DNA of 64,000 bases from Armillaria gallica (taxonomy: Eukaryota; Basidiomycota; Agaricomycetes; Agaricales; Physalacriaceae), in contig JBANDB010000016.1 in NCBI GenBank assembly GCA_037576215.1, positions 186,001 through 250,000 on the forward strand. Reading direction: 5' to 3'. This document shows, piece after piece, positions 1 to 64,000 of this stretch; position 1 is the first letter of the stretch, and every line of letters starts with the position of its first letter. The notes under the pieces are model-generated. The model saw nothing but the letters and a program-made list of their open reading frames with translations, was not told where the DNA came from and searched no databases. Both the position numbers and the translations under genes were made by a program.

Positions 1-436
1 CTGTGTAGCGTTGCTTCTTCGATATCATCAATAATTTGCTAGAGTCACAGTGAGGAATCATTTTGGAGGAGGCAGCTTGTCTGTGACGGACGTTGCAGAT
101 AAAGCAAGTACACATACACATTCGACAATGTGATCATGGTGTCTGGATGCAAGCTAGGACTAATGTCCACATATCTTGCCCGACCTCTGATCTGACACTC
201 TGAAGTATCAGCGCTGCTGGGTCATGCAAAAGCTCATTCTGGTATTTGATATTTCGTGCAGTCTCGCTATTTCACACATCATTAATAGGAAGTATGTAAT
301 CTTGATTTCCCTGGATATTTATCTCACCAGCGACGGCATCTTTTCATGTTGATGCGATTCGGTTTTCGAAACGAGCGTGTGGTCACGGGCCACCGCCGCC
401 AGGTCGATATCGCCTTCCTCCTTCCTTGGATTCACG

Positions 437-830
437 ATGGCATCGCAAGACCTCGCAGCTCAGTACATAAGCTGAACTTATCCATCCACGAAGAACACCA
501 GGAGACGCTGCAGCAGATATCGACGTGCTCGCTGGCGAAATTGATCAAATTTCACAGGAAGCGATGAGATAAGTTTTGGGAGGGTATGAAGTGGGACGCA
601 AGGTGAAGGGAGTGAGGTAATGCGGGCGACGGATCAGCGTGCACGGCGCTGGTATGGAAGATGCGTTGGGAAATGGACGCGAGGCCATCGGGAGATAACT
701 TGTGTTCATTGGACATAGAAGAATGGCCGGAGATAGATGCTTGTTCGCGGGAGAAATGCCTGGGACGCGGAAATTTCATGTATGATATGCTCGACATCCT
801 GGAGGGGTGAGGAAGTACGTGACTGAGTTG
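437..830 (+). pseudogene. BTB-domain gene remnant (copy 1)
   Basis: The start matches the 5' end of the better preserved BTB copies at 8,446 and 37,093 (ATG followed by codons for ASQDLAA). The reading frame stops within a dozen codons and jumps frames repeatedly. The C-terminal half is recognisable from about 640: a run equivalent to GSAWTALVWKM, then WEMDARP, as in the other copies. Most of the BTB fold between is deleted. The following 300 bases also match the 3' flank of the other copies, so this is an old segmental copy rather than a gene. Confidence 0.55.
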
Positions 831-839
831 CCAGAAACG

Positions 840-1694
840 GTGTAAGGACAAGGCGAAGGCGACTTGTTATCCTTGTGTTTTTTACTAACGGTATACTTTC
901 ATAGGCACTCCCCTAAGTTCCAATCCCATCATACATTCACGAAAGGTGAGCATCATTACATCGTTCTCCTAATGCAGGTCTGATGGATGCCGTCCAGTAA
1001 TATCTATCACCGAATGTTGTAGCCTAGGTTGTGTGCATTCAGTGTTCTGTTCAAGCGAACTTCGTGAAGAATGCCACCTACGACTCCGACTGTAAATCTG
1101 TCGAGATTCTCGAGCTTTGGAGACAGTCTAGCGAGACGAGTATGCATCGCATCATGCTTGGTCAAAAGCTTGATCTGCGTGACCATCAGGATAATTTCAT
1201 AACTTCTGTGTCGTGAGGCGGCCGCAGGGGTTTCTCCGTTCTGTGTCAGAGACCAGGATTCGCTGTATTTCTTTTGCATTAAAATCCAGATGTTAGCTTC
1301 TAGAATAAGAACGTGTATAAGAGCGGCTGGTGTGTGGTTCTCTTATTTTGTCCCGTGTTCTCATTTCTGATTCGATGTTCGGTAGTGCTGTAGTGCTAAG
1401 ATGCACTGGTATTGTTACTTACTACGTGTAGTTTGGTCATCATAATAATATTAGAGGTATAATAGATGTGAAACGTATTTATACTACTGTACCACAAATG
1501 ATTCGAAATCTACCTCTGGGACTGTTGTCCGTAATACGAAGCTACCACTAATGAGTACCCTGGTATCGTCCGTATTTTGTCTGATATGGTACATGGTAGC
1601 GGGTTTTGCCGCAGTACGTAGTTATGTACTTTACCTGTTTTCCCCTAAGTAAGCATGGAGCGTTCCTTTGTTACGTGCTAGTAGGCAAACAGGA
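840..1694. other. Spacer, 3' flank of BTB copy then no recognised content
   Basis: Bases to about 1,080 resemble the downstream flank of the BTB copies (compare 9,200-9,460 and 37,840-38,110). From 1,080 to 1,694 I see only short open frames without family resemblance and no repeats. Confidence 0.5.
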
Positions 1695-2518
1695 TTAGTC
1701 CGGTGGCATTGGTGGAATGTGGTTGTATCCGACACGGCCGTGGCATGGACTAGCATCATCACCTAGGGAAAGAAGGAAGAAAGCAAAGAAACACAGGGCC
1801 AAGATGCTGTAGTATGCCGTCCGCTTGATCATGGCACTGATCTCCATTGCTTCCTTCGACGCCGTGGCCTTCACACTGTGCATCTCGACCATCAGATCAT
1901 GTTGCTTGCAGATGATCTCCATGAACGCTATTTTGCAATCACCCATGACCTGGAGCTACGGCATACTAGGATCAGATTGTCGCCTTTCGAGGAAATGTAA
2001 AAATATACACACCAAGAAATCTATCCTCAGGTGATCGACGCGCCTCCCATAACTCTCGATGGTTGCTTTAAATTCAGGAGCATTGAGGATTCCCTTGATA
2101 CCGTGTTGTTTCCGTTGGGCATCTTTCAGTCCTTGAATTATTAAGCCAAGGTATCTGTAGTTGCCAAACAAGTTGATAGCTGTTGAGACATGACAGCCAA
2201 CGGAAATGCAAACTCACCGTTCCATCTCCATACAAATCTCCTTGAAATGAGTTTCTCCAGTCTCCCTCTGCATTTTAATAAGTGTATCGACGACAACGAT
2301 GGTATCGGTGATGCTTTCGCAGAGTTCCTTCGTGGCTGCTTTATTCTTCCCCTTAGCCTATAGAGTCCCGAATCAGGGGACAAGTAGTATAGCAAAGACT
2401 ATATGCGAACCTCGAGCAACTCCATAATGGCTGCGGCGACTTTGGCCAGGTTCCCAACGTACGGTGCTCCAGAATCGGCAGCAATGCGGGCGAGTTTGAG
2501 AGAAGTACTGAGTGACAT
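1695..2518 (-). CDS. 4HB-family protein with C-terminal membrane segment (intact copy A)
   Basis: Four exons on the minus strand: 2518-2411, 2357-2218, 2154-2013 and 1955-1695. All introns are GT-AG and the spliced length is divisible by three, giving about 216 residues. Exons 1-3 encode an alpha-helical region (LKLARIAADSGAPYVGNLAK; ELCESITDTIVVVDTL; a helix ending DHLRIDFL) that resembles the HeLo/MLKL-NTD-like four-helix bundles found at the N-terminus of many mushroom signalling and cell-death proteins. Exon 4 adds a helix and a hydrophobic stretch near residues 183-197 (ILALCFFAFFLLSL) that looks like a single membrane span, then a short Pro-rich tail. No kinase or NACHT domain follows, so it is a stand-alone domain protein. 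The family name is inferred from pattern; the exon structure is read directly and is shared with eleven other copies in this window. Confidence 0.7.
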
Positions 2519-3609
2519 AGTGGTGGTCTCGTAGAGAGAGAGGGAGAGATGCTGTCGAAAAACAGTACAGAACCGAGCGCCTAACGTCCTGGCCATTGAA
2601 AAAATAGCTCGTAATTACTCTCATACAATTTTACCGAGAATTATGTTATAACGGGGGGAGAAGTCGTCGTCGTCCAAAGAGACTACTACGGGACTGTTAT
2701 GGTATTCAATACTATCTCATGTATCCCTCTCGTCTGCCTTTCCAGCATCCCTCTCTTCTTCTTTCCCATATCACTACCTACCAAGGCAATATGCCATTTG
2801 ACTCGTACTCGCTATACTTACTCCATTAGTTTACTACGCCGCAGCAATGCGACTCATACTGAATCGCATGGTATCTACTAGAAGACAGAAGAACGTTCTA
2901 CCCTTGCAGATATATATACGCTCGGTAATTGATGTATTAATCACCTTACAATTTTACTTTTGCCTTACGCATCACAACACTTGAGTGATCTTAGGCATTC
3001 GCTGAACCCGCGTGGTTAATCAGCTCAATCAACACTTAGACTTTCCCTCCGAGGTAAAGTTGAACCTGTTTCATTAAGATTACCTACGCTGTATACAATT
3101 TTCATACTTTCTTACAGGTAGACTAGTCTCATCTCTAACAGGGACTGCTGAGCATTTATGCAGCGCCAAATCGAAAGAAAGCTGTGCTTGATCTCAGCAG
3201 TAGGGCGAGTCAACTTGAGTCGCAGGCAATATCAAGTCGCTGCGAAGGATTACTGATCTCAAAGGAACATAGACTATCAGTATTGTTTGTCCACAACCTC
3301 CGAGTCCTACTACCGCCGTTGATAGTAGTAGGTAGCTTTCAGCGGGACATCATAAACAATTATGAAATGAATTTCCAAGATGTATTCACTTACGAATAGG
3401 TTCGTTGTTACATATTGACCGGGTTTACAGGAGGAGCAGGGTTACATGAGTCGACGGCATTCATTCACTAATGTTGATCTTCTTGTGATTGTCACGAGCA
3501 CAAATTCTAAAACGGTCCATCCAGGACAGCCTCGCCACAGCATATAGAATAGTTAATTTACGATACAGGAAGTCATGTGAGTAACCTATCATATACTGAC
3601 GACCGTTAT
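2519..3609. other. Intergenic region, nothing recognised
   Basis: No frame longer than about 70 codons resembles a known family, and I see no inverted or tandem repeats. It holds the promoter of copy A and the 3' flank of copy B. Confidence 0.4.
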
Positions 3610-4477
3610 TTATAAATGTACAATGCCCATTCCCTCTGGAACAAGGAAAGAAAAAGATAATAACAAGAAAAAGAGGAAAAACAAGGAAACAGGTAAAGAC
3701 TCGGTCGGAAAAGCCCCCGAGAAAGGGGAATCCTTGGGATGTGAAGAGTAGGATGCCCTGTCCTTGTATATAATTGACTGCATACGGGTAATCTCTCCGA
3801 GTGACGACATACAGTCGCCTGTCAGGTGGATCTATATCATGCTTGGATCAGATGATCACCTTCACAAACTGAAAAGTAGGCGTACCAAGAAATCTACCTT
3901 AAGATCGTCAATACGCTTCCTGTAAGCCTGAATGTCATCTCTGAGCTCGTTGGCTTCAATAGCACCCGTGATGTGTCTCGGGGTATTTGCCTGGTCTGGA
4001 GGAGTCTGAGGAGGATAGCTGTAGCCGAAAAATCAGAATCTATTGGACTAACCGAAATGATAACTCACCCTGGCATTTCTGGAGAAATATCCCGGATTAT
4101 AACCTCAAGGTATCTGGAGTTGCGGGACGATTTGGAAGCTGTTGAGGCTGGACAGCCAGAGGACATGGGCACCCACCGTTTCATTTCCATACTGATATCC
4201 TTAAAATACGCTTCTCCCATTCCCCCCTCCATTCTGGTAACCGTGTCCATGACGACAATGGTATTGGAGATACTCTCGCAGAGCTCTGTTATCTCTTCTC
4301 TATCCTTGTCCTTAGTCTGTCGATAGAGTAACTGGGGAGCAAGTAGTACAGCAAAGGCAATTTACGAACCTCGAGCAACTTCATAAAGATTGTGGCAGTT
4401 TTCGCCAGATTCTCGACGTACGGTACGCTGGAATATTCAGCGATGTGGGCGATCTTTGGACGGTCCTTGTCTTGCAT
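3610..4477 (-). CDS. 4HB-family protein with C-terminal membrane segment (intact copy B)
   Basis: Five exons on the minus strand: 4477-4370, 4316-4177, 4113-4069, 4018-3886 and 3831-3610. The sum is 648 bases and closes a frame of 215 residues plus stop. Compared with copy A, the usual 142-base exon 3 is divided by an extra 50-base intron (4068-4019) with good splice sites, and the new joint adds a Pro-rich insert (YPPQTPPDQA). Conserved family blocks are IAEYSSVPYVENLAK, ELCESISNTIVVMDTV and IQAYRKRIDDLKVDFL. The end carries a very hydrophobic run (LFFLFFLLLSFSFLV), again a probable membrane span. Same orientation as copy A and about 1.1 kb from it, so probably a tandem pair. The start is the only ATG upstream of the conserved first helix. 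Confidence 0.65.
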
Positions 4478-5877
4478 GATGATGGTGGTTTCTGAGAGAG
4501 TGAGGAATGTGCTGTAAAGGGCACAGCCGCACAGAGCTGGGCGCTTAATATTAACGACATCACTTTACAATGATGCTATCACTAAACTCTAGGTATACAA
4601 ATCCGTGGCGCTCGGTACCTACACGTGACTGGCCGTGGCTTGTTGAATCCCTGTTCTTACTAGCGGTCGTCATGGACGACATTGATACCTTGCTGAGCGG
4701 TTTCACGCTCTGTTTGGCCTATGTTAACTTTCCGTCTTCTACCTTTACCTATCTTCCATTTTTGTGTCTACATATTTCCCAACGACGTCGTTCTTATTTA
4801 AGAATGTAATCATTGACATTCGGTTCAAAAGTACAGTACAAAGAGATGTATTGAATTACAAGGTGACTGAAATACAATTACAAGTAGGTAGGACTGCTCC
4901 TTCAGACACGACATTTCTTCGGAGCGGATTATTGGACCTTCGTTTGACGTTCAAGGTGTTGTCTCTTAGTGGCATGTCCGACTCGACGACCGACCCGTAG
5001 TCGTTCACGAGATCTAGAGTACAAAGTTACAACAAAAACGCTATGAGCTCCGGTGGCATTTTTTTGACTTCTTCCATTGACACAGGACCATGCTCTTCAA
5101 GAATGTAAATTTGACGGATGTTGTCTTGTAACACCTTATTGCATTGTGAGATGTAAAAATACATCGCACCACGTCTCTCGGTGATTATCGGTGGAAGGTG
5201 AATCTGTTAAGATTGAAGAACAGTTGCCTTGCAGTTTCTAACATGGTATGGATTGATTCAACGCTGAGGGAGTCCAGTAGTGAAGCGATGCCATCTCCAT
5301 TGTGGAAGGTCATGTTCGACGCTTAGCAGGGGAAGGGGAATAGAGACGTTTATTGATTCCATTCTGAGTGACAAGCTATATTACAAAGCCATGATGCGGA
5401 TATGACGTAGGATCACGTTACTAGGTTTGCGAACGTAGACCCACAGACTCAGAGACCTTGACAAGCAAGGTAATCCGAGTCGGACCTTTGCTAAATATTC
5501 TTTGTTTTATCTAGGTTCCCGTCGCCAGGTGTACGTTCCTCGTAATTTACGTCGATGAGCGCTAGTCTATGCCATTGGTGCTGGCGAGCTCCTCCAACAG
5601 TGTGTCGATGGCCTCAATCGGATGAAGGATACGTAGCTCTACTCGTGAGCGCTACCAAATCCCATGTGCGGATCCGAAAGTCCTGATAAATCGTCTTTCG
5701 GACGCTTGTAACTTCCCATTCACATGTCGCGGAACATCGATTTTGGTTAGTTTCCGTCTTGATTCCGTTCTTCGGTTATCTCATCAGATTTACAGTACCC
5801 TTTCGTGACACCAAGCGCTGCGAGGTAACGCGCGCTTTGCATCGCCCTCTACAGCACAAGTATTCACAGCAACCACT
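4478..5877. other. Intergenic region; last 280 bases are the conserved 4HB upstream block
   Basis: Nothing recognised from 4,478 to about 5,600. From about 5,600 to 5,877 the sequence matches the region just upstream of the plus-strand 4HB copies at 10,773, 30,070, 34,393 and 39,319. It includes an ATCTTATCAGATTTACAG-like element and a CT/CA-rich leader before the ATG, so it probably contains the shared promoter and 5' UTR. Confidence 0.5.
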
Positions 5878-6500
5878 ATGCCGGCACTCAACGCCTGTTT
5901 CAACCTCGCCGAGATCGCTGAAGCTTCCGGTGTGCCCTATATCGAGAATGTGGCCAAGGTCCCTCTCGTCATCTTCAAGCTCCTCGAGGTTTGTTTAATA
6001 ATACTTTGCGGTATGAATGTTGTCGTTGACACTGTGCTCTATAGCGAAAGGGAAAGAACAAGAAGAATGTCGAGGAGCCCCGTGTGAGCCAATACGATCG
6101 TCATCGATACCCTTGCTCGTATGCAAGTAGATCTGGTGCTATATCAATATCTGCGGGGAGATGGCCGGGTGGGTGGTCGTTTTAATTTGCTGCCTTTCTT
6201 CAAACGGCTACTCAACAGTCTGGTTACAGGTATCTTCAAGACATGGCTCGAGACTTGAAAGATATTGAGCGGAAACACCGTTGTATCAAGGGTGTCTTCT
6301 GCGTCAACGAATCAATGTCATTTAGACTTACAGGAAGCGTGTGGATGATTTGACTTTTTGATAATACTTTCAATTCCAAAATTTCCGTACCGTATCTCAC
6401 ATTTGCTGTAGAACCTACTTGGAGGTCACGCAGATGTATTGTCTGTTGAAGAATGCGACGGCTCCAGCTGTTGTGCATCACCGGAGGAATCAGAAGAGTT
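5878..6500 (+). pseudogene. 4HB-family pseudogene (copy C)
   Basis: Exon 1 (5878-5988) is intact and encodes the family start (LAEIAEASGVPYIENVAK). Exon 2 begins at 6,045 after a good acceptor (RKGKNKKN) but loses about 20 bases where other copies read ELCESIA, which shifts the frame. Exon 3 (6230-6360) has internal deletions and its donor GT has become AT. Exon 4 resumes near 6,412 with the family LEVTQM block. Several independent lesions make a functional product unlikely. Confidence 0.7.
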
Positions 6501-6867
6501 CTTCTGGATCCCGAAGACGGCAGATCGGAAGCTGTTTCTCCTCGATATTGCGATGTTTCTTCTCTCTTCAAGTTATTCAGTACTGTCGATATGACTGCGG
6601 AGCCTCGAACGTATTATTCAAAGGAGGAAGTGGACGATACCCGATTTCTGGAGTGTGATGAGTCGCAACTCGCATGGTGTCGATGAACTCGATCGCAAAA
6701 CGGTACGTGATTTAATGCCAAGCGAGTTCAGAGCAACATCAGAGCAAAGAGATGGCCGTGACCGTGGTCAAACTTTGCTTACGAAGGCAATGCTATGAAG
6801 TAAGTAGCCTATTATTGGTCGGATCTATAGGAAGTTGACTTGGGAAGTGGTCACTTGCTTTTCGAAT

Positions 6868-6942
6868 GCATCAGTTGTGTAATGGTTAGCCTGATCTCTA
6901 CCCACGTGAGGACGCTGTCGGGGTTCGACTCCATACTGATAC
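6868..6942 (+). tRNA. tRNA-like sequence, possibly tRNA-Gly(CCC)-derived pseudogene or SINE head
   Basis: Seventy-five bases with GCATCAG at the 5' end facing CTGATAC at the 3' end (six of seven pairs), an A-box-like GTGTAATGGTTAGC and a near-perfect B box GGGTTCGACTCC. Placing the loop by length gives CCC at the anticodon position. The D stem and part of the T and anticodon stems do not pair, so this is unlikely to be a working tRNA. About 45 bases downstream is a TATTATTATTATTAG-type tail, as in tRNA-derived SINEs. The paralogous block near 35.6 kb lacks it, so it may have been inserted. Confidence 0.35.
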
Positions 6943-8445
6943 TTACGTTGTTGCCTGGCGTCTTTTTATTATCTTAGGGTATAGGGTTTCTACTATTATT
7001 ATTATTAGTTACGGTCACAAAGACATATAGACGTCGGTTAGGTGATCACCCTATTCATCGGACCAGGATATTCTGATAGCTTCCCTGCCTTTGTGTAAAC
7101 GGATAGGCGATTTTGTTTGATGAAGACAATAGTCCTTATGAGGCGATGTTTCGCAAGGGTGAAGAAGAGTAATATCGTCTCTCACACAAGAAAAAGAGCT
7201 CATCGCAGCAAGAAGATCTCGTACCCCTTCGCGCGATGATCTGAGAGCAGGAACATATGGATATTCCGAAGTTCTTCTAACGCGAAGCAGGTCGTCTGGC
7301 AAGCTTCTAAGGATCTTCGATGATGGAGCTGGAGAAATGGACGTATATCACTATGCAATTTTGAATCGGATACCTGTAAAGACTGTATCTCGCTCCTTTG
7401 CGAGTGGTGCGACGGTTTTGGCAAAGTCTGAGTGGTCACTGGCAGTGAATGGCCGTGAACGTAAAAGGTGGGTTCCGCGTCAACAGTAGTCGGCCCGGAA
7501 TCCGGATGTGAAATTCAGAGGACGTGTCCCGTATTTTCCCACCACTCTTTATTTTGCTACCGCGACCATCGACCATCGACCATCGACCCAGTGTCTGCAT
7601 TTTTCCGTCCTGGGACGCTGTTATATGCGCTTGTATTGAACCCTTCTCTCTTATTCGCGGCATGGGTATTATTTTCGGTAGAGACGTGAGGCGAAGAAGT
7701 GACTCGAGTGAAGTGATGACTGTTGGAAAGGTAGGCCCATTTTTCCTCTGCTGCCTTTGAGTCGTCAAATTCATTTAGGAATATACAGCAGGCTCTTCTA
7801 CTGCTCTTCTCGTCGTGTGCGCCTCGTCGGTGCTTTCGACGCGATTTCCCCTTGGTAAGGTCCTCAGCGTATCTCCCTTTCGTCGCTCATTATGTCTATC
7901 AGTACTCTCGATGTACTCAGACAAATCATCGAAGGAAAGAAATGGACGTGGACTCAACTTCTGGAGTGACAAGTGGCGACTTGCCTGGAGTAGGCGCGGA
8001 CTGTATACGAGGCTACTAGGTGGCGAAAAAGTACGTGATATGTACCGTCGTTTTCTTCCGTTTCCTAATATGTTTGACAGTGTAACGTCTGTTTGTCGAG
8101 ATCATCAATGGCTTGCTCAAAGTGCAGTAAAGGGATGCAAGCAGGTACCAATGTCCACGCACCTTGACCGACATCGGAGTCGAAGATGTAAAGCTTTGAA
8201 GTTTTGGTTCAGCTGGGGACGCTTACATTCTGGTGCGTGGTATTTTGTTCATTCATACCATTCGAACCTTACAATTCTCGTGCCATTCATTTCCATGCGG
8301 ATAACCCTTCTGTATCTCACCAGCGACCGGCATATATTCATGTCGATGCGACTCGGATGACCGGAGCGATCATGCGGCGGCAATGAGGTCATCAACGCAT
8401 ACCCACCCTGCACGTCGATATTCGCTTCTTCCGGCAATCCCTCCG

Positions 8446-9190
8446 ATGGCGTCGCAAGACCCCACAGCCACATATCATCCTGGCTTCGATACCCCAGGCG
8501 CCGACGGTCTCTCATCCTCGCTCGACGGCATGCTATTCCGTCTCCTATCATCAGTTTTGCGACGGTCTGCCGCGTTCTTCACTTCGAGCTCTTTCACTTT
8601 CATACCAAACAGAAAACCTATTCCTATCAAACGAACACGATGCCGTCCTTGTACGGCTATAACTCCTCGGGGCTTCCCCAACGGTCTTGCGGTCCCTCCT
8701 TGGCGCACCTTTGATGACTTCGAGGTGCTACTCTCACTAGCCGTGACTTGGGGATGGAAAGGCGCCCTTGATGTCATGCGCGTATCTATCGCTGCGTCTG
8801 CATTCATCTGAGAACGGCTCCCGGTGTATGCACAAGCGATGAGGTTTGTATGGGAGGACGAAGCCGAGTTCGCTTCAAAGCATACGAGCGGACCGCGATG
8901 CGCGCACTAGTGAAACCACTCACGTTTCATCGGATGCGGCGAGATGAAGTTCTGGAGGGTATGGAGTGGGATGTGAGGTGTACCGGATGCTTGGTAGACG
9001 GGTCAGCGTGGACGGCGCTTGTATGGAAGATGCTTTGGGAAATGGACGCGAGGCCGTTGGGTTTGTGCAATGTTCGTGATAGAAGAGCGACCCAGACGGA
9101 TGCCTGTTGGAAGATGTGTCCGGGATATGGGAGGTTAGTGTATGATAGACTCGGGAACAGTGTAAAGCCAAGATTAGGGCGACTCGTCAC
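8446..9190 (+). pseudogene. BTB-domain gene, decayed (copy 2)
   Basis: The ATG at 8,446 opens ASQDPTATYHPGFDTP, then GMLFRLLSSVLRRSAAFF, the usual start of a BTB/POZ fold, and later WRTFDDFEVLLSLAVTWGW. The frame is cut by TGA at 8,809-8,811 where the paralog at 37 kb reads CGA. After a second shift near 8,900 the C-terminal part continues in another frame (FHRMRRDEVLEGMEWD; VWKMLWEMDARPLG). The middle of the BTB fold is read only by switching frame (an EHDAVLVRL-like block), so at least two ancient frameshifts exist. Two of these lesions are shared with the 37-kb copy, so the gene was already dead when the block duplicated. Confidence 0.65.
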
Positions 9191-9239
9191 CCTTCTGTTC
9201 TTCGCTAATGGTATATTTTCATATCATGCTTGCTAGGGG

Positions 9240-10772
9240 TGTCGAAGGAACATCCGTTGCTTTTCATGACTGTAGGTGTGCATTCTGTCTCCGGCTGCTT
9301 TTGTCGGTCCTGAAGATAATTCAGGGTTCCTTGTCGACACATTTTATTCCTACATCTACGAAAGGTAAGCGTCGTTTCCCTTTGACGCCTCTGAATGCAC
9401 CTCTGATAGACGCCGTTCAGTAGTGTCTATTACGTACCCACCTATGTTATGTCCGTTCAGTGTACTTCCTGTACTGCCTGAACGTGGAACGAGATCCTAA
9501 CCCTCCTGCGTCTCCGCCTCGTGAACATCATCTAAACTCATGTTCCTGACATAAGTTGGATACAAGGAGTCGAAAATGATGCAGCGGTTTTATCCTTTTT
9601 ACCTTATCCGACGTTGAATGGGCCATCACTTTTGTGCAAAGGATCTACAAAGTCATACATCGACATGATTAGAAGGGAAAAACAAGGACGGTTCCATGAC
9701 TGACACTGTGGTGGACAAGCATATACACCTCAGCCGCTCATCGACATCGAGACGGCCTCTCCGGCCCGACGGAATATCGCGCTGATGGCGTGGGGACGTC
9801 CAGCTTTTACTTGGTTAACCTCATCGTCGATAATCCGACTATCCCTCTTCAACTGCCCTTGTGATGCTAGCAATACTGTCGAGACGAAACTGCAAGAGCT
9901 ACAGTGGCCACAAATCCTAATCCACTACCTCCGCTTTGTCGATGGAATTGGAATCGGAGGCAGGCGTAAGACCGAGGCTAGACGCAACTCGGAACGGAGT
10001 TGCTTCACTGAGTAGCTTTGGCCCGTATTATGGTTGCAAATAACCGAAAAGTTCAACACGCTCGTTTCACTGCTAGTACTGGACTTTACCATGAGAGAAG
10101 CCCGAGGCCCGTACCAGAAATGTACCACCTCCACGATGCCTGCATCCTCTGAACCTTGTTTGGTCCATGCACGGCATCCAGTGTCCCTCCACAGATATGG
10201 GGATGATTGTGCTTCTTCACCAGATATGGACTTTGAAAAGTTAATCTAGATGCACCGCCTGGAATATCGTTAGCTAATTGATATCGAGCAGCAAAGTAGG
10301 GAGGAACGGTAGCGGGCATTCGGTCAGTGTGCTGTACGTTTTCATTTTGTGACGCTTTGGATGGCATTGATATACCTCGAACAAGTGTCTCTCTGTTTTT
10401 ATGTTCGATTCCTGCTAAAAATGTCTCATTTTTCTTAGATTCTCCTTCGCCAGGCATGCACTATCCATGATTGTGGTCGATGAGCAGTATTTCATGCCAT
10501 CTGGGGTGACGAACCTTTTCAGAAGAGTGACGACAGCATCGAGCATTTACAAAGTAATCCTAGCTTGCGATATGATAATTTGTTGTTCGCCTTGTAATTG
10601 TCCGCAGGTTCCTATCTACCGGTCGAAGGATATTCCCTTTGGTAAGTTTCCGTCATGATTGTGTTCCTATCTTATCATATCTTACAGCACGATTCATTGA
10701 CACCACAGCACTGCGAGTTTGACGCCGGCTTCTGCATCACGCTCAACAGCACAAATCTTACCGCCAACCACC
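9240..10772. other. Spacer between BTB and 4HB copies
   Basis: No gene recognised. Bases from about 9,740 to 10,300 recur near 28,950, 38,330 and 41,110, marking a repeated spacer module that precedes 4HB genes. The last 120 bases are the shared 4HB leader. Confidence 0.5.
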
Positions 10773-11198
10773 ATGTCTGCACTCAACGCCTGTCTCAAAG
10801 TCGCCAACATTGCTGAAGCTTCCGGTGTCCCGTACGTCCAGAACGTGGCCAAAGTCGCCGCAGTTGTCTTCAAACTGCTCGAGGTTCATTTAACCATACT
10901 TTTTGTGTTATGAATGTTGTCGCCAACTCTCTGTCCTACAGCAAAAGGGAAAGAACAAGAAGAATGCCGAAGAGCTCTGTCAGAGCATCGCAGACACAAT
11001 TGTTGTCATCGACGACCTCGTTCATATGCAAGGAGATCGGGGAACTTCATGTTATATCGATATTTGTGGAGAGATGGAAAAGTGGGCTGCCGTTTCTATT
11101 TGCCGTTTTTCTTCACAAGTACTCAACGTTCTCGTTACAGGTACCTTCAACGCATGGCGCAAGATATCAAAGGTTTTAAGCTCAAGCACCGTGGTCTT

Positions 11199-11588
11199 CA
11201 AGGGGTGGCGGAAATAAAATTGCGCACATGACGTACATTTTCGTGTTTAAGGTCAGGTCGACCCCCCCCTCCCTCCCCCTCCTGCCATATATGGTAGTAG
11301 TATGACCACATATGGATGGCTTAGTAATGCTATGTCAGCGCAATATGGTGGCCCGAAGTTGCTGGCCGGGTTGCCGTGACTCACTATAACACGAAAAAGT
11401 AATATAAAGTGTTTTGGATGCTTTAACAAGCTCACAATAAATCCTATTCAGATGGAACCATCTCTACATGCCTCATTAGGCCATATCATACTGCTATGTA
11501 AGGTAATTCGGTATCACGTTTAAGGTTGGGACCCCTCCCCCCCTCCCCCCCCTCCCCTGTCTGAGATTTTATTTCCACCACCCCCTTG
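11199..11588. mobile_element. hAT-type MITE, 390 bp
   Basis: Terminal inverted repeats of about 23 bases begin CAAGGGGTGGCGGAAATAAA at the left and CAAGGGGGTGGTGGAAATAA read inward from the right. The element is flanked by a perfect 8-base duplication GTGGTCTT (11,191-11,198 and 11,589-11,596). An 8-base duplication and CAAGG ends are hallmarks of the hAT superfamily. There is no coding capacity. Each end also has a GTTTAAGGT motif followed by a C-rich tract, in direct orientation. Confidence 0.85.
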
Positions 11589-11688
11589 GTGGTCTTAGAG
11601 GTGTCTTCTGCGTCAACGATTTCAGAGACGCCATATGGGCTTACAGGAGGTGCGTAGATGGTCTAAAGATGGACTTTGTGGTAATTCC

Positions 11689-13674
11689 GAGTCCTATGAA
11701 TATAGGTTTCTTCGGTCATTATACCAACCTGGGATCCAATTTTTGATCGTCCAACATGGCATTTGCCGCCGCATTCTACCTGGCTTTGCCGTGGGAACTT
11801 TGTGGCAAGATTCATCAATTTCCTGGGATTCTTTTCCCTTTCTTATCACCAGCTGCTTTCCTTCATGCTTTGATGAACCATCGTCACCGCTGGCGACGAC
11901 GACAGCGATTCCCTTCATGCTCGATGCTTTAATCTATACTTAAAATTTAAATTGCCTTCTCCAAGATTTAACAGCTAGCCAGCGATGTCGCCATCAATGC
12001 TCCTCTATTCTTGGCCATAGAGACAGTCAGCAAAGACGTGAAATGGAATGAATACAAACTTTCAATAGCGCCAGGCACAATACCTCTGCTTATCTCTGCT
12101 TGACACTCTCCAAATTCCCCCCCTTCAAGTCTATTATTTCCTCTCAGTATCGGATTCACTGGTTCCCTTTGTGAGTGCGACTTTGCTACAAAAAACTGGT
12201 CGCAACGCATCCCTTCGAGCCTGAAACAGCGGAGAACTGATTACACAGCTTTAAAATGAACACTCATTGTGTTGTACAGGCCTTCCGATCGCCCTTGAAG
12301 CCTGAGCACATTCTCGTTTATAGGGTCCATCCGGTGTCATCATCAGCAGCGTCAGAGCGACTACACACTCGGAACTGCGTCTAATCTCCATGTGCTCCCT
12401 ACTTCTCTATAAACCTCAAGCCAGCTCTGTTTCCCACTGTTGCCACATCGCTTCCCACCAGTCCCTCTGCTGTATCTTCCCTTTTGCCCACATCCTATTT
12501 CTATTCCTTGTATCCTCCACATCCTACTCTCTCCATTATAGCAAGATGCCTTCCTGAGGAAAGCCCCACCACCCCACCCATGTCGAGGTTCTTGGTAGAG
12601 TCGGTTGGCGGCGAGGCAATCGGAGTGTTATGTGCTTAAATCTGCATTCATAGTCAGGTGTGACCTTTGAGCCAGGAGGAAGGTCTTTGGGTGATGCACA
12701 CATGCGGTAACGCGAGTTGAACCATGCCACTTGAGACGATAACTGCTCCTTACTGTCCCACTCTGTTTTGGGCTGGATGTGCGATGGAGACCATTCTCTC
12801 ATACCATGACTTCGATGGTATGTTAAGGTTACCATTTTTAACTGTCCCTCGATGACATTTTTTCTAGCAGTCAAGGATGCCCATCCGTTTGCGGGGTTTG
12901 AACCCCTGGAGAAAAGGGCAGAATTACCCTTGGAGCTGGTACTGACAAAGAGTGACACAGCTATCTGTCTTGGTGGGAGAATCTGTCATTACAAGGGCTG
13001 TAAAATTGCATGGCAGACATCATCTACTAACAGGTAAGAAGGGTATATCATCATGTTGGCAGTAATCTGACGACCGAAGCAGAAATTGACACTGGAAAAT
13101 GAAACAGGCACCTATAAAAGTTTGGAGTTTGTTCCTGCCAGTCTTCGTGTCTGAATTTAGTGAAGGTTTCCCCTTGCCTGACAACGCTACTCATAACGAG
13201 TGAAATAGCTATGCCAGTCAAAGGACTTAACATAGAGATAAAGGTCAGCAATGTACAAAGTCTGCCAATGGATAGCCAAGTTGAAGGTCCATTTATTTCA
13301 CCGCCGCCAGGGAATGAGCAGAGACAGCTGTCATCTACTGTTGGATTCTGACATAAATCTGATGAAGAGAACAAAGAACAAAGTCAAGGTCAAAGAAATA
13401 GGTATCCCAAAGGTGACGAGTTTTTGTCATTTTTCTGTCTAGTAACATTGGCAATAGCTTTTGTCTTGACTGACAGATGCCTCGTTCGAAGGATCCAGCA
13501 TTGAAGGAAATGCTGAATACGAGCGAAATCACACAGGTCTGCTTCACATCCACCTGTTCTGACCTAAACCTGACAATAAAAGCAGAAAATGGCATCTCCA
13601 AAGGTGCGCAGAGGAAAAACGAAGAGCATAGGGCTCGGTTCCTGCCACTCAAATGTGGTGGCCATCAAATGCTA
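11689..13674. mobile_element. Insertion of unknown type, about 2 kb, in intron 3 of 4HB copy D
   Basis: The sequence is absent from the same intron in all other family copies. The flanks carry GTAATTCC (11,681-11,688) and GTATTTCC (13,675-13,682), a possible 8-base duplication with one mismatch. I see no clear inverted ends. Open frames inside (12,536-12,958 minus; 13,477-13,740 plus, which runs into exon 4) resemble no family I know. It may itself be composite. Confidence 0.4.
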
Positions 13675-14795
13675 GTATTTCCACTTCCAGATTTTTCGTG
13701 CCACATCTCATTGTCTGCTGCAGATCCATTCACTGGGTGACTGCCATTTGGAGGTTATGCAGATGCACAGCCTGCTGAAAAATGGTATGGCTCCAGCTGT
13801 TGTGCATCACCCAGAGGAGTTCGTTTTCTGAATCCCCAAAAAGCCTGTTGCAATCGCTGCACTTTTTTTTTTTAACCCTGGTCTGAAGGGCTTCTCACCA
13901 ACCTGAAACCCCACTCATGCTTTCTATTAATAGCTTTACTGTTCCAGTATAGATATAGACTTAATTCATTCTCACGTACATCTAAAGTTCAATGCACTTC
14001 TTTCGCAGCTCATATGGAAGGTGTAAAATTGCTGTTTTACTGATATAAGACAGTAACTGGCAGGGAATTAATTTGAGCCAGGCACTAACAATTACGTTTC
14101 AACCATTGGTATGGTCATTTGTCAGTGAACTGGGACACTTGGCTGAAGGGTAAGTAGAGAGAGGGTCATTTCCACCCATTCGGCTACTAGGAGCTTTCAG
14201 TGTGGCCATGTTAAGATACGTCTCTTTCCATGGCATCTATGACCATATCTCATATGGACAGAAAGCCAAGATCTAAATTCTGGCTCGATAGCATATTACT
14301 CATCACACCTTCTTACAATACTTACCCCTTGACTGGCACCAGCAAATCAAGCTAGGAGGTTAGGGTAGTGAATATGCCCTTTGCCAGAATCAAAATGTGG
14401 AGAGGAACATTTCCTACATGGCATTGTTTACTTTCAAAGGAGTCGTAGACTATCCCTGTCTGGCACTGAACACTCTGCAGCTGAGGCCTGTGACTCATAA
14501 TTATTTGCGAATTATTGGTTCACTTGTAATAGATACAGATACAAGTTCCATGAGTAAGTAATAGAGATGGCTTGTTGTTACTACTTATCACATGCTATCC
14601 CTTCTATAAATCCAAGCACAGGGATACTTGGATCCAGAATCCATTGATCCCTCTTTTGATGCTGTTTCCTTTATGTTTTGCATCTCAGCGAGGATGCGGA
14701 GTATCTCAATAAGCACCAACATGCTGTCCCCTGGTATGTGGATCTACAGCATGTAAGGGGCCAGACCATTGCAAAGCAAAACAAAGTACGCATAC

Positions 14796-15277
14796 CAAGA
14801 AGTCCATCTTCAAGTCATCGACGCGTTTCTTGTAACCTTGGAACTTCTTGGTATTAAGAAAGCCCTGCTATGTTTGGACTGCATCTTTTCTATGCTGGTG
14901 AGATGACCATTAGCTGTGGAGAAAATACAGTATGGGTCCAGGAGAACCGTAACTGACCCTTCCATCTCTGCACCAATGTCCTGGAAATAGGTTGCTTCTC
15001 GCTCCCCATGTATATGGACAAGGGTTTGGGTAATGAAGGACTGTATCCGTAATGCTGTGGCACAGCTCCTTCACATTTGTCCTCTTCTTAGTCCTTTGCT
15101 TTCTTATATTGACATCCCAGAGTCAGGGACAAGAATTACACCCATTGGCAAAAGCGGCATACATACCATGAGTAGCCCTATGATGGCTACAGCGAGCTTG
15201 GTGAACCTCTCAACCTACGGTATACCAGAAGCCTCAATGAGACTGGCAACTTGGAGAAAGGCATTGAGAGTGTGCAT
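14796..15277 (-). pseudogene. 4HB-family pseudogene (copy E)
   Basis: Exon 1 (15277-15167) encodes FLQVASLIEASGIP, then an in-frame TAG (15,215-15,217) at the conserved Tyr codon. The same TAG is present in the 62-kb copy, so the stop is older than the duplication. Exon 2 keeps NVKELCHSITDTV then shifts frame. Exon 3 is truncated but ends with KRVDDLKMDFL at a GT donor (14,796). Confidence 0.65.
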
Positions 15278-16524
15278 GGTGACGTGTGCTTGAAAATGTA
15301 TGTGCTGTAGAGGGCTGTAGAGGGTGGGCGTCAATCATCACAGTGATATAGAAATGTGCCCGTATAGCTCTAAGATGATTCTAGACCTGTGTCATGTGAA
15401 GGCATACCAAATCTGGTGTTATATGGAACGCGAAGAGGAATAAGCTCTGTTCCAGAAAGTAGACCACTGAGAGTGTGTAGCTTCTTGTACAAACCTGAAA
15501 GATGATGTCAATGCTGAACTCAGTGTCCTGAGATTTGAGAGGCTGCCTTTTAGGCTTCAAATAGGGCAAGCAATAGTGCCAATTAACAATATATGCATAA
15601 TGTGTCTAAAGGAGCACACAAACTGTGCACTAGAACTCTCCACACCATGGTAGATCTGCTGGATCCAATTACCAAAGATATGTGACTCATGCTGTATCAA
15701 CCGATGTATCGATGTAAGAATTAATATTAACGGTATCGACTTCATGGTCTGCACTGGGAATTATTGATTCGAATGTCCCAGGAATCAGGACACCTCTTTG
15801 GATTACCTCAGATACATAGTTGACTGATGATAAATTAATCAGGCCTACCTTCGAATGGCACAGGCTGTCCAGCAGAGGCATATAGAGCAAGGCTGAGGAA
15901 CAAAATCCAGATGGGAGAAATCATAAGTACCTGGACAGAATCGCAATGTGAGTAAATATCAGCCAGCAGATAACGGAAGGCTGTTATGATGATGGGTACT
16001 CACCGACAACTACTGACCAATTCGAGAACGATGAAGCAATGGGTTTGGGGCTTGGGGCTGCTGGCAGTGCTATCGCATGTGGCAATGATAGCAATCCTTA
16101 GTTGAGAGGCCCATGATCACCGAGTTTATTGTTAATGACTGGCGGGATGCTTTATGGTTCACATATGGGAATGGGATTGCCCTGATCAACATTTGAAGGG
16201 AAAGACCATTGCAAGTCAATGTTGTCGAATCAAACTTGAGGACTAGTGTGATGATGTAGATGAGCATGCAACAGCAGAGTCCAATGATTTCCAGCCTCCA
16301 GGAGACTTGTTTGCTCTAGTTGCCTGATTCATTTTGTGATAATGAGCAAAAGTCAGTGTTTGGTTTTATTTGTTATGTGATGTATGGAGTCATTTTGGCA
16401 GGGAGTATCACATCTACTACAATAGAAGTGCATCAAGGGTCAAAAAAGATCACACAGAAAGTAATCGTCATATGAGACCAAGTCATGGTGGAGGCAGGAT
16501 CCACTTGGTTATCTGGCCTGATGA

Positions 16525-17828
16525 CATCAGGAAAGTGCATTTACCCTTGGTAGTAACCAGTATACTACTGTAGGCCATCAGAGTTACTGGTGTCTACAGA
16601 GTGTTACGGTAGACACTGGTAGTCATCCAATCTTACAATAGCCAAGGATAGTATACAATAAAAATCTATGGTTACTATAGTACATTCATTTTACCAGTGT
16701 CTACTAGTAGCTACCTTGGGAATGTACTAACTGACTGTTGTAAAACAGGGGATCAGTTCATTCCCAGTATGTACATGTGCAGTGTCGAGCCAATAGTATT
16801 GCACTTGGCTGAGCTCTGCAAACACATGAGGATGTACACTACTGTACCTACTTTTATACTAAAAGACTATTTACTAGAATCTTCTATACATTTCCTATAT
16901 CTTCTTCCTTAATCAGCAAGATCGGCATGATGCTGGATTGCCATATTCCAACACTGACTGGCTCAAGTTCCGAGTCCAGGTCATAGTGACTCGGAGTCGG
17001 TGAGGCTGGCGAGAGATTACAAGTCCATTTCAAACTCCGATCAAAATGCCAAGCTACGTTGCCCTTGAACTATTCTTCAACCTGCCACCCTCCGCTATCA
17101 TCTCTCCTGCTACATCTCAGAGTGGCCTCAACATTTACCTGACATTTGGAGCATCATATTCTTATTACAACTGAATACCTGTCCCATCCTCAAGCTCTGC
17201 TTTTGACCTTGCAATGTCAACATCTCCACAATTGCAATTTTCCTTATAGGCTGAAGCTTCGAGGTTAGTGGTTGATCGAACTGGCACAGTTCAGGTGAGC
17301 CTTTCCTGGCCTATTTTTTTCTTGTAATTAATATGTGCTATTGCAGTATGCCCTGTAGTGTTGAGCGCTGTCTGAGGACTGAGGTGTTAGGTCTTGCTGG
17401 GGAGTGTTGTACTAGCTACATAATGTCACAATGGTGTGTACTGATTATCAGACTCTTTTCTGCTCAGCTGCTAATCTCGATTTTCTAGATCATTTATCTA
17501 CTCAAGTGTCCATGTCTGTCAAGCTTCGAACTGGGGAAAGTGAGAGTGATGACTAGGATAGCGGCAGATTATGTATATAATGTACTTCATAGCACGTTAA
17601 TGAATATAATTTCATTCTGTAATATCCTAAAATTACATGGTGGCAACTGTAAATAGAATATCCCCGAGGCTAGTACAGTAGTAGTATGGCTATGGTAGAC
17701 TCTGGTAGACACTTGCCATGTCTACCAGTGTCTACAGTAAAGGGGGACATTGTTATTGGGGCTATGACACCTATCTGGGCTATTGATGGCTATGTATGGT
17801 GACATAGCATCTATCCATTTTCCTGATG
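16525..17828. mobile_element. Inverted-repeat element, 1,304 bp, with subterminal GTGTCTAC/GTAGACAC repeats
   Basis: Present here but absent at the paralogous sites near 33,290 and 63,607, which read straight across. The ends are CATCAGGAAAGTG and, read inward from the right, CATCAGGAAAATG. With these ends the flanking duplication is only GA (16,523-16,524 and 17,829-17,830), consistent with both empty sites. About 50-170 bases in from each end are several GTGTCTAC/GTAGACAC motifs in hairpin pairs, the layout expected of transposase-binding subterminal repeats. There is no convincing coding frame, so it is non-autonomous. The superfamily is unassigned. Confidence 0.65.
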
Positions 17829-18224
17829 GAGAAATCGATGGCATGGGAACCCTTGGAACTTTTGATCCCAGTGCCTTTCTCACTTTCTTGCACTTCCCCC
17901 ACGTCGATAATCAAGCCATCCCAGGTCATGCACCCAGACTGCCTTGCTGATGCTATTGTCTACAGGTCACTGAAGGTTCGCTTGTGTACTCCAACATTTC
18001 CCCTGATTCTTTTGAGCAGGCAGCTCAATGGGCTGGATAGGCAGGACTTGAGCTGAAGCTGAAGGAGTGAGCAAGAGGCATTGTCTTTTCTTGGTGGAAC
18101 CTAGATTCACCATCTGGTTGCCTATATGCATCGGCTATCACACATCCATTAAGGTGCATCACCCTGCCTGCAGACTTGTTTTCATTTTGACTTTGTTGAC
18201 AGAAGAACTGCCTACTTCTTTGCC

Positions 18225-18785
18225 TTGGGACAACATCTGTCACGGATTGATACATGTCCACCATCGCCAGCTCATTGTAAGGCCTCAAGTGCTGATGCAG
18301 TCTTATCCGCACTCTGCGGCACTTTATATCGTCTCCCATTGTTAGTCTTCCCAAGGACCGCCACATTCTTCACGTCCATCTATTACCGCTGCAAGTGTAT
18401 GCAATTGGGACAAGGTCCGAGAGGGAGGAGGAAGTTGAGCTGGCACCTGAGTATATGCTGGGTCTATCTCCACGAGGAGTAGTAGCAGGGTATGCTGCAG
18501 CATATCTCGACCCGCTTGCTGTGGAGGCTATTCAAGTTTCACTATTAGCAGTGAGATGAGCTTTGGAAGGGGCTCAATTGGGATGCAAGGTATAGCGGAT
18601 GGTATAACTCGGTGGATGGGTCCGCATGGATGGCACTGGAGTGGCAGATGCTCTTGGAAATGGACGCAAGACCATTGGTCATGTGTGTGGGAGATAAGGG
18701 AATGACCAGAGATGGAGACTGGTCTATCAGAATGTGGAGGGTTAGTACAATAGGTAGGTGGTGCTGGAGAGGTTGAAGTATGCAT
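18225..18785 (+). pseudogene. BTB-domain gene remnant (copy 3)
   Basis: Fragments in shifting frames: SSADAVLSALCGTLYRLPLL, then FPRTATFFTSIYYRC (start of a BTB fold), and further on VDGSAWMALEWQMLLEMDAR, equivalent to the C-terminal part of the 8.4- and 37-kb copies. The frame is broken several times. The downstream flank to about 19,050 matches the flanks of the other BTB copies. Confidence 0.5.
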
Positions 18786-18859
18786 TACCTTATACGGTAT
18801 GAAGACAGACGAGGTTAGGGCTATTCTTTTATCGTTTGGGTTTTGCTAATGGTACTCTT

Positions 18860-20504
18860 GCATAGCGTACTTGTAGCAGGCGCACCAAAGAAGTGAACAC
18901 AGTTCTGACGAATGCCAGCACAATGTCTTTCCTTCGTTGCTGTTGCCTTAGAATATATGTATGATTGCGTCAAAGTGAGCAACGTTTCGTTACAACGCCC
19001 TGGAACACACATTTGACAGACACTGTCAATAATGTCTATTACATTCCAAATGTTAATTTCGGTCAATAAACTGCCTGCTGCATAGGAACAAAATTTATTG
19101 TAAGTTTTGGAGAACAAGTATGACCTAATTACTAGTATACAAGCTATACTGAGGTTACAAAGTGTGGATGTGAACCTGGCGATATCAATATACACCTCAA
19201 GAGATAACAGCATTTTGACTGTTTGTGAATACCGATGCCTGCGCTTTGTGATATTTTCAACTGAACCTCCGTGGCTTGCAAGGATAGCGCTCGCTTCTGA
19301 CTAGAATTGCTGTCATGTTTCGACCAGACTTACAGGTACTTATCTGGAACTCTGACACACTCTACACATTGAGGATCTATAGAGTACAAATACTAGAACA
19401 GGATCCCAAGGATGAACTCAGATCATCTCAACATTATGCACGACCCCAAAGGGCTCCCTTACTTGCATGGATCGTGTTTAGATGCCGCAAATCTGGAGAA
19501 CAGGAGTACTCCCATATGCCCTCTTTGGCAACGCCTAAGCTCACAATTCTATTTGTGAGATGTCGTCATGCCTAAAGTATAGTCCTGAGTAGATGGTGTT
19601 TGAAATCAACTCAGCTGTCTGTAAGAACTAACGTTGGCTCATTGATTACCTTGTAGAAGCCACGTGTTCTGGTGCAACTCTCTTCTACGTTGATCCAGGT
19701 GGGTGGGGATGCTGTGCCTTCAGATGCCTCTGCTCAATATCGACACGACAGCACTGAATCAGCGATTCCAAATATATAGATGGCTTATTGCAGCTTTCGC
19801 GACCGTGCATTCATGATCTTACAGCTTTTACGCTATATTCTTCCCTTGTCATGTATTGTGATGGATGGCCACTGTCTCTGGACAGCTGTAATTGATGCCT
19901 ACCATTCCACTTTGATTCTCATAATCAGCTTGAGCTTATATGATTACACCCCTCCAAGATATTTTCCAGATACACTTTCTTTATTCCATCTGATCAACAC
20001 CGGGCTTGGAGAAGGTTTGATGAAAGGGCTGTAGCGATGCTCACTCATCATCAACACCAAATCAACACCACAACTTGCAAGCTAATAATTACCCAAAGGC
20101 AATGTAGAATGGCACCTGGCAAATGCCTCGTATATACACTATTACACTGTTTTTGGACCATGAAGACAGTTTCTAAGATGGTGGTGTGAAAAATGTATTC
20201 TACATTATCTCCAGTACAACAACTCTCTGCTGAGCATCCGGATTCCAGAATGATCATTCTATTTTCATGATTGGCACATTATTTGCAGTGTTGGGGGCAG
20301 CTTTGTGGATTGCACAAGAGTGTTCATGTCCCAAATGTCTCAATATGATGATGATAACCGTAATAATATTCTATGGCAAAGAGGATGAATGGAGGTACAA
20401 CTTCAGCATGGAAGGCAAAAGCTTCTATTCAGCACAACACATAGTTACATGTGTTTTACATCACCTCCAGTCCCACACCAATTTGCTTAGCACAGGGCCT
20501 CCAG
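18860..20504. other. Spacer, no gene recognised
   Basis: The first 200 bases are BTB 3' flank. The remainder is CpG-poor with only short unassigned frames (19,315-19,575; 19,780-20,034) and no visible terminal repeats. Confidence 0.4.
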
Positions 20505-20858
20505 CTACAGCTGATAAAAAAAAAAGAAGACCGCATGCTTAGTGGCAATGCGTATTACGAATTCTCCATTTGGTGCTGTGTCTTCCTTGTTCCAGATCTC
20601 AGTCATGAGAAGGGTGGGATCCTGTTGTGTGTGCTGATTGATAAGCATCAACACACAATGAATCTACAGAAAGCCATTTTCAGAATGTTCTGCAGAAAAT
20701 TGAATGCAAAAGAGTACCAAAAAGTCTGTCTTCAGATCGTTGATGCAGATTCTATAATCCTGAATGGCCTCTTGGAGGTCTTTTGTTTTAAAGAAGCCCT
20801 TGATGCCGGTATGCTTGCGTTCAATTTCGCCCTTCAAGTCTTGGGCTAAGCTTGTCAG

Positions 20859-21063
20859 TAGACTCAAACCACTCCCCAGCTCGGTTGATGACAGTCAATC
20901 AACTAGAGAATAGGGACTGGAACATAATGATCGAGGGCTGGCATGGTCAAATTCTTTCCCACAATTTTTTTGGATTTCGAAAACTTTGGGTCACTGATTT
21001 TGAATTCGAGTATATAGAATTGTGAGGATTAAAAATACAAGATTCGTCATGTTTTTATTTTCT
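20859..21063 (+). repeat. Left terminal inverted repeat of the 7-kb element
   Basis: Pairs with 27,631-27,851. The best conserved part is the outer 105 bases. This copy has TG or CA at most positions where the right copy has CG. Confidence 0.85.
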
Positions 21064-21329
21064 TGATAGCTGGACTGTAGCTCCCGAAATAAATGGATTA
21101 GTGAAATAACCCCTATGGATTACCCTTTTTGGTCAGCGCCAGCGAAGCCATGTCTTTACCACAAGCCATTGCATCACTCCACCATCGTTGCTCTCTGCTG
21201 CGTCAAACACAACCTTATCTCTCTCATGTCATTGACAAGCCCCTACACTGCTTATTCCTGCTGAGGAGCTCCCCTTTTAACTTATAGTTCCATATACAAG
21301 TTCCTGGACATTCTCCTAAATGCAATGCA

Positions 21330-24045
21330 ATGTCTTTTGTTCCCGTCACCTCGCCTGACCCCCAGAAGCTCAACGAAACCAGAAGAATCCTCTGTGAAGT
21401 GTTTAATGTACCTGAACTCCACTCTTTTCAGGATGAAGCTAGGCAAAACATGTTAAAAGGCTTGGATACCATTGCAGATGCACCCACTGGGGCAGGTAAG
21501 ACTTTGTCATTTTTGTATGCGTTATTCTATCACTGGAGGCCTGGAGATATTCCAAACCCACAGACAGACAAGATTATCCTGGTCCTGTCCCTGCTTATCA
21601 GTCTTATGAAAGACCAGGTGAGTATGCACCTAATTGCCTCATTGTATCCTCCCAACCCTGTTCTGTCCAGGCTGCTCAGCTGAATGCACAAGGGGTACCT
21701 ACCATTGCTATTACTTCCAAATCTCCAGACATGGCACAAGACATGGAGGCTTGCAATTCTCTCCTTCTGGATCTGTGAACGTACTGACAGGCATTAGTAC
21801 AACAGTATGCCGGACAAAACAAGTATTGCGTTGTTCTTGTTGAACCTGAACTGTCAAGAAGACACAGTTCCAAGAGCTCATCCTCAGCAAGAAGCAATTC
21901 AAGCACAATATCATTGGGTATGTGGTTGATGAAGGACACTGTGTCAGTGAATACGGCAGAGATGATTTCCACCCAGATTACGCGACTGCTCCTGGGATCT
22001 TGCGTGGCCGTTTGCCTGGAGGACTTCCCATCCTTGTTGCATCAGCCACCATGCTGCCAGATGTGATTACCGATCCCACACATAAGGTTGGGCTAATGTC
22101 CGAGTGTCAAAGAATTGGGATCTCCAATGAAAAGCGCAACATTGCCCTTTCGGTCCGCCTCATTCAGCATGCAGGGGATTCTTATGCTGACCTCTTCACA
22201 CTCATACACCACAATGCTGCGATTCCCGATGACATCAACCAGACCATCATATATGTCAATGAGCATGCAGTTGCAGAACGCATTCAAGATTTCTTCCATG
22301 TCAATGCCAGTAAATTTCCACTGGAATCCTTCGAATTTTATCATTGGCATATTGACCAGAAGAGCAAGGATCGAATACAAGCTGGCCTAATTAGTGGGAG
22401 AATTCGTATTGTCATTAGTACTGACGTGTTAGGTCTGGTAAGTTCGGACTTCCTGGGTGAATAACCGTTGTTCATGTCCATCTGTCCTAGGGTGTTCATT
22501 ATCCACTGATTAGATGGGTTTTCCTCTGGCTTGCGCCATGGACAATGTGCTCTCTTGTTCAGAAGATCGGCCGCATACGAGGTAGTTCTGGAGAGGCAGT
22601 TTTGTATGTCACTGAAGCATACTATATGAAGCACCTTCAAGGATCTGAGAGCTCAGATGATGAGGACAACGAGGATAGTGATGCCAACAAGGGCGTTGAG
22701 GATGAGGACCCAGACCAAGACAGAGACTGCAATGACAGGAGCCCTATACAGGACGAGTTTCATGATGATGAGGACATGGATCAAGATCTGCCTGAGGATG
22801 GGAGGGACTACAATGCTGGAGGTGATGGTGAACATGGCGAACCAGTTTCTGACTCTGATTCTGAGAATGATGAACTGAATCAAACCATGGCACGGTCTCC
22901 TGTAAAAAGAAAACATCGGAAAGGAGTCAAGCAGCTATCTCCAATGGAAGTACAAGACCACCACTTTCTGTACCAATTCGTAGGCACCACCAAGTGCCGG
23001 CGGATCCCATGGAATGAGTCCTTCAAGAACAATGACAAGGGTAAGTTTGTTGCCATTTATCTCGGTGGTATGCTGCCTCTGACTTGACGTCAATTCAGCG
23101 ACAATTCCTGGACCACCACCTGATCCTCGATGCTGCAATAACTGCAACCCCGCTGAGTTTCCAGTGGACACTATCATTGTTACAGGAGATGGAAGACTAA
23201 AGAGTGGACAAAAAGCTAGGAGCTCAGAAGAGGTACATGATGCAGTTTGTGCGGCACTTTTGGTCTTGCGTGAGCACCTTGCAGTGCGACAGTTTGGACC
23301 AGATCAAGTATGGTTTACTGTAGAGTCAATCCTACAGGAATCTGTCATTGAGATCCTTGCACAGCGAGCTCCCTTGATCAATTCTGTTACGTCCATCGGT
23401 GACTATGTCAAATGGGCTTGGGCAGAGAAATACGGATCAGATGTCCTTATGGCGATCCAGCAGATTCTGTCGACATTTCCAGAAGACTCCACAGCAACCC
23501 AAGAGTGGCTCAGACAAGAGAAGGACCAGCGAGCTAAAGAGCAAGCACTAGCTGTCGATAATCATGACAAGATGCTGGATATATTCCGAGGGTGTGACTC
23601 TGTGGTTGATGCATTGACCTGGACCGACGACAAAGGCAAGGAATGCGCACGTATACAGCCATTTTTGCATGCTCCTAGTCACAGGGTGAGATTCATCTTG
23701 CAGTGCTGATGAGGCTGACTTATCACTCACTCTCAGCATCATCCTCAATACTATGAGATGTTCTGAGAGGAGGATGTCATTTCTGTTGCCAACATACGTG
23801 CAAACATCAAGTGATGAACTCATTACAAGTCAGTGGAAACATATTATCAAGACTGGTGCCGACTGTTTGACAATGCATGGGCATATAATGAGACTGATTC
23901 TGTGATATTTGAATCAGCTGATATCTTGCAGTCCAGCTTGGAAGTATATCTTCATGCTCAGCTTTCCAATACAGGTTTACCTGGTGCAGACGATGTTCGG
24001 ATGGCCATAGAGACACGCAAAGAGGATATCATTATGTATGACTAG
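21330..24045 (+). pseudogene. RecQ-like DEAD/DEAH helicase with C-terminal bromodomain, decayed
   Basis: Exons: 21330-21617, 21671-22437, 22491-23040, 23099-23685 and 23737-24045, with 50-60 base GT-AG introns. Superfamily 2 motifs in order: DAPTGAGKT (motif I), VVDEGHCVSEYG (motif II, DEGH rather than DEAH, with the RecQ-type HCVSxxG following), VASATM (III), STDVLGL (V) and LVQKIGRIRG (VI). Exon 3 continues into a very acidic linker, then a CCNNC motif and a helical region. Exon 5 encodes a bromodomain. Lesions: TGA at 21,776 and 21,785, a frameshift near 21,855-21,862, and TGA at 23,764, 23,812 and 23,815. The ATG at 21,330 is about 270 bases inside the left repeat. The full product would be about 830 residues. 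RecQ homologues unwind DNA; a role in the element's replication or repair is inference. Confidence 0.7.
23737..24045 (+). other. Bromodomain-encoding last exon of the helicase gene
   Basis: Reads HHPQYYEMF, SVANIRANI, HYKSVETYYQDWCRLFDNA, YNETDSVIFESA and TGLPGADD. This matches the order of a Snf2/Brahma-type bromodomain: the ZA-loop residues, the FNNARxYN-like block and the acidic tail. It is spliced in frame to exon 4 and ends at TAG 24,043-24,045, 8 bp before the opposing stop codon. Three in-frame TGA codons lie within it. Assignment to bromodomain is from motif recall. Confidence 0.6.
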
Positions 24046-24053
24046 CACGAAAT

Positions 24054-27000
24054 TTACATTGCATCCCCAGTCAGCATATCTGCTTGAGTGAACACTGTAG
24101 TGATTGCATTATAATCCTCCTCATTATCCATTGCCAAGTCTTCCATCGTAGGTCCATCATTCATCAAGTCAGAGCTACCTTCTGTCTCCTCCTGCTGTTC
24201 ACCATCATCCTCATCACCTGAGTCATCAGGGGGATCAACAATGCCTATGTTCTGGACACGTCGGGGATCAGCACGAAACTTATGAAAGGCTTTTTTTCGT
24301 TGGGATATTGAACCCCGTTTCGAATTAAATCCCGTACAGGTGTGATATGCTCATTTCCGGCTCGTCTTGGCACATATGATTGAATGTTTTCAGCTTGCAA
24401 AGCATCGCTTATGGCCTTCACCTCGAGAGTGATGTCAGGGTTGGTGTGTTTAGTACCATAGCCAGGAATACTAAACGCCTTGTGGACAGTGCGCATGGCA
24501 TCTCGGAGAGTCCAGATACAGACAGTGATCATGGACAGCCACTTCCAACTCCGATTCGTACCCTTGGCATTGTATATCACCTTGGCCCAGAAATTTTGAT
24601 GTTCCTGAAGGAGATCGACCTCTTTGAACCCATCAGACTGACCAGTCAGGTTGACCAGCCAGTTATCAAGGATTGTATCCCTACCGATGAGTCAGTGTCA
24701 GAGCAGATCAACAGATTCCATTGCACCTACCGAAGAATAGGATCATATGTTTTGAGACAGCCAAGTAATTCGAAGGTAGCATCTGCATATCGTGGCATGG
24801 TTGCCACACCATGCATCATGACCATCCAGACATTAAGGACATTTCTAACATGGCCAATGTTGCCGTGTTTAACTGCATGAACAAATTCAATGTAGAACAG
24901 TGCATCACGGTTATAGAGAATGGTGTTCTCAAGTGTGAAGTCCCGGCTGTCATCTGGCTCACTGCGTAGGCGCTCAAGCTCTTTAGTAGAGAAGAGCTTG
25001 TCAACAACGACTCGTGCTACCCACCTAACCTCATCCAATGTAGTGTTCTTGGCCCATTCTGACATGCTCACTTGTCCACAGTGGATTCAGAAGCCATCAA
25101 TGATGTGCGCTGACAGGGAAATATGAAGAAGTTCGTGAGATGGTCTCCAGGGTGTTGCCTTATTTCCCTTCCAACCGGCAGAGATGGGTTTGCGCCCTAG
25201 CAGAGTATTACTCTCCCACCATAGACCACCAGGTAGATTACCATTAGGCTTTCCCCAGTGCTCATTGGTGACATGCCGACATCCTGCCATCTTTGCATGG
25301 AATAACCCCCAGATACGAGTTGAGGCCTTTATTCCCTCAATGATCTCCTCGCAGTTTCGTCGCGCCGCTTCAATCTTAGGCAAAATAAGAAACTAAAAAA
25401 AAACGAGATGCATATGTTGGTACCACGTACCTTATCCATTAAGGAGTCAGTAAGTAAATCTCCATGAGTAAAGAGAAGTCCATGCTTGACTAGATCCTCG
25501 TCACTGAGCTTGAGGTACTGTGTTAAAATGGTGATATACACTCGGATGGTGCCCTCAATACTGGACTCGTCTATGTGCATGGCTGGCATGGGATAATGTT
25601 CTGTAATGTGTACAAGGATTTGGCGAACAGTGGGGCATGCCTCCAGAGTCTCTAGAAGGTGCTGAAGCTCGGGGACATGCTCAATAGCAAGGCGCATGAT
25701 CTGTCAGAGTGTACAAGCTGTGAGTTCGTCTAAGGTTTGGCGATCGGGAACCGCATGTGTGATGTCCCAGTCAAAAAGAGGGTCAGTCGTCTTCCGTTCT
25801 GGTTTCATAGAAACAGGAACGGTACCATGCGGTAGTCGCTGACGTTCCTCCATACCCCCAAATAAAACGAGGAGTGTAGCAGTGGTTCCGTTATCAAAAT
25901 GATCCTTCAAACCAAAACGCTGCTCTCCGACACGAAATGGGCTGTTCAGGTTATCCCAGACAACACTGCACATACATTCCTGTATGACACCCATTTGTTC
26001 CTTCATACCCTCATTGGACATCTTCTTAATGTGATCGAGAATCGACGTGTATGAGACACATAGACCAGCATGTGCAAGAACTGCAATTTCACGTTTAGCG
26101 GCACCAGATCCAGATAGGAAAAGCCCCATTGTCAGCTGGAAATTATTGGCCTTCTGCAAGTGCAGGATACTAATCATGGCACAGATGCATGTCAACACCT
26201 TTGTTGGACGTCAGAGATCTATCAATCAAGGTTTGCGAAGATCTCACCAATGATTTGTCACGCTGTACTTCCTCGTTCTCATATGCAGCAGTCATCGATG
26301 CGGATGTGAGTGCATCCCATATAGTAGGGGCGGCTGCTTGAAACTCATTGGCTAATTCATCCATGGAGAATGCCTGCAGTAGGTCCAATATTTTTGTTGT
26401 CCATTGACGTGTCATCAATTTTTGAATGGCTTGTCCTTCTCGCTCAAAGGCCCTGCGTAGAACCTCAGAAAAGAATTCCTCTTCTGCCTGCGGCGCCTGT
26501 CTAGAAATAGAACGCATGTACTCTAGCCCGTGATCCAGAGCCCACCGAGTACGATTTGCTGCTGTCTGAGTATCCAATGTTGGTCCCATAAGACTTGCCA
26601 TGAAGTGGCCAATGTTCTTGAATCCCGCACCGCCTTGATCTGTCGGTGTGCAGATGTTCTCCTTCACGGTTTTCCAAGCATTTTCCGTATCCTCTAGCTT
26701 GCGAAGGGTAGCTTCGAGATCCTTCTTTGCTTTATTCGTTGCATTACGACTCTCTTGTATCAGCCGCTGTTCTTCCTTCTGGCGGAGGCGTTCTGCTTCT
26801 GTTGCTGCTATTCTTTCCTCGTGGGTCTGACCACGTCTGGTATGCTTGGATTTGGAACCTTTGGGACGCCCCCGTCTACTGCCAGCAACCTTAGTCACTG
26901 GTGCGATAGGCAGATCTTCCATCCGCACATGTGCAGGTGAAGACTCCGGCGGTAGTGATCGGGATCGTACAGGTGACGCTGTTATCACTGTTGGTATTTG

Positions 27001-27573
27001 AGGGATAGAGGATAGAGATGCAGAGAAAAGATCATTAATATTAGATGGTGTACTAGTAAACACATCTGATGGAGGAGATAAGCGGGAGGAAGGAGGTGGG
27101 AATGGCACAGAGGAGGATGGCAATGACGGCGGTGAGAATTGTGCGGGAGTTTTGGGCGGGGATAGCGAAGTAAATGGAGAAGAGAAAGGTGTAGGAGAAT
27201 GCCGAGGAAGACCACTTGGGGTAGCAGGAAGGAAAAGTGGTCGTGAGAGAGAAGGGTTTTGGTGGCTTGGGCGTGTTGCTGGTGTTGTAGACCTTGCACG
27301 ACCACGACGTGTGGGCGATGAGAAAGGAGTTGAATCCGTGTCTTCTCCATCAGATTCAGAAGATGTTGATGCATTAGAGGTGGCTTCAGAGTGTCGTGAT
27401 GTCGAGGCATGTGGCAAGGGGCTTGATCCAAGATCTGAGCTTGTGGCTGATGCATCGAAAGCAGTTGTGGGCCCCCGAGTCCTAAGTTTCTTAGGAGAGA
27501 AGTGCTTCTGTGGACTTGAGCCTTGAAAGCTTCGCTCTTCAGACGGAGAGCGTGAACGACGCTTGAATACCAT
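24054..27573 (-). pseudogene. DUF6589-family protein, candidate transposase, with AT-hook; lightly decayed
   Basis: Exons on the minus strand: 27573-26248, 26198-25431, 25374-24731 and 24680-24054, about 1,120 residues. The N-terminal 230 residues are Ser/Pro-rich and disordered. An AT-hook (SRRGRPKGSK) lies at about 231-242, then a charged coiled coil to about 305. The DUF6589 region starts with LHLQKANNFQLTMGLFLSG and includes VVWDNLNSPF, HIDESSIEG, THGDLLTDSLMDK, GLFHAKMAGC and a C-terminal FWAKVIYNAKG block, ending in an acidic tail. Lesions: TGA at 25,704 (probably an old Trp or Arg codon), TGA at 25,087 (Arg position), and a one-base shift in the A7 tract at 24,291-24,297. The conserved WDN and GDLLT aspartates could belong to a DDE/RNase H fold; that is inference. 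Confidence 0.72.
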
Positions 27574-27630
27574 ATTGTGGCTGTTGGGAGAACTATTTTG
27601 CCAATTAAAGGACTTCTGGGGCGAATTCAA

Positions 27631-27851
27631 AAAAAATAAAAACATACAGCGTCTTGTATTTTATATCGCTACCACCGAGTATATTTACAGAGAGAAAGGA
27701 GAGATGAAGTTTGGGGGTCTAGGCGGGGTAAGAGATTAAATCGTGGGAATAAATTTGACCGTGCCAGCTCTCGATCATTATGTTCCAGTCCCATCCGCCT
27801 GCCCGAGTTGATCGATTGTCATCAACTGGCGGTGGGACTGGTTCGAGTCTA
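27631..27851 (-). repeat. Right terminal inverted repeat of the 7-kb element
   Basis: Inverted match of 20,859-21,063. It retains CpG at sites where the left copy has CA or TG, for example in GACTCGAACC and CCCACGATTT read inward. Confidence 0.85.
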
Positions 27852-28223
27852 GCTCGTCAGATACCTATAGGTCTATTGTTAGCCGGGAACAAGAGATAGA
27901 GTATTACGGCTTACGCTTCCATCTCTGCACAGGCGTCCTTGAAGCACGCCGCTCCAGCTTCTTCGTGCATAGTAACCATGGTATTGATAACAACAACCGT
28001 GTTTGCGATGCTCTCACATAGAGCTTTGACGTCCTTCTTGTTCTTTCCCCTTTGCTATATGAACGGAAGAGTCAAAATTCGAAAGCAGCAGTCAAAGTAC
28101 CGGTGTACGAGCCTCTAGGAGCTCCATTACGGCCACGGTGACCTTGGCGAGCTTTTCGATATATGGAATTCCAGAGGCTTCGGCGAGGCTGGCGACTTGG
28201 AGACAGGCGTTGAGTGAAGGCAT

Positions 28224-30069
28224 AGTGGTGGGTGGTAAGACGTGTGCTGTAATGGGCGATGCAGACAAGTACCAAGCACGTCAAGCTCGAAGCGCTGTGG
28301 CATCAAGAAGAGGTGCTGTAGAATGAGATAAGATAACAGAAAACCGCAATGATGATGGACACTAACCAAGAATTACGTGACACAAAAAGTGAGCCAAGGC
28401 CTATTGATGTAAGGAGGGAGCATAACTAGACGGGTCATGCCTTTCGATATCCTGGGATCTGTTGAACGAGACATTTAGAAGGGAGCATACAGGTACTCAG
28501 CGCTCAGCTTGCATCGTGAATGTCTGACAGGGAGTTTTTCGTCTAGTACAAAGATGAATATAGTAACGAGAACTTGGATGATGCACCGACAGATACGGGT
28601 TGCAACGCTACTCTCTCTAAATGCCAATCATCTGATGAGACGGTTTATGATAAATACATGAATGCCGAAGTATAAGGACAAGCAGATTAAAGTGATCGAA
28701 ATTCAGAGGGCAAGACAGTGGAAAGACAAAGCTAGCGAATCGAAATAGAGGACTAGCGTGATATCGGTGCTTGCCGCAGCAAAGAATATCTTTTCTTTAT
28801 TGTTGACCGTGATGTACAGAGTAAGTTGTAAGGGAAGAGCGCACCCATGAGAATAATAACGCACCAGGGGCCAGAAAATATCACGCAGAAAAATACTCGT
28901 TGAAAGAGAGTCAGACCATCGGACCAAATTATGAGGTCGAGAATGGAGCTAGAAAGAGCGGTCTGTCCGGCCCGACGAAAAATCGCGCTGATGGCGTGGG
29001 AACTTTCGGATTTTACCCTGTCACTCACCTACTTCCTCCTCCAGCGACTATTTCACCAGCACCCCGTCATGCACCTATGGTCCAGCCGCCACGATAAAAC
29101 TACGACCAAGATGAAACTGCAAGAGCTAGAGCTAGTCACTGCATCCCCTCTGATTCCTTGATGGACTTGCAGTCTGAGCTAGGCGGCGGACCCAAGCTGA
29201 GCGCGAGCGGAGTAGCTTTACCATCCGTGCGTTAACTACTCACTGTCGATTCATCGTGATTTTGACTTCGTCAACAGGCGCGCACGGGTCCCGGACTCAA
29301 ATCCATGTGTACTTCGCAATTTCGTGTCTTCTCCCCATTCGACCTGTCTACGTTCGTCTCATCGCTCTTACTGGACGTTGCCGTGAGAAGCCCCAAACCT
29401 GTACCGCAAATCTCCGAAGCTCAACGACGCCCGTATCCTCTGAACCTTGTTTGGTCCGCGCGCGGTCGTCGGCATCCGGCATCGTTCGACGGATATGAGG
29501 ATGATTGCGCTTCTTGACGAGACACGGACCTTCAAGCTTCAGAAGTCGACCGAGATACACCACCTATACCGTTAGCTAATTGATGTCGGGCATCAAAGTA
29601 GGCAGGAATGGTAGCGGGTATTCAGTGAAGATGCTGCAGTACCATTTCATGACGCTTTAGGGATACATCGAGTGCGTCTCGCACTGTTCTTATCTTCGAA
29701 TTTTTACTAAGAATATCTTGTTTTCTTTGTTCTCCTTCGTCAGGCGTACCCTGTTCATGAGCGGCTTCATGCGGTCTGGGGTACCGAGTTGGTACCGAGC
29801 CCTTCCAACATTATGGCGACGGCCCCGAGCAAGTACAAAGCGACCATACCTCCAGACACGGTGAATCGTCGTTCGTCTTGCAGACGTCTACAAATTCACT
29901 TGTCAAGGGATATTTGTTTTTGGTAAGTTTCCGTCATCATTACGTTCTTTGGTTATCTTATCAGATTCTACAGCACCTCTTCGTAATGCCACAGCGCTGC
30001 GATTCTGCGAGTTAGCGCGCGCTTCTGCATCGCCCTCTACAGCAAAAGTCTCTCTTACTACCAACCACC
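28224..30069. other. Spacer upstream of 4HB copy G
   Basis: Bases 28,224-28,900 show nothing recognised. From about 28,950 the repeated spacer module seen at 9,740, 38,330 and 41,110 begins, and it ends in the shared 4HB leader. Short open frames at 29,256-29,517 lie inside this module. Confidence 0.5.
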
Positions 30070-30748
30070 ATGTCCGTACTCAACTCCTGTCTCAAAGTTG
30101 CTCAGATCGCTGAAGCTTCCAGCGTACCGTACCTCGAGAATGTGGCAAAGGTAGCCGTAATCATCTTCGAGCTACTCGAGGTTTGTGTAATCGTTCTTGA
30201 TCATATGGATGTCGTCGCTTACTCTGTGTTCTACAGCAAAAAGGAAAGAACAGGGAGGATGCAAAGGAGCTCTGTGAGAGCATCGCAAACACGATCGTCG
30301 TCATCGATACCCTCGTTCGTATGCAAGGAGGGCGGGGAGCTCCCTATTTTATGGGGATTTGCGGTGAAATGGAAGGGTGGGTCGCCCTTTTCGTCGGCTA
30401 TCCTTCCGGAACAGCTATTCAACGGTCTGATTACAGGTATCTCCAAGGCATGGCTCAAGATTTGAAGGATACTAAGCGCAAGAACCATGGCATCAAGGGT
30501 GTCTTTAGCGTCAACGAATTCCGAGACGCCATCCAGGCTTACAGGAAGCGTGTCGACGATCTGAAGATGGACTTTTTGGTATGCTTCTACTTCCGATTTC
30601 CCGTGCTGTAGCTCACATTACCTTGCTGTAGATCTATGTAACGAGTGACTGCCTTTTTGAGGTCAAGCGGATACGCCACTCCGAGGAAGATTTCGTGATC
30701 CGGATTCCAAAAAAAACCTCTGCAATCACTGCCTTTTTTTTTTTTTAG
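30070..30748 (+). CDS. 4HB-family protein, intact copy G (short-tail form)
   Basis: Exons 30070-30180, 30237-30376, 30437-30578 and 30632-30748 sum to 510 bases and close a 169-residue frame. Blocks are LKVAQIAEASSVPYLENVAK, ELCESIANTIVVIDTLVRMQ, YLQGMAQDLK and IQAYRKRVDDLKMDFL. The tail is short: DFVIRIPKKTSAITAFFFF, with the Phe residues and the TAG stop produced by a 13-base T-tract. There is no membrane segment. All splice sites are GT-AG. The ATG is in the conserved CCACCATG context shared with other copies. This is the best-preserved short-tail copy, in a CpG-rich stretch, and the best candidate for a functional gene in the middle of the window. Confidence 0.68.
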
Positions 30749-31911
30749 ACCCCTGTCTCCGGTAATCAACGTATACCGTAAATCTTTTTATATTCCTAGA
30801 TTCTGGTGCCTGGTGCTACATATTGATCCGTAGTTCCTGACAGTGTTATAATTATAGCACCGCCCTTGCTCATGTCGATAATTCAATCATCCCTCTTGTC
30901 CACCTGCCGTCTGGGAGCTGTACCAATAATACTGTCAAGATGTCTGCAAGCAACCTCGTCAACGAGGACGGAGTCCTGCGACGGTAAATCTCTGCGTGGA
31001 CTATGTTTCTACACCGTTTTCTTTTGTAAACTCTCGAAGCTGCGCATCAGGTATGGCGAGAAGAGGAGTAGTATAATTATCAATGCACAGACAAACAGCC
31101 TAGCCTATGGCCCTGCGTGGTGCGTGAGGTACTGGAAGAACGATTTTGAGTACATATTCTGGTAACTGTAGCAATCTGTTGCCGCTGAATTCGTCGTATA
31201 GTTGGGTATATGCGCCAGTTATCAGACATCGTTGCGATCCGTTAACCACGTAGCGCGCTGCCGCCTCCCAGCAGTATCTAGAGATGATCTAGTCGCGTGC
31301 CATCGTGTTCAATTATCTCCTGCCTCTCCTGTCGGGACTTCACTTGTTTGTGGGTTCTACAGGCACTAACCCGATCAATTTTCTGTGTTCGATAACCAAT
31401 ATCTAAAGAAAGGAAATTTCCAGAGAGCTCTACATAAGCTAGTATGTACTCGGTTTCTAATAAGCCCAAAGGACTTAGAAACACTATTTTGATACTGTGA
31501 ATCACACGGATAATCCATCGGGATATGCCCAACGTCACGGTCTGGTCTTTCTGTTGCCTAACATCTTGACTTTAGCTCGGTACACTCTCCCTATTGTAGT
31601 CGTTAGTCGATAGCCTACAACTTACATTACTACACAAAACTACGTAAAGGCCAGTACAGCTACCTATGATAGACGTGACTTTTGTCATCAGCAAAAGATC
31701 AATCCGCAATGGACGCCCAGATTGAAAATAAAAGCGGCGCCGCGGGTGCGATTGTGATACGGATCCTTCTTTCGATATTGTTTCCGTCATCTTTCGCGTC
31801 TCGGTCAGCATGCGGTGGATCTCGACGACCGCCAACATTGTGTCGCCGGTTATGCGGATATACAGCACACAAGGGGGCCAGACCATCACCTTCGCAAAGT
31901 GGACAATATGC
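30749..31911. other. Spacer, no gene recognised
   Basis: Only short frames. From about 31,600 it matches the spacers at 14.6 and 61.7 kb (duplication block 2). Confidence 0.4.
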
Positions 31912-33700
31912 ATACCAAGAAGCCATTGACGCGTTTCTTGTAACCTTGGATAGTGTCTTCGACCTTGTAAGAAGCCTTTGTGTCAGTGTGTTTTCCCTGC
32001 ACGTCTTTCAGATCGCTGGCTATGGTAGTGAGATATTCGTCGACTAACCATTGACTGTATAGGGGATACGGCACGCAAGAATGGTGACTGACCCTTCCAT
32101 CTCTGCGCCAATGTCCCGGGAATAGGCTGTTGCTCTTTCCCATGCATATTGACAAGGATCCGGATAACGGAGACTGTATCGGAAGTGCTCTGGCACAGCT
32201 CCTTCACGTCCGTCGCCTTCCTCGTTGTTTGTTTGCTTCTATCGACGGCACAGAGCCACAGGCAAGAATTAAACCGGCGGAAAGGGTATGCATACCTCGA
32301 GTAACTCTATGACGGCTGCTGCGACCTTGGCGAGCTTCTCGACGTATGATATACAAGAAACCCCGACGAGACTGGCGGTTTGGAGGAAGGCGTCGAGAGC
32401 GTACAGGGTGGCGTGTTCTTGGTAACAAGTGCTGTAGAGGATAGGCGTCTATCATAGCGGCGATAGGAAAATGTGCTGTAAGACGATGTCAGATAATTCT
32501 AGACCTGCATTCCGTGAATGCGTACCAAATTCAGTGCTATACGTAACATGAGGAGGAATTAACAGTGTTCAAGAAGGCAGACCATCGAGAATAATGCATT
32601 TTTCATGGACAAAATCTTAAGACGATGACAACGCTCAACTCAAGGCGTTCTAAAATTGGGAGGCTACCTTTTAGGCTTCAAGCAAGGCCAGCGATAGCGT
32701 AAATGAGCGATATATATGGATAACGAGTTGAAAGGAGCGCACTAATAGTCTCCGGATAACGGTATATCTGCTGGATCCAATTACCGAAGAAGCATGATTC
32801 ATGCTGTAACAGTATAGATATCGATGTGAGAATGAAGAAGGACGGTATTGGGCCACGATCACCGAGCTGATTGTTAATGCAAATGGCCGTTGGAGCGGTT
32901 TATGACTTGCGTGGGAGTTTTATGGGACTCAGATTGCCCTGATCAACATTTGAAGGGCAAGACCATCGCGGGTCAGGGTCGGTGGATGCGAGTTGAGGAT
33001 AATCATGATAGTGTAGAGGATTACTTAGCGCAGCAGTGGAGTCCGATGATTTCCAGGAGACTGGTTCGCTCTGGTCGCGCCATTTGTGATTGTACAATGA
33101 GCAGAAGTCTTTTGTTTCTTGTTTATGCGATGTACAGAGTCAGTTCGGAAGGGATGAGCATACCCACTAGAGTAGAAGCGCACCAGGTGTAGAGAAACAT
33201 CACACAGAAAGTAGTCGTTATAGTAAGTAATACGACACCAAGTCGTGGTGGAGGCGGGATCAACGACTTGCTTCGAGTCCGGCCCGATGAGAAATCGCGT
33301 CGATGGCGTGGGAACCTTCGGAGCTTTTAATCCCGGTGCCTTTCTTCCCCGCGTCGATAATCAAGCCTTCCCAGGCCGTGCACCCGGGCCACCACGCTGA
33401 TCACATTGTCGAAAAGTCATTCAAGGCCCAGTCGCTTACTCCAACATTTCCCCCTATTCTTTCAAGCAGACGACTCGATGGACCTGCGAAGAGGAAAGGC
33501 TTTAAGTTGACCGGAAGCTGAAGGAACGTGTGAGGGGCGTTTCTTTTTGATCATCCGTTTAGCCATCTGCGCTGTCTATCACACATACAAGGTGCATCGA
33601 CTAGTGGCGATGGAGTTATCTTGATTTTGATATTGTCGACGGAAGAACTGCGTGCTTCTCCGTTGCTCTTCCTTGGGACAGCTCATTCGTCTACCATGCA
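31600..33700. repeat. Segmental duplication block 2, copy 2 (CpG-rich)
   Basis: Matches 14,640-16,520 plus 17,829-18,260 and 61,700-63,990. At 33,283-33,300 it carries the uninterrupted target site of the 1.3-kb element. It keeps many CpG sites that are TpG or CpA in the other two copies. Confidence 0.7.
31912..32406 (-). pseudogene. 4HB-family pseudogene (copy H)
   Basis: Exon 1 (32406-32296, the standard 111 bases) begins with CTG where ATG is expected, then FLQTASLVGVSCISYVEKLAK. Exon 2 has VKELCQSTSDTVSVIRILV and exon 3 YLTTIASDLKDVQGKHTDTK, with a shortened end (QGYKKRVNGFL). Loss of the start codon and shortening of exon 3 suggest it is not expressed as a normal product. Confidence 0.6.
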
Positions 33701-34392
33701 TTGATGATGCCTAGTTTGCTATCGTACCTTTTTCAGCTCATCCGTGACCATCGGGGGGTAACGTCGTTCCGTGGAATCGGCGCGCTTGGGAGTGGTACCC
33801 GCGGATATCTCAATGAATCGATACGGCATGGGACTGTCGAGCAAGACATGCCCCAGGTTCCATCGGCCGACGTCGTGACCTTGTTCAACCTCATCCTGAA
33901 TTGGTGATTTGCCATCTAGAGAGAGAGGCTTCAAAGCCGTGCATGGGCGGGGTGGCGTCGAGTGCGAGCTTTGACTGGGGTGCTCGAATGTGCATCCAGT
34001 AAGCCTCGCTACATTCTTATCCTCCGATATCTACGAACTGACCCTTTATTCTCCCTTGCCAGACCTACATTCACGTCCAGTGACACTTTCCAACACTACA
34101 GCAAAAGCCTTGAACAAAGGAATGCGAGTATGAAGCACCCATAGCTGGGTCGACTACATCTCAAAGATCTCAAGTACTGATCCGAAAGACGTCGTAAATC
34201 CTCGTTTGCCTTGAGATGTCTATGATCCCTCATTCATCTGTCGCAGGATATCACTCTCGGTGAGTCGATCGTTATGACGATATTCAGTTATCTTATCAGA
34301 TCTTACAGTACCTTTCCCTCATGGTACGAGTTTGACGCGCGCTTCTGCATCGCCCTCCACAGCACAAGTCTTCCATCTTACCACTAACCACG
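32412..34392. other. Spacer between copies H and I
   Basis: To about 33,700 this is duplication block 2. From 33,700 to 34,000 it diverges from the 18-kb copy at the point where the BTB remnant would begin, so the BTB part is lost here. The last 250 bases are the shared 4HB upstream block (compare 5,640-5,877). Confidence 0.45.
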
Positions 34393-35125
34393 ATGTCCGC
34401 CCTCAACGCCTGTCTCCAAGTCGCACGTCTCGCCGAAGCCGCAGGCGACAGTGCTCCATACCTCGAGAGCATGGCCAAGGTCGCCGTACTCGTCGTCAAG
34501 CTCCTTGATGTTCGGTTTACTATACTTCGCCTTACAGACGTTGTCGCTGACTTTTTGCTCTACAGCAAAAGGCAAAAAAACAAGGAAAGTGCCAAGGAGC
34601 TATGCGAGAGCGTCGCAGACAGGATTCTCGTCATCAACGACCTCGTTCGTATGCAAGGAGAAGGGGGGACTTCGTGTTTTATCGATATCTGCCGAGAAAT
34701 GGAAGGGTGGGTTGTCGTTTTTATTTGCTGTCGTTATTCAACAGTTACTCAATAGTCTGGTTACAGGTATCTTCAAGGCATGGCTCAAGATTTGAATGAT
34801 ATTAAGCGGAAACACCGTGGTATCAAAGCTGTCTTCAGTGTCGACGAATTTCGAGACGCCATTCAGGTTTACAGGAGGCATGTAGATGATTTGAAGATGG
34901 ACTTTCTGGTAACATTCCCGCTTCCAGATTTTCTGTGCCGGATCTCACATTCCTGTATAGATCCATTCAGTGGTTGACTGCCGTTTGGAGGTCACGCAGA
35001 TACACTGCCTATTGAAGAAGAATGCGGTGGCTCAGGCTGTCGTAGCTCACTCGGAGGAGTTTGTTTTCTGGGTCCCGAAAAAGCCTGCTGTAATCACTGC
35101 TTTTTTTTGTAACCCTGCTCTCTGA
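34393..35125 (+). pseudogene. 4HB-family gene with one frameshift (copy I)
   Basis: Exons 34393-34509, 34566-34706, 34767-34908 and 34961-35125 all have intact splice sites. Exon 2 is 141 rather than 140 bases because of an extra base in an A-run near 34,574-34,581, which throws the frame out just before KELCESVADRILVINDLV. Everything else is open, ending FVFWVPKKPAVITAFFCNPAL and TGA. Exon 1 has a two-codon insertion (AEAAGDSAPYLES). A single recent lesion, or a sequencing error in a homopolymer, could explain the shift. Confidence 0.65.
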
Positions 35126-37092
35126 CTGCGGCCATGTTTGTGTTATGAAATTGATCTGATGGAAGCCTTCCGTTAACAGCCTTACCGTTCCAATATACAT
35201 TTAAATCATTCTCGCAGCTACGTCCAAATTAAAATACACTTGTTGAATATACTTCGTTCCTAATGGATGGAAAGGTGTGCAAGCCTCTATATTTGGCACT
35301 TACTTCACCACCTAAAATTACCTATATTCTATTGAGAGATCAATAGGGTATATTAACTTTGGAACAATAATGTACGTCTCTTTCCCTGGCGTCTTTGGCC
35401 ATACATCACAACATCACACAGACATAAAACCTTAATTGTAATTCTAGTTTAATAGCAGGCTCGGGAATATTACTCGTCGCGCCTTCTTACAATACTTGCT
35501 CCAATTGTGGTCGGTACCCTACACCTTAGCCAGATTAAAGAACTTCAACCGACCTCGGGTCGACTTTAAATAAATAATTCTAGGACATGAAGTCGAATCA
35601 ATGCTTGATAGCTGAGTGTCTCCAGCGGCAGAATATATTCTGCCACTTCGGATCTAATATGTATCCGAAGAAAGTAAGAAAATGAAGGAAAAGAAAGGAG
35701 AATAACGACTTATCAGGCGTCTTGAACATGTTGTTGAACAAAGCCAGCTCAGTACGAGTGGACCACCGATCCTTCTTTCCGAGACCTATGAATATGGGAA
35801 ATTCAGTCTTTATACAACCTGTGCCCCGATTATCCCTTCGCGCGATCATCAGGGAAATGTGTGGATATACCAAACTTCCTCTCACGCGAAGCAATTTGTC
35901 TGAGCGTCTAATGATCTTCGTTGGATGAACTGAAAAATACGGACATAAATTACTACACAATTTGAAGCGGATACCTCTGAAGACCGTATCTCGCTCCTTT
36001 GCGAGTCGTGCGGTTTTTGCACAGTCTGAGCGGTCCTTGGCAGATTCAAAAGGCACTGGGGTCATGCAGTAATTATCGTTGGGCAACGGGGTGTCCAAGG
36101 CCATACTTATTCGCTTACAGGGTGAATGACCGTGAACGTCAAAGGTGGGTTCGCGTCAACAGCACTCGGCCCGAAGTCCGGATGTCAAATATAGTCAAAT
36201 ATAGAGGACGTGACCGGTATTTCCCACGACTCCTTTGTTGTGACCGCGACCATCGACCATCGACCCCTTGTCTGCCATCCTGGAATGCCGTTTATATGTG
36301 CTTGTATCAAACCCTTCTCTCTTATTCGCGGCACGAGGATTAGTTTTGAAAGAGACGTGAGACGAAGAAAGGACTTGAGAGCGAAGTGATGATGGCGGGA
36401 AAGGTAGACCATTTTTTTCCTGCTCCCTTTGAGTGGTCAAATTCATTAGGGAATATACAGCAGATTATTTTACTGCTATTCTCAGCGCCTGCGACTCATT
36501 CGTGCCATTGACGCGATTTTCTCTCGGTAAGGTCCTCCGCGTATTCCCTTTCGTCGCTCATCACATCCATCAGCACTCTCGATATGCTCAGACATATCAT
36601 CGAAGGAAAGAAATGGACGTGGACTCAAGTTTTGCAGGGACAAGTGGCGATTTGCCTGGAGTAGCCGTGCACTGCATATGAGGCTACTGGATGGCGAAAA
36701 GGTACGTGACATGTCGTGTGTTTTTCTTCCGTTTCCTGATATGTTTGACAGTGTAACGTCTGTTCGTCGAGCTCATCAGCGGCTTGCTCAAAGTGCAGTA
36801 AAGACCACGTACCTTGTCCAACATCGGATTCGATGACCGGAAACTTTGATGTTTTGGTTCAGCTGGGGACGCTTAAGCCTTACGCGCGTACGCTCCGGTG
36901 CGTGATATTTCGTTCATTCATACCTTTCGACTCTCATGGCATTCAGTTCCATGGAGAACCGGCCGCGACAACATATAGTCATGTCAATGCGACCCGGATG
37001 ACCGGAGCGAGCATGCAGCAATGAGGTCATCAACGCATACCCACCCTGCACCGTCACTAGGTCGATATTGGCTTCTTCCGACAATCCCTCCG
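35126..37092. other. Spacer with an unassigned minus-strand frame
   Basis: Bases 35,130-35,520 match 13,930-14,340. An open frame of 168 codons (35,598-36,104, minus) resembles nothing I know, and its counterpart near 7,060-7,440 is broken, so it is probably not conserved as a gene. From 35,830 onward this is duplication block 1. Confidence 0.4.
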
Positions 37093-37811
37093 ATGGCGTC
37101 GCAAGACCTCGCAGCCACGTATCATCGTGGTTTCGATACCCCAGACGCCAACGGTTTCTCATCCTCGTTCGACGGCATGCTATTCCGTCTCCCATCATCA
37201 GTCTTGCGACGGTCCACCGCGTTCTTCACTTCGAGCTCTTTCACTTTCATACCAAATAGAAAACCTATTCCTATCAATCGAACACAATGCCGTCCTTGTA
37301 CGGCTATAACTCCTCAGGCCTGCCTCAACGGTCTTGCGGTCCGTCCTTGGCACACCTTTGATGACTTCCAAGGTGTATTCTCACTAGCTGAGACTTTGGG
37401 ATGGAAAGACGCGCTGGATATCGTGCGCGCATCTATTGCTGCGCCTGCATTCATACGAGAACGGCTCCTAGTGTATGCACTAGCGACGAGGTTTGTATGG
37501 GAGGACGAAGCCGAGTTCGCTTCAAAGCATACGAGCGGACCTCGATGGGCGCACTAGTGAAACCACTCATGTTTCATGGGATGCGGCGAGATGAGGTTCT
37601 GGAGGGTAAGGAGTGGGGCACGAGGGGAAGCGGATGCATGGTCGACAGGTCAGCGTGGGCGATGCTTGTATGGAAGATGTTTTGGGAAATGGATGGGAGG
37701 CCGTTTGTGTTCGTTATAGAAGTGTGGCCCCAGATGGATGCTTGTTGGACGGTAAAGTATCCGGGACGTGGGAGGTTGGTGTATGATACACTCGGAAACA
37801 GTGTAAAGTGA
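37093..37811 (+). pseudogene. BTB-domain gene, decayed (copy 4)
   Basis: The first frame runs from ATG 37,093 to TAG 37,557: SFDGMLFRLPSSVLRRSTAF, then WHTFDDFQGVFSLAETLGWK and ERLLVYALATRFVWEDEAEF. The C-terminal part continues in a second frame (FHGMRRDEVLEG; LVWKMFWEMDGRPF; YPGRGRLVYDTLG) to TGA at 37,811. The central EHNAVLVRL block lies in a third frame. The frame break near 37,550 is identical to the one in the 8.4-kb copy. BTB proteins usually mediate protein-protein contact, often with cullin-3; nothing here shows a partner. Confidence 0.65.
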
Positions 37812-39318
37812 AGGTTAGGACGACGCATCACCCATCTGTTTTTCGCTAACGGTATATTTTCATAGCATGTTCGCTAGGGGTATCGAAGGAACGCCCAATG
37901 CTTTTCATTGCTGTAGGTGTGGATTCCATCTCCACTGTCAGATGTCTTTGTCGGTCCTGACAATAATGTAGGGCGTATTTATCGTCCTTTTTTTGAAGCT
38001 TTCATTTACGAAAGGTCAGCATCCTTTTGACGCCCCTGAACACGCCTCTGATAGACGCCGTCTAGTAGTATCTATTACATACCCAATGTCGTCACCAATG
38101 TTATATCCGTTCAGTGTACTGTTCATGTTCCAGGCATAAGTCGGATACAAGGAATCGAACCTGATGCAGCGGTTTTATCCTTTTTACCTTATCCGACGTT
38201 GCATGGGTGATCACATTTGCACAGAGGATCTACGAAGTCAGACATCGACATGATTATAAGGGAAAAAATAAGGGCGGTTCCACGACTGACACCGCGAGGG
38301 ACAAGCATATACACCTCAGCTACTCATCAACATCGAGACGGCCTCTTCGGCCCGACACAAAACCGCGCTAATGGTGTGGGTCTGTCCGGCTTTTACTTGG
38401 TCAACCTCATTGTCGATAATCCGACTATCCCTTCTTCAACTGCCCTTGTGATACTAGCACTACCGTCAAGACGAAACTGAAAGAGCTACAACGGCCACGA
38501 ATCCTAATTCACTCGCTCTGCTTCGTCGATGGAATCGGAATCGGAGGCAGGCATAAGATCGAGGCTAGATGCAACTCGGAGCAGAGCTGCTTCACTGAGT
38601 AGCTTTCGCCTGTATTATGATTGCAAACAACAGAAAAGTCCACTACTCTTACTGGACATGACCATGAGAAGCCCCAGTCCCGTACCAGAAATGTACCACC
38701 TCCACGATGCCTGCATCCTCTGAACCTTGTTTGGTCCATGCGCGGCATCCGGTGTCCCTCCACAGATATGGGGATGATTCCGCTTCTTGACTTGATACGG
38801 ACATTGAGAAGTTGACTTGATTGCACCGCCTAGAATATCGTTAGCTAATTGATATCAGGCATCAAAGTAGGGAGGAAGGGTCACGCGCCGACATTCGGTC
38901 AGGATGCTGTACGTTTTCATTTTATGACGCTTTGGATGGCATGGATATACCTCCAGCGAGTCTCTCTTTGTTGTTATCCTAAATATGTCTTGTTCTTCTT
39001 ACAATCTCCTTCCCCAGGCGTACACTATCCATGATTGTGGTCGACGAGCAGTATCTTGTGGTCTCCTAGGTAAGGAACCCTTTGAGCAGAGTGCCGACAG
39101 CCTTAAGTACGGACAAAGCAACCTTGATTCACGATATGGTAAATCGGTGTTCGCCTTGTAGACGTCTGCGAATTCCTATGCACCTGTCGCTTCTGATAAG
39201 TTCCCATCCCGAATGATTACGTTCTTCGGTTATCTTATCATATTACAGCACGATTCATTGACGCAACAGCACTGCGAGTTTGACGCCGGCTTCTGCATCA
39301 CCCTCTACCGCAACCACC
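37812..39318. other. Spacer module upstream of 4HB copy J
   Basis: Matches 9,240-10,772 throughout and ends in the shared leader. No gene recognised. Confidence 0.5.
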
Positions 39319-40104
39319 ATGTCTGCTGCACTCAACGCCTGTCTCAAAGTCGCCAACATCACTGCAGCTTCGGGCGTACCGTACGTCGAGAATGTGGCTA
39401 ATGTCGCCTTGGTTGTCCTAAAGCTCCTCGAGGTTCATTTAACCATACGGTGCGGTACCAATGTTTGTCGCTGACTCTGTGTATTATAGGCAAAAGGAAA
39501 GAACAAGAAGAGTGCCGAGGAGCTCTGTGAGAGTATCGCAGACACGATTGCCGTCATCGACACCCTCGTCCGTATGCATGGAGATCAAGGAACTTCGTGT
39601 TATAGCGATATTTGTGGGGAGATGGAAAGGTGAACTGCCAGTTCTATTTGCTGTCTCCCTCAACAGCGACTCAACGGTCTGGTTATAGATATCTTCAAAG
39701 CATGACGGAAGATATCAAGGCTTTTAAGCTCAAGCACCATGGCTTTAGGGGCTTCTTCTGCGCCGACAAGTTCAGAGACATCATTCGGGCACACAGGAGG
39801 CGCGTAGATGATTTGAAGACGGACTTTTTGGTAATACTTCCTATTCCGATTTTTCCGTGCCGTATCTCACGTTCCGCTGTAGATCCACTCAGTGGGTGAC
39901 TGCCATTTGGAGGTCACGCAGATGCACAGCCTGCTGAAGAATGCGACGCCACAGGCTGCTGTGCGTCACCCGGAGGACTCGGAGGTGTTTGTTTTCCGAA
40001 TCCCGAAAAAGCCTGTTGCGATCACCGCCTTTTTTTTTTCCTACCCTAATCTAGACTGCGCTAACAAGGGGGTCCTGTCCCTGTGCCGGATCTCGGCCAC
40101 TTAA
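39319..40104 (+). CDS. 4HB-family protein, intact copy J
   Basis: Exons 39319-39432, 39490-39629, 39689-39830 and 39883-40104 sum to 618 bases and close a 205-residue frame. Blocks are LKVANITAASGVPYVENVAN, ELCESIADTIAVIDTLVRMH, YLQSMTEDIK and HRRRVDDLKTDFL. Exon 4 reads IHSVGDCHLEVTQMHSLLKN, then FVFRIPKKPVAITAFFF. Here the T-tract is 10 bases long, so translation passes through it into another 20 or so codons before TAA. No membrane segment is visible. It lies in duplication block 1 and is the undamaged counterpart of copy D. CpG loss begins immediately downstream. Confidence 0.66.
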
Positions 40105-41774
40105 GCGACTCGACGTAATAGATCAAGGATTTCAATAGTCATTTGCTGTCCGAATCGTCCCATTCTCTCTCAGTGGCTAGCCAAGGACCTAGCAATACTA
40201 TATATTACATATAGAATTTTTCGGAATCCTTATAGTTGGCCCATGAATATTTTAGTTCAGACTGGCCAAATCCTGGCATTTCAGGTGCAGTCGGCCACCC
40301 ATGTGGAAAAACATACAAAGCGCAATGGATACCAATAAATTCTTATTTTATGACATTGACTTTCATGTTCTGAGCCCAAGCCAGATGCCGCATCTGGTTT
40401 CAGCATGCCAATGGTCGTCGTTCAGTGAAGGAGATGCAATCAGCTTACTAAAATAACATTACATCACACTTATGGCAAACCTCGCTTTCTAACATTGTGT
40501 ATTTGCACCCTGTGAGCTTCTGCTTCAGATATTCACAAGATTACATCTAGAACTAAACTTCCAATGCAAAAAATTGGACACAAGATGCCTAGTAATCAAT
40601 AAATTCATTGGTGGCCGAGTTCAGGGGGTTGGCCAATTAGGGGCTCACGGACAGTACCGGAATGTCGGCCCAGACCACTGGGTAGGGAGGGAGGGTCAAG
40701 TGCTGGTCATGAAAAAATTTATATGACCCCTCGGAAGTCAATTTTTTCCCATGTAACTCGATGTAAAATGACCTTAGCATCTTTATTTTACTTCAACCTT
40801 CATCCTCTTAGTCAGTATGACCTCAATATACATATAATCAACCAATAATGCACTGTAAGCTGAGCTGGAGCTCTAAGTAGGCATGTATTCTGATGCATGG
40901 TCACATAATTTATACTAGAGTAGCAAATTACTGTTATACATGTCCCTCATTAGTACATAAGGGATTTATAATGCAAAGAGAGTGAAACCCTCAGTGAAAA
41001 GCAACACAGGTTGATATTGCAGATGTACCAGGTAAGTCCAAGTCTGGCTGTACCAGCATGCCTGATATGGTGCAAATGATGTCATAATGGTCATGTGATA
41101 GGGTGGGAGGACACCTCGGCTGGTCATCGACATCAAGAAGGCCTCTCTAGCCCAACGGAAAATCATGCTGATGGTGTGAGGATGGCTGGCTTTTACTTGA
41201 TCAATCTCATCATTGATTATCTGACTATCCTCTCTTCAACTGCCTTTGTGATACTAGCACTACCATCGAGATGAAACTGCAAGAGCTACAGTGGCCACAA
41301 ATTCTAATTCACTCCCCCTGCTGCATCAATGGAATTGGAATTGGAGGCAGGCATCAGACTGAGGCTAGACGTGACTTGTAGCAGAGATGCTTTACTGAGT
41401 AACTTTGGCCTGTTGTCATGCCCACAGTGTGTTTAAGGGTGTAATTTTGCAAATTCACATACCTTACACATTAGCAAAGCAGAAGCACAGAGAGTGGACT
41501 AACAGTGCAAACAGCACACAAAGAAGCAAGGTCACCAAGGTTGAGAGCTCTATGATAGAAACAGAAGCAACGGAATTAAAACATAAGGACTTTGTTGTTG
41601 CACTGTACCTTATGGGTATGCACGACAATAAGGCCAAAGAGCAAGCTTGCTCATGCAAACATCTGTTTGCAATAGAGAATTCAACTTTCAGTGGGATGCA
41701 CTTGTATGCAGGCTGGGACTAATTTAGATAACTACACATCCGTAATCTATGATGCGTGGTCCCTGGAGATCCAG
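40105..41774. other. CpG-poor spacer with a decayed copy of the repeated module
   Basis: Bases 41,110-41,410 are a CpG-depleted copy of the spacer module at 9,740-10,020 and 38,330-38,600. The rest shows nothing recognised. Confidence 0.5.
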
Positions 41775-43270
41775 TGATGAGCCTAGACTTCTGTGGCAAC
41801 AGCAACACCCAAAACTCAGGGAGAGCTTAGGCAATTATCGTAGCAACACAGCAATCAAGGCAATGTGTGTGTGAGTGGTTCAGTGCACCTCCATGTGGTC
41901 AATTCCTCAATAACACAAGATACACTGTGACTTTTCAGTCAGCAAAGTAGTACTCTTGCTCAAGGAGTACTAATAGACATTGGCTGTAAGCCAGGAAGGA
42001 TCTTGATAAACAAGATGGGAAGGAATCTGGTATGACATGTATACCAAGAAACCAGGATAGAGACCACAAAAAATGGTCTAGAAATCATGGGGAAGGACTA
42101 GAAATGTGTCTAGATGGTGTACTGTGATGCTGAGTCGAAACAATGGCAATAAACATGCAGAAACTGCCTTGGAACTGAAAGAAAATGTAGCAACTGCAGT
42201 GCTGAGTGGGGTGTTGCGGCAATAGATGCACGGCAACTCTGATCAATGATAAGGACAAAGGTGATCCTATGAAGAACAATGCTGAACTGGGCCTACATGG
42301 AGGCAATACTGAACTGGGCAATGAAAACAATGGCAATGTAGAAGGTGAAAGCAATGAAACAATCCTATGTGGTGAAAGTGAAGCGATGTTGTGGCATTAA
42401 AAGACAAAAGCAAGTTATTGACACAAGATTTCGTGTATTGGTGCAACCAACAACATTTAAGAGTAAAGCAAGCAGTGAGGGATAACTTGGAGTAACCGTA
42501 GCTGACTGGAATGCTGTAGTCTCATTAACTGGGTAAGAACTAGCTCTAAAAATGCAGTATCTATCTAGTTTTTATACTACAAGTATGATTTTATAAATAG
42601 AATATTCTTTGGAGCCTTAGTAAGGCTGTAAGTCCTTGGCTTTTGTAATAGTCATAGTAAACATATGGTATCTGTGGTTCTAAAGTAACAGCAGGTTCCT
42701 TGATGTTGCTGTGTATGGATGTGAACCGTGTGGTTTTATTGAGCGATGAGCGGATCATGAAGTGCTGTTTAGCTGCGGATTATTGTGCTGCAGTTGCCAT
42801 GCTGAGGTGTACACTTGTGGCAACGATAATTTGAGGTCTTGGCACTGTAACAGCCTTAGTAAACGTGGTCTGTAGTTGCTGTGGCTGTAATTATTGTAGC
42901 TGGAAGGGTACTTGTGTCAATCATGTCATTTCATTAAATGATTGATGGGTACATCAACTAGGTTCTTCTGAGTGATGTAACAACCCCATTTTAGGATGAT
43001 TGTTGATCAAAGGTGCCTTGCCATGATGGGATACAGTAATTGTGATGCAAGGCGAGCTGGGAAGGATAATGGAGTGCATGAGGAGTGGATGTCACAGTTT
43101 TAGGACTGTATCTGAATGTTTCTGGCCTATACTCCGAAAATCCATGGTTTTATCAAGTGTTGGCAGTATTATTGAGTGTGTGGGGATTATAATGGCATTG
43201 TTTCAAAGATATTGGGTGATGAATGGGTAAATCCACAAATTCTGAGCATACAGAGCCTGGAGGCTCATCA
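41775..43270 (-). mobile_element. Solo LTR (family of the LTR at 44.6 kb)
   Basis: Ends in a perfect 10-base inverted repeat, TGATGAGCCT and AGGCTCATCA, with the TG...CA form of LTRs, and is flanked by CCAG on both sides. It is 1,496 bp long. It aligns along its length with 44,646-46,319 but has lost many CpG sites. No internal retroelement sequence adjoins it, so it is a solo LTR. Orientation is assigned from the polypurine tract next to the second copy. Confidence 0.7.
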
Positions 43271-44645
43271 CCAGAGAAAAGATATCACATGTGAGGGTAA
43301 TCAACAGAACCCTGGGCATGGCCTAGAAACAGACTTTGGCTGATGGGAATAGTGAGTGGGCTCAAAAACTGAAGCATTCCTTGGTTACTGAGTCTAGAAT
43401 ATAATGCTGTCACCTTTGGAGCAGAACCAAAAGCCAAATATGAAGTGTGATCAGTGATCAAGGATTAAGCAGCTATTGAGTACAAGTCAGCGAGCTACTC
43501 TGCTGCTAGGGGACGTGACATTGACATCGCTTAGCTCTTTGAAGATACTAAAAAGAGGACCAAGTGGCACTCTGCCAAGAGTGTTGTGCCAGTTTGGACG
43601 AAGGATTATTGGCTGACAAAGGATTTAACTTACTAAAGACTGTTTGTAATAATCAATCTCCTGTAGTATAAGTAGGTAGAATTTCACATAGTAAAACAAG
43701 ATACCTACCCCCCACATACAGTAATAAAGTTTCAGTTTGGATCTGGACTTGTTGTGACACATAAGAGTTAGTAGCTTCAAGTCTCAGCTAGAACACAAGT
43801 TTAGTGAGCTCACAGAGAAATAGAACAAGAGAAATTTTTTGGATAAAAACTTCGATTTACTTGAGATAAGAGAGAGATTTGGTGGCACTGATGCTGTGCC
43901 ATCTTGAGAGTTTGCTGGAATACATCTGAGAAAAAGCTCTGTTCCTTTTCTGGTTCAGTGTAAAAAGAGAAATTGTGTTGTGTTGGCCTCTGTGTAGGTC
44001 TTGAGTAGTTTGCAAGGGAACCAGCCAGATTGAGCTGTTCTAGCAGTTGTACAAAGTGTGACAGGTGTGTGCAGTTGGACCTCATGGCACCATTGTTAGG
44101 GTGAGCACACTGTGTGTGAGGACTTGCAGGGATGGTGACATGCTCTGCAAGCATTTAGGTATGTAATTTTGCAATTTCTACAAGGGAATACATGCTACAA
44201 GGTCTAGATACTAAGGCACCAGGAAACTCAACAGAGTGCAAGGTTTATAATGCCAGTAATGAGATTACCAGAGTAAAGCTGGGTGGAGCACATGGCTTAA
44301 CCTAAGAACAGTACTAGAAAGGCTGCACTAGGTATAAAGTCCCAGTGCTTGACACTAAGTGCTCTGACAGGGCACAGCACATGTGCACTAAGAATAGAAC
44401 AGGACACACTTATGAGATAATTACAACTTCGCGCAACATTGATCTATGACACACAAGGCATGGCAGACCCAGAACCTAGAGCTCTAGACTTTGTGATGTC
44501 AGAACTTGAGTAAATCCAAAGTTTCTGACTTCAGCTGAAGTGCACAAGGTCTAGATGAGAAGCTTGTTGCCTTCACTCCGATAAGAATTCCCTAAGAGAA
44601 TATTATAAAGTGAAATAAGAGTCATGTGCTAGGCTGCCACTCCGA
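43271..44645. other. CpG-poor spacer between two LTR copies
   Basis: One minus-strand frame of 114 codons (43,810-44,154) has no recognisable domain. No repeats seen. Confidence 0.4.
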
Positions 44646-46319
44646 TGATGGGCCTAAGACTTCCATGGCAACAGCAACACCAACTCGGAAGGAGCTTGGT
44701 TAATTAACGTAGTGGCACGGCAATCAAGGCAATCGTGTGTGCGAGTGGTTCGGGGCACCTCCGTGCAGTAGAACAATTCCTCTATACGCAAGAATACACT
44801 GCAACTTTAAGTCTGCGAAGTAGTACTGCTTGGTAGTCGAGTACTAAATGCTATGGCTTCAAGCCGGTAGGGATCTCTCGAAATGAGAGGGAACGAAAAT
44901 GGGTATGACGTGAATACCACGAATCCATATGAGAAAACGTGCTGCGAGACTAGAAAACGTCGCTGGACGTTAATTGGAGCGAGGTGAATGATGGAGAATA
45001 GACTAAACGGTCGGCAATAGTCTATGGGCGAGCGAGGCGATGAGAAAACGGCGTGGGGACTGCGAGTGGCGAAATAAACGTGGAACGAGGTGCTGAGGGT
45101 GGGCTGGCGAGAGAAAACATGGAACTACGAAAACTGGTGGCAATACTGGTCCTATACGATGCAAGGGTGCTGAGTCGATGTCGAAACTTGTCTGGTACTG
45201 AAACGATCCTATCCTATGTCAAACTAACCTTCAAGTCCACTCGGGGGACTGATACTATATGAAAACTGGCTGAAACTGATCCTAAGTCTGCTTTGAGACT
45301 ACCCAAGTGGGCGACGATAATGATGGCGAAAGTGAAACTGTAAAAACTCCAATGGTGCGAAAGTGAAATGATGATGGCCTATAAAAGATAATGGGGGCGA
45401 GGTATAGCGCGGTGATCATGTATTGGCACAGTACGAGCGTGCACCAATAGTGTTAAGAGCGAAGAGTGCGTAGCGAAGGACTCTTCACAGTTAAAACTGT
45501 GAGATAACTCTGGTGAGCTCAAGAGTCGACGTGCGATCAAGAATATGCTGGTGCAAACGGTATATTGCTGTAGAATGGTAATAAACATTGTTTACTGGCG
45601 ATAGACTAGAGCGTGACGATAATTGACGTAGTCTGGGGTCAACTGGAGATGAACTGCCTTCGAACTACGTTTTCTAACTAGTTTTTATACTACAAGTACG
45701 AATTTTATAAATAGAGTAAATACGCGAGACTTAGTAAGGCTGTAAGGCCTTGGCTTTGTAAAATCGGAGGAAACATATGGTACTTCGTCTTCTAAAGTAA
45801 CAGCAACTCGTCGATGTTGCCGCGTATGGATGCGAACCGTATGGTTTTCGCTGAGCGATGCTCGGATCGTTAGGTGCTGTTTAGCTGCGGATTATTGAGC
45901 GATAGTTGTCGTGCTGAGGAGTACACGTGGGGCAACATTTTCTTGAAGCCTTGGTGAAGTAACAGCCTTAGTAAACACGGTCTGTAGTTGCTGTAGCTGG
46001 GAGGGTACTCATGCCAATCACGTCATTTTCATTAAGTGATCAATGAGCGCGTCAACTAGGTACTTCTGAGTGATGCGTCAATTCTGTATTGGGATGATTG
46101 TCGATCGAAGGTGCCTTGCCATGATGAAGTACGGCAATTATGATGCGTGGCAAGATGGGATGGATAACAAAGCACGTGAGGAGTGGTTGCCGTAGGATAA
46201 AAGTGGTATCAGTGTGTGTGCAATCATTGGTTTGCTGAAAGGCCATTGAAGGGACAGTAGCATTTAATTAGCAGGTAAAATCCACAAATTCTGAGCGTAC
46301 AGAGCCTGGAGGCTCATCA
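44646..46319 (-). repeat. 3' LTR of the minus-strand Gypsy element
   Basis: Starts TGATGGGCCT and ends AGGCTCATCA, 1,674 bp. It is homologous to the solo LTR at 41,775. On the minus strand it is immediately preceded by a purine-rich tract (46,335-46,320), as expected of a 3' LTR. No direct duplication flanks it, consistent with being one end of a longer element. Confidence 0.65.
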
Positions 46320-46335
46320 TCCCCCCTAAACTTTT
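46320..46335 (-). other. Polypurine tract of the Gypsy element
   Basis: Plus-strand TCCCCCCTAAACTTTT, i.e. purine-rich on the minus strand, one base run from the LTR end. The same 16 bases recur at 50,223-50,238. Confidence 0.55.
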
Positions 46336-46897
46336 ATTATGTTACTTGGGAACATAAGATCCATGCATGAGTAACCATATTTCCATGAGAAGTCAGGGTT
46401 TTGGGCTCTGTTGCCAGGAGATAACGTTGTGGCTGTACGGTCTATCTGATATTGGTGATCGAATTGCTATAGACACGTCAGTGATCTAAAGATAGATGCC
46501 GTTAATTGCTGTTCACAGGCACGGAAGTCGTCGTATGTCTTCTCGTTTCGCGACGGAATCTTCTGTGATGCGTGAAGGAGTGGAGAACTTTCTGTTGCCA
46601 CATGACAAGTTGAACTTAGAGAAATTTTCCATTCCTCTCTCTTTCTTTCTTACTTTCGCCTTCGCCCTCTCGTTCCCCTCTGCTGGCACAATCGTCCTCT
46701 TTTTCCATTACTCGTTGTCTCCCTTTGTAAAGACGCTCTTCCTCCTCTACCTTGGGAGGTGAGTAGTCTTCTCTTGGACACCATCTATTACACAGATGGA
46801 TCCTTCCTTTTGACATGTACTAACTGCTTCCTTCGGTCTCACCGAAGGTGTTTTTAGTGTCATATCCTTCACTCTGCGTTCCCTTCACCGGTGTGCA
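46336..46897. other. Leader region of the first antisense gene
   Basis: Contains an open frame (46,496-46,762) with a hydrophobic stretch and a possible GTGAGT donor at about 46,758, perhaps a 5' UTR intron. No family recognised. Confidence 0.35.
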
Positions 46898-49568
46898 ATG
46901 CTGGTGAGGTTATCTGCCGAACACCTGACTCGCCGCCTACATGAAATGGCCGAACCTCCTGTCATCAAGGATTCCGCTATACTCAAGCATGAAGCGCTGA
47001 GTGCCTACAAGGCTGCCACCGCTCTACTGCAGCATAAAGTTGAGTTTCCTCCCGACAGCGATACTTCATCCACAGATGTTGACGAGTGGATTTCAGAGGT
47101 CTATCTTCAGTGGACCGTTTGTTCCAACTTTTGGAGACCTGCCGGTATTAAGAAGACAACTTGGAACGATGCCGAGTATGTGCTGTTGGCATGTTTGCCG
47201 TTAGTGGACATGGGTCTCATTGACGATTCCCACGAGAGGTTCAATGCCTTAGTCCATCGGGCGGTGTGTTGGTTATTTTCTTTGTCGGGTCCTATCTTTC
47301 TAACTCGTCTTGTTCAGCACAAGTATTCCATCCCTAACCTTCATCCTATCCCTCTGGACACGCCATCGCTGTCTCCTGAGCCCGAATTGCCTGATCAAGC
47401 GCCTGCGCCTCCGAGGACAATAATACCACTGCTGGCCCCGAAGCCAACAACGCCTATTGCTCAGCAGGAGAAGACACCGGTGCCATGAAAACCACAGTCG
47501 ACGGCGCCCATTACTCCTCAACGAGTGGTGCCTCAACGCACTCCCAATCTTGCCAGTTCTGTACCTAGGCTCAATTTTTCTGCTGCTAATTCTGCGGCCA
47601 ATACTTCCAGTATCCTGACTTCGGACTCCACATGTATAAATATTGCCAAACCTCCCCTGCCCAAGTTTACAGCTCCGTCGTCTTCTCAACAGGCTGGTCA
47701 CTCTGCTACGACCCAGAAGACAAAGTTGACGCCTATACCTATATCTTCTAAGCCTGCACAGCCTTCTAAGACAACGGCCTCTTCTCATACCGCGCCTACC
47801 AAACCTGTTGATGCGCTGAACTCAAGACCCTTGCCACCGACGGATACTATGTTTGTCAGTGTTGACCATCCCGCAATTGACAGTAATGTCGGGTAGGTTG
47901 ATGTGACCCATCAATTCTTCGGCTAACCCTTTCCTTCTTCTTTAGTCTTCCCGATTCTTCTGGAGCTTTTCAGAAGGATTGGACTTCACCCTTGCACAGC
48001 AAGCCTGCTCAACGACTCAAGATTGGGCCTCCCAAGAATGACACGCGCTCTGAGACGTCTACTCGAGCTTCCTCAGGGGCTTTGGCCGTTAATGGTAGGG
48101 TTTTCTGTTCCCTCTTCTTGAGAGCATTCTGACTTCCTTTGTTTTTCAGCTCCTGACCATCCCAATGTTGTGCCTGGTCCTAGCCCTGCACAAGAAGGTA
48201 GCGTCACTTGGCCTTTTGGTGTGCGCAAGCCCTTATTTCTCCCTGGTACAGATGATGAAGAGGAACAGGTTCAAGGGGATTTGGTGGATGATGAACACAT
48301 CGAGGAGGAGGTCACAGGTACCGACGGTGAAGATGGTAATGGCGGGGCAGCCGCCGATGCTGAGTCCGACAGGGATTCAAGTCCTATCCCTGTCAAGGCT
48401 CGACGCCTTCAAAAACCACGAATACAGTTCATGTTTGATGATGTTACCAGTGACTTCGATCCTTACCCTATGATTTTCCTTCCTAGACGTCCTATCCCTC
48501 AAGAACAAAATCTGCATCATTCTACTCGCCCTCATGTTTCCCCATCCAATCCCACCGCCGCTCATCAGGCAGTTCAAGGATCTAAGGCAGACTTGCAGAA
48601 ACAAAAGAAGGATCCGAAAGGAAAGGATAAGGTGACCAGGGATGCCGTCCCTCTTAAGCGTACGCAGAATGCTGACGAAGAAGTTCAGATCGTTGACAAA
48701 CCGCCGGCCAAGAAACCAAAGTTGAAGAAAGCTCCCGTTGCCTCTATCAATGGTACGTCGTCTCCTTTGAATGCCTAAACTTTCTGATTTTTGCCTTCTA
48801 GTTGTTCTGGCTACTCCTGCCGTTCGCAAGCATGGACCTGGACCTTCAAAACCACCGCCGGTTACTTTAGGCATCAGTGGAGGGGGTTTTGGCGAAAAGG
48901 TCCCTTCTACTGCTAAAGCTATCAAGGATGGTATAAAGAGTATTGGTGTCCTCAAGGTTGACAAGGACTTTGGCAATTTTGTGCAGGTGGATGGTCGATA
49001 CTGGAGCAAGGACATAGCCCTGTTCGTTGGGGAACGAGTAAGTCTGCTTTCCGTCATTCTTCGGTTCCTGTTTAACTTGTATTTTACTAGTATACCGATC
49101 CGTGTGACACCTGTAGATGCCGTAACAGTCACTGCCGCAAGCTGTTGATGCATACGGTTATCTGTGTCCATTTTCACTATGCCAAACAGCCTTGCGAAGT
49201 TGACGGCGAGGCCGCTCTGAATCCTCTGACTCATTACTGCCCCAAAGACTATGGTAAGACTTCTTTTGTTAATCTTTTTCCTGTTTGACCTCTCTTTTCC
49301 AGACTCGATTAACACTTTTGAGAGCGCTCTCAATGCCATCGATGTCAATAACGCGGCCATCTTGTCAATCACCCAGCAATACCTGTTGGGTCTCAACATC
49401 CAGGCTCATTCTGAGAGCATTCACGTTCAAACGTCGCGTCTCCGTGAATGTTTGGACCCCATCGAGGAAAATGAAGAAGACAACGATGGCGAGGACGATG
49501 ACGATGAAGCGCCTGATGATGTTGCTGAAGGCGTTTCAGGGCCGTCCAAGAAGCGGAAACACAAGTAG
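46898..49568 (+). CDS. Multi-exon gene with degenerate Zn2Cys6-like cluster, in retroelement (one TGA)
   Basis: Six exons: 46898-47892, 47946-48094, 48150-48752, 48802-49037, 49091-49253 and 49303-49568, all GT-AG and in phase. The product is about 800 residues: an N-terminal helical region with several Trp (DVDEWISEVYLQWTV; CSNFWRPAGIKKTTWNDAEY), a long Pro/Ser-rich low-complexity middle with basic patches, a conserved-looking block (FGNFVQVDGRYWSKDIALFV), and then Cys residues spaced C-x2-C-x6-C-x8-C in DPCDTCRCRNSHCRKLL and onward, with Phe where the fifth ligand of a Zn2Cys6 cluster would be. The end is strongly acidic, then KKRKHK. One in-frame TGA interrupts exon 1 at 47,486-47,488. The function is unknown; DNA or RNA binding is a guess from the cluster and basic tail. 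Confidence 0.55.
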
Positions 49569-50495
49569 GTTTTTGGCTTGCGGGACTGTGACCTTAGTCG
49601 TCAGCTGTCATCGTCTCTTGGGAGTATGACTCCAAATCTTTTTGAACTTTTTACATACGGACTTGTATCACATGCCTTCGGGCAATATTTTTACATAGTG
49701 TGGAATGTTGCTGCCCCAAAGAGGGTTCAAAATAAATAAATCATATTTTCTTGCAATTTTGTGTGATTTATTGGATTTTTGAGTGAATTTTCGGTGAATT
49801 TGGACTTAGAGAAATTTCAGCGGCTGGGGCTCACGTGCTAGGGTTCACATGATTGTCCACCTTGGGCTGTTTCTTGAAATAATTTCTCCAAGTCCAAATT
49901 GCCATGAAATTGAAATGGTAAGGAATGTGGATTGCCGTGGCTCTGAGCCGTTGGCCTTTGGATTCGTCGTGTTTCGTGTTACTGGTCATGAGTTTTTCAT
50001 TACTGAAATATGATTTTGGTGATATCTCCATCGTGCATAGTCAAATTGACGTTGGAGCGTGGTATTTTTGTTGTTTAGGAATGATATTTTCGTAGTTTTT
50101 CATGTAGTATTTTGTAGATTGAAGGGTCATTTCTTTCATGATTTCGTTACTTTTTGCGCGAAAATGTCGTGTTGAAAAGAATGCGTGTTTTCGTCCTATG
50201 AACAACATGGGGACCATGTCTCTCCCCCCTAAACTTTTTAAATCTTTGCTGGCCTTGGCTTGAAAAGATTTAAACCGAGGTTTGAAGACTTGTAATTTGA
50301 AAGTGAATGCCGCTGAGTTTTGAAAGTTGCAAACATGTGGTTGGATTCCGTGCTGCGTTCCGTCAAGCGTATGATCCAAGCCCAATAGGAATTTTCGCGT
50401 AAATGCGATGAGGTGAATTGTTTCTGAGTTTTCGTATAAAGACAGCGTTTTCTTGTCGTTGTGTCCTCAGAATCATCGCATTTCACTGAATTGCC
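49569..50495. other. AT-rich region between the two antisense genes
   Basis: No gene. It contains the second copy of the polypurine-like 16-mer (50,223-50,238) and the leader of the next gene. Confidence 0.45.
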
Positions 50496-52433
50496 ATGTC
50501 TACTTCTGCTGCTCAAACTATTCCATCTCTCATCTCCCTTGTCAAGCGTGCTGATGCCGTCTTGCAAGCCCCTCTCAAGCCTAACACGCAATTATTGCGT
50601 CGCACCACCTACTTTGATGAGGCGGCACACGTCAAGGTAAATTGCTGTGCTCCTGTGCGGGTTTCTGTGCTTTAATTGACGTTGAATAGTGCCAGGTCGA
50701 AGCGTACTATCCCTCCGCTCTCAAGGAAGAATTCTTTAAGATGTTCGAAGCTGTCATCGATGGCTGTGTCTCTAAGTTCAACTTCCACGAGACTTGGGAC
50801 ACTATGCTCAAGATCGAGTCTGACCGTCTCAAGTTTTCTGTCAGTGGACGGTACTCCATCTCCGGCAACCAGATCTTGGATGCTTTGGAGGTTCTCCCTC
50901 CCTTGCGTTACCGTATCAATGACGATATCCAGATGTCGTCTGCTCCATTCACTCCCAATGTCGCTCCTTCCAAGGAAGTTCAGACCGTGCATTTGTCTTC
51001 AGACGCCGCATCTGCTTCTGTCTCTCAGGGTGCTGACTTGGTATTGGAGGAGGAAACTCCTGCTAGGGAAACTCGTGCCGTGTCTCCTTCTATGGTCTCT
51101 TCTGCAGATTGGGTGGTACGTGCTTCGAATCAATTAAAGCTGTAGCATCATGTTAATTTGACTTGGTATGATCTAGATGCCATCTCTTGTTGTCGCTCCT
51201 TCTGGTGCCTTCATTGAGCAATTTGCCGAGAAAGAAGGTACCCTCAAGGACGCCATTCAGATTGGTGAGAAGATCACCAATCTGTATTGCCGCTCTTTCA
51301 ACAAGGCTGACCTTCAGTACGGCAACACGTTCTGCGCCTATTGCTCTGGCACTCCTAGTCATCCCGCTCATCGATGTCCTGCTTGATCCGCCAAGGTACA
51401 TTTTCTCTTTAAATCCACGTTTTCTTTTGTATTGACGTGAATCTAAGGCTGTTCGTCCTTGCAGGCCTTGCATTCTTAAGGGCACTGAGTGCACTTTTGC
51501 TGGGCTGTCTTCGGTCTGCCATGCTTGCCATAAATCCGTGACTCGCCGCTGCGTCAGAGGCCTTCCTGACCGGCAAATCCTTTTAATGCCGTTCAAGGAT
51601 CCCCATCCAGAGGACGATCAAGATATCCTCGACATTATTGATGAACTCATCGACACCGATCCTTATGGAGCTAGTAAGTTCTTTTCTTCCGCTTTTCCTG
51701 GTCTGCGGTCACTAATTCCACGCGTTTTACAGAAATTTCAGGTGCCCTTGGCGATGATCCTCATACTGAATCGATTGTTGACAACGCGAAGGCCTATGTT
51801 GGGGCGAACTCCCAACAGTTTGCTCCTCATGGACCCAAGTCCATAGCTTCTTTGGTAAATACAAAGGAGGCTTACTACCAGCAATTGGAGTCCAATACCC
51901 ACAATCTCTATTTGAACCTGAAGCTTCGTCACATCCTTGTCCAACATTACTGTCTTGTTACAGTTAAACTCGATGAGACGCGCACTCAAGAGGAAGCGGA
52001 GGCTAGTACTGCGGCCAAGATGCGGACCGGCAATCACACTACGTCTTCTTCTCGCAAAACCTATGTTCCTTGGTGGAGGAATAAGCACCAGCGCTCGGGT
52101 CGTGGCCACGGTAAGAAGAACCAGTCGAAGAACAAGGGCAAAAAGGAGGATCGAAAGGGTAAAGGTAAACACGAGGCTGCCCAGTACATTAAGGAATGTG
52201 CTGGGTGGAGTTGCGACCATAATAACTGCGATTCTAACATGGAGACTCCAGACCCTGTCCCAGCTCTTTGTACTTGCCGTGGTTGGGGCAATTGTGGTGA
52301 AGCTAACTGTCCTTCTAAAGGCAGCTGGACTCCGCCTCCCCAGGCATCCGTCGAGTACCAGGACAGTGTCCCCAGTAACTATGGAGGAAACTGGCAGAGC
52401 AAGGCAAGCTCCAGTCGTCGTGGTCATTACTAG
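50496..52433 (+). CDS. Multi-exon Cys-rich gene in retroelement (probably damaged)
   Basis: Exons 50496-50636, 50690-51115, 51177-51395, 51465-51673 and 51733-52433. The N-terminal half is helical with no assigned domain (YFDEAAHVK; LKEEFFKMFEAVIDGCVSKF). The middle is Cys/His-rich: FCAYCSGTPSHPAHRCP, then C-x6-C-x8-C-x2-C-x6-C in exon 4, again similar to five ligands of a Zn2Cys6 cluster. After an acidic stretch comes a strongly basic region (KKNQSKNKGKKEDRKGKGK) and a Cys-rich end with repeated CxC pairs. Exon 3 contains TGA at 51,384-51,386, and joining exon 3 to exon 4 needs a one-base shift, so either my junction is wrong or this copy is broken. No known function. Confidence 0.5.
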
Positions 52434-52631
52434 AGTTGCCGTGGTCTTCTAGGTGGTTGTATTCAATTCGTACAGACAATTTCGCAGAGGTATATTTTGA
52501 ACGAGTGTCGGGGGACCGGTAGGGATATACCGGTCAGAATAATTAGCTATGAATGAATGTGTAGGGGCTCCAAAATGGAGCCCAATTATTTATATAAAAT
52601 TTTTGGTTTTCGCCAATGTCTTGAGTGAAAA

Positions 52632-53693
52632 TCAAGCAAGTTCCACTTCATTATGCGCTCCTTCTAGATCTGGGAGGTCGTCGAGCATACCATCATCTGA
52701 TGATGTGAAGAGATCATTGATCCGCACAGGTGGCATGTCAATGATCGCATTGATATCTGGTACGTCAATCTTCTTTCTGGCAAAGTACAGCAATAGCCTA
52801 AATGCGGCAACTGGTCTTGCGAAGGTTGAACCATCTAATTCACAAAGGAGATATGTGCCACCTTTATTCCTCCCCAAGATCACTAAGGGGCCCAAATATC
52901 TGGCGCGCATTTTACGATTTAGAGCCTTCTCTATCTGTGTGTTGCGCATCAAAACTAAATCTCCCTTCTGGAAGTTGAAGTCTCTGATAGAGTATTCATG
53001 GTCCTTCTCAAATTTAACTGCGGCATTTCTTCTAGCTTCGTAGACTTTAGACCTCAAATGCTCGAGATCTTGAGAACATTTTTGAAGACTAATGGCTCTA
53101 CATGCAATTAATGACGTGGTACTGATGATATTGTCTGGTGGCAGCATCAGCCATGTAGATTCGACTATGTCCATTGGAAGAAGGGGTTCCGTCCCGGTTG
53201 CGGCAAAATACGGTGAACAACCCATGCGTCTTCTGATCGTTATTCGGTCTGCCCAAAATACGGAATAGGTGTTTTGACTCCACTTCTTTTGATCACCATC
53301 AGACGCCTTAAACAGTCCTTGACAGACATCGAAGTGTGGTCTTTCGGCAATTCCATTGGCTCTGGAGTTATAACCGGAGATACGAATGTGATTGATATGG
53401 TACTTCTTGCTCAAATAATTGATTGCGGCAACAAAGGCGGATCTGTTGTCGGTAACGATCTCGACTAAGGATCCCCAACGGCATAAGATATCCTCGAAAA
53501 TCCATTCTCCTAAAGTTCGTGCTGTTTCTTTGCACAAGCAGCGAAATTCTGGATAATGACTGAGCGAACATCTGCCTTGGACGATGTAACGGTATTGTCC
53601 TGAAACTACATCTTGGAAAACAAAGGAGCGGGAAGCGCGACGGTAGGCGGAATATAGATTTGTCGGGTTTGATGGATTTGGCATAGATGACAC
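52632..53693 (-). pseudogene. Gypsy integrase core and C-terminal domain (first catalytic Asp deleted)
   Basis: Reads VQGRCSLSHYPEFRCLCKET, TLGEWIFEDILCRWGSLVEI, VTDNRSAF (second catalytic Asp), YNSRANGIAERPHF (catalytic Glu), then FQKGDLVLMRNTQIEKALNR and RARYLGPLVILGRNKGGTYL, the usual C-terminal module. Between LFSKM of the upstream frame and SGQYRYIVQ here, the block that normally carries the first Asp of the DDE triad is missing and the frame shifts. The Gly normally after TDN is Arg. The enzyme is therefore dead in this copy. Confidence 0.75.
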
Positions 53694-54310
53694 ATCCTTA
53701 CGAACCAGGAAATATCATACTTCATATCCGGCCACCAATAATGTTCCTTGATTAGCGCGTGCATCGCATAGAAGCCCTTGTGAGCAATGTCATCGTGACA
53801 AGACATCATCACTTGAATGCGATGTTTGGGGAACAAGATGAGCTGATGTCGCCCATCTACGTTTTTGTGCCATAGCTTTCCCTGTTTCTCGAAGAAATGA
53901 ACGGCATATTTCATGAATTTTGCGTATGCAATATCGTCGAATCCTGCAGGTCTCTTGAGGTATAGATGCCACGGCAATAGGTGCGTTAGCCGTTCATCTA
54001 AACGTTGTTGCTTTGCGGTACGAGGAACTTCTGAGTAAGGAATGATTTTCGTGGAGTCTACAGCAGCTTCTTGTTGTAGAACTTGAATTAACTTGATTGG
54101 CAAATTAATTGTAGGTGAAGTTGAATTAATAAAATGCATAAGCCCATAATGAGTGTGTAAGAAGTCTTCCATGCCGTCTTCGGGTGGAGGAGGGTCTCCT
54201 AGTTGGGGTGGGCGTCGCGATAATCCATCTGGACCATGCTTAGAGCCTGGTACATGGACTAGAACGAAATGAAAAGATAGAATGCCGATAATCCATCAGT
54301 TAACTGCTGC
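53606..54310 (-). pseudogene. Gypsy pol linker and integrase zinc-binding domain
   Basis: Same frame as the reverse transcriptase. After TGA at 54,311 and a second TGA at 54,296 it continues LVHVPGSKHGPDGLSRRPP (typical end of RNase H), then the integrase H2C2 zinc finger: HDDIAHKGFYAMHALIKEHY, then CHLCQ. The first His-His pair and the CxxC are all present. Confidence 0.72.
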
Positions 54311-56257
54311 TCAGGGTGTGATATCAGGGTTCTTGAGCATTCCCTTGATAGCACTCGCGTCTACTTCAACAATAAACGTTGGAAGACCGATAAGATAAAT
54401 TTTGCAATCTCCTAAGGCGCAGTATAATCCAAATATCTCTTTCTTGGCTTGAGAATATCCGCACTCGCGTTCGTTAAGAGTGATTGAACCGAACCTAGTG
54501 AAATATCGAATCTTTGGATTGACGGGGTTGCACTGTGCTAGATAATATCCAACTGCGGCAGGTCCTGTATCAATGGCAAGTATAACAGCTCCGGTTGATG
54601 TGTAACTGAGCGGCCTTAATGCTGGCCTGACTCTAACTGCGTCTTTAAGATCTTCTTGTGCGGCAATCTCTGCTGATTCGAATTTGAAAGGAACATCTTT
54701 TCTGAATAGCTTGGTAATGGGTAGAGCTCGGGTTGTGAAATTATCAATGAATATTCGTAGGACTCCGACGGTACCAATGAAGGCACACGCGTCAGAGACG
54801 TCAATACAAGGTCCCCATCGGAGTATTGATGAGACAATACTTTCGAGAGGTAGTCGGCCAGCATACATGCATCTATGACCTACCACGGTAATTTCGGCGC
54901 AACAAAGGTAGGCTTTCTTGCCTGAAAACGTGCCTCCACAATATTTCATGTGTTGGACAATTCTGTTTAGGTTTTGGAAGTGTTCCCAAACAAAACATTG
55001 AATGCCGGTATTGAGAGGAATGGTTTCGTAGCCTCCTATGATTTCGTATCGAGTTTCTGGTCCTCGAACTGGGACGTCATCAATGTAAGGAATGGTGAAC
55101 TCTGGGATTTCGGGTTGTAGAATGAAGGTAACGTCGTCATGGAATATTGGTACAGAATTGGTCCAACCCATGGGTAAAGTAACGAGTCGTAGTGCTCCAT
55201 AAGGAGTCTGGAAGGTGGTAAGGTTGTGAGATGATTCTGCCAATAGACATTCATTGTATCCAACGAATAAGTCTAGAGTAGCGCCGCATGCACGGCCTGC
55301 GAAATGTTCTGCGAGCGGGTCTGTTGCCGGTGGTAATCCAGAATGAGCAATCGTAACTTCGTTCAACGGTTCTAGACTGGGAACTATGCGAAGACTTTTG
55401 CCATCTTTCTTTAAAACCGTAAACCATCTCGAGCGGTAGGAAGAATTGGAAGGTTCATAAACGCCTGCATCAATCTTTGCTTTGATCATACGGCAAACTT
55501 CTGCGTAAATGCCTGGAGGTATAGGCATATTTTGTAGAACCCAAGGGGTGTGTTCAACGACTGGGATATCGATTGGAGGGAAGAAATCTTTACGAAAACT
55601 GCCTCGTTCTGAATCTTCCCATGTGAATGCTTTCTCCTGAACCATCATGAAGTGATGCATGAGCTTCATTTCTTCTGGCCAAAGGAAACCATCGTTATGG
55701 ATGGAGTTGATGTACTCCTTGCATTCTTGGGTATAATGTTTGGTGGGAATGAAAGGTGGTGGGGTTGGAGATAACGTAGGTATTTTGGCTAATGGATCTC
55801 CTTGAATATTGCGAATGATACGGAATTTATCAGGCAAGGTTGCAAGTATGGGCTTCGTTTTCAAAGCTACCGGCTTGTACTTCTTGCCTGTGAAAACCGA
55901 GACTTTCTTAGAGAACCATGACTCGTAGGATTGATCTCCAATAATATTAGAACCGTATAGACGATACATGTAATCTCGGGGCTGGGAAACGGAACTGAAA
56001 TCTGAGAAATCTTGAGGAATCTGAGTAGGAATAGAATATAACGGTAACAATTGTTCGCAGTCTGTTGGTAAAGAGAATTTGGCATATGGGGTGGAACTGT
56101 ACATGGTTTCGGTCGACCATAGTGATTGTGTAAACGTAGTGGGTTGGATAGGGAATTTATTAGGGTCACAAGCTGATAAATATTGGGTTGAAGCTTTTTC
56201 TGAGTCAAATTCGGAAGTGGACGCCGCGTAGGCAATAATTTTAGGTTCTTGATTCAT
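54311..56257 (-). pseudogene. Gypsy reverse transcriptase and RNase H
   Basis: 648 codons open. The N-terminal 200 residues are a linker. RT motifs: LRIVPSLEPLNEVTI (about residues 290-304), ATLDLFVGYNE (about 326, first catalytic Asp), FQTPYGALRLVTLPMGW (about 349-365) and YIDD (about 391-394). RNase H begins near 555 with VILAIDTGPAAVGYYLAQ, with ERECGYSQAKKEIFGLYCAL and FIVEVDAS following. The catalytic residues I can check are intact. The frame continues upstream and downstream past single TGA codons, so it was part of one long polyprotein. Confidence 0.8.
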
Positions 56258-56311
56258 GTCTAATTCAATGATGAGGGCGATCTCCTCTATATCGTCGTTG
56301 GGTTCTTCTAG

Positions 56312-57042
56312 TCAATTTTCCCAGGAAAATGGGACGTGGTTAAGGATGCGGGGATGACCACAAGGAATCGTTGGGATGGTGGCAGTCTTGCCGGTATTCG
56401 GATCATGGATGGTAATGGTCTGGTTTTTGTCCGAATAATTGCGAACAATGCTCTGAGTTAACGTGTCTAAGGGTCTGCCGAGTAAGATATCGTAGGCAGA
56501 TTGCCGAATGACGTGCACTTGCAAGTATAGTGTGATATCTCCAAACAAAAATGCAACATTTCATGCTAGACCCAAGGAATAATTCGTAGTTCCATTGGCC
56601 GACTGCATTTCCAATATAACCGTAGGATCATAGATCAACCCCAAGCGCAAGCACACAGCTTCCGACATGGAGATCACTTGTGATCTGGGATCAATGATGC
56701 ACTCGACTTTGAGCTGATGATCCACCACTGGGACGATGGATCTTAATGAAATAGAATCTGCTGCGCATTTCAAGGGTCCGATCTTCTCCCCTTTCTTGAT
56801 GCGAGCTTCGTACGGGTCTGGGATGACTGACGACCCTGCTGGCAGTTCCTTTTCCGCATTACTGGTCTGCTCGAAAGTCTGCATGAAATTATCCGGCATG
56901 CTGTATAAAAGAGTGGAAGTTTTGCCGTTTTTGTGGTCTTCTGGCGCCTTTACCGTGATCTCTACGGTTTCGGGACCGGTAAACAGTAAAGCTACCTCCT
57001 TCTGGAACTGTTCCACAGTATTTGGCACTTTGCACTTCGTGT
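56312..57042 (-). pseudogene. Gypsy protease region (5' end of remaining pol)
   Basis: One frame with TGA at 56,561 and 56,312. VECIIDPRSQVISMSEAVCL matches the retropepsin active site, but the Gly of the D-x-G-S signature is Arg. Further on, AYDILLGRPLDTL is the conserved LLGRP block. Upstream, at 57,042, homology ends at the neighbouring inverted-repeat element. Confidence 0.65.
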
Positions 57043-58137
57043 TAAGGCATAGCACGGATGCATCTGCGGATGGATCTGGATCCGTCCTGCGGATATTAGG
57101 GTGCCTGACAAGTGATATCCGCATCCGCAGATGTGGCTGTGCACGGATATCCGTATCTGGGGCATCCGCACTGCAGATACCTGTGTATATTAGCTAAAAT
57201 TAAATCTTTACATATCTTCATGGGTATTGGTCCGTTTGCTCCACGTTTTGAGACACTCATTCTACACTATAAAGTGTCTGTAAACGCTATGTTTGATCAC
57301 CAGAGCATGTCCCAATTGCAAGACAGAAAAATGAGGCAGAAATGCGGTGTTTATTTCACTTATATTTAAGCACACGTGTTCATGATACTTCATGTTGGCT
57401 ATGCAAGGTTAGATTTGTATTCTACAACATCTAAAACAGTAGTAGGCATAAATTTGGTCAGGCCCATCAACAATTCAGAGCCTGAAGCAGCAAGAAAACA
57501 TGTAAATAAAATTAACTAAATCTCCGATTGCATCCCGTGGGTCAGGGTGACCTCCGATCACAAATCGGACGGCGGAATCAAATTCCTTGACCTCGAAAAC
57601 GTTAGGCCACGTTCATGAAGCTAATGTTGTCTTCCAATTGAGTGCTGCAAGAAGAAAGTGAACTTTAACAGAAAATTAACAAAATCTCCGATCACTTCTC
57701 GTGGGACAGGGTCACCTCTGAGCGCAAATCGGACGGTGAATTCGAGCTCCCTGACCTTGAAAACATTAGAATGTCCTTATTGCATTAGTCCTGCCGTCCA
57801 AACGAGTGCCAGAAATTTTAAATAGACTTTGACAGAAAATCAAAAGAGTCTTCATTTGCTTGCCACGGGCCTGGATGACTTCCGATCGTAAATCGGGCTG
57901 CATATTCGGATTCCCCGACCTCGAAAACCCTAGGACGCCCATTTCACAGGTGTGGGACGAGGCAGCTGCATATTTAAGCAGAGCATCCGCAGATATAGCT
58001 CATTGCTAAAGCCATATCCGCATCCGGCGGATCCGGATGCCACGGATGCGGATATCCGAGCACAGCCACATCTGCGGATATTTTTTCGGATATCTGTTCG
58101 GATATCTGCGGATCATCCGCATCCGTGCTATGCCTTA
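57043..58137. mobile_element. hAT-like non-autonomous element, 1,095 bp, with GGATATCCG-type subterminal repeats
   Basis: The ends are perfect 19-base inverted repeats, TAAGGCATAGCACGGATGC. TAAGG agrees with the Y-A-R-N-G start of hAT ends. The outer 150 bases on each side are packed with GCGGAT, ATCCGC and GATATCCG motifs, typical of subterminal repeats. The centre (57,200-57,950) has no gene. Flanking 8-mers CTTCGTGT and TTCTGCAT do not match. If the ends are taken as AGGCATAGC, a TA dinucleotide flanks both sides, which I consider less likely to be meaningful. Confidence 0.7.
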
Positions 58138-58180
58138 TTCTGCATCATGCTCTACAGCACAAATCTGATTGCCCACCACT

Positions 58181-58919
58181 GTGTCTGCACTCAATGCCTG
58201 TCTCAAAGTCGCCAATATCACTGAAGCATCCGGTGTCCCATACATCCAGAATGTGGCCAAGGTCACTGCAGCTGTCTTCAAACTGCTCGAGGCTCGTTTA
58301 ACAATACTTTTTGTGGTATGTATGTTGTAGCTAACTCTCTATCCTACAGCAAAGGGAAAGAACAAGAAGAATGCTGAGGAGCTCTGTGAGAGCATCGCAG
58401 ACATGATTGTAGTCATCAACACCCTTGTTCATATGCAAGGAGACTGGGAAACTTTGTGCTATATCAAAATTTGCAGGGAGATGGAAGGGTCAGCTGCTGT
58501 TCCTGTTTGCTCTCTTTCTTCAACAGCTACTCAATGGTCTAGTTATAGGTATCTTCAAAGGATGGTGCAAGATATCAAGGATTTTAAGCTCAAACACCAT
58601 GGCCTTAGAGGTGTCTTCTGCATCGATGATTTCAAAGATGCCATCCAGTCTTACAGGAGGTGCATCAATGATTTGAAGACAGACTTTTTGGTAATATTGC
58701 TGCTTCCAGATTTTTCATGCCACATCTCACATTCTGCTGTAGATCCATTCAGTGGTTAACTGCAATTCAAAAGTCATGCAGATGCACTGCTTGTTAATGA
58801 ATGTGATGTCACAGGCTGCTGTTCATCACTCTGAGGACTTGGAGGAGTTTGTTTTCCAGATCCCAAAAAAGCCTGTTGCAATCACTGCCCTTTTTTTTTT
58901 AATAGTCTGATCTGAAGTA
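58181..58919 (+). pseudogene. 4HB-family pseudogene (copy K, CpG-poor)
   Basis: Exon 1 (58181-58291) starts with GTG where all others have ATG, then LKVANITEASGVPYIQNVAK. Exon 2 (from 58,349) lacks one base of the CAAAAGGG start, shifting the frame before ELCESIADMIVVINTLV. Exon 3 (58549-58690) is the standard 142 bases. Exon 4 starts at 58,743 and ends FVFQIPKKPVAITALFF and a TGA. The upstream region is cut off at 58,138 by the inverted-repeat element, so no promoter of the family type remains. Confidence 0.65.
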
Positions 58920-58944
58920 GGAATGCCCACTGTCCTGAAAGGTG

Positions 58945-60970
58945 CTGAGCACCTATGAAGATGCGACGTGCTACACACACCACACTACACTACACACTCA
59001 GTAATTGTGGTTCAAAGGGAGGTATGTTATACCAGGTTATGACACTTTGTACTGTATGATACAAGTTCTGGGTGCAATAAATATAGTTTTGTTATAAAGA
59101 ATATATTGTGGTTTCCACTCTAAGTTTGACATGTTACTGAACACAAACTTAAACTGATACAGAATAACTGCCTGGTGCAGGTTCTGAACTTGTGCTGGCT
59201 GCCTGGTGCAGTTTCAATACTGATATGTTGCGCCTGGTTGTGACTTAAAACACACTGACTGGTTCTAAACTGTTTCTCAGGTCTGACTTTCTGTTTCTAG
59301 CTTAATACTGTTTGTTTGCTTGTTTGTTCTTGCACACATGACATGACCAGGTCACAATCTTTCTATTCCAGGTGAGTCTATGACTCAAAGCTCTTAACCA
59401 ATAAACCTGTACTATTTGCCTGGTAGCGTTCTGGGGGGTCAGAAACCTGATTCCCCCACTAGATACATGACCTGTATTTATACAAGCCTACTGATACACT
59501 ATTACCAATCCTTTTTACTACTGACTAATATACTTGCTGACCCAGCCTGGTGAGGATAAATGCTCTACCTGGCAGATATTATCTCATCCACAGCTACCAG
59601 GTCAATCGATCACTTGCAAAATCTGGAGATCACATATTGGTGCCTGCTGGGAAGCCGAATCTGGCTGTACCAGGTGGACTGGGTAGCCTGGACTATCAGC
59701 TACTGGGTAGAATCCCCATGCTTCATTCTTGGATTTTACATGTCTTGCTTATGATTCTCAGGGAACCTTCTTGTTGCTAGTGGTACTTACTGCTGGTTTC
59801 TTACTTATTGTAGTTAGATAAACTTGCTTGAATTAAATTACAGTGAACTTTATATGTGATTTTCAAAGGTGCACACCAGGCAGGCATATCAGTCCCCATG
59901 TATACAGTGAATACAGGTGCTGTATATACAGGACCATACCCATACTGTCAGGCCCTCAGACTTCTGGTTTACAGTAGGGGTTATGGTATGGATGTGGCCC
60001 ATAAAACCCATAGCATAATACAGTTTTATGGCTGTAAATATGACATCTCTTTTGGGCTATAGAAGTGGCTGTGTGCTACTTCCTTCCACTGCCACATTCA
60101 GCCATGTAGATGTGCTTCCCTTCAAAATAACTCCTTCAGAGCCTCGCTCTCAACATATACGATAATTAAATTCAACTGCTGCTGTGTCCAGATCCCTAGT
60201 GCTGTCTGCTGACTCCGCTCAATTGTCTGAGGCTTTCATTTCTTAATTTGCATTGCTTTCCTGATTGTTTTCCTCTCACACTTGAACATCTAGGTGAATT
60301 CTATATATCTGAGCTTGCCCTTCCTCATCATAAAGTCTGGACCTTACTCCATAAGTTTCTAGCTCCTCAAGGATAATGAAGTTCAGCTTACTTTTGGGTA
60401 TAAACACCTTGATCCTTGAACTTTACCTATCCCCTTTCCGAGTTCTGTTGGGACAGCTATACACTGAGATATCTGGCCATGCATTGGACATGCTCCTTGC
60501 CATATTTTCTGTATATTCCTATGTGCCTAGTGTGTTCATTTGCATCTCTGGTAAGTGAAATTGGATGTAAGATACCTGTCGATGATCTGTGAGAACTATA
60601 ACATCAGGTTCTGCTGTACCTCTTGACCACGTGTATTCATCTGGTAGGTATTCAGAGGTCACATGGCTATTAACGTCACTTTGAATGATGATTAGTGCAA
60701 ATGCTCCCCTTCACAGGCTTTTAAACCGATTCCTTGCTGGCTACTGTCCATATTACCTGTAGTACCGTATTACAGCCGTACCATACACCATACCATACCA
60801 TTGAGCACTCTTTGATAGGCCATTACAGTATGAGTATGAGTCACTCGTACCTGTCAAGTGCCTGTCAACTTTACGGCTGTACCCATATATGGGTATGGTG
60901 GACATCCCTCATCTAAAGTGCACGCTGGTTCATTTGCAACCATCATCATAAGTACCTGATCAATTGATCG
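58945..60970. mobile_element. Insertion of about 2 kb of unknown type, rich in ACCAGG/CCTGGT motifs
   Basis: The corresponding place behind copies D and I (13,890-13,930; 35,110-35,140) is only tens of bases long, so about 2 kb was gained here. From 59,030 to 59,680 at least nine ACCAGG/CCTGGT motifs occur on both strands. No coding region recognised and ends not defined. Confidence 0.4.
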
Positions 60971-63900
60971 GCCATGGACTTTCTATTAATAGTTTCACTG
61001 TTCCAGTATAGATTGAATTCATTCTCAGGCCTACATCCAGAGTTCAATACACTTTGTTTCAAAGGTCTCATGAATTGCCATTTTCATGGTATTAAACAGT
61101 GGATTATTCCACTGGCAGCAATTAATTTGAGCCAGGTGCTAACAATTATGTTCTAAGCATTTGTACGATTGCTTGTCAGTAAACTGGGTTGGCAGAGAGA
61201 GAGAGTCGTCTTCACCCATTCGCTTAGTAGAGTGTTTCAACTTTGCTATGTTAATTTACATCTCTTTCTGTAGCATATTTGGCTATACCTCACATGGACA
61301 GAAAATCTTGATTTTAATTCTGGCTTAATAGCAGACTCAGGCACAGTACTCATTGCACCCTCTTACAATACTTATTAACTCCTTGACTGACATCGGCAAA
61401 CCAAGCAAGGATGTCAGAGTAGTGAATATGCTCTTTGATAGAACCAAAATGTGGAGAAAGTTTTCCTACATGGCATCCAAAGTCAGCTATGAAGATATTT
61501 ACTTTCCAAGGAGTCTTAGACTATCCCTGTTTGGCACTGAACACTCTGGAGCTGAGGCCTGTGACTCATAATTATTTGCAGATTAGTGATTCACTTGTAA
61601 TAGTTACAGATACAAGTTCCCCAAATAAGTAATAGAGACAGCTTCTTGTTACTACATATCATATGCTATCCTTTCTATCAATCCAAGTGGGGATACCTAG
61701 ATCCAAAATCCACTGATGCTTCTATCAATGCTATTTCCTTCATATTTTGAATCTCAGCAAGGATGCAGCGGATCTCAATAAGTGCAAACATACTGTCCCC
61801 TGGTGTGTGGATCTACACCACGCAAGGGGGTAGACCATCGCCTCCAGAAAGCCAAAGTACGCATACGAAGAACTCCATCTTCCAGTCATCGATGTGTTTC
61901 ATGTAACCCTGGATGATGCCTTGGAACTTGTTGACATTAAGAAAGCCCTGCCATGTTTGAGCTGTGCATCTTTCAGATCAGGGGGTATGCCAGAGAGGTA
62001 ATCATTAGCTGCAGAGGAAATACAGCACACAAGAACAGTGATTGGCCCTTCCATCTCTGCATCAATGTCCTAGGAATAGGCTGCTTCTCGCTCCTCATGC
62101 GTATGGACAAGGGTTTGGCTGACTAAGGACTGTATCTGTAATGCTGTGGCACAGCTCCTTCACGTCCATTGTCTTCTTAGTTCTTTGCTTTCTTATATTG
62201 ACACCATAGAGTCAGGGACAAGAATTACACCCATCGGTGAAAGCGGCATACATACCGTGAGTAGCCCTACAATGGCTATGGTGAGCTTGGTGAGCCTCTG
62301 GACCTACAGTATACCAGAAGCATCGATGAGACTGGTGACTTGGAGAAAGGCATGGAGAGCATGCATGGTGGCGTGTGCTTGGAAACATATGTGCTGTAGA
62401 GGGTGGGCATCTATCATCACGACAATATAGATATGTGCCTGTATAGCTCTAAGATGATTCTAGACCTGTGTCATGTGAGGCATACCAAATCTAGTGTTAC
62501 ATGGAATGTAAGGAGGAATAAACTCTGTTCCAGAAAGTAGACCACTGAGAGTGGTGTGTAGTTTCTTGTACAAACCTGAAAGATGATGTCAATGCTGGAC
62601 TCAGGGTGTTCTGAGATTGGAGAGGCTGCCTTTTAGGCTTCAAACAGGGCAAGCAATAGTGCCAATTAGTGATATATGCATAACATGTCCAAAGGAGTGC
62701 ACAATCTGTGCACTAGAACTCCCCACGTCATGGTAGATCTGCTGGATCCAATTACCAAAGAAACATGACTCATGCTTTATTAACACATGTATCAATGTGA
62801 GAATTTATATTAATGGTATCAACTTCATGGTCTGCACTGGGAATTATTGATTCAAATGTCTCAGGAATCAGGACACCTCTTTGGATTACCTCAGAATGTG
62901 GTTGACTGATGATAAATCAATCAGGCCTACCTTTAAATGGCACAGGCTGTCTAACAGAGGCATATAGAGCAAGGCTGAGGAATAAAATGCAGATGGGAGA
63001 AATCATAAGTACCTGGACAGAATCACAATATGAGTAAAAATCAGTCAGCAGATAACAGAAGGCCATTATGTTGATGGATACTCACCAACAACTGCTGACC
63101 AATTCAAGAACGATAAAGCAATGGGTTTGGGGCTTGGGGCTGGCAGCAGTGCTGTCATGTGCTGCAATGATAGAAATCCTTAGTTGAGAGGCCCACGATC
63201 ACTGAGTTTATTGCTAATGACTGGTGGGATGCTTTATGGTTCATGTATGGGAATGAGATCGCCCTGATCAACATTTGAAGGAAAGACCATTGCAAGTCAA
63301 TGTCATCGAATCAGACTTGAAGCTTGAGGACTAGCATGATGATGTAGATGAGCACACAACAGCAGAGTCTGATGATTTCCAGCCTCCAGGAGACTTGTTA
63401 GCTCTAGTCGCCCGATTCATTTTGTGATAATGAGCAGAAGTCGGTCTTTGGTTTTCTTTGTTATGTGATATACAGAGTCAGTTTGGTGGGAAGGATCACA
63501 TCTACTACAATAGAAGCATATCAAGGGTCAAAAAAGATCATGCAGAAAGTAATCATCATACAAGACCAAGTCATGGTGGAAGCAGGATTCACTTGCTTAT
63601 CTGGCCCAATAAAAAATTGATGGCATGGGAACCCTCAGAACTTTTAATTCCGATGTCTTTCTCACTTCCTTGCACTTCTTCTGTATCAATAATCAAGCCA
63701 TCCCAGGTTGTGTACTCAAACTGCCTTGCTGATGCTATCATCTACAGGTCACTAAAGGGTCACTTGCATACTTCAACATTTCCCTCGATTCTTTCGAGCA
63801 GGTGGCTCGATAGGCCGGATAGGCAGGACTTGAGCTGAAGCTGAAGGAGTGAGTGAGAGGCATTGTCTTTTCTTGGTGGAACTTAAATTCACCATCTGGT

Positions 63901-64000
63901 TGCCTATATGCATTAGCTATCACACATCCATTAAGGTGTGTCACCTAGTGACCGCAGATTTGTTTTCATTTTGACTTTGTTGACAAAAGAACTGCCTCTA
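60971..64000. repeat. Segmental duplication block 2, copy 3 (CpG-poor, runs off the window)
   Basis: Matches 13,940-16,524 and, after the empty target site near 63,607, 17,829 onward. No gene other than the 4HB pseudogene below; 62,370-64,000 holds only short frames that correspond to spacer in the other copies. Confidence 0.7.
61856..62366 (-). pseudogene. 4HB-family pseudogene (copy L)
   Basis: Counterpart of the 14.8-kb copy: exon 1 from ATG 62,366 (FLQVTSLIDASGIL), then the same in-frame TAG. Exons 2 and 3 are recognisable but frameshifted. It is CpG-poor. Confidence 0.6.

Follow-up and report, generated by a model that had tools for sequence, protein, structure and literature searches.

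A decayed two-gene DNA transposon of Armillaria gallica pairs a RecQ-like helicase with a probable DUF6589 transposase

The stretch of Armillaria gallica DNA analysed here (the window, 64,000 nucleotides) contains an element at positions 20859-27851 in which two convergent genes lie between inverted ends, with TAGACTC.AACCA as the inward reading at either end. The left terminal inverted repeat (20859-21064, + strand) starts TAGACTCAAACCA, shows its strongest conservation over the initial ~110 bp and has related ends elsewhere in the genome; the right repeat (27630-27851, − strand) has the inward reading TAGACTCGAACCAGTCCC. The initial annotation had described inverted ends of about 205 bases, which is a fair description, though the arms are gapped: 20859-20967 and 27738-27851 align with 80% identity over 115 columns, a deeper 33-bp match joins 21032-21064 to 27630-27662, and weaker similarity extends ~206-222 bp inward. 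The 9-bp target duplication (TSD) that it also reported is borne out by GCTTGTCAG at 20850-20858 and GCTCGTCAG at 27852-27860, which agree at eight of nine bases. When this stretch of the window was scanned for TAG...CTA ends with a TSD, the element was the sole match at 9 bp, and no match was obtained at 7, 8, 10 or 11 bp. An 82-bp inverted repeat lies a short way beyond the element (28291-28372 and 29917-29998, 84% identical, arms spanning 1.7 kb).

The first gene (21330-24045, + strand) has several exons and encodes a RecQ-like SF2 helicase, an assignment based on its DEAD domain, its reading frames, its relatives and the RecQ match of a paralogue at locus L019. In Pfam scans the DEAD domain of exon 1 is over the cut-off (E 2.3e-8) and Helicase_C of the window copy is under it (E 0.015); Helicase_C is over the cut-off in all eight relatives rescanned, and the best PDB match of the L019 helicase is RecQ (E 5.4e-15). 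The bromodomain exon recognized at the outset is likewise confirmed, since positions 23737-23960 (end approximate, + strand) of the last exon match PF00439 at E 3e-7 when in-frame stops are read as X. These three domains make up the Pfam content of the helicase, which has no nuclease over the cut-off and weak sub-cut-off matches to ResIII, RecQ_Zn_bind and a Cas3-like family. The gene is decayed: its frame is broken near 21850, and the exon that encodes the bromodomain contains in-frame stops. A search of other species gave 37 helicase matches, 15 of them close (E below 1e-100) and all 15 from Agaricomycetes by name; the nearest, P0122 of Armillaria borealis (84%, 688 aa), is listed as an open protein. 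A precomputed bromodomain is present in six of these 15, and rescanning of eight found one in four (E 1.2e-8 to 8.3e-16), with P0122 among the four that lack it; none was found in the single helicase exons of L019, L020, L021 and L029. The bromodomain thus belongs to a branch of these helicases, and gene models may have missed it in some cases.

The second gene (24054-27573, − strand; exons 27573-26248, 26198-25431, 25374-24731 and 24680-24054) encodes the DUF6589 protein, with PF20231 matched in four of five exon pieces (E 5.3e-30 to 5.4e-16) and no Pfam match in the fifth (25707-26210). Its stop codon (24056-24054, − strand) lies 8 bp from the TAG of the helicase gene (24043-24045, + strand), exactly the convergent spacing first noted. 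The long, low-complexity N-terminus includes GRPKGSK, a motif that reads as AT-hook-like and agrees with the AT-hook originally proposed. In-frame stops occur at 25706 and 25089, and the frame changes near 24300. The element had been called complete, and its outline is, but in-frame stops and a frame break in both genes make this copy a decayed one. The nearest relative of the DUF6589 protein, P0002 of A. borealis (94%, 929 aa), is listed as an open protein.

Comparison of the predicted DUF6589 structure with known structures returned RNase H-fold transposases or RAG1 in rows 1-29, which is the nuclease fold that the initial annotation had suggested looking for. The best match is Hermes, a hAT transposase whose RNase H fold holds a large helical insertion. 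Conserved D, D and E residues fall at the places expected for an RNase H-like core in the predicted structure, as in DDE/D transposases, in which such a core carries three acidic residues. The predicted catalytic aspartates are those of WDN (D332 in P0002; codon 25953-25955, − strand) and GDLL (D497; 25458-25460, − strand). Both motifs had been put forward from the start, the second as GDLLT, and the modelled fold together with conservation supports them. The third catalytic residue is best placed in the model at the E of LLQEHQNFW (E747; 24602-24604, − strand). The proposal that DUF6589 is the transposase is thereby upheld as far as fold and conserved residues go, and catalysis itself is predicted from them. 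A PDB sequence search with the DUF6589 profile gave nothing useful (one row, FlhA, E 2), and a scan of viral_contigs with the DUF6589 alignment found no relative. A search for animal or named Academ relatives with the divergent DUF6589 of L023 gave 184 matches, the named ones among the 120 listed being fungal; no named Academ protein stood among the matches listed for either DUF6589 query.

Is this pair of genes a recurrent association? A six-frame search of the genome gave 38 PF20231 matches, which were grouped by hand into 18 loci, window included. Ten kilobases were taken around the other 17 loci and around three places found by their ends, and profiles of DUF6589 and the helicase, built from the same loci as were searched, were run over these 20 loci, the corresponding stretch of the window and four stretches next to those. 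Sixteen loci had both tested parts of DUF6589, and 14 of these also had, within the same 10 kb, a helicase belonging to this family; none was found within the 10 kb examined at L024 and L033, and L034 and L035 are fragments. The helicase profile had no match in 139,697 control bases (the rest of the window and other loci, some overlapping). Helicase and DUF6589 are on opposite strands in all 14 pairs; the expectation that they would be convergent neighbours holds for 10 and fails for four, which are divergent (L020 and L029-L031). L029-L031 are ~99% identical to each other, and the 14 pairs therefore represent ~12 independent cases. In the other direction the association is less strict: when one piece of the window was used to search the genome, nine of 12 helicase matches fell at DUF6589 loci and three elsewhere. 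Helicases of the same family away from DUF6589 loci, at C20:274121-274552, C20:193915-194178 and C4:4678783-4679214, may be remnants or independent genes.

In other species, eight of the 15 close helicases share both species and contig size with one of the DUF6589 proteins in the 120 matches listed (contigs of 319578, 195065, 8369409, 1750532, 382660, 97137, 518374 and 4460 bp). The A. borealis relatives P0002 and P0122 are very likely on one contig, because each lies on a contig of 319,578 bp. Several of the shared contigs are long and therefore speak for linkage rather than adjacency, which across species is seen only on the 4,460-bp contig of Lentinula raphanica.

The ends recur together with the genes. 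A scan of 21 sequences for TAG...CTA ends and a duplication with at most one mismatch gave six matches at 9 bp (window, L022, L023, L025, L028 and L032); the lengths of 7, 8, 10 and 11 bp together yielded two (L021 at 8, L037 at 7). With looser settings, a scan of eight loci also picked up L027, whose 9-bp duplication is perfect, recovered L021 again at 8 bp, and did not find the ends of L019, L026, L024 and L033. Such ends and an 8-9-bp TSD flank eight of the 10 convergent pairs; the TSD is 9 bp at the window and six other pairs and 8 bp at L021. Moreover, a 17-base end motif (one mismatch allowed) has 178 matches in the genome versus 13 for its reversed control, and these matches, many in facing pairs 77-112 bp apart, are a MITE family moved in trans. 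Among the matches listed, 13 pairs face each other at a distance below 120 bp, and the nine bases flanking these 77-112-bp MITEs are equal at seven or more positions in all 13, at eight or more in 10 and at all nine in eight; none has a near-perfect duplication at 6-8 or 10-12 bp. Of eight genomic end matches beyond the window's own, three belong to short copies of 577, 97 and 98 bp whose 9-bp duplication is perfect, and no facing pair was found for the other five. The short copies and MITEs with their 9-bp duplications therefore indicate that the ends move and that their joining involves a stagger of 9 bp. None of the three outcomes that the initial annotation had named as refuting it (helicase and DUF6589 rarely adjacent, ends not shared, no nuclease fold) was observed.

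These results bear on two readings without a DUF6589 transposase. That two ordinary host genes became neighbours by chance between chance inverted repeats would suit the host-like character of a bromodomain and a RecQ helicase, but repeated pairing and shared ends argue against it, MITEs with 9-bp TSDs contradict it, and we consider it extremely improbable. We give equally little credence to the helicase being the mobilizing enzyme in a Helitron-like manner: it does recur with the element, but it lacks a nuclease over the Pfam cut-off, and the 9-bp TSDs of the MITEs disfavour such a mode. Helitrons are not known for inverted ends combined with a duplication of a fixed 9 bp.

The element is, in our judgement, likely to be a decayed two-gene DNA transposon of AcademH type, with DUF6589 as its DDE transposase and the RecQ-like helicase as an accessory protein. 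AcademH DNA transposons reportedly go back to Kojima 2020 in Mob DNA 11:15. They are described as encoding a helicase and having TSDs of 9 or 10 bp (PMC10045372) and as low-copy elements of Basidiomycota, Ascomycota and Mucoromycota (PMC10799480), and Marasmius oreades is reported to contain Academ elements that are non-autonomous (PMC8290104). Set against these later descriptions of AcademH, the element is alike in its RecQ-like helicase beside the transposase (14 of 16 loci), in its TSD (9 bp here and at six other pairs, 8 bp at L021, and 9 bp with seven or more bases equal at all 13 MITEs) and in its occurrence in Basidiomycota, with named relatives among the matches listed being fungal; membership in AcademH, as those papers portray it, is probable. 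The sister lineage AcademX is described as having a nuclease in place of the helicase and a TSD of 3 or 4 bp, and the TSD difference has been suggested to track helicase versus nuclease (PMC10045372). Could DUF6589 instead be a transposase superfamily of its own, outside Academ, whose helicase and 9-bp TSD are convergent with AcademH? RecQ-type helicases are also reported in KolobokH (PMC9587614), so that helicases join unrelated transposases, and AcademH was compared here through its description in later papers; nevertheless helicase, 9-bp TSD and Basidiomycota all agree with AcademH as described in PMC10045372 and PMC10799480, and we regard a separate superfamily as unlikely.

Other transposon groups were compared and rejected. 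The predicted DUF6589 fold with its large helical insertion resembles hAT (Hermes), but hAT elements usually have 8-bp TSDs (PMC12730594) and the element here has a 9-bp TSD and carries a helicase; none of the 13 MITEs is near-perfect at 8 bp, and no hAT Pfam match was found in the ORFs scanned. KolobokH combines a transposase and a RecQ helicase in fungi (PMC9587614), but the Kolobok TSD is the 4-bp TTAA, whereas the TSDs here are 9 bp, vary in sequence and show no TTAA target; moreover, the KolobokH helicase is described downstream of the transposase domain. The KDZ group (Kyakuja, Dileera, Zisupton) also comprises DNA transposons common in mushrooms, and a giant KDZ-type element in this genome carries a related DUF6589-helicase pair, but KDZ elements have another transposase (PF18758) and TSDs of 7 or 8 bp (PMC12730594); PF18758 was not found in the window ORFs scanned, and none of the KDZ transposase matches listed for the genome lies within the element (C16:206859-213851). 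The DUF6589 exon pieces match PF20231 only, and not the MULE transposase domain (PF10551). A 9-bp TSD is common to MULE too.

How might an AcademH-type element of this kind move? We hypothesize that DUF6589, whose predicted RNase H fold is interrupted by a large helical insertion after the last core strand and before the catalytic-Glu helix, would bind the TAGACTC.AACC ends, cut there and insert the ends into target DNA at positions staggered by 9 bp, the repair of which would leave the 9-bp duplication. The accessory helicase would most likely open or process the transposon ends or the strand-transfer product, perhaps resolving that product. In the bromodomain branch the helicase may anchor the complex on acetylated chromatin, for which the chromodomains of some retrotransposons offer an analogy.

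Elements that couple a helicase with a transposase and have 9-10-bp TSDs are already described as AcademH (PMC10045372). What looks new in the literature searched, which covers later papers rather than the original AcademH description, is the probable role of DUF6589 as a transposase of RNase H fold, together with the bromodomain and the related pair in 39-kb KDZ-type transposons: the word DUF6589 is absent from that literature, PF20231 led to no relevant work (an unrelated optics match only), and no title there combines a bromodomain, a DNA transposon, a helicase and fungi. The element type could plausibly explain the expansion of the DUF6589 and RecQ-like families in mushrooms. A Pfam family without known function, common in mushroom genomes, thus receives a testable function with three named candidate catalytic residues. 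Many mushroom genes now listed as 'hypothetical' could become annotated transposon genes. The bromodomain provides a concrete targeting hypothesis, and the DUF6589-helicase pair could be used to study why a helicase is required by some DNA transposons.

The giant KDZ-type carriers comprise four elements of 34-42 kb in this genome (C15:1961502-2000585, C17:1556188-1597772, C5:3651929-3690971 and C15:1718223-1752196; partly in L029-L031, L039-L041 and L057-L061). Their outermost ends are unlike (GAGGCTATACTG and CACCCTTGGGTG) and their inverted repeats subterminal; all four have a KDZ transposase match inside, and visual inspection shows each to be flanked by a perfect TSD of 7 bp (GCAAAAG, TAGTTCC, ACAGATA, AACTGAC). 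Three, of the 39-kb type, hold the divergent pairs of L029-L031, and the fourth (34 kb) has no PF20231 match in the genome six-frame search; the three are near-identical, and the four therefore amount to ~two independent cases. The position of these pairs within the giant elements shows that a KDZ-type transposon has acquired a related pair. No own ends of the divergent pair were found inside the giant element. In a copy on contig C13, homology to L029 breaks off within apparent coding sequence, and no TSD was found. Since capture happens, as the 39-kb elements with their 7-bp TSDs demonstrate, DUF6589 and the helicase could be captured passengers at the window as well, with another transposase moving the ends. 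This is very unlikely: at the eight bounded elements the pair is the content between the ends, DUF6589 itself has a transposase fold in its predicted structure, and Pfam scans of the window ORFs tested found no other transposase family. Returning to an AcademH-type element moved by DUF6589, we tentatively offer a wider and somewhat doubtful proposal, in which the whole of DUF6589 would be the transposase family of one helicase-coupled transposon lineage in mushrooms, the helicase of one branch would have gained an acetylation-reading bromodomain that steers insertion, and the related pair in 39-kb KDZ-type transposons may aid their movement. One of the three near-identical giant elements (C17) also carries a 2.4-kb insertion (L031:743-3153) with 25-bp inverted ends and TTAAAC on either side.
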